Positions 1 through 41,611 of a DNA stretch of 41,611 nucleotides are shown here, one piece after another. The stretch comes from a virus, in the IMG/VR virus record IMGVR_UViG_3300045004_000244, positions 1 to 41,611 of that record; one strand, given 5' to 3'. The notes below the pieces were generated by a model. The model saw nothing but the letters and a program-made list of their open reading frames with translations, was not told where the DNA came from and did not search any database. Within the stretch, counting starts at the first letter, position 1. Every line of letters begins with the position of its first letter. The position numbers were made by a program, and so were the translations under genes.

Positions 1-393
1 TCAGGCCGCAACCGCCTCGGACGGGTCGAACGGCTGGCTCGCATCGCCATCGAGCGTGGGGTCCTCCCCTTCCATGTTGATCAGGATGACCAGGCCGAGG
101 GTCGCGCCTTCAAGGTGGGCGCCCTTCACGCGCTCGATGACCGCCCGAACGTCATAACCGCGATCGATCTTGCTGCCGATCCAACTGGCGTGCTCGGCCG
201 CGAGATAGCCGAGCTGGACGTCTCGGCAGGAGAAGATGGCGACGGCAGCGGGGTCGTATTCGTTGGTCGGTTCGCGGATCAGGGTGACGCGCTCGCCGCG
301 CGCGCAACGGCGCAGTTCGTCCTGCCGGCTGGACCCGTCGGCATTCGGATATCGCTCGCCCCGCGCCGCCAGCCGGAAGTCGTTCCACCCCAT
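1..393 (-). CDS. HIRAN-domain protein
   Basis: A 130-residue protein that is essentially one HIRAN domain. The stretch REPTNEYDPAAVAIFS near residues 40-55 followed by LGYLA at about 62-66 is the hallmark of the fold (known in HLTF/Rad5-type helicases, where it binds 3' ends of single-stranded DNA, and in many stand-alone bacterial proteins). No helicase part is present. ATG at 393 has a strong GGAGGGG ribosome site. A perfect alphaproteobacterial LexA box sits 22 bases upstream, so expression is probably damage-inducible. It may be a host gene flanking the prophage or a phage accessory gene; the sequence does not decide. The DNA-binding role is inferred from the family. Confidence 0.75.
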   Translation of the reverse strand: MGWNDFRLAARGERYPNADGSSRQDELRRCARGERVTLIREPTNEYDPAAVAIFSCRDVQLGYLAAEHASWIGSKIDRGYDVRAVIERVKGAHLEGATLGLVILINMEGEDPTLDGDASQPFDPSEAVAA

Positions 394-414
394 TTCTCAC
401 CCCTCCAAATTTGA

Positions 415-429
415 GAACAAAATCGGAAC
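415..429. promoter_or_regulatory. LexA (SOS) box
   Basis: GAAC-AAAATCG-GAAC, that is GAAC-N7-GAAC (GTTC-N7-GTTC on the minus strand), exactly matches the alphaproteobacterial LexA operator. It lies between the divergent HIRAN gene (starts 393, minus) and the YozE-like gene (starts 505, plus), closest to the HIRAN gene. No convincing -35/-10 pair is visible around it. Confidence 0.65.
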
Positions 430-504
430 ATCGTATGAAGGGGCCGCTTCGAGTCGGGCAAGAGCGATTCCGTCCGATCCGGATAAACCCCTATGGAGGC
501 ACCC

Positions 505-726
505 ATGGTCGACCTATCTTCTCGCCAGCCGTTCGGCGCCTGGCTGCTGAAGCAGCACGATCGTCCCGGCTTCATCGGCGCGCTCGCGAAGGGCATGCGC
601 GCTGATCGCAGCTTTCCCCGCAACGGCAGCGTCGACGACGTGCGCAAGCACCTGTCGACGATCAGGGCCGAGGGCGACGCCTTCGAGGCCCTGGAGGACG
701 CCGAAACCGACTGGCTCTGCCATTGA
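505..726 (+). CDS. YozE-like SAM-fold protein
   Basis: A 73-residue protein with the pattern of the YozE/DUF1250 SAM-like family: FGAWLLKQ at the start, then LAKGMRADRSFP, a conserved aspartate-rich helix, and a tryptophan near the C-terminus. Family members are small helical proteins of unknown function. I chose ATG 505 because GGAGG lies at 495-499; the in-frame ATG at 493 would place this ribosome site inside the gene. The stop codon overlaps the TTG start of the next gene, so the two are probably co-translated. Could be host or phage. Confidence 0.6.
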   Translation: MVDLSSRQPFGAWLLKQHDRPGFIGALAKGMRADRSFPRNGSVDDVRKHLSTIRAEGDAFEALEDAETDWLCH

Positions 727-1001
727 GCGCGGTCCCCTGCCCTGATGCCGTGCGGCGGGCCGTGGCGCGCCTGGTGCGCGATCGGGGCCTCGATCTCGCT
801 TCAGTGTCGCGGATGATCGGCCGCAATGACGCCTATCTGCAGCAGTTCGTGAAGCGCGGCACGCCGCGGCGTCTGCCCGAGCAAGAGCGGCTGCACCTCG
901 CGATCGCGCTCAACGTCGACGAGCGCGAGCTGGGCGCGCGAGATCCATGGGCACCGCCCGTTAACCGAGCGGGGCTATTGTCCGAATCGGTCGGGTCGTG
1001 A
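723..1001 (+). CDS. small HTH DNA-binding protein
   Basis: A 92-residue protein starting with TTG at 723, whose start overlaps the stop of the YozE-like gene (TTGA). Residues about 10-60 form an XRE-like helix-turn-helix: two helices around LDLASVSRMIGRNDAYLQQF, a basic KRGTPRRL turn and a helix LHLAIALNVDERELG. Proteins with this arrangement are common in sphingomonads as stand-alone regulators or as the N-terminus of S24 peptidases; no peptidase part follows here. No in-frame ATG lies upstream of the HTH, which supports the TTG start. Target unknown. Confidence 0.6.
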   Translation: MSAVPCPDAVRRAVARLVRDRGLDLASVSRMIGRNDAYLQQFVKRGTPRRLPEQERLHLAIALNVDERELGARDPWAPPVNRAGLLSESVGS

Positions 1002-1026
1002 GAGCGTGGCCGCAATAGGAGGGGCT

Positions 1027-1278
1027 ATGATGGAAGGTGCCGCATTCGATCCGGGCTTAACCGGCGGCGAGGTGGTCGACCTCGCGAGAGACGTCATGCT
1101 TGCCTATGGCGATCTATCGAAAGGCTTCGTTATGGCCATGGTGAGAAAGACCGCCGTGGATGCCGACCCGGTCGCCCGCGATTTGTGGCTCGCGGTCGCG
1201 GATATCGTCTGGACGATCGATCCCATGCCTAGCGCCGGGTGCCCTGCCGAACTGGCCGACGAGATCAGGCTGCACTGA
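1027..1278 (+). CDS. small acidic protein of unknown function
   Basis: An 83-residue protein, mostly helical, with no domain I recognise. ATG 1027 (or the adjacent ATG 1030) follows AGGAGGGG at 1017-1024, which is a better start than the GTG at 1006. It is the third gene of the small plus-strand group and has no overlap with its neighbours. No signal peptide or membrane segment. About 330 bases without a clear gene follow. Confidence 0.5.
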   Translation: MMEGAAFDPGLTGGEVVDLARDVMLAYGDLSKGFVMAMVRKTAVDADPVARDLWLAVADIVWTIDPMPSAGCPAELADEIRLH

Positions 1279-1607
1279 TCGCCACCAAAATAGCGCGAGT
1301 CATACCCATAGGATTCGCTCGGTTTTCCGGCGGAAATCTGCGGGTTTTGGTCGAGTCGCTCAGCAAGCATTCAGGACGCGATTGGGGTGCCGGCTGGTCG
1401 AGAGAAATCGGGCCTCGGATGATAGAAAGCGGCGGATTTCAGAGCTTTTTCAGTCGAGATAACCCGGCCGGCTGAAGGGGCTCTTGAGTGGAGCGGCCCG
1501 ACGGGCTCCCACCGTCCTCACACCCCCAGGTCGGGGGCTCGTCGTCTGGACGGGCCGCTCGATCCTGCTGCCCCTGCTGGCGGCGAACTGCAACAGGCAT
1601 TTCGCCA
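1279..1607. other. intergenic stretch with a branched inverted repeat
   Basis: No convincing gene. A minus-strand frame begins with ATG 1607, overlapping the mom stop (TGATG), and could encode about 52 residues starting MAKCLLQF; its arginine-rich remainder looks like translated structure rather than protein. The right part holds the folded element described separately at 1491-1560. The left part (1279-1490) shows nothing I can name. Confidence 0.4.
1491..1560. repeat. nested inverted repeat, three stems
   Basis: Outer arms GAGCGGCCCG (1491-1500) and CGGGCCGCTC (1551-1560) are perfect complements. Inside lie two further hairpins: GACGG (1500-1504) with CCGTC (1512-1516), and CCCCC (1523-1527) with GGGGG (1533-1537). 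As RNA this gives a three-way junction on either strand. It sits just downstream of the mom-like gene. No T-run follows on either side, so it is not a plain intrinsic terminator; it may be an RNA 3' structure or a protein-binding site. Confidence 0.5.
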
Positions 1608-2354
1608 TCAGCCGTAATCGGGCTTCGGGTACGGCAGCGCCGGATATCGGCACGCCTTCGCGAACCGGGGTTTGAGGAAGCGCAGATATCGGAATTGCCG
1701 CAGCCTGTGCAGCGTCGCCCGGTCCCGATTGGCGCGGAGATGAGCGGCGCGGGGTCCGACCGACTTGCCGTTCGTCATGAGGCTGTCGTGATACCAATCC
1801 CCGTCCAGTTCCCAGAAGCGGCCGAGGTGCTCGCCGTGGAAGGTGAAGCCGGCCGCCTGATAGACCGTGCCGAACAGGCCGCAGCGCTCGTCGGCGAAGG
1901 ACTGAATCCATTTGACCGTCGCGCGGACGCGCCGGATCAGCCGGATTGAATAGGCGAGCGCCCGGCTTTCGCTGTTGCGAGGCGCGGCGTCGGCCAGCCA
2001 CATGCGGTTGAGCTCAAGATACTCGCTCATCAGCGTGCCGGGAACGACGCTGCCGGCCGACGCCGGGTTCATGGCATAGCCATATTGGAGGACGCCGAGC
2101 ATCTGGCCGCCGATGAAGACGCCAAGGTGCAGGGTCGACGCTGAATAAACGCGCCGGCTGTAATGGTTCGCGATGATGATCGCGTTCGCGACCTGGCGGT
2201 CGATGGTCGCGACATAGAAGCCCGCCTCTCCGAAGCCGATGGCCTCACGCTTGCCGAGGAGATCGGCGGACGGGTCGAAGATATAGCCGGCGCACTCGCC
2301 AGCAGCGCCGCCGATCGGAGCGATCGACGCCGGGAACGTTGGTAAAGACTCCAT
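1608..2354 (-). CDS. mom: Mom-like DNA adenine modification protein
   Basis: A 248-residue protein that I recognise as the Mom family of phage Mu, GNAT-like enzymes that convert adenine in phage DNA to a carbamoylmethyl form and so protect it from many restriction enzymes. Visible family landmarks in order: NHYSRR, TLHLGVFIGG, GVLQYGYAMNP, YLELNRMWLAD followed by PRNSESRALA, KWIQSFADE, and GTVYQAAGF near the C-terminus. I chose ATG 2354; the frame runs open to 2498 but the extra 48 residues are arginine/serine-rich and overlap hairpins. No Com-like zinc-finger regulator is seen next to it. It lies past the fibre genes, where phages often carry late accessory genes. Confidence 0.72.
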   Translation of the reverse strand: MESLPTFPASIAPIGGAAGECAGYIFDPSADLLGKREAIGFGEAGFYVATIDRQVANAIIIANHYSRRVYSASTLHLGVFIGGQMLGVLQYGYAMNPASAGSVVPGTLMSEYLELNRMWLADAAPRNSESRALAYSIRLIRRVRATVKWIQSFADERCGLFGTVYQAAGFTFHGEHLGRFWELDGDWYHDSLMTNGKSVGPRAAHLRANRDRATLHRLRQFRYLRFLKPRFAKACRYPALPYPKPDYG

Positions 2355-2375
2355 TGGGGATTTGGCCCTAGATGG

Positions 2376-2468
2376 TCCCGCCCTGTGCAGGGTGCGGGAT
2401 CGTTGCGGCTGGCCGGCCGCGCGTGACGAGGTGCTAAGGCTCGTCGGTTTCCGGGTTGCAGCCCGGAA
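2376..2468 (-). promoter_or_regulatory. structured leader of the mom-like gene
   Basis: Three consecutive perfect or near-perfect hairpins lie upstream of ATG 2354. The nearest, 2376-2399, pairs TCCCG with CGGGA around CCCTG/CAGGG with a two-base bulge, and ends 22 bases before the start codon. The second pairs GACGAG (2425-2430) with CTCGTC (2440-2445). The third pairs TTCCGGG (2449-2455) with CCCGGAA (2462-2468). In Mu, mom translation is controlled through a stem-loop that Com opens; similar control here is an inference. Confidence 0.45.
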
Positions 2469-2481
2469 CCCCCGCCCGGCG

Positions 2482-2501
2482 TCTATGGGATTTCCCATAG
2501 A
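2482..2501. promoter_or_regulatory. 20-base palindromic operator candidate
   Basis: TCTATGGGATTTCCCATAGA: 9-base perfect arms with a TT centre, in the divergent region between the mom-like gene and the toxin-antitoxin operon. A protein-binding site is the simplest reading; the partner is unknown. Confidence 0.4.
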
Positions 2502-2525
2502 CCGAGGCGGACGTGTCTTTTATAA

Positions 2526-2558
2526 TTGACAGGTGATCCGATGTCTCTTAAAAGAGAC
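2526..2558 (+). promoter_or_regulatory. toxin-antitoxin promoter with operator
   Basis: TTGACA (2526-2531) and TAAAAG (2549-2554), 17 bases apart, form a fair sigma70-type promoter just ahead of the toxin start at 2561. GTCTCTT-AA-AAGAGAC (2543-2558) is an inverted repeat that covers the -10 element. This is the usual place for an antitoxin-bound operator and suggests autorepression. The toxin would have almost no leader. Confidence 0.5.
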
Positions 2559-2560
2559 TC

Positions 2561-2854
2561 ATGTTCACGACGATCGCCACCACCCGCTTCACCGACTGGC
2601 TCAAGGGCCTGAAGGATCGCAAGGGCGCCTCGAAGATTGCCGCCCGGATCGCCCGCCTTCAGGGTGGCAACCTCGGCGACGTGAAGAGCGTCGGCGGCAA
2701 GGTGAGCGAGCTGCGGATTGCCTTTGGCCCCGGCTATCGCATCTACTTCACCCGCCGGGGCGAGCAGGTGATCATTCTGCTTTGCGGCGGGGACAAGGGT
2801 TCGCAGGCGCGGGACATCAGGCTGGCGCAGGAAATGGCGGCAGAGATCGAATGA
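2561..2854 (+). CDS. RelE/ParE-superfamily toxin (addiction module killer)
   Basis: A 97-residue protein of the phage-derived Gp49-like/HigB-type killer family. Typical features: an N-terminal TTRFTDWLKGLKD helix, RIARLQGGNLGDVKSVGGKVSELRI-like core with the beta strands LRIAFGPGYRIYF and VIILLCGGDKGSQARDI, then a C-terminal helix. Family members are usually mRNA-cleaving toxins neutralised by the downstream antidote. Stop overlaps the in-frame ATG at 2851, and the antitoxin follows after 14 bases. Toxin-first order matches HigBA-type modules. Confidence 0.82.
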   Translation: MFTTIATTRFTDWLKGLKDRKGASKIAARIARLQGGNLGDVKSVGGKVSELRIAFGPGYRIYFTRRGEQVIILLCGGDKGSQARDIRLAQEMAAEIE

Positions 2855-2868
2855 AGGAAGGACGAGAC

Positions 2869-3162
2869 ATGGCTATCGAACTGGTGCCGTTCGACGCGGC
2901 CGAATACATCACCGAGCCCGAGGATCAGGCCGAGCTCCTCGCGGAGGCGCTCGCCACCGGCGATCGCGGTCAGATTGCGCATGCACTGGGCGTCGTCGCC
3001 CGTGCGCGCGGCGGCCTCGGCAAGCTCGCCGAGGAAACCGGGCTTCAGCGGCAGGCGCTCTACAAGGCTCTCAGCGCGGATGGAAATCCGCGTCTGGATA
3101 CCTTCCTGCGCGTGCTGTCGGCGCTGGGCGTGACCCTCAAAGCCGAGCGGAAAGCCGCATGA
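2869..3162 (+). CDS. HigA-like antitoxin (addiction module antidote)
   Basis: A 97-residue helix-turn-helix antidote: HALGVVARARGGLGKLAEE, then the recognition region TGLQRQALYKALSADGNP and LDTFLRVLSALGVTL, matching the addiction-module antidote family partnered with RelE/HigB-like killers. It should bind the toxin and repress the operon at the palindrome over the -10 element (2543-2558). ATG 2869 has GAAGGA eight bases upstream; the ATG at 2851 overlaps the toxin stop and is an alternative. Its stop overlaps the next small gene (ATGA). Confidence 0.82.
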   Translation: MAIELVPFDAAEYITEPEDQAELLAEALATGDRGQIAHALGVVARARGGLGKLAEETGLQRQALYKALSADGNPRLDTFLRVLSALGVTLKAERKAA

Positions 3163-3302
3163 CCCTGATCATGAGATCCGGGCCGGTCGAAATCTGGCTG
3201 ATCGACGGCGAGTATTATGTCTATGGCGCCACTCGCGACCCGCGCGTCGCCCATAGCGAGGGGGCCGCGCGCGCCATAGCGGCGAGCGCTGTCGGGTTGT
3301 GA
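3159..3302 (+). CDS. 47-residue protein coupled to the antitoxin
   Basis: A short frame starting at ATG 3159, overlapping the antitoxin stop (ATGA). The product begins MTLIMRSGPVEIWLIDGEYY, then a VYGATRDPRVAHSEG stretch and an alanine-rich end. The predicted beta-strand start and tight coupling suggest a real third gene of the operon, but I do not recognise a family. After it, 3303-3472 holds no gene; this convergent gap shows no clear terminator. Confidence 0.4.
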   Translation: MTLIMRSGPVEIWLIDGEYYVYGATRDPRVAHSEGAARAIAASAVGL

Positions 3303-3472
3303 GCGGCGGGATATCGATCTATCCTGCCGGCGCTGCGCGTTCGTTGTTGCTGAGTCCGGTTTAAGGCTGAACCCGAACAAGTAAGGGCATGACGTGCTAG
3401 TTTGCTTGGGTGGCGCACGATAGCCGATACCTGGGCAACCGTGGGTCCGAATCCCAATCCAGCGGCGCGCAG

Positions 3473-4009
3473 CTACTCCCAGCCGACAACCCTACCGCCG
3501 TCCATGATCGGCGACAGCTCGGGCTGCTGCCACTGCACCCGCTGGCCGCGCAGGCGAACCCAGCCGTAGATCGGCGCGCGATAGAGCAGCGGCACGCCGA
3601 GCGCCCGCATCGCTTGGTTGAACAGCCGGTCGGCATCGCGCTTGTCGGGGAAGGTGATCGTCTGCTGGCAGGCCCAATCGTGGACGAAGGCGGCGATCAG
3701 GAGGCGCTGGCGCGGCCGTAGCAGCCAGACCGCCAGCAGCGAGGTCAGCACCGCATCCGCAGTCACAAACGCCCAGAGAGGCATCCCCAGCGCGCGGCCA
3801 GAGGCGACCAGGACCACGGCGATGGCGAAGCCGATCCGCAGCCAGCCCGGCCAACTGACACCGTCGCTGCGCCAGCCGGTCGGGATGGTGTGGAGCGCGC
3901 CGCGATCGTCCGAGAAGATGATCGGGCCCGAGGCGCGATATTCGGTCTTGCCGTTCGGGCGCTTGCCGACGGCGGGCGTCGGCGGCGAGGCGAGGAACCG
4001 CGCCATCAT
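3473..4009 (-). CDS. DUF1353-like phage protein with two membrane segments
   Basis: A 178-residue protein. The flanks match the DUF1353 pattern: FSDDRGALHTIPTGWRSDG (about 32-50), then AAFVHDWACQQ (about 106-116), KRDADRLFNQAMRALGV and a C-terminal YGWVRLRG. Normally the two halves are close together; here about 50 residues with two hydrophobic segments (roughly 57-75 and 80-97) lie between them. It is the last gene of the minus-strand late block and overlaps its upstream neighbour (ATGA). DUF1353 proteins are common in phage late regions and have no agreed function. Confidence 0.6.
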   Translation of the reverse strand: MMARFLASPPTPAVGKRPNGKTEYRASGPIIFSDDRGALHTIPTGWRSDGVSWPGWLRIGFAIAVVLVASGRALGMPLWAFVTADAVLTSLLAVWLLRPRQRLLIAAFVHDWACQQTITFPDKRDADRLFNQAMRALGVPLLYRAPIYGWVRLRGQRVQWQQPELSPIMDGGRVVGWE

Positions 4010-4254
4010 GCGTCCTCGCCCGCGAACCGGACGTCGATCAGCGTCATGCCCTCGACCGTCGGGCTCGGCTGGATGCGGACGGCTTCCACCGCCTGGCCGT
4101 CGACCGTGCCCGGTCCCGGCTGCGCGCCTCGCGCCCGGTCTCGGATGGCGATCGTCGCCTCGGCGCTGCCCTCGCGGCGCGACATACCCCCCTCACCCTT
4201 GAAGAAGGGGAAGGCGACGGCCACGCGCTGGCCGTTGTTGATGACGTTCGTCAT
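4006..4254 (-). CDS. small late protein, unknown function
   Basis: An 82-residue protein starting at ATG 4254 inside the stop of the preceding gene (ATGA overlap) and ending over the start of the DUF1353-like gene. The sequence begins MTNVINNGQRVAVAFPFFKG and ends with a strand TLIDVRFAGED. No membrane segment, no recognised domain. Its position among fibre-associated genes suggests a virion or fibre-related accessory role, but nothing in the sequence proves it. Confidence 0.5.
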   Translation of the reverse strand: MTNVINNGQRVAVAFPFFKGEGGMSRREGSAEATIAIRDRARGAQPGPGTVDGQAVEAVRIQPSPTVEGMTLIDVRFAGEDA

Positions 4255-4616
4255 TGCTGGGCGACCCTCACTGCTATGGTCCGCTGGAAGGTGCGGGCCG
4301 GGATGGAGTTGGTGTCGATCGTCACCTCGATCGGCAGGGTCACGCCCGCGCCGTCGAAGATCGGGTCGAGCTGCATGCTTTCGGTGACCGACAACCAGAT
4401 GAGCAGGGCCTTGCCGTCGTCGATGATCGACGGTGCGCGCGGGCCGGTGTCGCTGATGATCAGCCCCGCGGCGACCGCTTCCGCGCCAAGCACCAACTCG
4501 AAGGTGTCGATCCATTCGTCTGCCTCGAGCAGCGATGTCGCGCTGATCCGCCAGTTGGTGAAGTCGCGGGGATCAGCCTGCGGCCCGAAGATCGTCGTAT
4601 TGGGCGGGATGCTCAT
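4251..4616 (-). CDS. fibre-tail adaptor-like protein
   Basis: A 121-residue beta-rich protein: FGPQADPRDFTNWRISAT at the start, SLLEADEWIDTFEL, a central IIDDGKALLIWLS strand, and a final TNSIPARTFQRTIAVRV. The 'DP-x-DF-x-x-W' opening, an L-x-E-x-D-x-I step and the closing T-x-x-x-x-R-T-x-x-R-T-I strand resemble small fibre-tail adaptor proteins of siphophages; I assign this by pattern only. It directly follows the large fibre gene, which fits a connecting role. Confidence 0.45.
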   Translation of the reverse strand: MSIPPNTTIFGPQADPRDFTNWRISATSLLEADEWIDTFELVLGAEAVAAGLIISDTGPRAPSIIDDGKALLIWLSVTESMQLDPIFDGAGVTLPIEVTIDTNSIPARTFQRTIAVRVAQQ

Positions 4617-4633
4617 GCCCTGATGCCTCCTGG

Positions 4634-7402
4634 TCAGATGATGATGGTGCGGTCGGCGAGGCGACTTCCGGTCAGCTCGACCGTGCGACCGGACAGCGGC
4701 GCGCCCAACAGGATGATGGTCCGCCGCTCGGACGCGACGGCGCGAGGCCCCGCATCCGCCGCCGCCGCCAGCGTGTCGCCCGCCTCGCCGATCGTCACCG
4801 TCGCCCGGATGTAGGCCTTGGCCTGGGCGGCTACGGTGTCGTTCGCCTCGGTCCGCGCCAGCGTGCCCTTGATCCGCACCGTAGCGGCCGACGAAAGCGC
4901 ATCGGTCGCCTCGATCTTGTTGAGCGTCGCCTTGACGTAGACCTGGGCGGTCGCCGTGAGCGCGTCGGTGGCCTCGATCTTGTTCAGGGCAGCGGTGATG
5001 TACACCTTGCCGTCGGCGGCGAGCGTGTCGCCGGTCTCGATGATCACCGACTGGCCCTGAAGGGCGGTCAGCGCCTTGAGCTCGCTATCCCTGACCCGCA
5101 CGTCGTAATAGCGGATGCGCTTGATGTGGCCGTTGTTCGCGTTGCTGATCGTCCCCCAGCCGATGCTCATACGATCGACCGTGGGCGGGGTGCCGCTGGT
5201 CGTCGTCTGAGGTGCGGTCCCGTTCATGACCCCGGCGAAATCATTCGCTGCATAGGCCAGCGCGATCTTTTGTCGGGTTTTCGCGGGGATCGCACCAAGG
5301 TTGTACGCGGGGAAGAGGTCGGACCCATTCGTTGCAACGATCCGACCGACCGACGAACTATAGAGCAGCATGCGTTGCGCGCTCGTCCCGTCGTCGATGC
5401 CCAAGGCAACCCGACTGCCGGCGCTGGCAAGCGAGTTGCGATCGAAGTCGACGATGATCGTCCCCTCGGAAGGATTGTAGGCGGCGGCGAAACTTGCTCC
5501 CCCCCATGTGCTCTGCTCGACCCCTCGCGCCACCGCCGCCGTGCCGGTCGCGATGTAGGAAGTCACATCGTTTCCGGCTTCGACCATGATCCCGCTGGCC
5601 GTGAAGCCTCGCAGGCTATTGCCTGGATATTTGATGACGCCGCAGCTCGTATTTGGCGTTGCCGGTGTCGTCGTCGCCATGCTGACCCGGTAAAGGCCGC
5701 CGCCATAGTCCTCGACCGTGCCGCCGTTCGCCGCAATTGGGGGAAGCACAGTCCCGGCCAGGTTGAACACGAAATCGTTCAACGGGCTGCTGTTGCTGGG
5801 CGCTCCGAACGACGGCGCGCCGCCATCGTCCATCCGGACAAAGACGCTGATGACGCGCGGCGATGAGGCAGGCGCGGCATAGTTGGTGACATAGAAATAT
5901 GTCGTCGTCGGGTTCGCGTTCTGCAACGACAGGCCGGTTCCGGCGGTCAATCCGGCGAACGGAACCGCGGTGACGGAGCCGCCACGCGACGCCGGCAATC
6001 CTTGGGCAAACTCGCTGTCGGTCAGGAAGTTGGTGCGCGGCTCTTCAGACAACACGCCGAGCGGCTCAAGGGTGACCGGGTTATAGTCGAACCGGGGCCC
6101 GTAATAGGCCGCCGTCGTCGACATCAGATAGGCGCGAGCCTTCGTGTGATAGGAAACCGGCTCGACCTGGGCGCCCCAGAAATAGACACCCGAAGTCCCA
6201 TCGCCAGCATAGGATACGGTGAGGTTCGCGGAACAGGCGTGGATCGCATTGTATGCGGAGCCGCCGCGTCGCGCCTTGACGGAACAGCGATAGAACCCGT
6301 TATCCGCGGCCTCTATTTCCGCCGTAGCAGTGCCGTTGATACTCCCGATCGCGCCGGTAGCGACGTTGAAATAAGCGCCATCGCCGACATTGCTGAGCGC
6401 GAGGAAAATCCAATCTCGGCCAGCCGGCTTCGCATGAACGGATAGGACTTCGTACCGACCGGGAACGCCGACGTTCTGCTGTATATAGTGGGTTCCGCTG
6501 GTCGCGGATTCGATCAGCTTGTCGGCCGTCAACGTCCCGTCGGGGGCCGTGGTCGCGTCTGCCGTGATGGTCGCGTTGCCCTTGGTCCAGACGGCATCGT
6601 CGAACTCCTGGGACCGCGCGAACAGGTTGCACGGCACATAGGACATGCGGCCCGTCGAATCGATCCGCGTGCCGTTCGCAGCGCCAGACCAGGCGATGCG
6701 GGGATCTGGCGTCTCACTGGCCGTGAAATCCCAATCGACGACAGCCGTGTAGCCGATCCGGGCATAGAGGCTGTCAGCCGCCTCGGTGAGTGCCGAGCCG
6801 CCCTTGATCTTGACCGTCCCGGTCGTCGCGATCGCGTCGCTCGCCTCGGTGACGTTCAGCGCTGCCGAAATGACCGGCAGCTCCCAGGTGAGCCGGACCT
6901 GGAAATAATCGACGTTCGCCAGCCCGCCGACCGTCGTCGTCGCCTGCAGGTCGACGGCGAAATTGGAGGATATCGCCTGCGCCCGCGTGAGCCCGGCGCT
7001 CCAGGTGTCGGACGACGAGCCGTAGACGGCGGCCGTATCGCTGGTCGGCCATTTCGTGACGGTGTCGGCCTTGTTGTCGCCCGCGCGATCGGAAACGCTC
7101 CCTGCCGATCCATTGGGGACGATGTAGACATGCGTGTCGTTGATGCGGTTCGCGTCGCTGGCGCTCCGCTCGATCTTAACCTCGATGCCGGTGATGAACG
7201 CGCCCGCCGGGATATCCGAGGAGGTGAAGCCGAAATTGGACCCGCGCAACGTGCGGCTCGGCCCGAACCCGGTCAGGACCACGCCCGCATAGCTGCCGTC
7301 GTCGGCGGTGATGTTGCCCGGGTTCGACCAGTCATAGGAACCGGTCTCGCCCGCAACGCTGTTGATGGCGGTGCCGGGAAATTTCCAAGCGGTCGTAGGC
7401 AT
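4634..7402 (-). CDS. large tail fibre / receptor-binding protein
   Basis: A 922-residue secretion-signal-free structural protein. Order: an N-terminal beta sandwich (about 1-175) typical of phage fibres, two 21-residue repeats, a carbohydrate-binding-like jelly roll beginning NLFARSQEFDDAVWTKGNA (about 260-425), a second similar domain with TNFLTDSEFAQG (about 460-620), a laminin-G-like domain (about 640-790), then four or five 21-residue repeats and a short tail. The jelly-roll modules are seen in phage spikes and fibres that bind surface sugars. Alternative: a capsid decoration spike, less likely given its place after the lysis genes. Confidence 0.65.
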   Translation of the reverse strand: MPTTAWKFPGTAINSVAGETGSYDWSNPGNITADDGSYAGVVLTGFGPSRTLRGSNFGFTSSDIPAGAFITGIEVKIERSASDANRINDTHVYIVPNGSAGSVSDRAGDNKADTVTKWPTSDTAAVYGSSSDTWSAGLTRAQAISSNFAVDLQATTTVGGLANVDYFQVRLTWELPVISAALNVTEASDAIATTGTVKIKGGSALTEAADSLYARIGYTAVVDWDFTASETPDPRIAWSGAANGTRIDSTGRMSYVPCNLFARSQEFDDAVWTKGNATITADATTAPDGTLTADKLIESATSGTHYIQQNVGVPGRYEVLSVHAKPAGRDWIFLALSNVGDGAYFNVATGAIGSINGTATAEIEAADNGFYRCSVKARRGGSAYNAIHACSANLTVSYAGDGTSGVYFWGAQVEPVSYHTKARAYLMSTTAAYYGPRFDYNPVTLEPLGVLSEEPRTNFLTDSEFAQGLPASRGGSVTAVPFAGLTAGTGLSLQNANPTTTYFYVTNYAAPASSPRVISVFVRMDDGGAPSFGAPSNSSPLNDFVFNLAGTVLPPIAANGGTVEDYGGGLYRVSMATTTPATPNTSCGVIKYPGNSLRGFTASGIMVEAGNDVTSYIATGTAAVARGVEQSTWGGASFAAAYNPSEGTIIVDFDRNSLASAGSRVALGIDDGTSAQRMLLYSSSVGRIVATNGSDLFPAYNLGAIPAKTRQKIALAYAANDFAGVMNGTAPQTTTSGTPPTVDRMSIGWGTISNANNGHIKRIRYYDVRVRDSELKALTALQGQSVIIETGDTLAADGKVYITAALNKIEATDALTATAQVYVKATLNKIEATDALSSAATVRIKGTLARTEANDTVAAQAKAYIRATVTIGEAGDTLAAAADAGPRAVASERRTIILLGAPLSGRTVELTGSRLADRTIII
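4771..5046 (-). repeat. 21-residue tandem repeats in the fibre gene
   Basis: Near the 3' end of the fibre gene, units of 63 bases recur (for example GCCTCGATCTTGTT at 4908-4921 and 4971-4984, exactly 63 apart). At protein level the unit is L-x-x-x-E-A-x-D-x-L followed by an alternating strand ending V-x-I/V-K, for example LNKIEATDALTATAQVYVKA. Two related units lie near residues 178-215 of the same protein. Confidence 0.7.
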
Positions 7403-7428
7403 CGGCGCTCCCCGTCCAGATAGAATAC

Positions 7429-7454
7429 GGCCGGCGAGCCCACGCCCGCCGGCC
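7429..7454 (-). terminator. hairpin between two fibre genes
   Basis: GGCCGGCG (7429-7436) pairs perfectly with CGCCGGCC (7447-7454). On the minus strand the stem is followed by GTATTCTATC, a weak T-containing tail, so it may attenuate rather than fully stop transcription into the large fibre gene. Confidence 0.4.
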
Positions 7455-7467
7455 GATCAGACCCGCG

Positions 7468-7875
7468 TCAGGAGTTGCCGGCGGTCAGCGTGAAGGCGGT
7501 CACGTCGACCTGCTGCCCCACCGCGATAGACGTGTTGTCCAGGGTCATGTCGCCGCCCCCGCCGGTGATCGTGATGGTGCCCTGCGCGTGGCAGGTCACG
7601 CCGTCCGAGGCATAGATGCGGAAATGCGCGGCGGTGCCGGCGGCATCGGCGGTCAGGTCCTGCCAGGTGCCCGACTTGGACTTGCTGCCGCCCGAAGCCG
7701 CCGCCATCCAGTCGGCCGGCAGGTTGAGCGTCGCCAGCACCGTGCCGGCGTCGGCGGTCGCGCAGTTGGCGGGCGGCGCGCCGGTGCGGATCTTCAGGAC
7801 AGCCGACGTGCCGATCGCGACCTCGACCGCGTCGAGCTTCTGGTTACGGACGGCGACGGAATATTGCAGAGTCAT
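7468..7875 (-). CDS. tail-fibre-region structural protein
   Basis: A 135-residue protein of a type often found in phages of alphaproteobacteria near the fibre genes: MTLQYSVAVRNQKLDAVEV, GTSAVLKIRTGAPPANC, LPADWMAAASGGSKSKSG, a strand HFRIYASDGVTCHAQGTI and MTLDNTSIAVGQ. It is predicted to be all beta and glycine/threonine-rich, as fibre or decoration proteins are. I chose ATG 7875, which has GGAG six bases upstream; an ATG at 7887 is possible. Function not known beyond likely virion surface. Confidence 0.6.
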   Translation of the reverse strand: MTLQYSVAVRNQKLDAVEVAIGTSAVLKIRTGAPPANCATADAGTVLATLNLPADWMAAASGGSKSKSGTWQDLTADAAGTAAHFRIYASDGVTCHAQGTITITGGGGDMTLDNTSIAVGQQVDVTAFTLTAGNS

Positions 7876-7956
7876 GATCGGCTCCATGTCGATGATGAGG
7901 GATGGCCGGATAGGGACGATCTGCCGTCGCTCGGCCGGCGGCGGCAGCGCTGGGGA

Positions 7957-8274
7957 TCAGCGGGGGGAGCAATCCGGCGTCGGCACGCCGAGATCGCGAA
8001 AGAAGCGGCAGATGCGGGCGACCTTGTCCCAGCCGCGACGACCCCAGGAGGCGTGCGCGGTGTCGTAGTCGTCGAGCGCGGCGGCGCTGTCGTTGAGCAC
8101 CGCGTTCATATCCAGTTGCGGCTCGACCTCGACGACCAGGTCAGCAGCCGGGGGCGCCTTCAAGCCCGCGCTCGCGGGCCTGTCGGAGCAGGACGGCGCA
8201 AGCACGAGCGCGCTGCCGATCAGACAGACGAGCATCAGGGAGCGGCGCGACCGCCGCGCGTTCGGCGTCTTCAT
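7957..8274 (-). CDS. Rz1-like outer-membrane spanin lipoprotein
   Basis: A 105-residue protein with a basic start, a hydrophobic segment LMLVCLIGSALVL and APSC, a plausible lipobox with Cys29 as the lipidated residue. Its start lies inside the upstream Rz-like gene in another frame (134-base overlap), the classic embedded Rz/Rz1 layout. It should form the outer-membrane half of a two-part spanin that fuses the inner and outer membranes at lysis. It is longer than lambda Rz1, with a C-terminal ASWGRRGWDKVARICRFF region. Confidence 0.65.
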   Translation of the reverse strand: MKTPNARRSRRSLMLVCLIGSALVLAPSCSDRPASAGLKAPPAADLVVEVEPQLDMNAVLNDSAAALDDYDTAHASWGRRGWDKVARICRFFRDLGVPTPDCSPR

Positions 8275-8521
8275 CGGCTTGGTTCCTCTTCTGGTCGGAA
8301 AGGCGGGCGTCGGCCGCGTTGGCGTCGGCGCTGCGGACGGCGGGCGCGAGCTGGGCTTCCTGCTCGGCGTCGTGGCGCGCGATCAGGTTGCGATCGTAGG
8401 CGCACCTGGCGACGGTCAGCAGCGCGACCAGTGCAAATATTGCACAGGCTGGACCGACGACGCGGGCGAAGCGCTCGGGCACGCCCGCCCGCGCAGCGAG
8501 CCGGGCGAGGAACCCGATCAT
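8141..8521 (-). CDS. Rz-like inner-membrane spanin
   Basis: A 126-residue protein with a single N-terminal membrane segment (about residues 23-40, VGPACAIFALVALLTVA) followed by a charged, alanine-rich helical periplasmic part, typical of i-spanins. The Rz1-like lipoprotein gene is nested in its 3' third in another frame. Together with the endolysin at 9119-9736 and holin candidates it forms the lysis cassette. Its start overlaps the end of the gene upstream by four bases. Confidence 0.65.
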   Translation of the reverse strand: MIGFLARLAARAGVPERFARVVGPACAIFALVALLTVARCAYDRNLIARHDAEQEAQLAPAVRSADANAADARLSDQKRNQADEDAERAAVAPLPDARLSDRQRARACAVLLRQARERGLEGAPGC

Positions 8522-8751
8522 GGCATGCCCTCGGCCATGAAACGGACCATCGCTTCGGCCTGCGTCGCGTCGAACAGGTTCGTGCCGCTGGGCTCATGGC
8601 GCATCGGTTCGGTCAGCCCCAACATCTTCATAGTTTCCGGGCTGTCGTTGTACTCGGCCTTGAAGGTGATCCCGCCATCGGGCCGGAAATCCTTGGGCAG
8701 CTTCCACGCCAGGAAGCGGTTCACCATGTGCTTGATCTGATCGTCATTCAT
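8518..8751 (-). CDS. conserved small phage protein in the lysis cassette
   Basis: A 77-residue protein starting MNDDQIKHMVNRFLAWKLP, with a central DGGITFKAEYND and a C-terminal ATQAEAMVRFMAEGM helix. Proteins of this pattern are widespread in phages of proteobacteria, but I know no assigned function. It overlaps the Rz-like gene (ATGA) and follows the membrane protein at 8757-9122, so it is expressed with the lysis genes. Confidence 0.6.
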   Translation of the reverse strand: MNDDQIKHMVNRFLAWKLPKDFRPDGGITFKAEYNDSPETMKMLGLTEPMRHEPSGTNLFDATQAEAMVRFMAEGMP

Positions 8752-8756
8752 CGCAC

Positions 8757-9122
8757 TCAGGCTCCTTTGACGGGGACCGGGTTCTCCGGCTTATTGTCGA
8801 TCGTCACCGTCGCCGACGCTTCCTGCGCGGCGCGGATCGTGCGGAAAGCCTCGGCCGTGTTCGCCGTCGCCTGGTCATCGCGGGCATCGGCCCGGAACAT
8901 CGCGCCGACGATCAGGCCGACCGGCGGACCGAGCGTCAGCATCGCGTCGCGGATCAGGTCGAGATTGGCGGCGGGGACGGCGCGGTTCGCGAACTGCCAG
9001 ACCATCCAGTAATAGCCCGCCAGGAAGGCGAAGCCGATGAACTGGCGGATATCGCGGACCGGGCGCGCCGGCCGGTTGGCCCGCCGTTCGCCCATACGAT
9101 CGAGGAACTCCAGCAGCGTCAT
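8757..9122 (-). CDS. membrane protein, holin candidate
   Basis: A 121-residue protein with two hydrophobic segments, FIGFAFLAGYYWMVWQF (about 29-45) and AMLTLGPPVGLIVGAMF (about 61-77), and a hydrophilic C-terminal third. ATG 9122 overlaps the endolysin stop (ATGA), so the two are translated together. Size, topology and place directly after the endolysin fit a class II holin or an antiholin. The coiled-coil membrane protein at 9733-9957 is a second holin candidate; which makes the lethal hole cannot be read from the sequence. Confidence 0.5.
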   Translation of the reverse strand: MTLLEFLDRMGERRANRPARPVRDIRQFIGFAFLAGYYWMVWQFANRAVPAANLDLIRDAMLTLGPPVGLIVGAMFRADARDDQATANTAEAFRTIRAAQEASATVTIDNKPENPVPVKGA

Positions 9123-9736
9123 GCCTCGCTCCCCAGGCTGGTCTTCTTCTCCATGATCGGCATGGGGATGTGCAGTTCGGGCGCGCCCACCGGCCAGCGA
9201 CACGCATAGGCGGCCGAGACGGGGAAAGGCGCGATTGAGACGCTGTCGCTCTGATTGCCGCCCAAGGCGAGATAGTAGAGCCCGTCCTTCGTGATGCCGA
9301 CGATCTGGGCGACGTGGTTGCCGCCGTCGCGGGACTTGACGATGAAGGCGCCGACCTGGGGCTTGCAGGCAACGCCCCACGTCGCCCAGGCCGCAGCTTT
9401 CGGGAAATCCTTCGGATAGGAGAGACCCGCCTTGTTGACGCACCACGCCGCGAAGCCGCCGCACCAAGGCCCGTCATTGTCGTCCGTCGTCAGCCAGGGC
9501 GCGCCGAGCGCCTTCCACATCTCCTCCGTGATGAACGGATTGTGCTGAGGGCCCTTGATCTCACGCTCGCCGAGCTTCGTCATGCCGGCGGCCGTCCAGA
9601 CGGGATAAGCGGCGCTCGCCGTACCGAGCAGCGCCGCGATCGCCGCGTTGAATCCGTCGACCTGCGCCTGCGTCAGCTTGCCGCCCATCATGGGACGGAC
9701 GGCGTCGAAGAACGCCTTGTGGTTGAGCTCGGTCAT
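9119..9736 (-). CDS. endolysin, CHAP-like cysteine amidase/peptidase
   Basis: A 205-residue peptidoglycan hydrolase of the TIGR02594-type family. Residues 1-40 (KAFFDAVRPMMGGKLTQAQ) are the usual N-terminal helical wall-binding-like part. The catalytic domain shows GPWCGGFAAWCVNKAGL with candidate nucleophile Cys92, GNHVAQIVG with His141, and LALGGNQSDSVSI (about 157-169), which together mark this fold. No signal peptide, so a holin must release it. It overlaps the genes on either side (ATGA both ends), in the middle of the lysis cassette. Confidence 0.8.
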   Translation of the reverse strand: MTELNHKAFFDAVRPMMGGKLTQAQVDGFNAAIAALLGTASAAYPVWTAAGMTKLGEREIKGPQHNPFITEEMWKALGAPWLTTDDNDGPWCGGFAAWCVNKAGLSYPKDFPKAAAWATWGVACKPQVGAFIVKSRDGGNHVAQIVGITKDGLYYLALGGNQSDSVSIAPFPVSAAYACRWPVGAPELHIPMPIMEKKTSLGSEA

Positions 9737-9957
9737 CCGCCGTGCCCCCCGAACAGCATCTTGCTGAGCGCCAGCAGCAGCCCGCCGAACGCCGTCACGA
9801 TGAAGGCGGCCCCCGCGAAGAAGCCGAGCCCGCGGTCCTGCTTGCCGCCGATCCGGTCCAGCTTGGCGGACACGTTGGCGAGGTCATGCTTCACCGTGCG
9901 CATGTCGGCTTTCAGCTCGCCCACATCGCGCGCGATCTGGAGGTCGTTTTCGGTCAC
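9733..9957 (-). CDS. XhlA-like membrane protein, holin candidate
   Basis: A 74-residue protein beginning with GTG 9957 (VTENDLQIARDVGELK), with GGAGA six bases upstream. Residues about 5-45 are a predicted coiled coil (ELKADMRTVKHDLANVSAKLD) and about 48-68 a single membrane segment (FFAGAAFIVTAFGGLLLAL). This coiled-coil plus C-terminal anchor layout is that of XhlA/Bdr-type holin-associated proteins. It is the first gene of the lysis block, right after a clear terminator, and overlaps the endolysin start. Confidence 0.55.
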   Translation of the reverse strand: MTENDLQIARDVGELKADMRTVKHDLANVSAKLDRIGGKQDRGLGFFAGAAFIVTAFGGLLLALSKMLFGGHGG

Positions 9958-9975
9958 TGGCGTTCTCCGGGCATG

Positions 9976-10000
9976 AAAAGGGCCCGCGCGATGCGGGCCC
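9976..10000 (-). terminator. intrinsic terminator before the lysis cassette
   Basis: GGGCCCGC (9980-9987) and GCGGGCCC (9993-10000) form a perfect 8-base stem with a 5-base loop; on the minus strand the stem is followed directly by TTTT. It separates the tail genes from the lysis genes, so the lysis block depends on read-through, antitermination or its own promoter. Confidence 0.75.
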
Positions 10001-10022
10001 CGAAAGCTGCGAGATCGGACGG

Positions 10023-10532
10023 TCAGTCGCCCCAATCGACCTCGCCGGCGGCGATCATCGCGGGGATGGTCTCGGCGTCGCGCACGGCCTTCTTGGCGGC
10101 CTGGCGCTTCGCCTCGATCGTGACGGCCGCCTCGCGGAACGCATCCGCCTTGGCGATCACGGCCGCCGCGAGATCCTTCTTCGAGACGCCGGTCGCCGCT
10201 GCTTCCGCTTCGAGGAAGGACATCTCGGCCGCCGCACCGCAGCGTGCCTCCGCTTCCTTGGCGGCATAGATGACGGCGCGCGCGGCGCTCGGCATGAGCG
10301 CCTGAAGCCGACCCTCGGCGGCCTCGTCGATCGCTGCGATCAACGGCAGTCGGACCGCCTCGATATAGGTCGCCTTGCCCGGCTCGCCGTTCAGCATGGT
10401 CGGACCGTCGGCCTCGACCACGGCAAGGTCACGGTGCCGCTCCTCCTGGAGGCGCATCTCGCCGCGCGTCACCGAATGCCCGGCCATGACGATATCGCCC
10501 GTCTCGCGGTTGTACTTCACCCAATAGATCAT
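10023..10532 (-). CDS. helical protein after the tail tip gene, possible fibre chaperone
   Basis: A 169-residue protein: a short beta start MIYWVKYNRETGDIVMAG, then nearly all helix, alanine/glutamate-rich (for example KKDLAAAVIAKADAFREAAV). It directly follows the J-like gene (10-base gap) and ends before a terminator. Small helical proteins with a beta N-terminus in this place are often fibre assembly chaperones, which is a guess from position and composition. No membrane segment or enzyme motif is visible. Confidence 0.45.
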   Translation of the reverse strand: MIYWVKYNRETGDIVMAGHSVTRGEMRLQEERHRDLAVVEADGPTMLNGEPGKATYIEAVRLPLIAAIDEAAEGRLQALMPSAARAVIYAAKEAEARCGAAAEMSFLEAEAAATGVSKKDLAAAVIAKADAFREAAVTIEAKRQAAKKAVRDAETIPAMIAAGEVDWGD

Positions 10533-10542
10533 TGGTCGGTCC

Positions 10543-13500
10543 TCACTTGTTGAAGCGGCCCATCCCGAACATCGCGGCGTCCGAGAGGCTCAGGTCGGTG
10601 GTGTTCGCGCGCCACTGCAGCTTGACCGTGTGCGTGCCGGCGCTGAGCGAGTTGGTGATGCGCTGGATGCTGCCGGAGTCGGTGCCCCAGCCCGCGCCGC
10701 CCTTCGGGGTGCCGACCTGGCTTCCGTCGACGAGGAACCGGATCTGCCACGACATCGGCAGGGCGCCGCTCGCATAAGCCTGCTGGATATCGGCCCAGAG
10801 CAATATCTGCCCCGGCTCATCCATCAGGATCGTGTAGCTGAGCGCATCCTGCCAGGCGTAGGAGCCCGACCCGGTCAGCGTGCCGGCGGAGGTCACGCCG
10901 AACGTCTTCGACACGCTGTTGTCGATCATCGCCGTCGTGCCGACACGCATCGGCTTGATGGTGCCGTCGGGATTGAGACCGTCCCCGATGCGGCCGTCGG
11001 TCACCTCGGTCGGGATGTTGGCGAGGTTGGTCGCCCAATCCGCGCCGATCGTTGCCACCTGGACCCAGGACGAGCCGCTCCAGCGGCGCAACTGGTTGGT
11101 GGAGCTGTTGTACCAGAGATCGCCGAGCGCGGACGCCGTCGGGGTCGACGTCGAATAATAGGTCGTGACCTTGCCGTCCGCCGTCGCCTGCGCGCCGGCC
11201 GCTGCCGTGACCGCCGCGGCGACGCGGGTGTCGGCGGTGAGCGTCCAGACCCCGCTGCGATAGGTGTACAGCTTGTTCGCATCGTCGATGTCGAACCAGA
11301 GATCGCCTTCGCTGGCGCTCGCCGGCGGCGTGGTCTGATAGAAGGTGTCGATCTTGCCGTCGGCCGTGTCCTGGGCGTTCGCCGCCGCGGCAATAGCGTT
11401 GACGGCCTGGTCATAGGCGATCTTCGCGATCTCGTTCAGCACCGCCTGCCGCGCGACATAGACGTCGCGGAACTTGGCGATGAAGGTCGCCCGGTCGATC
11501 GCGGTGTCGGTCGTATAGTCGTCGAAGTCGGGCGACAGGCTGTTGAGATAGGTCGTCAGCGCCAGGATGGCGTTGTCATAGGTCGTCTTCTGCGTCGTCA
11601 CGCCCTGCGCGGCGGCGCGCGCGTCGATGCCCGCCTGCTCGGCGATGATGACGGTATAGTCCTGGACGATGCGCGGCTTTTCGCTCCGGTCGAGGATGCC
11701 GTCGGCGACGATGTTGGCGATCGCCTCCAGTTCGAACAGCGGCGTGGTGATCGGGCCCAGCACCAGCCGGTTGCCGATCACGCCCTGGCGCCGGTAGCGG
11801 ACCGCCGCCTGGTAACTGGTCGCCGGCAACACGCCGGGGATGATCTTCTGCGTCGTCTCTGGCGGCTCGATGCCGGCGCCGATCCAGCCGGCGTCGTCGG
11901 CGATCCCGGAGAACCATTCGCGATACTCGAAGACGATCGCGTCCGAGCTGCTGCTGTCGATCTCGCCGTCGATCACCAGCGCGGGCAGCGTGGTCGACCC
12001 GTCGGTCAGCGACGTCGCCGAGATCACCCAGACGCCGGGACCGGGAACCGGGTTGATCGGCGGGCCGGTGACGCCCGGCGTCGGCGGTGCGGTCGTCGTC
12101 TGGCCCAGCGCGAAGGGGTGCTTGTCGTCGGTCTCCGATCGGGCCGAGAAGCGCGGGCATCCGGTCGCCGGGTCGATGTCGCGGTTGGTGAAAAGGATCT
12201 TCTGCGCGTTGAGCCCGACTTCGGGGATCGTGACGGTCACCGCATCGCCCGGCTTGTAGCCTATCCAGCGCGGGCGCAGCGGCAAGTCGATCGGGCCGAA
12301 CTCGCGGCTATTCTCGATGCCGTAGCGCGCCAGCGTCGCGACCTGCTTCAGGTCCTGGACGAAGACGTAATCGGCTTCCTTGGTCCGCTCGCCGCCGTCG
12401 AACGCCACATGCTCGGGCACGCGCACCGGCGCGGCCGATATCACCTCCCAATTATGCGCCTCGCTGCGGTAGCGCGGGATGATGCCGTTGATGCGGTCGC
12501 GGCGCGCCTGCGTCGCCTGGACCTTCGCCGGGCCCGACAGGTCCTTGATGGTGATGGTGTCGAGCGACACCTTCGGCGAGTTGACGAAGCAACTGATCTT
12601 GGCGCCGAGCGGCATCGGCTCGCCGCAACCGGCCTGCAACATGCTGACCAGCGTCTCGTACTTGTTGTCGGTCGAATAGGCGACGCCGCCGATCTTCCAG
12701 CCGTTGAGGTCGGCGACGTTGGCGCCCTCGACGAAGGCGGGGACGTCGATCATCGCGAGCAGCGCGCCGATGCCCAGGATGCGGATGCCGTTCTGCCAGC
12801 GGCCGAGGCACCACGTCAGGCCGTGGAGGAACGGGTTCTCCGAATAGACATAGGTCGATTCGTCGAGCGCGCGGCAGGGGCCAGACCCGCCGGGATAGGT
12901 GCTGTCGAGGCGCGGGTCGTAGACCTTGACGCCCTTCGCCACCCAGCCCGGCTTGGGCGTACCGTTCTGGAACTTCTTGCCCTTCGTGTCGAAGCGCATC
13001 CGCCACATCGCCGCGGCATAGCCGGACAGCTTGTGCGCGGCGGTCCAGCCGGGCACCGGCACCGGATCCGCCGGGATGGTCAGGGAGGCCGGCTCGGGCG
13101 TCAGGCCGAGCTGGGTCTTCTGCCACATGAAGCCGTTGTAGAAGCCGAGCGCGGCGCCGCCGGCATCGAACGGCACGACGACCTGGTCGGACTTGAACGC
13201 CTCGATTTCCTCGATCGGCCCGGCGCCCGAGATGATCACGACGAAGGTCTGGCGGTCGTTGTCGCCCTTGGCGCTGGTGTCGGTCGTGTCCCAATAGACG
13301 ATGTTGCCGGCGTTCCACGTCCGGCCCATCAGGTACGGAATGCCCGCGCTCGGGTCCGAGTTGAAGGTCGTCGGCGAGCCGGTCAGCGGCGGGCGCTTAT
13401 AGGCAGCAGCCGCAGCGAGCGAAAGAGCAGCAGACGCGACGCTTGCTACGGTAGCGATCGTCGCGAGCGAGAAGCCCGCGACGAAGGTCGCGCTCATGGC

Positions 13501-13605
13501 GGCAGAAATGGTAGTGCCCGCCGCCAGTGCGAGCCCCGCGCCGACCCCGGTGGCGACCAGGGCCACCGCGCCAACAACCATCGCAGCCGTGCGGAGGGTT
13601 TTCAT
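10543..13605 (-). CDS. J-like tail tip / central fibre protein
   Basis: A 1020-residue protein of the lambda J/phage-tail_3 type, which forms the tail tip and contacts the receptor. Residues 1-65 are a hydrophobic, alanine/glycine-rich stretch; about 80-520 form the baseplate-hub-like part (AGIPYLMGRTWNAGNIVYW, then FTNRDIDPATGCPRFSA); then fibronectin-like domains (about 530-640), helices, and two modules around ADGKIDTFYQTTPPASASEGDLW and ADGKVTTYYSTSTPTASALG; the C-terminus is a receptor-contacting beta domain. It is the last member of the tail assembly row, downstream of the DUF6950 peptidase, as in many siphophages. Confidence 0.75.
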   Translation of the reverse strand: MKTLRTAAMVVGAVALVATGVGAGLALAAGTTISAAMSATFVAGFSLATIATVASVASAALSLAAAAAYKRPPLTGSPTTFNSDPSAGIPYLMGRTWNAGNIVYWDTTDTSAKGDNDRQTFVVIISGAGPIEEIEAFKSDQVVVPFDAGGAALGFYNGFMWQKTQLGLTPEPASLTIPADPVPVPGWTAAHKLSGYAAAMWRMRFDTKGKKFQNGTPKPGWVAKGVKVYDPRLDSTYPGGSGPCRALDESTYVYSENPFLHGLTWCLGRWQNGIRILGIGALLAMIDVPAFVEGANVADLNGWKIGGVAYSTDNKYETLVSMLQAGCGEPMPLGAKISCFVNSPKVSLDTITIKDLSGPAKVQATQARRDRINGIIPRYRSEAHNWEVISAAPVRVPEHVAFDGGERTKEADYVFVQDLKQVATLARYGIENSREFGPIDLPLRPRWIGYKPGDAVTVTIPEVGLNAQKILFTNRDIDPATGCPRFSARSETDDKHPFALGQTTTAPPTPGVTGPPINPVPGPGVWVISATSLTDGSTTLPALVIDGEIDSSSSDAIVFEYREWFSGIADDAGWIGAGIEPPETTQKIIPGVLPATSYQAAVRYRRQGVIGNRLVLGPITTPLFELEAIANIVADGILDRSEKPRIVQDYTVIIAEQAGIDARAAAQGVTTQKTTYDNAILALTTYLNSLSPDFDDYTTDTAIDRATFIAKFRDVYVARQAVLNEIAKIAYDQAVNAIAAAANAQDTADGKIDTFYQTTPPASASEGDLWFDIDDANKLYTYRSGVWTLTADTRVAAAVTAAAGAQATADGKVTTYYSTSTPTASALGDLWYNSSTNQLRRWSGSSWVQVATIGADWATNLANIPTEVTDGRIGDGLNPDGTIKPMRVGTTAMIDNSVSKTFGVTSAGTLTGSGSYAWQDALSYTILMDEPGQILLWADIQQAYASGALPMSWQIRFLVDGSQVGTPKGGAGWGTDSGSIQRITNSLSAGTHTVKLQWRANTTDLSLSDAAMFGMGRFNK

Positions 13606-13681
13606 CTATGGCGGCTCCGGGTGGGTGGGCTGTTCGGCGCGCAAAAATCGTGGCAGGAAGGCCGCCGAAGTGAGGCCGAGC

Positions 13682-13966
13682 ATGCGGAAACAGATTGCGA
13701 TATTGCTGCCCATCGCGGCGCTCTGGGCGACCGCCGGCTATGCCAAAAGCGTGACGCAGCATGTCGTCGTCGACGGCGCGCGCTATCGCGTCACTGTGAA
13801 AGAGGGCGTCGCAATCGTCGCGCGAAAATCGCTGCTCGTTACCTACACAGTGGAAGAACGGGACAGGCAACGCCGCGCTGCCGAGCAGGTAACAGGTTGC
13901 CGTCTGGTCGATGAAATGCCGAACCAGGGGGGTATCACGATGGGCAAACTAGACTGCCCTAAGTGA
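13682..13966 (+). CDS. small exported protein, moron-like, against the late operon
   Basis: A 94-residue protein on the plus strand in the middle of a minus-strand tail block. ATG 13682 gives a clear signal peptide, MRKQIAILLPIAALWATAGYA, cleaved probably after Ala21 and leaving a mature part of about 73 residues with an ERDRQRRAAEQVTGCRLVDE region and two cysteines (a likely disulphide). The open frame extends upstream to 13496 but that part overlaps the tail tip gene. Its end overlaps the end of the DUF6950 gene by 8 bases. Probably periplasmic; a lysogenic conversion role is inference. Confidence 0.6.
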   Translation: MRKQIAILLPIAALWATAGYAKSVTQHVVVDGARYRVTVKEGVAIVARKSLLVTYTVEERDRQRRAAEQVTGCRLVDEMPNQGGITMGKLDCPK

Positions 13967-14402
13967 TCGGCGTAGCCCGCCATGCCGCGACATATTCGAT
14001 CGGCTGAAGCACGCCCGCGCCGATCAAGTCCTCATGGTAGCCAACGGTGCGGCCGTTCCCGAGCGCAACGTGCAGCGCCGGTCCGAACTCTTCAGCGCCC
14101 GGGCAGGCGATGATGTCGCCGACGACGGCCGCCGCCGGCGGGATGCGTTCCAGACCATGGGCGTCGACCGCCGCGCAGAGATCCGCGAAACCCCGGTCCG
14201 CCAGCGCCTTGCGCGCCGTCCGCACGGTGCGATAGGCGCCCTTCGGCGGCAGCTTCACCTGATAGCCGAGCCGGCGGAGGTGCGCAGCGGCCATCCGCAC
14301 GCAATCGCGATCGCCCAGCCGGAACGGCTTGTCCTTGAACTCGTCGAGCGTCGCCTGCGCCGCCAGCCGCCGCAGTTCCGCCTCGGGTGTCTCGGTCGTC
14401 AT
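13959..14402 (-). CDS. DUF6950 / NlpC-P60-like tail peptidase
   Basis: A 147-residue protein starting at ATG 14402, overlapping the stop upstream (ATGA). FRLGDRDCVRMAAAHLRRLG (about 28-47) carries the Cys of the papain-like fold (DC-x-x-x-A), and ALHVALGNGRTVGYHEDL (about 113-130) carries the His. Together with its place between the hub-type gene and the J-like gene this marks the tail-tip cell-wall peptidase position (lambda K-like). Its likely role is opening peptidoglycan at infection. A GTG at 14417 is an alternative start. Confidence 0.65.
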   Translation of the reverse strand: MTTETPEAELRRLAAQATLDEFKDKPFRLGDRDCVRMAAAHLRRLGYQVKLPPKGAYRTVRTARKALADRGFADLCAAVDAHGLERIPPAAAVVGDIIACPGAEEFGPALHVALGNGRTVGYHEDLIGAGVLQPIEYVAAWRATPIT

Positions 14403-15058
14403 TGGTTCAGCAGCCACATATCACCCCCGAACACGCCGCCGATGCCGCCGAATCCGAGGCCGGTATTGGTGACCGGGCGTGGCGGGGCTTCGACGCCCCA
14501 GTACACCCCCTGCGGGACGCCGGTCTGGAAGGCGAAGCCCTTCTCCCCGGGCCAGATGGATTGATGAAACCCGTCCGACAGCCGCGCGCCTTCGTCGTCG
14601 GCGAAGAAGCGCTCGAAGATCGACGCGACCTCATATTCGAGCTCGCGCATATTCTCGCCGGCCGTCAGGAACGGCACGTCGAGTTCGCCGACGAACAGGA
14701 GATGCGGGTTCGGCACGACCTGCCCGGTCGTCCGCTCGACCGCACCGAAATAGATGGTGACGATGGAGCCCTGCATGTCGGGCCCGGCCAGGTCGGCGGC
14801 GGCGGCATCACTCGCCGGTAGCAGCGTGATCGACAGCCGTGGCGCCTCGTTCCCCATGCCGTCGGTCAGGTTCGATATCGCCGAGAGCGTCCCGTAGACC
14901 GGATCGCGGCCGGTGTAGTTGCGGCCGTTGAAGGTGAGGCTCGCGGCCCCGTCGAGCAGGTTGATCTGCCGCCCGGGCAGGTCGATCGAGATCGCCCCGA
15001 ATATGGTCGGGGCGGGGCTGCTCAGCGCCGCGTCGAGTTGGACGGTCAGGCTGGTCAT
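14399..15058 (-). CDS. minor tail / hub-associated protein
   Basis: A 219-residue beta-rich protein: MTSLTVQLDAALSSPAPTIF, LPGRQINLLDGAASLTFNG, RDPVYGTLSAISNLTDGMG, then ERTTGQVVPNPHLLFVGELD and REMRELEYEVASIFERFF-like helix. The pattern of a ring-forming beta domain followed by a 'VASIFERFF' helix and a proline/glycine-rich end is seen in proteins that lie between the distal tail protein and the tail peptidase. No finer function can be read. Starts overlap both neighbours by four bases. Confidence 0.55.
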   Translation of the reverse strand: MTSLTVQLDAALSSPAPTIFGAISIDLPGRQINLLDGAASLTFNGRNYTGRDPVYGTLSAISNLTDGMGNEAPRLSITLLPASDAAAADLAGPDMQGSIVTIYFGAVERTTGQVVPNPHLLFVGELDVPFLTAGENMRELEYEVASIFERFFADDEGARLSDGFHQSIWPGEKGFAFQTGVPQGVYWGVEAPPRPVTNTGLGFGGIGGVFGGDMWLLNQ

Positions 15059-15648
15059 TCCGCCTCCGTGATCCGGAACTGGAGGCCGATGTTCATCGCG
15101 ACATCGATCGTCCAGTCGCGGCGATTGCCTTCAAGAAAGCCCTCGATCTTCGGCTCGTCGATCTCGACGACGGCGCCGTCGGTATAGGCGACGCGCAACA
15201 TCGGCTCGACCAGCAGCGACACCTTGCCAAGTCCGTTCGCCGTCGCCGCGGCGGCGATGATGTGCAGATAGCGCCGGCCGCCGTGGATGACCGATATGAA
15301 CTGCCCGCGCAGGAACGTCCTGCCGCTCGACAGCCCCCGGAGCTTGAGCGTCGTCCCGGCCTGCCCGCCCCCATCGACGGCGCCGGCGCCGCTGCCGTTC
15401 ACGCTGATCGCCTGCGGCCAGGGGAAGATGCCGCCGTCCTTCTGAGCCTGGATCAGCGCCGCGACCCACGCGGTTGCGTCCTCGGCCGTCGGCATCGTGT
15501 TCATCGTGACGTCGATCGTGAAGCGGTCGCCGAGGCGGTTCAGCTTCTGGTCGACGCCGCCGAGCGGCGAGCTGATGACGCCGCCCCAATCGAGATAGCC
15601 GGGGACCGCGCTCGCGGGCCCGGGATAGGCGGGGATGAGAATCGCCAT
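15055..15648 (-). CDS. distal tail-like protein after the tape measure
   Basis: A 197-residue beta-rich protein directly after the tape measure gene (one base overlap). MAILIPAYPGPASAVPGYLDWGG opens it, a WPQAISVNGSG loop and strands RTFLRGQFISVIHGGRRYLH and SLLVEPMLRVAYTDGAVVEI follow. The place and size match distal tail/ring proteins (Dit-like or lambda M-like), which join the tail tube to the tip. This rests on gene order more than on motifs. Confidence 0.5.
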   Translation of the reverse strand: MAILIPAYPGPASAVPGYLDWGGVISSPLGGVDQKLNRLGDRFTIDVTMNTMPTAEDATAWVAALIQAQKDGGIFPWPQAISVNGSGAGAVDGGGQAGTTLKLRGLSSGRTFLRGQFISVIHGGRRYLHIIAAAATANGLGKVSLLVEPMLRVAYTDGAVVEIDEPKIEGFLEGNRRDWTIDVAMNIGLQFRITEAE

Positions 15649-18600
15649 CAGCTACGCCCCAATCGCTGGCGTCCGCGACGCCGCAGTTCCGTCTGCGCCA
15701 TCGCGCTACCGCCGGCTGCGCCGCGCTGCGCGGCGACCATGTCGCCACGGTTGATCATCGCCCACCATTCGGGCGTCAGCAGGTTGCCCTCGAAATGGTA
15801 GCTGTCGCCGCCGGGGCCGCGATCGTTGCCCGGCTTGCGGATATCGACCAGCTCGCCCTTGCTCGCCCGGAAGCTGACGACGTTCTTGTCGACGCCCGAC
15901 ATGCCGCCGACCTTGAACGATCCGCCGGACTTGAAGCCGTGGAGCTCCGTCTTGCCGATCGACGCCTGGATCGCATCGGTGTCGATGGTCGGCCCGGTGA
16001 AGGTCCCGCCGCCGAACAGGCTCGCCGCGCCCTTGAAGACGCTGCCGAGCGCGCCGAACAGCCCGCCGCCACCGCCCGAGCCCCGGGTCAGGAACTTGAA
16101 CAGGCCATCGGCCAGGCTGTTGAGCGCGTTCTGCGCCGCATCCATGATGGCGTTCTGCCAGAAGTTCTTGACGAAGCCCTTCAGGTCGCCGGTCAGCGCC
16201 GCGCGGAAGCCGTCCTTGAAGGTGTCGCGGAACACGCCCTGCATCCGGGCCCGCTCGCCCTCGATCGCCTCGGCCGTGGCCTTGCCGATGCCCTCGCCGG
16301 GGGCGAGGTTGCCGTCGCGCTCGATGTCGCGCGCGCGATCCCGAATCCAGATGGCCTGTTCCCGCGCACGGATATCGTTCGGGTTGTCGCCCCGCGCGCG
16401 CGCCAGTTCGAGCTGCCGGTTCTGCTCGGCATCCTCGAGCATGCGCTGCTGGATCGCGGCGCGCGCCTCGTCGACCTTGAGCTGGTCGGCCTTGGCCTGG
16501 GTGGTGGCCTGGTCGATCGAAAGGCCCTTTTCCTTGTAGAACTGGATGCGGCTTTCCAGCTCCTGCTGGCGGCGCAGCGCATCCTCCAGCTTGGCATTCT
16601 GCTGGATCTGCGCGACGTCGAGCGCGAGCGCGGTCTGCTCGTCGGCGATGGCCTTCGCGTTCGCCTTGGCGCGGGCCTCCTGCAACAGCTTCATGTCGCG
16701 CTCGGCCGCGACACGGGCGTCGGCCTTCGACAAGCCGGTCTGCTCATAATCGGCAATCTGCCGGGTGAGGTTCAGCTTGTCTTCGAGCGCCTGGGCCTCG
16801 GCAAGGTCGCCGCGCGCCTGGGCGGCCTGCATCTTGACCTGAAGCTCCATCTCCTCGCGGCGCGCGAGCAGGGCTTCGGTGCGGTCCTTCTTCTTCCGGC
16901 CGCCGCCGCCCGTGTCGAGCGTCGGGTTTTCCAGCGTGACGGCCGGCGGATTGCCGCCGCCACCGGCGAGCGCCGCCTGGCGCGCCTTCGCGCGGGCAAT
17001 CGCCGCAGCCTCGGCCTTCGACGAAAGATCGACATATTCCTGAGCCTGATCGACGGCAGCCTGAGCGGCACGGACGCGGGCCTTGTGATAAGCGCTCTTC
17101 CCCTGCTGCACGCCCATCATCTTGGCGAACATCGTGCGGTCGTCGTCGCTCTGGACCGTCTTCAGGTTCGCCTGGGCCTGGGCGAGTTGTATCTGCGCGA
17201 GGCCGCGCTTCGCAGCAGCCGCGCCGGCCTCGACGCCATAGAGTGCGGCAGTTGCCTCTTTCAGGCGCGCAACGGCGCGCTCGATACGGTCGCCGGTCGA
17301 CTTCATTTCTTCGCCGACCTGCTCGATCGCCTTCGGCGCCTTCTCGGATTCCTCGCGCAGGGATCGAAGCCCGCGCGCCGCCTCCTCCGTTTCCGGTCCG
17401 GCCTTGTCAGCGTTCAATGCCAGGATGCCGATGGCCGTCGCGATCGCCATGATGGCAATGCCCCAGGGGGTCGCGAACATGGCTGAAAGCGCGCCTTTCA
17501 GCGCAGTGATGCCCGCCGCCGCACCGGGGCCGGCGGCGCCTATCGCGACCTCCCCAGCCGCGGTTCCCGCGAGCACGGCCATCAGCCGGGGGCCCATCTG
17601 CATGAGGCTCCCCCAGACCATGATCAACCGGCCGCCGACCGCGATGACGGGGCCGGCCGCAGCTGCGAGGCCGATCAGGGCGATGATGCCGGTCTGCACC
17701 GGCTCGGGCAGCGCGGCGAACACCTGCAGCATGTCGCCGAGCATGGCTATGACGCGCGTGCCGGCGGCGAGCAGCCCGCTATCGCCGAACGCGATCGCGG
17801 CTTCCTCGGCCATCTTGCGAAGCTGGACCAGCATGCCCGAGAGGCCCTTCATCCGGGCGTCCATCTGCTGCTGGGCCGAAGCCTTGTTGATCTCGGCGTT
17901 GATCCGCGCGAGGCCGTCGGCACCCTGGTTCATCAGGCCGATGGCGGTCCGCATCGCGTCGGTGCCGAAGATCGTCGTCAGCGCCTTGGTCTTCGCTTCG
18001 TCGGCGAGCCCGCCGAGCCGATCCTTCAGGACCTGCGCGATCTCGGCGAGCGGCTTCATCTGCCCGTTGGCCTGGAAGAAGTTCAGGCCGAGCTGCTTCA
18101 TCAGCGTGGCGGCCTCCTTCGAGGCCGGGTTAAGCTTGGACAGGAACGTCTTGAAGCTGGTGCCGGCGTCGGAGCCCGACGCGAACAGCGCCGCGGTCGC
18201 GGCGAGCGCGACGTTGGTATCCTCGAAGGTCAGGCCGAGCCCGCCCGCGACGCCGCCGGCCTGGCCCATGGCGAGCCGGTAATCGTCGAATCCGAACTTG
18301 GACACCAGCATGCCGCCGGTCAGCTTGTCGACGACCGTGTTGAGGTCGGTCGCCTTCTTGCCGAACTGGCCCATAATATCAGTCGCGAGGTCGGCGGCCG
18401 GCGCGAACTCGGCGTTGTTGGCGGCGGCGAGCCGCAGCGTCGCCTCGGTCGCACCGTCGAGGATCTGGGTCGTCGTGAGGCCGTTCTTCGCGAGCGCCTC
18501 CATGACGTCGGCGGTCTGCGCGGCGGTGGCGGTCACCCCCTTGTCGGCGCCGAACGCCTTCGCCTGGTCGCGCAGCGCCTTCAGCTCCGCGCCGCTCGCG

Positions 18601-18857
18601 CCGGTGGCGGCCTCGACCCGGTTCATGGCGCTTTCGAAGTCGGACGCCATCTTGAGCGCGCCGCCACCGATCGCGGTGAGCGGCAGCGTCAGCGCGACCG
18701 ACATGCTCTTGCCGATATTCTCGACGCGCTGGCCCAGCCGCTCGAAATTGCGGCCGGCCTTGATCATCGACCGCTGACTCTCGTCGAGCCCCTTGTCGAA
18801 TTGCGCCGTGTCGATCCCGAGGATGACGCGGAGCTGGCCGATGATCGAGGATGCCAT
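15648..18857 (-). CDS. tail tape measure protein, TP901 type
   Basis: A 1069-residue protein. The N-terminal IDTAQFDKGLDESQRSMIKAG and about residues 60-400 (for example MASDFESAMNRVEAATGAS, GVTATAAQTADVMEALAKNGL) match the TP901 core TMP domain. Two or three hydrophobic segments follow (about 385-420, 425-500), then long coiled coils (about 520-900) and a glycine-rich, basic C-terminus. It sets tail length; at the usual 1.5 angstrom per residue the tail would be about 160 nm. It follows the G/GT chaperones, as expected. Longest gene of the window. Confidence 0.88.
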   Translation of the reverse strand: MASSIIGQLRVILGIDTAQFDKGLDESQRSMIKAGRNFERLGQRVENIGKSMSVALTLPLTAIGGGALKMASDFESAMNRVEAATGASGAELKALRDQAKAFGADKGVTATAAQTADVMEALAKNGLTTTQILDGATEATLRLAAANNAEFAPAADLATDIMGQFGKKATDLNTVVDKLTGGMLVSKFGFDDYRLAMGQAGGVAGGLGLTFEDTNVALAATAALFASGSDAGTSFKTFLSKLNPASKEAATLMKQLGLNFFQANGQMKPLAEIAQVLKDRLGGLADEAKTKALTTIFGTDAMRTAIGLMNQGADGLARINAEINKASAQQQMDARMKGLSGMLVQLRKMAEEAAIAFGDSGLLAAGTRVIAMLGDMLQVFAALPEPVQTGIIALIGLAAAAGPVIAVGGRLIMVWGSLMQMGPRLMAVLAGTAAGEVAIGAAGPGAAAGITALKGALSAMFATPWGIAIMAIATAIGILALNADKAGPETEEAARGLRSLREESEKAPKAIEQVGEEMKSTGDRIERAVARLKEATAALYGVEAGAAAAKRGLAQIQLAQAQANLKTVQSDDDRTMFAKMMGVQQGKSAYHKARVRAAQAAVDQAQEYVDLSSKAEAAAIARAKARQAALAGGGGNPPAVTLENPTLDTGGGGRKKKDRTEALLARREEMELQVKMQAAQARGDLAEAQALEDKLNLTRQIADYEQTGLSKADARVAAERDMKLLQEARAKANAKAIADEQTALALDVAQIQQNAKLEDALRRQQELESRIQFYKEKGLSIDQATTQAKADQLKVDEARAAIQQRMLEDAEQNRQLELARARGDNPNDIRAREQAIWIRDRARDIERDGNLAPGEGIGKATAEAIEGERARMQGVFRDTFKDGFRAALTGDLKGFVKNFWQNAIMDAAQNALNSLADGLFKFLTRGSGGGGGLFGALGSVFKGAASLFGGGTFTGPTIDTDAIQASIGKTELHGFKSGGSFKVGGMSGVDKNVVSFRASKGELVDIRKPGNDRGPGGDSYHFEGNLLTPEWWAMINRGDMVAAQRGAAGGSAMAQTELRRRGRQRLGRS

Positions 18858-18869
18858 GCGGGCCTCCGG

Positions 18870-19202
18870 TCATTTCCGCGCGAGGGTCTTTTCCCAGGCG
18901 CCCAGCATTTGCTGCCAGGGCTTGGGCTTCCCTCGTCTCGGCTTCGGTTTTTTCGGGGAGAGCAGCTTGTCGAGCGAAGGCATCTTCTTCGCCCGCTGGA
19001 GCGCTGCCGTGTTCCACGCCGCCCAAATCATCCGATCCTGCTCGGCCTGGGCGGCGGTGGCGCGCGCCGCGACTATTTTCGCGAAGAGGCGCGGGGTTTG
19101 GTGCCAGAACGCTTCGGGGGCTTGCCCGATTTCGACCCAGATTTCGAAGCAGCGCCACCAGTCCCAGCCGGTGTCGCCGCCGCCGTCCGAGGGCCCTTGT
19201 CG
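18870..19202 (-). CDS. T part of the G-T tail chaperone, made by -1 frameshift
   Basis: An open frame with no start codon, in the -1 frame relative to the tail chaperone gene 19073-19531. From the slippery site it encodes 110 residues, including DWWRCFEIWVEIGQ, APEAFWHQTPRLFAKIVAAR (an FW-x-x-TPR motif typical of tail chaperones), MIWAAWNTAALQRAKKMPSL and a basic end. Ribosomes slipping at 19202-19208 would make a fusion of about 220 residues (110 + 110), like lambda gpGT. The frame fills the gap before the tape measure gene (starts 18857). No translation signal of its own is visible. Confidence 0.75.
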   Translation of the reverse strand, partial: RQGPSDGGGDTGWDWWRCFEIWVEIGQAPEAFWHQTPRLFAKIVAARATAAQAEQDRMIWAAWNTAALQRAKKMPSLDKLLSPKKPKPRRGKPKPWQQMLGAWEKTLARK

Positions 19203-19531
19203 CCCCCCGGGGCCGCCTCCGGAAACGAGAGGGTGAACGCCTTCAGGATCAGCTCAGCCGCGACGTCCAGCCCGATCGCCTGGATGATGCGGCCGGCCTC
19301 CAACTCGTCGACGGTCGGATGATGCTGCTCTAGCGCGACGCGCATGACGGTGCGCATCATGCTCGGGCTTTCCAGCACGGCCGTCCCGATCTCGTCGATC
19401 TTCTTCGCGAGCACGCCTTCCAATGCGCACAGCGCGTTGAAGTCGAGCAGCAGAACGCCGCCGGCCTCGAAGCCGGCGACGTTCACAGGCGGAAGGGCGA
19501 CCTCGCCCAGCAGCGGATTGGCGGTCGCCAT
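19073..19531 (-). CDS. tail assembly chaperone (G-like)
   Basis: A 152-residue protein starting at ATG 19531, overlapping the stop of the tail tube gene (TAATG). Helical core with LLDFNALCALEGVLAKKIDEIG and DELEAGRIIQAIGLDVAAELILKAFTL, then a disordered Ser/Lys/Gly-rich C-terminus (about 115-152) that is the region overlapping the T frame. Tail chaperones of this kind bind the tape measure protein during assembly. Its gene ends in frame with TAG at 19073, whereas a fraction of ribosomes should shift at 19202-19208. Confidence 0.75.
   Translation of the reverse strand: MATANPLLGEVALPPVNVAGFEAGGVLLLDFNALCALEGVLAKKIDEIGTAVLESPSMMRTVMRVALEQHHPTVDELEAGRIIQAIGLDVAAELILKAFTLSFPEAAPGGDKGPRTAAATPAGTGGAASKSGSKSGKPPKRSGTKPRASSRK
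19202..19208 (-). promoter_or_regulatory. -1 ribosomal frameshift site GGGGGGC
   Basis: On the minus strand G-GGG-GGC lies in the correct register: codons CCG-GGG-GGC of the upstream gene, so the heptamer has the X-XXY-YYZ form. A slip back by one gives CGA-CAA-GGG and enters the long T frame. Downstream GC-rich sequence could form a stimulating hairpin; I did not establish one. Confidence 0.7.
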
Positions 19532-19962
19532 TACACGGCCGCGGTCAGGACGGGCTTGCCCGAGACCTTGAAGGTCGCGGCGCCGGTCATGCGATCTTCG
19601 AGCGGCGTCGCGCGCGAGTGCGCCGTGAAGAAGCCCTTGATGTCGAGCGTCGCACCATTGGGAAAGGCAACCTGCCATTCCTCGGCGACGTCGGAGGCGA
19701 AGCTGTCGGCGATCTGATCGTCATCGGCTTCGCCGGGGATCAGGTTGTAAGTCAGCGTCACTTCGCCGCCGTCCTTCAGGCCGGGGCCGAATTCACGCCA
19801 CCGCTCAGGCGACGACATATGGGTATATTCGACTGCGTCGCGGGTGAACTCGGGCGGGTTGAACTCGACGACCTCGGCGAGCGTCACATAGGTCGTCGGG
19901 GCGGTCTTCTTCTTGAACAGGGTCAGGTGACCGATGTCGGTATCATCAGCGGTAGCAGCCAT
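19531..19962 (-). CDS. major tail tube protein
   Basis: A 143-residue beta-rich protein: LFKKKTAPTTYVTLAEVVEF, EYTHMSSPERWREFGPGLKDGGEVTLTYNLIPG, and a closing strand TFKVSGKPVLTAAV. This is the usual single-domain tail tube protein of long-tailed phages, with the conserved 'GEVTLTYNLIPG' hairpin. It lies between the tail terminator and the tail chaperone genes, exactly where a tube gene belongs. I chose ATG 19962; the frame is open further upstream without support. Confidence 0.78.
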   Translation of the reverse strand: MAATADDTDIGHLTLFKKKTAPTTYVTLAEVVEFNPPEFTRDAVEYTHMSSPERWREFGPGLKDGGEVTLTYNLIPGEADDDQIADSFASDVAEEWQVAFPNGATLDIKGFFTAHSRATPLEDRMTGAATFKVSGKPVLTAAV

Positions 19963-19976
19963 GTCGGCCTCCTTGG

Positions 19977-20363
19977 TCAGACTTGGTAGGAGATGCGCAA
20001 ATCCACCTGCGCACGGTGAGCGATGCGTCCCGCATCGGGTTCGGTTCGACCGTCTGCGTCGATGACGAAGACGCGATATTTCTTGCCGTCGACGGTTTCG
20101 CGAAGACCTTCGGCGAAGGCTGCAACAGCGCGGCGCAGGCGGATGGCCTCGCCCGGCGTGGCGGCCCAGCAATTCGCCTGGACGCGGGCATCATGCCAGG
20201 TTGGGTTGCCTGCCATGCGGCGCTCCGGAACGTCGCTGATCACGAATAGCTCGACCCCGGGCATCTGATCGCCGGCCGGGCGCAGCCCCCAATCGACATG
20301 ATTCCCGGCGATGCCGGCGATGCCCACCGAAGCGAGCATCCGGGCGCGCAGCCATTCCTCCAT
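19977..20363 (-). CDS. tail completion / terminator protein (DUF3168-like)
   Basis: A 128-residue protein, MEEWLRARMLASVGIAG at the start, then NPTWHDARVQANCWAATPGEAIRLRRAVAAFA and a final IDADGRTEPDAGRIAHRAQVDLRISY strand. This pattern, a helix followed by 'V-x-A-x-x-W-x-x-x' and a C-terminal strand, is that of the DUF3168/gp17-like tail terminators, which cap the tail tube. Order (connector, completion, tube, chaperone) supports it. Confidence is moderate because the family is diverse. Confidence 0.62.
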   Translation of the reverse strand: MEEWLRARMLASVGIAGIAGNHVDWGLRPAGDQMPGVELFVISDVPERRMAGNPTWHDARVQANCWAATPGEAIRLRRAVAAFAEGLRETVDGKKYRVFVIDADGRTEPDAGRIAHRAQVDLRISYQV

Positions 20364-20365
20364 GA

Positions 20366-20548
20366 TCAGCCCTTTCGGCGGCGGGCGGCGCGCTCCTGCG
20401 CCTCGCGCACGAAATCGGCGGCCTCGGCGTCGCTCATCGGCTTGCCGGTCATCACCTCAAACAGCCATTGCGCGACCTTGCGTCCGTCATAGGTCTGGCC
20501 GTCCGCGTTGCGCGCGAAATCTTCCAGGGTCTTGTTCCCGATCGTCAT
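20366..20548 (-). CDS. 60-residue head-tail region protein
   Basis: Start ATG 20548, close to the end of the HK97 gp10-like gene; the product begins MTIGNKTLEDFARNADGQTY, then DGRKVAQWLFEVMTGKPMSD and an alanine/arginine-rich helical end. No family recognised. The compact placement between two structural genes and protein-like composition support a real small gene. It might be a small connector or scaffold-like factor; unproven. Confidence 0.5.
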   Translation of the reverse strand: MTIGNKTLEDFARNADGQTYDGRKVAQWLFEVMTGKPMSDAEAADFVREAQERAARRRKG

Positions 20549-20550
20549 GA

Positions 20551-21006
20551 TCAGCCCTTTCGAGCCTGGCGCTTCGCGACCCGCTTGGCGGCGGCGGCGA
20601 TCTGACCGGAGAGGTCTTCCGCGATGCCGTCGAGCAGTTGGTCGTGATGCTCGTCCCACGCTTTCCGCATGTACCCGGCCGGCGGATTGTTGACCGACCC
20701 CATCTCCTGCGGGACCGCCTGCGGATAGCCATCGGCGGAGGGGCCCATATAGATCTCGACCGCCGCCTTGTCGGCGAAGCGCTTGCGGCGTTGGCCGGGC
20801 GAGCCCTGGCGCGTGCCGACGATGATGCTGTCGCGAAGGTCGCCCTCTTCGACAGGCGCATTCGCCTTGGCGGCCTCCTTCATCGGCTCCAGCCGCTTCT
20901 TGCCGAAGCGCACCAGCGTAGCCTTGCCGACATGGCGCGGCAGTTGGCCGAGCGCGGAGTTGCACTCTTTCAGGCCCTCGACGCGGGTGCGGGTGTAGCG
21001 GCTCAT
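20551..21006 (-). CDS. HK97 gp10-like tail component
   Basis: A 151-residue protein starting at ATG 21006, whose codon overlaps the stop of the head closure gene (TGATG). Regions: VEGLKECNSALGQLPRHVGK, RFGKKRLEPMKEAAKANAPVEEGDLRDSI, and YMRKAWDEHHDQLLDGIAE. The 'A-P-V-x-x-G-x-L-R-x-S-I' motif and the C-terminal 'R-x-A-W-x' helix are the signature of the HK97 gp10-like family, a tail completion/neck protein of siphophages. The frame continues upstream, but that part is not like the family. Confidence 0.75.
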   Translation of the reverse strand: MSRYTRTRVEGLKECNSALGQLPRHVGKATLVRFGKKRLEPMKEAAKANAPVEEGDLRDSIIVGTRQGSPGQRRKRFADKAAVEIYMGPSADGYPQAVPQEMGSVNNPPAGYMRKAWDEHHDQLLDGIAEDLSGQIAAAAKRVAKRQARKG

Positions 21007-21350
21007 AGGTCGGGCCGCGCAGCCGCGGTGATCTCGATATAGCGGCGGCGCCGGTCGCCCCATTCCTTGGCACCGACGACGTCATAGGTCCGCCCTTCGC
21101 AGACCAGACGGTCGCGCGCGGTGATGGTGGTCGTCACGGCGTCCCAGCGCATGAGAAAACGGGCCGTGAGATCCTGCGCCTGCTGGCCGACGCGCAAGCG
21201 CTCGCCGTCGGAGATGTCCAACTTTCGCGCTCGGCGCTCAGCGATCTTCGCGTAGGCGCCGAGGTTGCGCGAGATCCCATCGTCGCTGACCGACGCCCGC
21301 ATGATGTCCACGGACCTGTCCAGCGAACCGGCGCCGGGGGCGGTCATCAC
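21003..21350 (-). CDS. head-tail joining (head closure) protein
   Basis: A 115-residue protein with a family-typical beta barrel: GAGSLDRSVDIMR, a run of SISRNLGAY-like loop, DAVTTTITARDRLVCEGRTYDVVGAKEWGDRRRRYIEI. The 'I-T-x-x-D-R-L-x-x-x-G-x-x-Y-D-V-x-x-x' pattern is that of the phage head-tail joining family (SPP1 gp16-like). It follows the connector gene and overlaps the genes on both sides. It closes the portal to the tail. Confidence 0.75.
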   Translation of the reverse strand: MMTAPGAGSLDRSVDIMRASVSDDGISRNLGAYAKIAERRARKLDISDGERLRVGQQAQDLTARFLMRWDAVTTTITARDRLVCEGRTYDVVGAKEWGDRRRRYIEITAAARPDL

Positions 21351-21574
21351 GCCTTCTCCGAATCCTTGGGCGTCTGGTCGACGGGATCGGATGCACCGGC
21401 ATCAACCGACGGGGCGTCGACCGGCGGCCGATGCGTCACCTCATCCTTGGTCTTTTCGAACTTGCCGGCATCGACCAGCGCCTGGCCGCGCTTCGCGCTC
21501 TCCTCGATCACGGCGCCGCGCGGCAGCGCGCCGATTTCATGATTATAGGCGATCTTGGCCTTGATACGCATCAT
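21347..21574 (-). CDS. small head-tail region protein
   Basis: A 75-residue protein: MRIKAKIAYNHEIGALPRGAVIEESAKRG-like beta/helical start, then a low-complexity Asp/Pro-rich C-terminus (about 48-75, PPVDAPSVDAGASDPVDQTP). Small proteins with a similar N-terminus followed by an acidic tail occur between the connector and closure genes of several siphophages. Function unknown. ATGATG at the start gives two possible initiation codons. Confidence 0.5.
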   Translation of the reverse strand: MMRIKAKIAYNHEIGALPRGAVIEESAKRGQALVDAGKFEKTKDEVTHRPPVDAPSVDAGASDPVDQTPKDSEKA

Positions 21575-21583
21575 GCGCTCCTT

Positions 21584-22144
21584 TCAGGCATAGGGCCCGC
21601 GATTGTTGACGAGAAGGCTGTCGACGCCGTGCGGGATGTCGGTCAGGGCCGCGCCGGCCGCCTCGCGATTTTCGTACCAATGGGCGACGAGCAGGAGGAT
21701 CGCCTGGCGGATATCCTCGGGTACCTCGTCATAGCCGACGACTGCAGTGACGGTGATGCGGGAGCCGGAAAGGATCGACGGCCAGGACGATCCCGGCTGC
21801 GACGCGATCGACGCTTCCAGGCCGTCGGAGCGAACCTCATAGGCGTCCGCAGGCAAGGTCTGGACACCGCCCGCCGCGTCGACATAGGCGATCGAGGACA
21901 CGGCGAACAACGGCACGACCGGAAAGACCGCAAGGTCGGCGAAGCTATCGCATTTGACGACGATGGTGCGGCTCGCCAGCGGCGTGCCGCAATAGTTCTC
22001 CACATGGGCTCGCGCCGCCTTGATGAAACGAGCGACGACGACGTCATCGATGTCATCCGCGATCACCGTCTGCGCCTTCGCTTCCGCGACCGTGACCGGC
22101 TCGCTGGCCGGCGCGGCGGTGACTGTGGCGGGATACCAGCCCAT
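21584..22144 (-). CDS. head-tail connector protein (gp6-like)
   Basis: A 186-residue protein of the phiE125 gp8/HK97 gp6-type connector family. Typical: EPVTVAEAKAQTVIADDIDDVVVARFIKAARAHVENYCGTPL, then a strand segment SRTIVVKCDSFADL, and PEDIRQAILLLVAHWYENREA near the end. These features (acidic helix bundle with 'A-R-x-x-x-E-x-x-x-G', 'P-x-x-I-x-x-A-I-x-x-L-x-x-x-x-Y-E-N-R') mark the family. It forms the ring below the portal. It directly follows the capsid and repeat protein genes. Confidence 0.82.
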   Translation of the reverse strand: MGWYPATVTAAPASEPVTVAEAKAQTVIADDIDDVVVARFIKAARAHVENYCGTPLASRTIVVKCDSFADLAVFPVVPLFAVSSIAYVDAAGGVQTLPADAYEVRSDGLEASIASQPGSSWPSILSGSRITVTAVVGYDEVPEDIRQAILLLVAHWYENREAAGAALTDIPHGVDSLLVNNRGPYA

Positions 22145-22148
22145 GGGA

Positions 22149-22562
22149 TCAGGCTTCGGGCTCGGCGAAACCGGCGTCGCGCAGGCGCTTCGCCTCGGCG
22201 GGGCTGCACCGATACGGGTCGCCCGGCTTCTTCGACCAGCCCGGCGCCGACAGGCTCGTCGTCAGGATCACCTCGACCTTGTCGTCGTCGACGTCCGGCT
22301 CTCGGGCTTCGCTGGTCGCAGCACCGTCGCCACCCACCGCGCCTTCGATCGTGTCATCGCCAGCGCCACCGGCGCCCGCGCCGAGCGTATCGTCGCCGCC
22401 AGCCGATCCGATGGTGTCGTCACCCGGCGCGGCCGCGATCGTGTCATCGCCGGCGGCGCCCGCGACAGTCTCGGTTTCGGCGGTAGCAGCGACGGGCGCA
22501 GCCGGGGTGGCCGGGGCGGAAGGCGCGGCAGCAGCAGCGCGGCGTTCACGGCGAGTGCTCAT
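22149..22562 (-). CDS. virion-region protein with GDDTI repeats
   Basis: A 137-residue protein. Residues 1-25 are Arg/Ala/Pro-rich; about 35-75 contain four near-repeats of GDDTI/GDDTL separated by Ala/Gly/Pro linkers, a pattern resembling calcium-binding RTX nonapeptides (GGxGxDxL) though the spacing is irregular; the C-terminal part VEVILTTSLSAPGWSKKPGD and SPAEAKRLRDAGFAEPEA looks folded. ATG 22562 has GGAGAT upstream. It lies between the capsid gene and the connector. Head decoration or scaffold-like roles are possible; none is shown. Confidence 0.55.
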   Translation of the reverse strand: MSTRRERRAAAAAPSAPATPAAPVAATAETETVAGAAGDDTIAAAPGDDTIGSAGGDDTLGAGAGGAGDDTIEGAVGGDGAATSEAREPDVDDDKVEVILTTSLSAPGWSKKPGDPYRCSPAEAKRLRDAGFAEPEA

Positions 22563-22581
22563 GGTCGATCTCCATTGGGAC

Positions 22582-22622
22582 GCGTTCTGACCGGGCTGGG
22601 CGCACCAGCCGGGACAGAACGC
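22582..22622 (-). terminator. strong hairpin after the capsid gene
   Basis: GCGTTCTG (22582-22589) pairs with CAGAACGC (22615-22622), and inside it GGCTGG pairs with CCAGCC around a five-base loop; with two mismatches the stem is about 18 bases. No T-run follows, so partial termination or protection of the capsid mRNA 3' end is more likely than full stop. Confidence 0.5.
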
Positions 22623-22666
22623 CGGGGCGACATGCGCCCCGACGTCCCTTCGCGATGTGGGGTGGA

Positions 22667-23953
22667 TCAGCTCGCGGCCTGGGTGAGAACCTTGACGGCG
22701 TTCGCGTCCATCAGTTCGCCGTCGTAGCGGATCAGGCCCGCGAGGCCGACCTTCGGCCAGAAGCGTTCCCGCACGGTGCCGATGATCGGCACGCCGACCT
22801 TGCGCACCCAGTAGCGGCTGAAGTCGCCGAACACGACCGACTTGGCGCTGGCGGCGATCGCCGGCACGTCGTCGTTGATCGAGTACGGCTTCTGCAGCAG
22901 CAGGTCGGGCGCGCCGACGCGGATATCGCCCATCTGCCACAGATAGTTGCCATCCCCGTCCTTCAGTTTCCGGAAGGCCAGCAGCGTGCTGTCGGCGAAC
23001 ATCCACCGGCATTTCGGGCTGCGGCGATAGGCCGCGTTGACCGAATGCTGCAGGTTGAACAGCTCGTCGGCCGCGATCGCCGCCGCCGCCGCCGCCGTGA
23101 CGCCGGCGCCCGCTGCGGTGACGATGCCGTTGGGCTGGCTCGATCCGGTGCCGACGGTCAGCCGGTTGTTGGCGCGGCGGCCAAGCCGCTCGCCGAGCGC
23201 GTCGGCCAGGAACTCCTCGAGGTTGAAGGCCGAGTCCTGCATCAGCTCGAAGCTGATCTTCACCCAGGGAGTCGCGTCGACATAGGCGTCGAGGCGCTTC
23301 TGTCCGAAGGTCAGGTCACCGCTATTGTCGTCGGTGAGATCGGAGCCCTCGGACAGCGCCGACGCCGAATTGCCGGTGTCGTCGTTGGTCGGGATGTCGA
23401 ACTCGTTGCCCGAGCCGGTGGTGATGACGCGGACGATATTCTCGTCATACATCGGACCCCAGTCCTTCATGACGCGAACGATCTCGTTCGCGAGATCCTT
23501 CGGCACGGTATAGCCGCCGGCCGTGGTCGTGCCGGCGACCTGGACGCGCTCCTCCTGGAAGCCCCGACGCAGCAGCTCGCGCTGCTCGTTCGAGAGCGAC
23601 TGGACGTCGCAGCCGGTGCGCATCCACGCGTCGAAGGCGGAACGATATTCGGCCTGGCGCTTTTCCTTGTCCTTCGCCGAATTGGGCTCGAATTCGCGCT
23701 CCTCCTCGCCGTCGGGACCGAGCGGGCGGCGCTTGGCGCGGCGCTCCTCCTCGTCCTTCTCGATCTGGGCCTGGCGCTCCTCGCGCTTGATGTCGGCCTC
23801 GATCTGGTCGAACTCGGCCATGATCTTGTCGTGCCGCTCCTCCAGTTCCTTGGTGCGGCTTTCGTCGGTGTTGGCGGTGATGGCGTCGAGCGCCTCGCGG
23901 GCCTGGGTCACCAGGCTGCCGCGCTTCTCGTGAAGCTCCGTAAGCGTGGGCAT
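22667..23953 (-). CDS. major capsid protein, HK97 fold, with delta domain
   Basis: A 428-residue protein of the HK97 major capsid family. Residues about 1-115 are a predicted coiled coil rich in Glu/Arg/Lys (delta/scaffold part, for example ELEERHDKIMAEFDQIEAD), which the prohead protease normally removes. From about 140 comes the capsid core: AGGYTVPKDLANEIVRVMKD, then GNEFDIPTNDDTG, and ADALGERLGRRANNRLTVGTGSS; the final part has VVFGDFSRYWVRKVG and VGLAGLIRYDGELMDANAVKVL. All are typical. Protease, portal and terminase genes lie directly upstream. Confidence 0.92.
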   Translation of the reverse strand: MPTLTELHEKRGSLVTQAREALDAITANTDESRTKELEERHDKIMAEFDQIEADIKREERQAQIEKDEEERRAKRRPLGPDGEEEREFEPNSAKDKEKRQAEYRSAFDAWMRTGCDVQSLSNEQRELLRRGFQEERVQVAGTTTAGGYTVPKDLANEIVRVMKDWGPMYDENIVRVITTGSGNEFDIPTNDDTGNSASALSEGSDLTDDNSGDLTFGQKRLDAYVDATPWVKISFELMQDSAFNLEEFLADALGERLGRRANNRLTVGTGSSQPNGIVTAAGAGVTAAAAAAIAADELFNLQHSVNAAYRRSPKCRWMFADSTLLAFRKLKDGDGNYLWQMGDIRVGAPDLLLQKPYSINDDVPAIAASAKSVVFGDFSRYWVRKVGVPIIGTVRERFWPKVGLAGLIRYDGELMDANAVKVLTQAAS

Positions 23954-24016
23954 TGTCAGTCTCCTGGGGTGCGTCGATGGAAAGCGTCGGCGCGCGCCTC
24001 GGACCGGGTCCGGTGA

Positions 24017-24643
24017 TCAGCGGAGGCCGCGTTCCAACTGCATCTGGCGCGCGCGGCGCGCGGCGATGCGGTGGGAGCCGGCTTTGCGGTTGTGCTCGCG
24101 CCGTTCGGCGCGGGCATGTTCGAGCGAGCGCATCCCGACCGTCGTGTCGGGATAGGCGGGCAGCGCCGAATAGGTGATCTCGATCAGGGTCGCCTCGATG
24201 ATCGTGCGCTTGGGCGGATCGACGGTCTCGTCCCATTCCTGCTTGCGGGTGATGAAGCCGAACGACATCCCCGGGATGTCCTTCCGCTCGATCGAGACGG
24301 CGAGGTCGCGGCCGTCGCTGGTGTCGGGCAGCGCGTTCTCGAAGGCGAGTCCCTTCGCGTCCTCGCGCAGCGTCAGCGTTTCGGCGCCGGTGCGGCCGAC
24401 GACCCGGCCGATATCGTGGCTATGCACGGCGAGGATATCGTCCTCGGCGAGCGTGCGCGTGAACGCGCCGGGCGCGATGCTCTCCACCCAATAGCCGCCG
24501 ATATTGGCCTCGACGTTGAACAGCGCCGCGTAGCCCGAGGCAGTGCCGGGCCCGGTGCCATCGGCGGCCACGCTGCGCAGCTCGAGCTGACTGTCGATCG
24601 CGCGCGTCTCGCGGGCGTCCGTCTTAGGCGGTTTGGTCGCCAT
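24017..24643 (-). CDS. HK97-type prohead protease
   Basis: A 208-residue protein of the U35 protease family. Residues 37-60 (SGYAALFNVEANIGGYWVES) and 69-84 (DILAVHSHDIGRVVGR) include the candidate catalytic histidine (His74 or His76), and KDIPGMSFGF (about 121-130) carries candidate Ser127. The last 30 residues are basic and probably removed. It should cleave the capsid delta domain during maturation. Its start overlaps the portal gene end by 20 bases. Confidence 0.88.
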   Translation of the reverse strand: MATKPPKTDARETRAIDSQLELRSVAADGTGPGTASGYAALFNVEANIGGYWVESIAPGAFTRTLAEDDILAVHSHDIGRVVGRTGAETLTLREDAKGLAFENALPDTSDGRDLAVSIERKDIPGMSFGFITRKQEWDETVDPPKRTIIEATLIEITYSALPAYPDTTVGMRSLEHARAERREHNRKAGSHRIAARRARQMQLERGLR

Positions 24644-25898
24644 CGCCTTCGTCTCCGTTCTTCGGCGCCTTCATCAGAGGCTGGGTTCCCAGCGGCACGG
24701 TCGCCCCCTGGATGTAGAGCTTGTCGCCATTCTCGGCCGGCGGGCGGTTGTTGAGGCGCCGGGCTTCGTTCGGCGTGAGCTGAGCGGTCTGGATCGCGCG
24801 GGCGATCGCCTCAAACCAGCTCTTCAGGTCGCCCTTGATCGCTGCGGTGAAATCGTGCCGGATCTGCCGAGCGCGCGAGCGCTGGCCGAAAATCTTGAGG
24901 CTGCATTCCTGCTCGAAGGCCGTCGACCAGTGCAGCAGCGTGTGCTTGATCAGTTGCAGGTCCTGCTGTTCGGCATTGGTGAAGGTGTTGTTGGTCAGGT
25001 CCTGGAGGAAGACCGGTGGCAACTGGTACAGCCTGGCGATCTCCTGAAGCTGGAACAGCCGGGCGGCCGTCATCTGTCCCTTGTCGGGGTCGACGCCGAT
25101 CGACTTCAGTTCATGCCCGGGCGGCATCCCGAAGAACGGTGCCCCGTTCTTGCGCGCCATGTCGATCGCACGCTGAATCTGCTCCTGCGCGCGCTTGAAC
25201 GCCTCGGGGCCGGCCGGCAGCGGCCCCTGCAACGCGAGCGGCGGGACGCCGCCGCTGCCGAAGAAGGTCCCCGCGAAATTGTTCATGGCCAGCGCCAGGC
25301 CGATCGCCTTGCGGCCCTTGTAGATCGGCGAGACGACATCGAGCTGGTTGGCCTTCAGCATGAACGGCACGTCGATGACGTCGGTCGCCGGATATTCCTC
25401 GCCGCCGAACCGATAGAAGCGCTTGCCTCCGCGGCGGAAAACCGTCGTCAGGTTCGGGTCCATCGGCCAGAGCGCCACGGCCCTGGTCCCGGTTCGCTCG
25501 ATGTAGGTCGGGCCGCGACCGCCCGTGAAAACCTGCTGCCAGATATATTGGCGCCAGCCGAAGCTGGTCCATTCGCCGTTCGGCGCCTCGTTCAGCAGCA
25601 TCTCGAAATCGCCGTCGAGCGGCTTGTCCTCGCCCCGGCGATACGCATGAAGCGGCAGGCTCGCCAGCGCCCGCGACAGGAAGGACGTGGCCGACAGCAC
25701 CGCCGGCACCTCCATGGCGGATTCGATCGTGACCGGCGGAAGCTGGGTCGTCGTATCGAGCTGACCGAAGAAGCGAAGGAACTCCTCGTAGCTCGCGCTG
25801 ATCGGGATGCCCGGATTCTCCAGCGGGTTGCCGCCGCTGCGCTGCTCGCCCTCGGAGCGGCGATATCCCGACGCCCGGCGATAATCGTCCGGCGACAT
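24624..25898 (-). CDS. portal protein, HK97 family
   Basis: A 424-residue protein: FLSRALASLPLHAYRR, a FTGGRGPTYIERTG region, DVIDVPFMLKANQLDVVSPIYKGRKAIGLALAMNNFAG, then MTAARLFQLQEIARLYQLPPVFLQDLTNNTFTNAEQQD. The last segment is the typical HK97 portal signature. It forms the 12-fold ring through which DNA enters the head. ATG 25898 forms TGATG with the terminase stop, so the two are translationally coupled. Confidence 0.92.
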   Translation of the reverse strand: MSPDDYRRASGYRRSEGEQRSGGNPLENPGIPISASYEEFLRFFGQLDTTTQLPPVTIESAMEVPAVLSATSFLSRALASLPLHAYRRGEDKPLDGDFEMLLNEAPNGEWTSFGWRQYIWQQVFTGGRGPTYIERTGTRAVALWPMDPNLTTVFRRGGKRFYRFGGEEYPATDVIDVPFMLKANQLDVVSPIYKGRKAIGLALAMNNFAGTFFGSGGVPPLALQGPLPAGPEAFKRAQEQIQRAIDMARKNGAPFFGMPPGHELKSIGVDPDKGQMTAARLFQLQEIARLYQLPPVFLQDLTNNTFTNAEQQDLQLIKHTLLHWSTAFEQECSLKIFGQRSRARQIRHDFTAAIKGDLKSWFEAIARAIQTAQLTPNEARRLNNRPPAENGDKLYIQGATVPLGTQPLMKAPKNGDEGDGDQTA

Positions 25899-27823
25899 CA
25901 GGCGGCCCCGGCCATGTTGAAATTGGGATCATCCCAAGGCGATGTCGCCACAGGCCCGCCACCAGCCGGGACCGAAAGCAGCACGCCGATTGCCATGCAC
26001 AGGGCAATGGCAGCGTCGATCTTTTTCACGGCGCGCTCCTTCGATAGCCAATAATTGCCCCAGGGGTCGTGTTCGAGGACCGCCGACATGATCGCCGACA
26101 CCAGCACCGGATTGCGCAGGAGCAGGAGCCGCTCCTCCAGGAACAACTGCTCGACGAGCTTCACCGACGCCGGCATCCAGAGCCCCTCGGGCTCCTTGCC
26201 CGCCGCAGTCGCCGCGGCCTTCATCCACTCAGTGGGCTTGCCCTTCTTCTTGCCGCCCTGGGGATGCTCGACCTGCTCGATCGCGCAGCCGATCTGAGCC
26301 AGTTCCGGCGCAAAGGTCGCCTGATAGGCGTAGCGGTCATAAGCCAGCACGGCATCGTAGAGCCCGGCGTCGCGCGCCACTGAGGCCGCGACATGCGAAT
26401 AGCTGATGATCTTGCCGGGCGGCGCATTGAGGTGACCGCCGTTGATCCAGACGTCATAGGGCGCCTTGTCGCGGAGCTGGCGGGACTTGACCGTATCGCC
26501 GGGCGTCCATGCCTCGATCCAGGCGGCCACCACCGGCTTGCTGACCAGCACCGTTTCGCCGTCGCGCTCCTCCGGTATGTCCTTCCAGCCCGCGATCGTC
26601 GCGCACGCCTTCGCGGTGATGTCCTGCGTCTGCGACAGGTCGAGACCTATGCCGGTGCGCTGACCGCGATAATCGGCGGGGTCGAAGTCGGCCAGGCAGG
26701 GCTCCACGACCTTGCGCGTCATCCAGGCCGTCTCGGCATCGGTCCAGACGCAGAAGTGCAGGCGAAGGATGCCGTTCAGCTTGCCCGGCATGTCCTTGGC
26801 CTGCTTCACGACGCCGGCGAGATACTCCTTCGTGATCGTGACGCCGAGCAGCGGATTCGCCTTGATCCAGCAACTCGGATCTTCGAGCGGGTCGTCGCCC
26901 TGATCGAGCGAGCAGACGAAAGAGAAGGTGCTGTCGTCGAGCGGCTCGCCCAGATAGGCCGGGTCGTCGTCCTTCGCGTCAGGATTGCCGGCGGCCACCC
27001 TGACGGCGTGTTCGTGCTCCTCCCAGGCGACCGAGTTGCGATCCGACCCGCTGTTCGTGATCATGAACAGCAGCGGGTTGACGCGGAACTTGAAGCCGCG
27101 CTCGAGCATCTCCATCGTACCGCGATCGGGATGCTCATGCACCTCGTCGCACAACGCGAAATGGGGGCGCGGGCCTGATCCGGTCTTTTTCGCTTCGCGG
27201 CTGATCGGCCGGAAGAAAGACCCGGTTCGCAGCACGGCCAGGTTATATTCCCGGCCGGGCCCGCCGCTGCGCTTGATGCGCTTGTCCAGTTCGGGCGACT
27301 TGTCGACCATGTTGACGGCGTCGCGGAACAGGATGTTCGCCTGATCCTTCGTCGCCGCGGCGGCGTATATCTGCGCGCCGGGCTCCCTGTCGGCCGTCAG
27401 CCCATAGAGCCCGATGCCGCCGGCCAGCGGCGACTTTCCGTTACCCTTGCCCTCCTCGATATAGGCCCGGGTGAATCGGCGCACCCTGCCGATGTCCGGG
27501 CGGCGGACATCCGACATCCAGCCGAACAGCGAGCCGATCTTGAACGCTTGGCTCGGATGGAGCTGGAACGGCCGCCCTTCGAACTGCCCCTCGGAGAGCC
27601 GAAGCTTCTCCTCGTAGAACCGGATGACGTGCGCGGCCTTGTCGCGATCGTAGAACAGGCCGCGTTCGTGACCGTGCTTCAGGTCGTCGAGGTGCCGGCG
27701 ACACGCGTTGCGGATGTGCGGGCCCGCAACCACCTTCCCCGACACGACGGCCTGCGCCCAGAGCGTCGCCCGGTCAGTCTCCGAAGAAGTCGTCCTTTTC
27801 CTTCCCGTCTTCGACGTCGCCAC
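25898..27823 (-). CDS. terL: terminase large subunit
   Basis: A 641-residue packaging ATPase/nuclease of the Terminase_1 family. Walker A EEGKGNGKS is at about 123-131, Walker B LCDEVHEH at about 224-231; the C-terminal RuvC-like nuclease begins at about GIGLDLSQTQDI (391-402, Asp395) with VLAYDRYAYQ later. It starts with GTG 27823 and overlaps the small subunit gene by 50 bases. No ATG alternative lies nearby. It cuts and packages concatemeric DNA, so cos- or pac-type sites should lie close by. Confidence 0.92.
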   Translation of the reverse strand: MATSKTGRKRTTSSETDRATLWAQAVVSGKVVAGPHIRNACRRHLDDLKHGHERGLFYDRDKAAHVIRFYEEKLRLSEGQFEGRPFQLHPSQAFKIGSLFGWMSDVRRPDIGRVRRFTRAYIEEGKGNGKSPLAGGIGLYGLTADREPGAQIYAAAATKDQANILFRDAVNMVDKSPELDKRIKRSGGPGREYNLAVLRTGSFFRPISREAKKTGSGPRPHFALCDEVHEHPDRGTMEMLERGFKFRVNPLLFMITNSGSDRNSVAWEEHEHAVRVAAGNPDAKDDDPAYLGEPLDDSTFSFVCSLDQGDDPLEDPSCWIKANPLLGVTITKEYLAGVVKQAKDMPGKLNGILRLHFCVWTDAETAWMTRKVVEPCLADFDPADYRGQRTGIGLDLSQTQDITAKACATIAGWKDIPEERDGETVLVSKPVVAAWIEAWTPGDTVKSRQLRDKAPYDVWINGGHLNAPPGKIISYSHVAASVARDAGLYDAVLAYDRYAYQATFAPELAQIGCAIEQVEHPQGGKKKGKPTEWMKAAATAAGKEPEGLWMPASVKLVEQLFLEERLLLLRNPVLVSAIMSAVLEHDPWGNYWLSKERAVKKIDAAIALCMAIGVLLSVPAGGGPVATSPWDDPNFNMAGAA

Positions 27824-28172
27824 GGTTACGCTCGTCGGTCAGGCCCAGCTCGGCCATATACGCGCGGAGCTGGCCATGCTTGGCGGCGGCGAACATGATC
27901 GGGGCGGCGCGGAACTCCTGCCACAACTCGCAGAACGCGATCGCGGCGGCCTCCCGGGACGCGTCCAGCCAGCCGGCCGGCTCGATGTACCGTTTCCACG
28001 CCCATGCGGCCTGTCCCTTCAGATAGGCCGGCTTGGTCAGCTTCCCGAACCCGGCCTCGGCGGCTTCGGCGACCTTCTCCGCTACCTCGCGGGAACCATG
28101 CCGGGTGACGTTGTGGGTGCCGTCCACCAGCCGCAGCCGGACCGGCTTCGGCTTTGCGCCGCGCTTCGCCAT
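27774..28172 (-). CDS. terS: terminase small subunit, P27-like
   Basis: A 132-residue protein (start ATG 28172; GGAG lies six bases upstream; ATG 28184 and GTG 28187 are also possible). MAKRGAKPKPVRLRLVDGTHN at the start is the 'G-x-K-P-x-P-x-x-L-R-x-x-D-G-x' opening of P27/phage terminase small subunits; it continues YLKGQAAWAWKRYIEPAGWL and a helical end. It recognises the packaging site and works with the large subunit directly downstream. Order HNH, small, large, portal is the standard of HK97-type phages. Confidence 0.85.
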   Translation of the reverse strand: MAKRGAKPKPVRLRLVDGTHNVTRHGSREVAEKVAEAAEAGFGKLTKPAYLKGQAAWAWKRYIEPAGWLDASREAAAIAFCELWQEFRAAPIMFAAAKHGQLRAYMAELGLTDERNRGDVEDGKEKDDFFGD

Positions 28173-28199
28173 TGGCCGCTCCATCACCCCCGGCGGTCG

Positions 28200-28258
28200 T
28201 TGCAGATTGGCATTTTCACGATGTTAATCTGCAATTGCGCGTAATTCCCCCCACGCGC
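28200..28258. promoter_or_regulatory. inverted repeats, candidate cos or terminase site
   Basis: Two inverted repeats lie between HNH and the small terminase gene: TTGCAGATT (28200-28208) with AATCTGCAA (28226-28234), and GCGCGT (28237-28242) with ACGCGC (28253-28258), the latter around a ten-base C-rich spacer. HK97-type phages carry cos next to terminase and have ten-base single-stranded ends. The arrangement fits such a site, but no measured ends support it. The first repeat could instead be an operator. Confidence 0.35.
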
Positions 28259-28333
28259 GGTCCCAGAGGCCGATCCGCGCCAACCTGACCCCACCCCCTC
28301 ACCTTCGGGGGCATCCGGGGCGCCGAAATCATC

Positions 28334-28359
28334 AAAAAATGGCTGTTTTCAGCCATTTT
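28334..28359 (-). terminator. intrinsic terminator after the HNH gene
   Basis: AAAATGGCTG and CAGCCATTTT (28336-28345 and 28350-28359) form a perfect ten-base stem around TTTT. Six adjacent A's (28334-28339) give a T-run on the minus strand after the stem; the plus strand also ends in T's. It is likely to work in both directions and separates HNH from the terminase genes. Confidence 0.8.
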
Positions 28360-28371
28360 CTGCCTGATCCG

Positions 28372-28686
28372 TCAACCTTCTTCCGGCCATCCGTCGACAT
28401 CGGTCGCGACGATGCGCCGCGGTGCGGGGCGTCCCTGCGCCCTCGCCGACTCCTCGGCCGTCTTCTGCCGATGGCAGTCGCGGCATATCGCCTGCAGGTT
28501 GTCGTCGTCTTCGGTGCCGCCCTCGGCCTTCGGTGTGACGTGGTCGACCTCCGGTGCCGACCGCACGATGCCGCGCTGCAGGCACGGCTGGCAGAGGTGC
28601 TTGTCGCGGGCGAGGATGCGCTTGCGGGTCCGGTCCCAGGCAGCACCATAGCCGCGATCATGTCGAGATGCGCGTGACCAGGCCAT
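28372..28686 (-). CDS. HNH endonuclease
   Basis: A 104-residue protein with a complete HNH/zinc motif: CQPC (32-35), VDHVTPKAEGG (47-57, His49), DDDNLQAICRDCHRQKT (60-76, Asn63, Cys68, Cys71, His72). This matches the HNH nucleases placed beside terminase in HK97-type phages, which are needed together with terminase for cos cleavage. It ends just before a strong terminator at 28334-28359. Confidence 0.85.
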   Translation of the reverse strand: MAWSRASRHDRGYGAAWDRTRKRILARDKHLCQPCLQRGIVRSAPEVDHVTPKAEGGTEDDDNLQAICRDCHRQKTAEESARAQGRPAPRRIVATDVDGWPEEG

Positions 28687-28691
28687 ACCGC

Positions 28692-28901
28692 CTAGCAGCG
28701 CCCGCCCTGGATCAAACGAAGCACGGGCCGCGTGTCGCTGACGATGCGGCAGAACAGATCGAAGTCAGCCTCCAGGGCTGCGCTGGCCCACGCTGCTGCG
28801 CACTCGTCGCCATGCGTCGCTCGGATCTCATGCGCGCAGGCGAGCAGGGCGTCGAAGGCGGGCCTATACTCGACACGGAGGGTCATGACGACACGGGCCA
28901 T
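28692..28901 (-). CDS. small protein between tRNA and HNH genes
   Basis: A 69-residue protein: MARVVMTLRVEYRPAFDALL, then CAHEIRATHGDECAAAWASA and DFDLFCRIVSDTRPVLRLIQGG. ATG 28901 has AGGAGG upstream; the open frame extends into the tRNA gene but that part is not coding. A helical, Cys-containing small protein; no family recognised. It is the first gene of a short unit ending at the terminator past HNH. Confidence 0.5.
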   Translation of the reverse strand: MARVVMTLRVEYRPAFDALLACAHEIRATHGDECAAAWASAALEADFDLFCRIVSDTRPVLRLIQGGRC

Positions 28902-28921
28902 GTGCGCCTCCTGCGATGAAC

Positions 28922-28998
<77 letters not shown>

Positions 28999-29267
28999 AC
29001 AGGTTGCCCGCGCTATCTGGCGGCGGGCACCGGAGCCGCGTCCGGGCACATATGACCCCACGCTCCGGCATGTGCTGGGCTCCGACCGTGCCGCCCCAGA
29101 TGGCAGGTCCGGTCATCAACGCCTCTCGCGGTATCGCGGTAAACTAACGCCCGGCGATCAACCCGGGCGGCCTGGCAAGCCAGGTCTTAAAGCCTGATGC
29201 CGAGGCAGAGCAGGAACGAGCGTGGCAGCATTACCCGCCGAGATCATGGGAGCCTCCAGAAACGACC
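28999..29267. other. non-coding stretch between early and tRNA units
   Basis: No gene. It contains a 14-base palindrome CCTGGC-AA-GCCAGG (29171-29184) and a tandem 8-base repeat TCGCGGTA (29126-29133, 29134-29141). These may be binding sites for a late regulator upstream of the tRNA unit. I could not define a -35/-10 pair on either strand. Confidence 0.35.
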
Positions 29268-29296
29268 GAGGCCGCAACCCGGTGGGGCGCGGCCTC
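29268..29296 (-). terminator. terminator of the leftward early operon
   Basis: GAGGCCGC (29268-29275) pairs with GCGGCCTC (29289-29296). On the minus strand the stem ends with GGTCGTTTCTGG, so the T-tail is short. It follows the last gene of the replication operon (29348-30055) and precedes the tRNA unit; a rho-independent terminator or an antitermination target is likely. Confidence 0.55.
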
Positions 29297-29347
29297 TGCT
29301 GGTCAGATTTCCGACGGTTCCTGAAATGCCATATCCACCCCCCAGCT

Positions 29348-30055
29348 TCAAGCCCCATCAGAAACCAGCCGCGCAGTGGTGCCCGTCATGATCTTGAGCG
29401 CGTCCAGGAACTCCTGTCGGATGATGCCGGGATGCGCGCTGGACTTCGGCACGATCTCCTTGGCGATGCGGGGCTTCTTCTTCCCCGACCCGATGACGAT
29501 GCGTTGCCGGTCGCGGCTTCCCCACCGCTCCATTGCGACCTGGGCAAAGCTCTTGTCCTCCAGCGCGACAGCCCGGAGCGTATGCACCAAGGCGCCCAGC
29601 CCCACCTCGCAATCCTTCACGCCACGAGCCGACAGCAACGTGATAGGCAGGCCAATCGCCTCGCCGCTGCCCCGCTCCTGATTGAGCGCACAGCGCGTTT
29701 CCGAAACGACCGTCAGTTCGTGATTGGCACGATAGTACCGCAGCGCCCGCAACTGGTCGGGCGTGATGAGCCGGGGCCCCTTCTGATCGGACGCGCGGAG
29801 GGGCATCTTCGCCAGGGTCTCAAAGTATGGCTGGCGGCGATAGGCCCGGCCGATGACCTGGCCCTTTTCGGTTCGCACCGGGCCCAAGACGAAATGACCA
29901 ATCTGCTCCGGCGTCGGTTCCTGGGTCTCGCGCGTGCGCACGGGTGCGCGAGGCGGCTCAGGGGCGGCATGGACCGGTTTCTCGCCCCGCAACATCGCCG
30001 CCGCATTCGCGGCACGGCTGGCGGCGCTGCGCTGGATGACGTTACCCTTGCCCAT
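29348..30055 (-). CDS. protein of unknown function, last gene of replication operon
   Basis: A 235-residue protein: a disordered Pro/Arg-rich first 55 residues, then PYFETLAKMPLRASDQKGPR, PDQLRALRYYRANHELTVVSETR, KDCEVGLGALVHTLRAVALE, DKSFAQVAMERWGSRDRQRIV and a basic end. The 'LRALRYYRANHE...' helix and final DNA-binding-like helices resemble regulators of the DUF6456 kind found in alphaproteobacteria, but I hold that only weakly. It could act as a late regulator (Q-like place: just before a terminator). ATG 30055 has AAAGG upstream and overlaps the gene before it. Confidence 0.45.
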   Translation of the reverse strand: MGKGNVIQRSAASRAANAAAMLRGEKPVHAAPEPPRAPVRTRETQEPTPEQIGHFVLGPVRTEKGQVIGRAYRRQPYFETLAKMPLRASDQKGPRLITPDQLRALRYYRANHELTVVSETRCALNQERGSGEAIGLPITLLSARGVKDCEVGLGALVHTLRAVALEDKSFAQVAMERWGSRDRQRIVIGSGKKKPRIAKEIVPKSSAHPGIIRQEFLDALKIMTGTTARLVSDGA

Positions 30056-30248
30056 GATCGACCTTTCGCTTTCCAAACAGTTTCTCGGCCAGGATTTCGA
30101 GCTGTTTCCGGTCGGCCCAGCCGGACAGCCATTCGGGATTGATTAGGACGATGCCGTGGGCGTGGTAGGCTTCCCGGGCCGCGCGGCGCGCACGGGCCGG
30201 GTCCGGCTCCTCGCTGAGCGACGCGAAGCGGGCGAGCGGCGTTGCCAT
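30042..30248 (-). CDS. 68-residue protein of the replication operon
   Basis: ATG 30248; the product begins MATPLARFASLSEEPDPARA, then AREAYHAHGIVLINPEWLSG and WADRKQLEILAEKLFGKR. It is a compact helical protein whose start overlaps the previous small gene's stop (TGATG-like) and whose end overlaps the next gene's start. The last helices are basic and could bind nucleic acid. No family recognised. Confidence 0.5.
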   Translation of the reverse strand: MATPLARFASLSEEPDPARARRAAREAYHAHGIVLINPEWLSGWADRKQLEILAEKLFGKRKVDHGQG

Positions 30249-30409
30249 CAGCGAATAGCCTCGATGATATCTTCCAGCGCCTCGTCGGCCGAGCGGCGCA
30301 GTTCCCGGGCCATCGTCGGCATGGCGTCCTTCATGTCCGCGATCGTCACGCGAACAGCCTCCAGCCGGGCGACGAGCTCGGCTTTGTCGGCTTTCCTGCG
30401 TCTCGGCAT
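30248..30409 (-). CDS. 53-residue coiled-coil protein
   Basis: ATG 30409 with AGGAGG nine bases upstream. The product starts MPRRRKADKAELVARLEAV and continues VRVTIADMKDAMPTMARELRR, a predicted helix or coiled coil with a basic N-terminus, and ends DEALEDIIEAIR. It is the first gene after the repeat-rich gap (30410-30780). It may be a small DNA-binding or regulatory factor; no family recognised. Confidence 0.5.
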   Translation of the reverse strand: MPRRRKADKAELVARLEAVRVTIADMKDAMPTMARELRRSADEALEDIIEAIR

Positions 30410-30583
30410 TTTTCCATCCTCCTCGACCGATACCCACGGCAGGGTTGCAATCGGCGGGTTTAAGGGGTAGGCCAAGGGCCTCCCCTTAACCCACCACCCC
30501 CGCCGCCCGCCGCGACAGCCTCGCTGGCGGGTTTGTTCTTTCTCCGTTCGCGCTGGGGTCGCATGGAAATCCAACCGACCCCC

Positions 30584-30772
30584 AAGTGTTGCCCGAAGTG
30601 TTGCCCCGCCGGGGCAACAGCGCAGGGCGGGCACAATGCGAAACGTCGATTTTTCGGGGATTTCGTGCCGTTGCCCAAGTGTTGCCCAGCGGTTGCCCTT
30701 CGGGGCAACACTTCGCAGACTGGACACGATGCGGCCGAACATGAACGGCGCAGGCAACAGCGGGCAACACTT
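30584..30772. repeat. iteron-like AAGTGTTGCCC array, candidate replication origin
   Basis: Five exact copies of AAGTGTTGCCC lie in a 371-base gap without genes: direct at 30584-30594, 30596-30606, 30677-30687, and inverted at 30703-30713 and 30762-30772. Three share the longer CGAAGTGTTGCCC. Extra partial copies (GTTGCCC at 30670 and 30692, GGCAACA at 30753) are present. One copy forms a hairpin TGTTGCCCC-GCC-GGGGCAACA (30599-30619). Iterons next to a primase operon suggest an origin; an operator cluster is the alternative. Confidence 0.6.
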
Positions 30773-30780
30773 CGTAAGGT

Positions 30781-31218
30781 TCATCGACGTCGCCCTTTCC
30801 CCATGCGAGCGAGCTCCCACAGCAACGGCGAATCGTCGGGCATGTGGCGATAGTGAAACCGGCATCCTCGCTCATGCGGAATCCAGGCCACGTTCGGATC
30901 AACGCGCAGAACGGAAGCGCCGCGGATATCGATCACCAGCCCCACGAAGCCGTCTGGCTGGTCGGGGTCGAAGCCGAACACGTTCCCGAGCGTCCAGCCG
31001 GCCTGGACCGCTTCCTCGGCGCGCGTGTTGGCGAATATGACGGCATCCTGCACCACCTGGGCCCAGCGCGCGGAAGACGCGTAGGACGGTCGCGCGGCAT
31101 CCTGAAGTAGCGTAATGGCGTGCTGCCAGTCCGAAGGCAGCGGCGCGGGACCGATCGCAACTGGCGCGCGGATCTCGCCGACAAAGCGGTCGGGATCGAA
31201 GGAGGCGAACCCGCTCAT
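30781..31218 (-). CDS. protein of unknown function next to DUF3987
   Basis: A 145-residue protein: MSGFASFDPDRFVGEIRAPV, LPSDWQHAITLLQDAARP, VQDAVIFANTRAEEAVQAGW, LGNVFGFDPDQPDGFVGLVI and a C-terminal IPHERGCRFHYRHMPDDSPLL. It appears helical, then a beta part with His/Cys/Tyr residues. Its start overlaps the DUF3987 gene end (ATGA). Such proteins often follow phage replication genes. Function unknown. Confidence 0.5.
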   Translation of the reverse strand: MSGFASFDPDRFVGEIRAPVAIGPAPLPSDWQHAITLLQDAARPSYASSARWAQVVQDAVIFANTRAEEAVQAGWTLGNVFGFDPDQPDGFVGLVIDIRGASVLRVDPNVAWIPHERGCRFHYRHMPDDSPLLWELARMGKGRRR

Positions 31219-32732
31219 TCGGCCGCGTCCTCGATGACGGTGTAGGCGTCCTTGAAGAACTGCTCTTTCTCGCCGAGCCGCATGTGCGCGCCACCTTTGA
31301 TCGGGACCAAGTGACCGTGCTCGATCAGTATCTCGATCGCGCGCGAGAGCGGCGGTGCCGGTCGGATCGATTTGGGGATGACATTGTTACTGAGCCACTT
31401 CTTACCGACTATCCGGTGCCCCTTGTCGCGAATCCATGCGATCAGGGCGGCGGCGTTTTCGCTATCCTCGTCGGCGGTTCCGATGCCGATCAGACGCAGC
31501 GCTTCCATGGCGTAGAACTTGGCGAGCTTGATGCCAGCCGACAGCGCGGTAGCGCTGATCTGGACGGTCTGCCGGTCTTCGAAATATGCCATCACCGCGG
31601 CGATGCGCACCGAATGTTCGGGCAGCTTCGCTGCGAAGCCGGTGATGTCGTCGAACATACCACCGGGCCGCAGTTCGACCTCGACCGCATCATGCCATTG
31701 CCGGAACATCTCCTTCGCATCGGGGGACAGGTCGATGATCTTCGGCGTCAACGCGCGGGTCTGCGGGTCCATCGGCATTTCGCCGCTGAGAAGGCCGTAG
31801 AGCTTGGCGTCGAACTTCTCCAGGTCGAGATCGGAATTGGCATCCGGGTCGCGCCACATGCGCTGCCCCTTCATCGTCTCCGGCTGGCAAACGAGGATGC
31901 GCGACAACAGGCCCTGGTCCTTCAGGTCGGGGTCCGAGAGCAGCCGCTTGGCGATCCGGTGCTGGATCATCAGATGAAGCGACAGCCGGCGGCCGCGCAG
32001 GATGGTGACACCGTCGGTGCCGCGTACCCGCTTGATCGGCGATCCATCCCAAAGCTTCGACAGGGCCGCGCCGGTTTGCCCCCGCTGTTCCTCGGCCATG
32101 GCGAATCCGCCCAGCCATTGGCCTCCCTCGTCCGAAAATAGGCCCAGCGACGGCATCGCGTCGGCGAACAATTTCTGCAGGCCCTGGAGCGTGCCCTCGT
32201 CGCTGACCAGCATCGGCAGGGGCGGCGCGATCGGCTCGGGGCCCAGCCGCTCAAGATCCTCGCGAATATCCCGCCGGTTGCGGTTGCCTGCGGTGCTCGT
32301 CGCCTTCTTGTGGGCAGCGCCATACGCGGCCTTGTCGGCGAGATATGCAGTCTGGGCGATCTGCCAATCGTCGTGCATCCTGGCCTCGCGCTCGCGGATC
32401 GCGTGCAGCGCCAGCTTGTCGGATGACGACTTTCGATCGCCCGACGCCGCCACGGTGATCGCAAAGATCGAGGAAGGGATAACCTCGCCTGTTGGGAGCC
32501 GAACGTCGACGAACGCCTGCACGCCGAGCGCAGCGGCCGAGAGGATCGACTGCGCCGCGATCGCGGCCGGCACCTGGACCTTGTCCATGATCGCGAGGGT
32601 TGCCGCCCGCAACTTCGGGCTCAGGGCATCGACGGGGTATTCGCCGGCCTTGGGCACGGCCGGCTTGATAGGAATCGGCTGGCCTGGGATCAGGTCGGCG
32701 TCCTCATATTGCCGGCTGAAGGCCCCGCTCAT
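31215..32732 (-). CDS. DUF3987 (YfjI-like) replication-associated protein
   Basis: A 505-residue protein of the DUF3987 family. A P-loop-like site VAASGDRKSSSDKL lies at about 93-106 (the family's SG-x-RKS motif). It is followed by LVSDEGTLQGLQKLF, FSDEGGQWLGGFAMAEEQRG, and LDLEKFDAKLYGLL with a C-terminal winged-helix-like part (about 430-490). It lies next to the DnaG-type primase, so a helicase- or initiation-related role fits; the biochemistry of this family is not established. Starts inside the primase gene's end. Confidence 0.75.
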   Translation of the reverse strand: MSGAFSRQYEDADLIPGQPIPIKPAVPKAGEYPVDALSPKLRAATLAIMDKVQVPAAIAAQSILSAAALGVQAFVDVRLPTGEVIPSSIFAITVAASGDRKSSSDKLALHAIREREARMHDDWQIAQTAYLADKAAYGAAHKKATSTAGNRNRRDIREDLERLGPEPIAPPLPMLVSDEGTLQGLQKLFADAMPSLGLFSDEGGQWLGGFAMAEEQRGQTGAALSKLWDGSPIKRVRGTDGVTILRGRRLSLHLMIQHRIAKRLLSDPDLKDQGLLSRILVCQPETMKGQRMWRDPDANSDLDLEKFDAKLYGLLSGEMPMDPQTRALTPKIIDLSPDAKEMFRQWHDAVEVELRPGGMFDDITGFAAKLPEHSVRIAAVMAYFEDRQTVQISATALSAGIKLAKFYAMEALRLIGIGTADEDSENAAALIAWIRDKGHRIVGKKWLSNNVIPKSIRPAPPLSRAIEILIEHGHLVPIKGGAHMRLGEKEQFFKDAYTVIEDAAE

Positions 32733-33748
32733 ACAGAGGCCTCTTCCCGCCTGATGCCGCGCAGCTGGTCGTTCCAGTCTTTGTAATCGGGATGCGGGAA
32801 CATCGTCCGAACCGAAAAGCCCAACTCGGTCAGGGCGGCGGCGGCCTGATCAACGGCCAGCGCTCCAGCCTTGTCGTTCTGCCCAGCAATGGTGATCCGC
32901 CTCACCTGGGCGGGATAGCGGATGGCCGGCATCATGGCGGTTCCCAGCGCCGCTGCGACGGTGCGCCCGGGAATCTCCTGCGCCAGGCTGAGTGCGTCTT
33001 CCGGCCCCTCGGTGATGATGATCTCGCATGCAGGTGGCCCGAGCCAGAGGGCCCCGCCCATGACGCGCCCCAGGCTGAGCTTCGGCTTCTTCATGTTCGC
33101 CTTGGCGCGCCCGCCATCCCGAAGGAAAATGCGCTGGATGGCGACGAGATCCTCACCGATCGTGACAGCGCCGATGAGCGCCGGAAGGTCGCGCCCCCAT
33201 TCGCCCGTTTCACGATCGCGCCAAGCCGGGACCATGCCGAAGCGGATCGAAGGCGGCAACGGCATGGTGATCCCTCGCGCACGCGCGTACACCTGCGCGG
33301 GTGTGCCGGCGGCCGGGCGCGACCGATCCCAGAACATTCGGGCCTCGGCTATCGCTTGCTCACGATCGGCGGCGTCCTCGGCAGCGCGCTGCGCCCGCTG
33401 CTCCGGCGAGACGACAGGGAGATCGGAAGCGCCAAGCCAGGATAGCGCATCGAGGAAGCTCTTGCCCTCCTTGTCCATCACGAAGCGGATGACGTCGCCG
33501 GAAGCACCGCAGCCGAAACAGTGATAGGTGCCCTTGGCATCATTCACGCGCAGGCTCGGCGACCGTTCGTTGTGGAAAACGCACAGGCCTGCTACCTCGC
33601 GCCCGGTTTTCCGCAGCGTCGTATAGCGCCCGATGATTTCGCTGATGTTGTGCATCGTGCGGATCTCGTCGACCCGCTGCTGGAAGGCGGCATCAGCCGC
33701 CGGATCGCGGCCTCGCCAGCCCGACCTGTTTGAGCCCCGCCCGGCCAC
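32729..33748 (-). CDS. DnaG-type primase (CHC2 zinc finger + Toprim)
   Basis: A 339-residue primase. N-terminal zinc finger: LCVFHNERSPSLRV and TYHCFGCGASGDVIRFVM give Cys56, His59, Cys77, Cys80. The middle part has YARARGITMPLPPSIRFGM. The Toprim domain starts at about 240 with IIITEGPEDALSLA (Glu248), and ends with ITIAGQNDKAG where the usual DxD motif is present only as QND. No helicase part. The first large gene of the leftward operon, after the Cro-like gene. Confidence 0.85.
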   Translation of the reverse strand: MAGRGSNRSGWRGRDPAADAAFQQRVDEIRTMHNISEIIGRYTTLRKTGREVAGLCVFHNERSPSLRVNDAKGTYHCFGCGASGDVIRFVMDKEGKSFLDALSWLGASDLPVVSPEQRAQRAAEDAADREQAIAEARMFWDRSRPAAGTPAQVYARARGITMPLPPSIRFGMVPAWRDRETGEWGRDLPALIGAVTIGEDLVAIQRIFLRDGGRAKANMKKPKLSLGRVMGGALWLGPPACEIIITEGPEDALSLAQEIPGRTVAAALGTAMMPAIRYPAQVRRITIAGQNDKAGALAVDQAAAALTELGFSVRTMFPHPDYKDWNDQLRGIRREEASV

Positions 33749-33753
33749 GGCGA

Positions 33754-33987
33754 TCAGGCCGCCTGGGCCTGGTCCGTCGGGTTATCGGCGGCGCCTAGCT
33801 CAAAGAAGTCATTTGGCTGCAGGTGGCCTTCGGTCACGCGAACGATGTTCCGCATGATCGTCGGGCGCGGCGTGCGCGATCCGTCGATGTACTTCTGAAC
33901 GACGCCAGCGTTTGCGACGCCGATCATTTGCGCGAACTCCGAGTAGGAAATCCGCTGATCGGTGAGGTAGGCCTTGAGCTTGTGCAT
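33754..33987 (-). CDS. Cro/YdaS-like HTH regulator
   Basis: A 77-residue protein: MHKLKAYLTDQRISYSEFAQ, then MIGVANAGVVQKYIDGSRTPRP, the helix-turn-helix, and a helix IMRNIVRVTEGHL. It stands divergent to the CI-like gene and reads into the replication operon, as Cro-type regulators do. ATG 33987 lies about 8-13 bases downstream of a -10-like GATAAA, so translation may be leaderless; no clear ribosome site is present. Confidence 0.75.
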   Translation of the reverse strand: MHKLKAYLTDQRISYSEFAQMIGVANAGVVQKYIDGSRTPRPTIMRNIVRVTEGHLQPNDFFELGAADNPTDQAQAA

Positions 33988-33996
33988 GTCGCCAAT

Positions 33997-34101
33997 TTAT
34001 CCGCACAGGATAATTTCTGCAAGCGCCACCAAGCGGCGTGACGGTCATCACGGGATAAATCGCCGAACTTTCCACTATCGTTTCATATCCGCTTCGGATA
34101 A
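33997..34101. promoter_or_regulatory. CI operators between cro-like and cI-like genes
   Basis: TTATCC-N5-GGATAA at 33997-34013 is perfect; ATATCC-N5-GGATAA at 34085-34101 differs at one base; a half site GGATAA occurs at 34053-34058. Two identical operators lie on the other side of the repressor gene. On the minus strand GATAAA/ATAAAT (34001-33995) overlaps the first operator; on the plus strand GATAAT (34097-34102) overlaps the second and fits a promoter for the repressor with a weak -35. Confidence 0.72.
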
Positions 34102-34129
34102 TGCGCGCGGGAACGTTGGAGAATTTGTC

Positions 34130-34723
34130 ATGAAATCGCTAACCGACACGGTCGCCAGTCGGCTGCACAGGGTGCGCAAGGCGAAGGGCATGACGCTACA
34201 GCAGGTGGCGGACAAAGCAAAAACGACGCTCGGTCAGATTCACAAGCTTGAGCGGTCGCAGCGCCCGCTTACGACCGAATGGATTGAGCGCCTCGCGAAC
34301 GCGATGGATGTCGACCCCCAGGAACTTCTGAACGATGCCCCTCCGGCACCGATACGCGCCATCCCGCTTGTTGGCCGTATCGCCGCTGGAAATTGGCGCG
34401 AGGCGGTCGAGCACCCCCTCGGGCATGTCCACGCCGCCAATGCGCCGGCTGGCGCGTTCGCCCTGGAGCCGGATGGGGATAGCATGAATAAGATTGTCCC
34501 AGCCGGCGGTTACGTCATCATCGATCCCAACGAGGCAGACCTTCGTGAAGGTGGCGTTTATGCGGTCATGAACGCGGAGGGCGAGACCACCCTCAAGCGC
34601 TACCGCAGCGACCCCGCGCGACTCGAACCGTGTTCAACGAACCCTGCACACGCCACGATCAAACTCGGGCGTGAAAATTTTTCAGTGCTAGGCCGGGCAA
34701 TTAATGCGGTGCTCACACTGTAA
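34130..34723 (+). CDS. CI-like repressor, HTH plus S24 autoprotease
   Basis: A 197-residue repressor. Residues about 8-65 are an XRE helix-turn-helix (KGMTLQQVADKAKTTLGQIHK). VGRIAAGNWRE contains the Ala-Gly cleavage site (about 86-87). The LexA/CI-type dyad is Ser118 in EPDGDSMNK and Lys156 in GETTLKRY. RecA-assisted self-cleavage on DNA damage should remove repression. ATG 34130 follows GGAG (34118-34121). Its operators flank it on both sides (33997-34101, 34724-34776). Regulates the leftward and rightward early operons. Confidence 0.85.
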   Translation: MKSLTDTVASRLHRVRKAKGMTLQQVADKAKTTLGQIHKLERSQRPLTTEWIERLANAMDVDPQELLNDAPPAPIRAIPLVGRIAAGNWREAVEHPLGHVHAANAPAGAFALEPDGDSMNKIVPAGGYVIIDPNEADLREGGVYAVMNAEGETTLKRYRSDPARLEPCSTNPAHATIKLGRENFSVLGRAINAVLTL

Positions 34724-34777
34724 TTATCCTGACCGGATAAATTCTGCTTGACCTTGCATTTATCCCGAGCGGATAAT
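34724..34777 (+). promoter_or_regulatory. rightward early promoter with two CI operators
   Basis: Perfect TTATCC-N5-GGATAA operators at 34724-34740 and 34760-34776. TTGACC (34748-34753) and GATAAT (34772-34777), 18 bases apart, form a promoter whose -10 lies inside the second operator. It reads into 34899 and the ParB-like operon; CI bound here should shut it off. Confidence 0.75.
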
Positions 34778-34873
34778 TCTGCACATCAGTTGATCGCCTT
34801 CGGGCCGAAGACGCTGATGGGCAGGGATAAGCGAGAAACGGCCTCCGCTACGGCGAGATAACCGCGGATCGAC

Positions 34874-34892
34874 CCTGCTACTTGAGCAGGAG
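34874..34892 (+). promoter_or_regulatory. hairpin over the ribosome site of 34899
   Basis: CCTGCT (34874-34879) and AGCAGG (34885-34890) form a perfect six-base stem. The 3' arm overlaps the AGGAG ribosome site (34888-34892), so translation of the first early gene may be reduced until the stem opens. Confidence 0.4.
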
Positions 34893-34898
34893 ACCGCA

Positions 34899-35177
34899 AT
34901 GGTTCAGAATTCAATCCCGCCCCGCATTCCCGCGTCCCGCGACAGCATCGCGGCGAATCTCGCCGATTTTCCGCGCGCTGCTAGCGCGCTTGAGCAGGCC
35001 GATATCGCCACCCTGGCCCTTGAACGGCTCGAAGGGTTGCTCTCTGCGATGCAGCTCGCAGACCTTTTCAGCGCCGCTACTAATCTCGCCCTCATCGATA
35101 CGCTTATCGGACTGGCACTCCATACGGTCAAACAGGCGCGGGTCGATCTCTGCGCAGCTGGCGCGGAGGCGCGGTGA
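34899..35177 (+). CDS. first gene of the rightward early operon, unknown
   Basis: A 92-residue protein: MVQNSIPPRIPASRDSIAAN, then LADFPRAASALEQADIATLAL, a leucine/alanine-rich helix, and HTVKQARVDLCAAGAEAR. ATG 34899 has AGGAG upstream, inside a hairpin. It is nearly all helical with no recognised domain. It is the first gene behind the CI-controlled promoter, so it would be made early after induction, the usual place for host-takeover or kinetics factors. Confidence 0.5.
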   Translation: MVQNSIPPRIPASRDSIAANLADFPRAASALEQADIATLALERLEGLLSAMQLADLFSAATNLALIDTLIGLALHTVKQARVDLCAAGAEAR

Positions 35178-36301
35178 TGAACAGCCCCTCGCAAATCTGG
35201 ATCTGCGCTCAGGGTAAGGATTTGCCCGAGTGGATCGAAGAACGGCTCACTAGTGACGTTGCACCGGACGGCACCTTCGAGATCGAGGCTTCCGACGGCC
35301 TTATCAGGGTCGATCGTGGCTTCGCCGTCTTCGTATTCAATGATCAGGTTTTCGCCTGTCCGCCGAAGCTAGTTCAGGAAAAGCTCGCCGCTGCGGCTGG
35401 TGCCGACAATGAAATCGTTGCCGAGCTAGGGCAGAAGACCGAAGCGATGAAGGCTCAAAAGGCGGCCCATAAAGCCGCTCACCGGGTTAAGGCCACTGGC
35501 TCTCAGCCCCTTCGCCTCAAGTCGATGATCGGCTCGCCGCCGACCCCCGCCTTTTGCCTGGTTGACAATCTTCAGGTGGATGACAGCTACCAGCGGTCGA
35601 TCGAGGGCGGCGCTTCGCAGAAGCTGATCGTAAAAATCGCCGAAAATTGGGACTGGCGGTTGTGCCTGCCCTTGCTTGTCTCGCGACGGCAGGGTCAGCT
35701 CTATGTGATCGACGGCCAGCACCGGCTCGAAGCTGCCCGCCTGCGTGGCGATATCCGCGATATACCGGTGGTCGTCTTCGACTTCGACGATCCTAAGGCC
35801 GAGGCGGAGTTGTTCGTCCAAGCGAACCGCGCGCGCCGACCGATGCAAAAGCTAGACGACTTCCACGCCGATCTTGCGGCGGGTGGTGCCGAAAGTGTCG
35901 CAGTCAACAAGGTGATCACCGACGCGGGCCTGACGGTCGGTCGGAACGGCGCTTGGCAGCTGATCAAGCCCGGCGAGGTGGTCTTCGTGCAGGCGGTGAA
36001 GCGGGGGATGAAATCATTCGGACCGCAGACCGCCACCCGTGCGCTTCGCATGATGGCGCAGGCCTTCCCGGATAGTCCGCTGGTAACGGGCGCGGCAATC
36101 TTCGAGGGCCTCTGCACGTTCATGAGCGAGACCGGCAAGTCGGGCGGATCGGTCGACGATGATCTGATGACCCTCGTCCTCAGCGAGACCGGAATTGCCG
36201 GGTGGAAGGAACTTGTAGCGGGCGCCGAGACCGGCTTCGACCGGGCCGACATGATGCTCAGCGCCATCAGGGCCGCCTATGAGGAAGCGGGGGCGCAATG
36301 A
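35177..36301 (+). CDS. ParB-like nuclease-fold protein (DUF6551-like)
   Basis: A protein of about 374 residues (ATG 35177; GTG 35174 also in frame). A charged helical N-terminal third (about 1-110) precedes a ParB/sulfiredoxin-like domain: LVDNLQVDDSYQRSIEGG, LVSRRQGQLYVIDGQHRLEAAR (IDGQHR at about 178-183), IPVVVFDFDDP, ELFVQANRARRPMQK. The 'DGQHR' turn is the family's hallmark. A helical C-terminal part follows. ParB-like domains of phages are DNA-binding or CTP-/nuclease-related; here only the fold can be named. The HerA-like ATPase follows with overlap. Confidence 0.65.
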   Translation: MNSPSQIWICAQGKDLPEWIEERLTSDVAPDGTFEIEASDGLIRVDRGFAVFVFNDQVFACPPKLVQEKLAAAAGADNEIVAELGQKTEAMKAQKAAHKAAHRVKATGSQPLRLKSMIGSPPTPAFCLVDNLQVDDSYQRSIEGGASQKLIVKIAENWDWRLCLPLLVSRRQGQLYVIDGQHRLEAARLRGDIRDIPVVVFDFDDPKAEAELFVQANRARRPMQKLDDFHADLAAGGAESVAVNKVITDAGLTVGRNGAWQLIKPGEVVFVQAVKRGMKSFGPQTATRALRMMAQAFPDSPLVTGAAIFEGLCTFMSETGKSGGSVDDDLMTLVLSETGIAGWKELVAGAETGFDRADMMLSAIRAAYEEAGAQ

Positions 36302-37503
36302 TGTACCGTCAGAGCGCCACCTACTTCGGCGACGTCCAGAAGATGCTGGCCCGCGCCCTGTATGACGATGGCAAGACCGACACCGAAATCGGGCTCGAAA
36401 TCGGCGTTTCCGTGAATAACATCATCCACTGGCGGCGCGAGGAAGGACTCCGGGAGCACGTCAAGGGCGAGCGGCCTCATACGCCTCCCATTAAGCGCGA
36501 GCCCGTGACCGCGCCGCGCCCGGTGCCCCCGGCCGCGCGGCAGGCCCGCGACGATCGGCTAATCACGCCCGCCGCCGCCCTCGCGGCACACGTCGCGCCC
36601 GCCAAGCCGACCGGCGACAACGCGATCGATATCGGTACCTATCTGGGCGAGCCCGCACTGGTCGATCTGGAGGAGCTGCTGACGACGCGGCTCCTCATTC
36701 AGGGCAACAGCGGCAGCGGCAAGAGCCATCTGCTGCGCCGCCTGCTCGAAGAGTGCGCCGGCATCGTGCAGCAGATTATCGTCGACCCCGAGGGAGACTT
36801 CGTCAGCTTCGGCCCGACCTTCGGCCACACCGTCGTCGAGGCGAAGGACACTACGGCCGGGCGGTTGGCGACAATCGCCCGCCGAACCCGGGAGCTTCGC
36901 GGATCGGTCGTCCTGAGCCTCGAAGGGGTGGAAGCCGATGAGCAGTTGGAGAAGGTCGCTGCCTTTCTCGGCGGCCTGTTCGAAGCGCCGCCCGAACATT
37001 GGCACCCGGCGATCGTCGCGGTCGACGAGGCCCACCTGTACGCCCCAGCCGGTGACAATGGCGAGGACAAGGACGTCCGCAAGGCCAGCCAACAGGCGAT
37101 GGCGAACCTGATGTGCCGGGGCCGTAAGCGCGGCCTCGCGGGCATCATCGCGACCCAGCGGCTATCGAAGCTTCATAAGAACGTCGCGGCCGAGGCGTCG
37201 AACTTCCTGCTCGGCCGAACCTTCCTCGACATCGATATCGCCCGCGCAGTCGATTTGCTCGGCATCCGGGGCACTCAGGCGGAAGATATTCGCAACCTGA
37301 ACCGAGGCGAATTTCTCGGGCTGGGTCCCGCGATCGCGCGCCGGCCGATGAAGGTGAAGATTGGCGCCGTTCAGACGCAAGGCCGCGCTGGCGCCGAGAA
37401 GGGCCTGACGGCCCTGCCGACCATGACCGCGGAGGAAATGCAGGCCCTGCTGCTCGCTGACGAGGAAGAGCAGGCCGCACCCCGCCTGAAGGTGGTGAAA
37501 TGA
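36298..37503 (+). CDS. HerA/DUF87-type DNA-translocase-like ATPase
   Basis: A 401-residue protein. Residues 1-55 are a helix-turn-helix (ALYDDGKTDTEIGLEIGVSV). The ATPase core starts near 110: LIQGNSGSGKSHLLRR (Walker A GNSGSGKS at 136-143), IIVDPEGDFVSFG (HerA-type DPEGDF), IVAVDEAHLYAP (Walker B at 239-248), and RGRKRGLAGIIATQRLSKLH. This is the HerA/DUF87 arrangement. No NurA-like partner follows. It sits between a ParB-like gene and an HTH gene, all overlapping, so they act in one operon. Role in the phage cycle is not known. Confidence 0.78.
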   Translation: MMYRQSATYFGDVQKMLARALYDDGKTDTEIGLEIGVSVNNIIHWRREEGLREHVKGERPHTPPIKREPVTAPRPVPPAARQARDDRLITPAAALAAHVAPAKPTGDNAIDIGTYLGEPALVDLEELLTTRLLIQGNSGSGKSHLLRRLLEECAGIVQQIIVDPEGDFVSFGPTFGHTVVEAKDTTAGRLATIARRTRELRGSVVLSLEGVEADEQLEKVAAFLGGLFEAPPEHWHPAIVAVDEAHLYAPAGDNGEDKDVRKASQQAMANLMCRGRKRGLAGIIATQRLSKLHKNVAAEASNFLLGRTFLDIDIARAVDLLGIRGTQAEDIRNLNRGEFLGLGPAIARRPMKVKIGAVQTQGRAGAEKGLTALPTMTAEEMQALLLADEEEQAAPRLKVVK

Positions 37504-37982
37504 ACATGGCCGACGGCAAGAAGCTGACGCCGGAAACCCTCGCTAGGATGGTCGACCTGCTGCCGACCATCGGCAGCCTGCGCGACCTGTGTGGCGTCAC
37601 CGGATTGGCGCTGGAGACGGTTCGGCGCGAAACGGCGCCCTTCCTCGCCATCATGAAGCTACAGGGCACTCACCCTCAATGCGGATGCGGCAAGGATCGC
37701 TTCCATCCTTACGGGTGCGTCGACAGCCGGGCCAAATCCATCATGCGAGACCATCCGTTCCCCGGCCATTCCGCCAGCCGGAGGCCGGAACTTGCGGAGC
37801 GTCGTCGGCGCATAATCGAGATGCTTGTCGCGGGCGACCGCTTCGTCGACATCGACAACGCCCTCGGGCTCTACCCAAAGTCGGCACGAAAATATCTCCG
37901 CTTCCTCTCCCCCGAGCAGCGCGCCGACCGCGACCGTAAGGTCGCGGCCCGGCAGGCGCCCTCCAACGAGGCCAGCCGATGA
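37500..37982 (+). CDS. HTH protein with Cys-rich insert
   Basis: A 160-residue protein (ATG 37500 overlaps the HerA stop). Residues about 15-45 form one helix-turn-helix (LPTIGSLRDLCGVTGLALET), a CGCGKDRFHPYGC stretch (about 61-73) may bind zinc, and about 98-138 form a second HTH (RIIEMLVAGDRFVDIDNALG). Two HTH regions around a metal-like knuckle suggest a site-specific DNA-binding regulator. Not assigned to a named family. Confidence 0.55.
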   Translation: MNMADGKKLTPETLARMVDLLPTIGSLRDLCGVTGLALETVRRETAPFLAIMKLQGTHPQCGCGKDRFHPYGCVDSRAKSIMRDHPFPGHSASRRPELAERRRRIIEMLVAGDRFVDIDNALGLYPKSARKYLRFLSPEQRADRDRKVAARQAPSNEASR

Positions 37983-38722
37983 CCCAGCCGCTCAACTTCA
38001 CGAAGAAGGCCCACCAGCATTTCAAGGCCTATGCCAAGACTGCGACGCCGCTTTCAGCTCCCGGCATCGCCTACCTGGCCCGCAAGCTAGGTACCGCGCG
38101 GAGCTTCATGCTGCCGAACCACGGCACGCTAATGGATCGAGGCGGCATCCGGCGCAACCTGTCCGGTGCGATGCTCCGCCCGCCCATCCCTGTCGTCGCA
38201 CTGGAGTACCGATCGCCGCCAGAGGGAAGCGCGCACATTCCCGGCTTTTCCGAGGCGCCCGCGTCGAGACGGATTGCCCTGGCGTGGGATCATGTCGACG
38301 ACTTTCCACCGATCATAGAGACGATCCTTCAGCGGCCCCTCGGTCGGGGCGTCTGCATCGCCTCGATCTACTATTCGGATATATTGCGCCAATGGGTTCC
38401 CGTGTTTGCGGCTGCACACTTCTCCTATGACGATGTGTGGGTCGAGCCCGAAGTCGCGACGCCGCTGGTGGTGGCGTGCGTTCTGGCCGGCGCGACCAGC
38501 CCCGAGCAGGCGGGAGCAAAGCGGCCGCCCTTCACCCCCATCCCTTTACTGCCGGAGGCGCTCTTCGCGATCGGCAAGGTCAAAGGGCCCCTCGGCCTTT
38601 CCGACGTCATAATGGCCGACCTGCGCGACGAGGTGAATGCCTATTTCGACTTTGCCGAGACCATCGCCGGGGTGGTCCCGCGCGACCGCGATCTCCGCAA
38701 CCATGGAGGGATCAATGGCTGA
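37979..38722 (+). CDS. 247-residue protein of unknown function
   Basis: Starts at ATG 37979 overlapping the previous stop (ATGA). A basic start MTQPLNFTKKAHQHFKAYAK is followed by PGIAYLARKLGTARSFMLPN, EYRSPPEGSAHIPGFSEAPA, a GVCIASIYYSDILRQWVPVF strand pair, and FFDFAETIAGV-like end. No motif I know. The mixed alpha/beta content and conserved-looking tryptophan/aspartate residues suggest a folded globular protein, possibly an enzyme; position in the early operon after ParB/HerA is the only clue. Confidence 0.45.
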   Translation: MTQPLNFTKKAHQHFKAYAKTATPLSAPGIAYLARKLGTARSFMLPNHGTLMDRGGIRRNLSGAMLRPPIPVVALEYRSPPEGSAHIPGFSEAPASRRIALAWDHVDDFPPIIETILQRPLGRGVCIASIYYSDILRQWVPVFAAAHFSYDDVWVEPEVATPLVVACVLAGATSPEQAGAKRPPFTPIPLLPEALFAIGKVKGPLGLSDVIMADLRDEVNAYFDFAETIAGVVPRDRDLRNHGGING

Positions 38723-38996
38723 CAGAGCTTGCGCTACGTGCTGCTGGTGGCAGCGGGCGGGCTCCCGCGTCGCGGCAGCGGCCATCGATCCCGAGGCAAA
38801 GCCTGATATCGGGGTGTGCTGCGTCGACCCGCCTAGGCTGATGTCGGTCAGCCCGTTCTGGTCGGAGGGCATCTTTCCCGCGACACATGCCAGCCGCTTC
38901 TGTGCGGAGTGGCAGCCCCACGACGACCCGGGCGGCGGCGGGGAGACGAAGCCGGTGCCGGACAACGTGGTGTCGTTCGATCGGAGCGCCGCGTGA
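38715..38996 (+). CDS. Cys-rich zinc-ribbon-like small protein
   Basis: A 93-residue protein starting with ATG 38715 (MADRACATCCWWQRAG) that overlaps the gene before it by 8 bases. Cysteines at the start (CATC, C) and further on (IGVCCVDPPR, SRFCAEWQP) could bind zinc. The 'DPPR' and 'C-A-E-W' pieces are common in small phage zinc-ribbon proteins. Function unknown. The C-terminal 25 residues are disordered, Gly/Asp-rich. Confidence 0.55.
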   Translation: MADRACATCCWWQRAGSRVAAAAIDPEAKPDIGVCCVDPPRLMSVSPFWSEGIFPATHASRFCAEWQPHDDPGGGGETKPVPDNVVSFDRSAA

Positions 38997-39124
38997 GCCC
39001 CTCGGCGATTTTCCTCGGGCTTGTCGCGCTCTGCGTGCTCGCCTTTCTAGCCTCGATCGCGCGCGACTGCAGCGCGATCGCCGACATGATGCACGACGAA
39101 CAGGAACGCCGCCGCCATGGCTGA
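38993..39124 (+). CDS. 43-residue membrane peptide
   Basis: GTG 38993 overlaps the previous stop (GTGA). The product begins MSPSAIFLGLVALCVLAFLA, one hydrophobic segment, and ends in a charged tail DEQERRRHG. It is too small for any known family. Single-pass early membrane peptides of phages may alter host membranes or exclude other phages; that is only a guess here. Its end overlaps the next start. Confidence 0.45.
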   Translation: MSPSAIFLGLVALCVLAFLASIARDCSAIADMMHDEQERRRHG

Positions 39125-39353
39125 TCGCTATGCCCACGGTTTCCGCTCTGCACTCGCCGCAGCGAAGCGCGAGCTGCATGACATGGCAAACCAATATGAC
39201 AGCCGAACGCCGGAGGAGTGCGCGAGCGGGAAACCGCCGTCGCGGGCCGTCCAGAAGCTCCACCTCGCCGCCCAGCGCGTCGGCGCTCTGAACCCCAATA
39301 TCACCCGATCGAGGTCGGGCATCCCGCTTACGAAAGATCAAGCCGATGACTGA
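39117..39353 (+). CDS. small early protein
   Basis: A 78-residue protein starting at ATG 39117, overlapping the stop upstream. It starts MADRYAHGFRSALAAAKREL, a helix with a MANQYDSRTPEECASGKPPS turn, and ends with a basic, serine-rich tail. No domain recognised. Overlap with both neighbours supports it as a real gene of the early operon. Confidence 0.45.
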   Translation: MADRYAHGFRSALAAAKRELHDMANQYDSRTPEECASGKPPSRAVQKLHLAAQRVGALNPNITRSRSGIPLTKDQADD

Positions 39354-39540
39354 TCCCCAACGCCCCAGCACGCCCGCCGACGTGATCGCCGCATTCGCGA
39401 ACTACGGCACGCTCATGAACAGCATCGCGAAGCATGCCAGCGATATCGCTCATGCCCGCCGGCAGCTCTACCTCGCCTACGTGAGCGAGGGCTTCACCGA
39501 AGCCCAGGCGCTGGAGCTGTGCAAGGTCATGCTGTCATGA
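39346..39540 (+). CDS. small helical early protein
   Basis: A 64-residue protein at ATG 39346, overlapping its neighbours by 8 and 4 bases. Sequence MTDPQRPSTPADVIAAFANY, then MNSIAKHASDIAHARRQLYL and a closing EGFTEAQALELCKVML helix. All helical, likely a coiled coil or helix pair. No family recognised. The last helix resembles small helical phage proteins of unknown use. Confidence 0.45.
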   Translation: MTDPQRPSTPADVIAAFANYGTLMNSIAKHASDIAHARRQLYLAYVSEGFTEAQALELCKVMLS

Positions 39541-39848
39541 GAGCACCCGTCGCGATCATTGCCGCGCTCGGGCTCGCCGCATGCCAGAGGCCGGTATCCG
39601 CCGACCCCGACGCCAGCGCCAAGCTGAGCGCCGGGCGCGTTGCTCGGGCGGCCGTGGCGCCCGACGGCACTACCCTATGGGTGACGCGGTGGGGCGGCCG
39701 GCTGGTCTTCTTCGCCGCGAGCGGGTCGAGCTGGCAGACGCAGCGGACCCATAAGACCGGGAAGACCACCACCACAATCACCGAAGACCACGCCGTGCCG
39801 ACCGGCGACGGCATCGACGCGGCCAGCCGCGCATGGAGCGATCAGTGA
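39537..39848 (+). CDS. small lipoprotein
   Basis: A 103-residue protein at ATG 39537 (ATGA overlap). MRAPVAIIAALGLAACQRP is a lipoprotein signal with an LAAC lipobox (Cys16). The mature part is polar, with a beta-strand stretch GTTLWVTRWGGRLVFFA and a Thr-rich TGKTTTTITEDH. Membrane lipoproteins made by prophages sometimes block other phages; this one's place in the CI-controlled early operon makes expression in the lysogen uncertain. Function unproven. Confidence 0.55.
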   Translation: MRAPVAIIAALGLAACQRPVSADPDASAKLSAGRVARAAVAPDGTTLWVTRWGGRLVFFAASGSSWQTQRTHKTGKTTTTITEDHAVPTGDGIDAASRAWSDQ

Positions 39849-40132
39849 CCGACAATATCATTCCCTTTAGGCCCCGCCCCGACCGGATCGCGCGCATCGA
39901 GATTGCGGGCGGCATCCAAAGTGAACCGATGGCTTGGACGGGCGCTGACGGAACGCGTCTCGACTACAGCAACGTCGGCGGCATGGTCTATTGGGCTGTG
40001 CTCATTCATGAGGGCGGCGGGGAAGAAATCCTCTGCATAGATGAGAGCGTAAGGACTGTGGCCCGGTATGCCGGACAGGCGGCGTTGGAGCACCAAGTCC
40101 CGGTCGTCGACCGAACGGAGGAGGTGCAATGA
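39845..40132 (+). CDS. small early protein of unknown function
   Basis: A 95-residue protein starting with GTG 39845, which overlaps the previous stop (GTGA); ATG 39833 is in frame but less likely. It opens TDNIIPFRPRPDR and has a beta part WTGADGTRLDYSNVGGMVYW, then EEILCIDESVRTVARYAGQA. Openings of the type DNIIPFRP are seen in various small phage or host proteins. No domain recognised. Overlaps AlpA at its end. Confidence 0.45.
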   Translation: MTDNIIPFRPRPDRIARIEIAGGIQSEPMAWTGADGTRLDYSNVGGMVYWAVLIHEGGGEEILCIDESVRTVARYAGQAALEHQVPVVDRTEEVQ

Positions 40133-40314
40133 CCGATCGTCGCGGCGACACCATCTTGCGCCAGCCGGACGTGCTGGCGCGCACGGGCCTCAAGCGGACG
40201 ACGCTTTATCGCAAGATCGCGAAGGGCGCCTTCCCGGCGCAAATCAAGCTCGGCGAGAATTGCGTCGGCTGGTACGAATCGGACGTCAGCGACTGGGTCG
40301 CAAACCCGCGTTGA
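40129..40314 (+). CDS. AlpA-family excisionase/regulator
   Basis: A 61-residue AlpA-type winged helix: LRQPDVLARTGLKRTTLYRKIAKGAFPAQIKL is the classic helix-turn-helix of phage AlpA/Xis-type proteins, with a WYESDVSDWVANPR end. These proteins control integrase expression or direct excision. It overlaps the integrase gene end-to-end (convergent, 29 bases). ATG 40129 overlaps the gene upstream (ATGA). Confidence 0.75.
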   Translation: MTDRRGDTILRQPDVLARTGLKRTTLYRKIAKGAFPAQIKLGENCVGWYESDVSDWVANPR

Positions 40315-41611
40315 CCAGCCGATCGACCCGGCCGTCGACAAGGTCATTGGGCGGGCCCAGATCCTTCATCAGCATATCCGCCCATATCTGGGCGAGCTCG
40401 CGCCGCCGGGTCATGTGCTGCGACCGATTATAGGCCGCTTCGGACGATGAGAGCCCCTTCGGCACATGGGCCAGCATCAGGTCGATCACTGCCCGATCAC
40501 CCTCGCGGCCATGCTCGCGGGCCCATTCGTTCATGATCGTGGAGAAGGCGGCGCGCCAGCCGTGGGGAACGTGACGGCCCCGGAACCCGATCCGGTTGTA
40601 CATATAGCCGATGGCGTTCTCGGACATTGGATCGATCGACCGGCGCGTCGAAGGGAATAGCAGCTTGATCCGGCCCGACAGGCGGCGCACCGCATAGAGG
40701 GCTTCCACCGCCTGCCGCGACAGCGGCATGACGTGCTCGAAAGCATCCTCGCCCTTCCGATCAAGCTCCAGTTTCATGCGGCTGGCAGGGACGCGCCAGA
40801 GCGCATCGGGGGCATCGGCGCCGGGGGCATCCCAGTCGATCCCCTCGAACTCGCTCCAGAGTGCGGTGCGGACGATCCCCGGCCGTGCTGCCGTCAGCGC
40901 AAGCAGGCGCGAGGCCAGCAGCGTCAGCGGCTGGGCCGTGTCCTCCTCGCTCTTGATCAGGACGCCGCGCGCCTGGTCGAGATCGGTGAAGGCGGGCTGC
41001 TTGCGCTTGGGCGGGTTCGGCTTAAGCGCCTTGCCGACGATCGCGGCGGGGTCCGTCTCCGCCACGCCCTCGGAAATGCCGAAGCAGAACACGGCCGAGC
41101 AATAGGTCCGTATCCGCTTCGCCGTCTCGATCGCGCCGCGCTTCTCGATCTTGCGGAGCAGGTTGATCATCATCGGCGCCGTCACCTCCGCGATCGGTAG
41201 CGCGCCGATCTCCGGGAAGACGTCGCGGACCAGCGCGCGCAGGACCAGCTTCCCCTGATGCTCCGACCACTTCGCGAGACTGGCCTGATGCCACGCCCGC
41301 GCCAGCTTCTCGAAGGTCGAGCCGGCGCTGGCCGCGCTGGCCGCGCGCTTCTTCGTCGCCTCGACACCCGGATCCTTGTCATCGCGCAGCAGCCGGCGCG
41401 CATCGTCGCGGCGGTCGCGGGCTTCGATCAACGACACCTCGGGATAGGGACCGAAGATCAGCCGCTTTTCCTTCCCGGCGAAGCGGTACTTGAGCCGCCA
41501 GGACTTGAAGCCCTTCTTCGTGACGAACAGGTATAGCCCGCCAGAATCAGCGAGCTTATAGTCCTTCTCGCCGGGCGCGGCCTTGCGGCATTGAGCGTCT
41601 GTCAGCGGCAC
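40286..41611 (-). CDS. int: tyrosine integrase (P4-type)
   Basis: A 441-residue recombinase. N-terminal arm-binding domain of the DUF4102 type (LTDAQCRKAAPGEKDYKLAD, LIFGPYPEVSLIEARDRR), a core-binding domain (about 95-185), and the catalytic domain with Arg243 (TAARPGIVR), His350-x-x-Arg353 (PHGWRAAFS), His382 (AHVPKG) and the nucleophile Tyr394 (EAAYNR). The first base of the gene is the last base of the window; it starts with GTG, so upstream sequence might hold a better start. Integrase of this orientation usually has att just upstream of its start, outside the window. Confidence 0.88.
   Translation of the reverse strand: MPLTDAQCRKAAPGEKDYKLADSGGLYLFVTKKGFKSWRLKYRFAGKEKRLIFGPYPEVSLIEARDRRDDARRLLRDDKDPGVEATKKRAASAASAGSTFEKLARAWHQASLAKWSEHQGKLVLRALVRDVFPEIGALPIAEVTAPMMINLLRKIEKRGAIETAKRIRTYCSAVFCFGISEGVAETDPAAIVGKALKPNPPKRKQPAFTDLDQARGVLIKSEEDTAQPLTLLASRLLALTAARPGIVRTALWSEFEGIDWDAPGADAPDALWRVPASRMKLELDRKGEDAFEHVMPLSRQAVEALYAVRRLSGRIKLLFPSTRRSIDPMSENAIGYMYNRIGFRGRHVPHGWRAAFSTIMNEWAREHGREGDRAVIDLMLAHVPKGLSSSEAAYNRSQHMTRRRELAQIWADMLMKDLGPPNDLVDGRVDRLVNAGLRPSR

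Follow-up and report, generated by a model that had tools for sequence, protein, structure and literature searches.

The mom locus described here is a mom module without com, from a temperate siphophage of sphingomonads, plus two extra nucleic-acid parts, a conserved leader of five helices before mom and an RNA resembling tRNA-Gly after it. Our joint explanation, to which we give slightly better than an even chance, is that the tRNA-Gly-like RNA would act as glycyl donor for Mom and that the leader would control modification genes in place of Com. As far as the tools and the literature searched show, the leader and the tRNA-Gly-like partner of mom are undescribed, and our literature search turned up no paper connecting Mom to glycyl-tRNA and none on the leader.

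A mom gene without com

The window (the whole stretch of DNA analyzed) is a virus record of 41.6 kb. Based on PHROGs matches, which include terminase, portal, major head, tape measure, and integrase, it is an HK97-type temperate siphophage, as the lambda/HK97-type siphoprophage context given in the initial annotation implied. Close relatives of this phage are found in Rhizorhabdus, Sphingobium, and Sphingomonas genomes. The same annotation had recognized a Mom-type gene by its motifs, which are present in the ORF as quoted, and the profile searches confirmed it (Table 1): the protein encoded by the 248-aa ORF at 2354-1608 (minus strand) scores 227.9 bits with the Mom profile PF25680, for which the curated cutoff is 27.1. 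HYSRR, ELNRMWL, PRNSE, SFADERCG, and VYQA are kept relative to the Mu Mom structure 8bv8. The window gene is a true Mom relative and a known kind of gene, predicted from its sequence to modify adenine at N6. A frame of 296 aa was rejected for mom; relatives have an in-frame stop 12 nt upstream of the ATG, and for this reason we consider the ATG of the 248-aa ORF to be the true start.

A com gene had not been seen in the window before, and searching with PF10122 gave no match either there or in any leader-bearing phage record tested, whereas Com was detected in both com-type control records (L021 and L092). The window does not have the com-mom operon arrangement, in which a Com zinc-ribbon gene lies upstream of mom. 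The locus resembles the Mu com-mom operon in that the two Mom proteins are about 50% identical and share the same conserved motifs and in that the gene is close to one end of the genome of a temperate phage. It differs from Mu in lacking Com, in having a five-helix leader that is common to methyltransferase genes, and in having the tRNA-Gly-like RNA beside mom, which Mu does not have.

Several other features of the window were recorded. A divergent toxin-antitoxin pair (Gp49/HigB-like toxin and HI1420/XRE antitoxin; 2561-3162, plus strand) adjoins the leader, and in Sphingomonas paeninsulae the equivalent position is taken by BrnT/BrnA. Accessory genes at 1-1278 (a 130-aa ORF and small ORFs) recur next to D12 modules in three other loci (L151, L169, and L186). 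A tRNA-Met (CAT) gene is located within the phage at 28922-28998 (minus strand), beside the HNH and terminase region.

Table 1. Features of the mom locus in the window
Feature	Position	Strand	Basis
mom gene, 248 aa, Mom-family GNAT DNA-modification enzyme	1608..2354	-	Pfam PF25680 1.2e-67; phrog_1384 8.4e-54; PDB 8bv8 Mu Mom 1.6e-63
Conserved five-helix leader element upstream of mom	2375..2517	-	model R1, 109 bits; covariation; unbiased column scan recovers helices
Leader P1, variable apical hairpin, conserved CCG/CGG base	2472..2510	-	fold and covariation
Leader P2	2446..2470	-	fold and covariation
Leader P3	2425..2445	-	fold and covariation
Leader P4, loop mostly GGCC	2405..2420	-	fold and covariation
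Leader P5 with CA bulge, end 21 nt before mom ATG	2376..2399	-	fold, covariation, and spacing
tRNA-Gly-like RNA	1489..1558	-	cloverleaf fold; covarying family; cloverleaf scanner; adjacent to Mom-family genes
tRNA-Gly-like RNA, acceptor stem	1558-1552/1499-1493	-	7 bp
tRNA-Gly-like RNA, short D-arm	1551-1541	-	
tRNA-Gly-like RNA, anticodon arm	1538-1522, ACC at 1531-1529	-	
tRNA-Gly-like RNA, T-arm	1516-1500	-	5 bp, 7-nt loop
tRNA-Gly-like RNA, 3' end	U73 at 1492, CCA at 1491-1489	-	

A tRNA-Gly-like RNA next to Mom-family genes

The RNA starts 49 nt past the mom stop codon, outside the interval covered by the initial annotation, from which it was absent. It folds as a cloverleaf with a UCCA end, and all 17 of its 17 pairs were found by a cloverleaf scanner that gave no match in 1.57 Mb of shuffled sequence. 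It has the 7-bp acceptor cloverleaf, the CCA, the T-arm, and the anticodon arm expected of a tRNA-Gly but not a canonical D-arm, and it was called by neither ARAGORN nor Rfam. With bacterial tRNA-Gly it shares the acceptor GCGG...CCGC-U73-CCA, C35 and C36, the geometry of the T-arm and anticodon arm, and a 5-nt variable loop. It differs in its region 8-20, which is only 13 nt long and without the canonical D-loop GG, in its T-loop, which is mostly UGCAACC or UGCGACC instead of UUCRANN, and in the occurrence of all four letters at position 34.

The scanner does not depend on the model and finds true tRNAs; it detected perfect 7+5+5-bp CCA cloverleaves in 25 mom loci, just after mom. Model R3 added one locus (L020) and confirmed the com-type locus L021, where the RNA coexists with com. 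In both cases the RNA is directly after mom, and neither was in the training set. When 150 Sphingomonadaceae genomes were scanned, only two had the RNA, both with a close mom. A DNA pattern that is blind to Mom, made up of the acceptor ends and the D region with the T and anticodon arms left free, matched 41 viral contigs among 2.9 million. In 38 of these 41, a Mom-family gene lies within 600 nt of the RNA in the stretch examined, versus 0 of 23 control loci, and as L404 is a short stretch of a contig that also holds a mom gene (L008), the count becomes 39 of 41. No Mom-family gene was seen in L415 and only a weak one in L393. Nearly all contigs have the Mom-family gene at a distance of 0-500 nt. 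Many of these Mom-family genes are only distantly related to the window Mom; four were confirmed by the Pfam Mom profile (1e-11 to 4e-30). The isolate phage Pan3 also has both a Mom gene and the RNA.

Among 40 unique copies, the pairs of the T and anticodon arms alternate between CG, GC, AU, and UA, with mispairs at GU:AC 37:6, a bias toward sense RNA like that of true RNAs. All 40 copies have CC at positions 35-36, and position 34 can be A, C, G, or U. G1-C72, C2-G71, G3-C70, and U73 are present in the copies, the acceptor end and U73 having been fixed by the pattern itself for most of them. The bacterial GlyRS identity set includes G1-C72, C2-G71, G3-C70, U73, C35, and C36, and the RNA matches it. 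The covariation of the tRNA-Gly-like RNA and its association with Mom genes are thus both shown.

The RNA can be located after the Mom-family gene, before it, overlapping it, or on the opposite strand. As its position varies in this way, even between strands, it is the RNA rather than a peptide that is conserved. In four contigs (L399, L400, L403, and L408) it precedes the gene, and in three of these (L399, L403, and L408) it overlaps the start of the frame and is read as an N-terminal tail.

The RNA is not present at every mom locus. Near the mom genes of Mu, PAN70, JD024, pAEv1818, MaGuCo, and Y8A it was not found, most other IMG/VR mom loci are without it, and it was not found at the chromosomal distant Mom-family loci of Sphingomonadaceae. 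These absences mean that Mom does not universally require the RNA.

Could the cloverleaf be an ordinary or decaying phage tRNA, or the remnant of an attachment-site tRNA, that merely shares an accessory slot with mom? tRNA genes are frequent in phages and also serve them as integration sites, and mom modules sit near prophage ends and integrases. We nevertheless consider this unlikely, as ARAGORN and Rfam fail to recognize the cloverleaf, the D region measures 13 nt in all copies scanned, and the RNA follows Mom-family genes across very distant phages, also in the middle of the genome. In addition, genomes without a close mom are also without the RNA, and D12 genes occupying the same slot do not have it, except for a remnant beside the D12 gene of L163 (L163:157-218), as if D12 had replaced mom there. 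That the element is instead conserved as a C-terminal Mom peptide (AARPxDEP...GAAP) with an incidental RNA fold is very improbable: it is in frame as a protein tail in many distant Mom genes, but it is outside the ORF in the window and in most close mom genes, on the opposite strand in Sphingomonas aquatilis DSM 15581 (L086) and in L088, and before the gene in L399, L400, L403, and L408, and it shows compensatory changes and a GU bias.

Glycyl-tRNA as a possible donor for Mom

The unusual adenine that Mu Mom makes is a glycinamide adduct. It has been named N6-methylcarbamoyl adenine, or ncm6A (PMC8281217). For the Mom donor, the standing guess has been an acyl-CoA such as glycyl-CoA, which work on jumbo phages assumed (PMC7824862). 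The GlyRS identity nucleotides, the truncated D-arm, and the close linkage to Mom suggest Gly-tRNA as the donor instead of acyl-CoA. We propose that the host glycyl-tRNA synthetase most likely charges the RNA and that the truncated D-arm would exclude it from normal translation. Mom would then take the glycyl-tRNA as acyl donor for adenine N6, and a rearrangement of the resulting glycyl adduct could yield the glycinamide-type product of Mu. Phages without the RNA, including Mu, would need the host tRNA-Gly or another donor. There may thus be a class of phage Mom enzymes with their own translation-poor glycine tRNA, in which the glycyl group passes from the tRNA to adenine N6 to give a glycinamide adduct; we see this as evenly balanced between right and wrong. 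In the Fem system of staphylococcal cell-wall synthesis, a dedicated, nonproteinogenic tRNA-Gly that is poor in translation feeds a transferase. Unlike in that system, the proposed target here is DNA adenine and the enzyme is a GNAT-type Mom.

A conserved leader before DNA-modification genes

The leader of mom was previously described as three hairpins, one ending 22 bases before the start. A structured leader is indeed present, but it consists of five helices, P1 to P5, the last of which ends one base closer to the ATG. The interval 1608-2468 given for the feature covers mom and only part of this leader (2517-2375, minus strand). The fold of the window leader has a z score of -3.96 relative to shuffles, none of 200 being as good, and in relatives the element measures about 125 to 150 nt, again with five helices. 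Both sides had changed in 12 of 34 pairs among the first 17 sequences, a count not reached in any of 500 shuffles. With alignments fitted to the model, 19 of 34 pairs had changed on both sides in 20 sequences outside model building (19 of them from loci without mom) and 29 of 34 in 59 sequences (207 cells, versus 42±5 in shuffles); in a scan of all column pairs, likewise on the fitted alignment, the P1 to P5 helices rank at the top, and no pseudoknots or additional helices appeared. The leader is a real, conserved, covarying element. An Rfam covariance-model search found no match, even at E 1, and a known riboswitch family was rejected on this ground.

Leader matches were found in 25 of 398 Sphingomonadaceae genomes. 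Most genomic matches are away from mom, upstream of D12-class adenine methyltransferases, and for that reason we rejected the idea of a Mom-only element. In L117 the leader precedes an operon of com, C5, and D12 genes, and in L102 it precedes an IS insertion. Viral contigs found with a separate DNA pattern had it at twelve more D12 loci and before one gene with a weak MarR-like match. A class-wide sample of alphaproteobacteria, searched at E 0.001, yielded only a genome already known. The leader is always on the sense strand of the downstream gene, and P5 is 19 to 21 nt from the start codon in 35 of 51 leaders and 14 to 24 nt in all.

At this one locus (L117/L142) the leader is followed by com, a C5 cytosine methyltransferase gene, and a D12 methyltransferase gene in the operon of L117, so that Com occurs without mom in a leader operon. 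Weaker relatives of the leader (38 to 57 bits with model R2) are present on sphingomonad chromosomes (L126, L128, L119, and L123; larger stretches L130-L133), directly after the stop codon of a gene for an unknown SISGSMS-type protein, two of them near yebC and gapR. The phage leader may have in them a relative that belongs to the host, either RNA or DNA. Phage D12 methyltransferase genes in L236-L256 have multihairpin leaders of similar layout and strongly diverged sequence, some of which are below detection by the model.

How the leader might act

Our first choice, which we judge to have about an even chance, is that the leader controls expression from its fixed place before the start codon. 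In phage DNA-modification genes, those for Mom and for D12 and C5 methyltransferases, it would set a fixed element some 20 nt upstream of the start codon and would most likely control expression, replacing Com. This leaves the earlier suggestion that a toxic DNA modification is controlled differently here plausible rather than demonstrated: the leader is found where Com is missing and its spacing to the start codon is fixed, but D12 and C5 methyltransferase genes have it as well, no SD-masking hairpin stood up to a swap control, the accessibility of the start region equals that of shuffles, and the mispair statistics give no sign of sense-RNA behavior. It resembles riboswitch-type translational leaders as a covarying multihelix element with fixed spacing to start codons, and it differs from them in having no Rfam match, no sense-RNA mispair bias, and no known ligand.

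The leader may instead act as folded DNA, for example as a recombination or binding site for exchanging modification genes, and not as mRNA, which we regard as possible but rather less probable. Over 59 sequences its mispairs are at GU:AC 33:34, whereas the cobalamin and TPP riboswitches of the same hosts are at 110:14 and 31:5; this equality may reflect folded DNA or an RNA tolerating no wobble. The antisense strand of the leader folds better, and the same element stands before unrelated modification genes that share their first codons (ATGGAGTC). Against this reading, the leader is always on the sense strand, and in 35 of 51 cases its distance to the start codon is 19 to 21 nt, as would befit translation control; the 3' side showed no matching cassette boundary; and in the 17 closest sequences (A2) GU exceeds AC by 8:1.

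In Mu, Com opens the TIS of mom, an SD switch (PMC6483171). A comparable leader, with the ribosome-binding site sequestered by a terminal hairpin, seems improbable here. In many leaders, GCTC..GAGC-like hairpins are possible immediately downstream of P5, but swapping the 5' halves between leaders gave equally stable hairpins (360/500) and the accessibility of the start region equals that of shuffles; the SD-sequestering hairpin (P6) was rejected on these grounds. Two other candidates were also rejected: a promoter directly upstream of the leader, where there is a sharp conservation edge only and no motif, and P5 as an intrinsic terminator, as it has no U-run.

The conserved leader had, to our knowledge, not been described, and it picks out the genes for DNA modification of sphingomonad prophages that lack Com. 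If the glycyl-tRNA proposal is true, it would identify the donor of the group that Mom adds and connect tRNA charging with DNA modification in a new way. We know of no other DNA base modification that draws on a charged tRNA. The presence of a glycine tRNA-like RNA that tracks Mom genes across distant phages makes the glycyl-tRNA donor directly testable.
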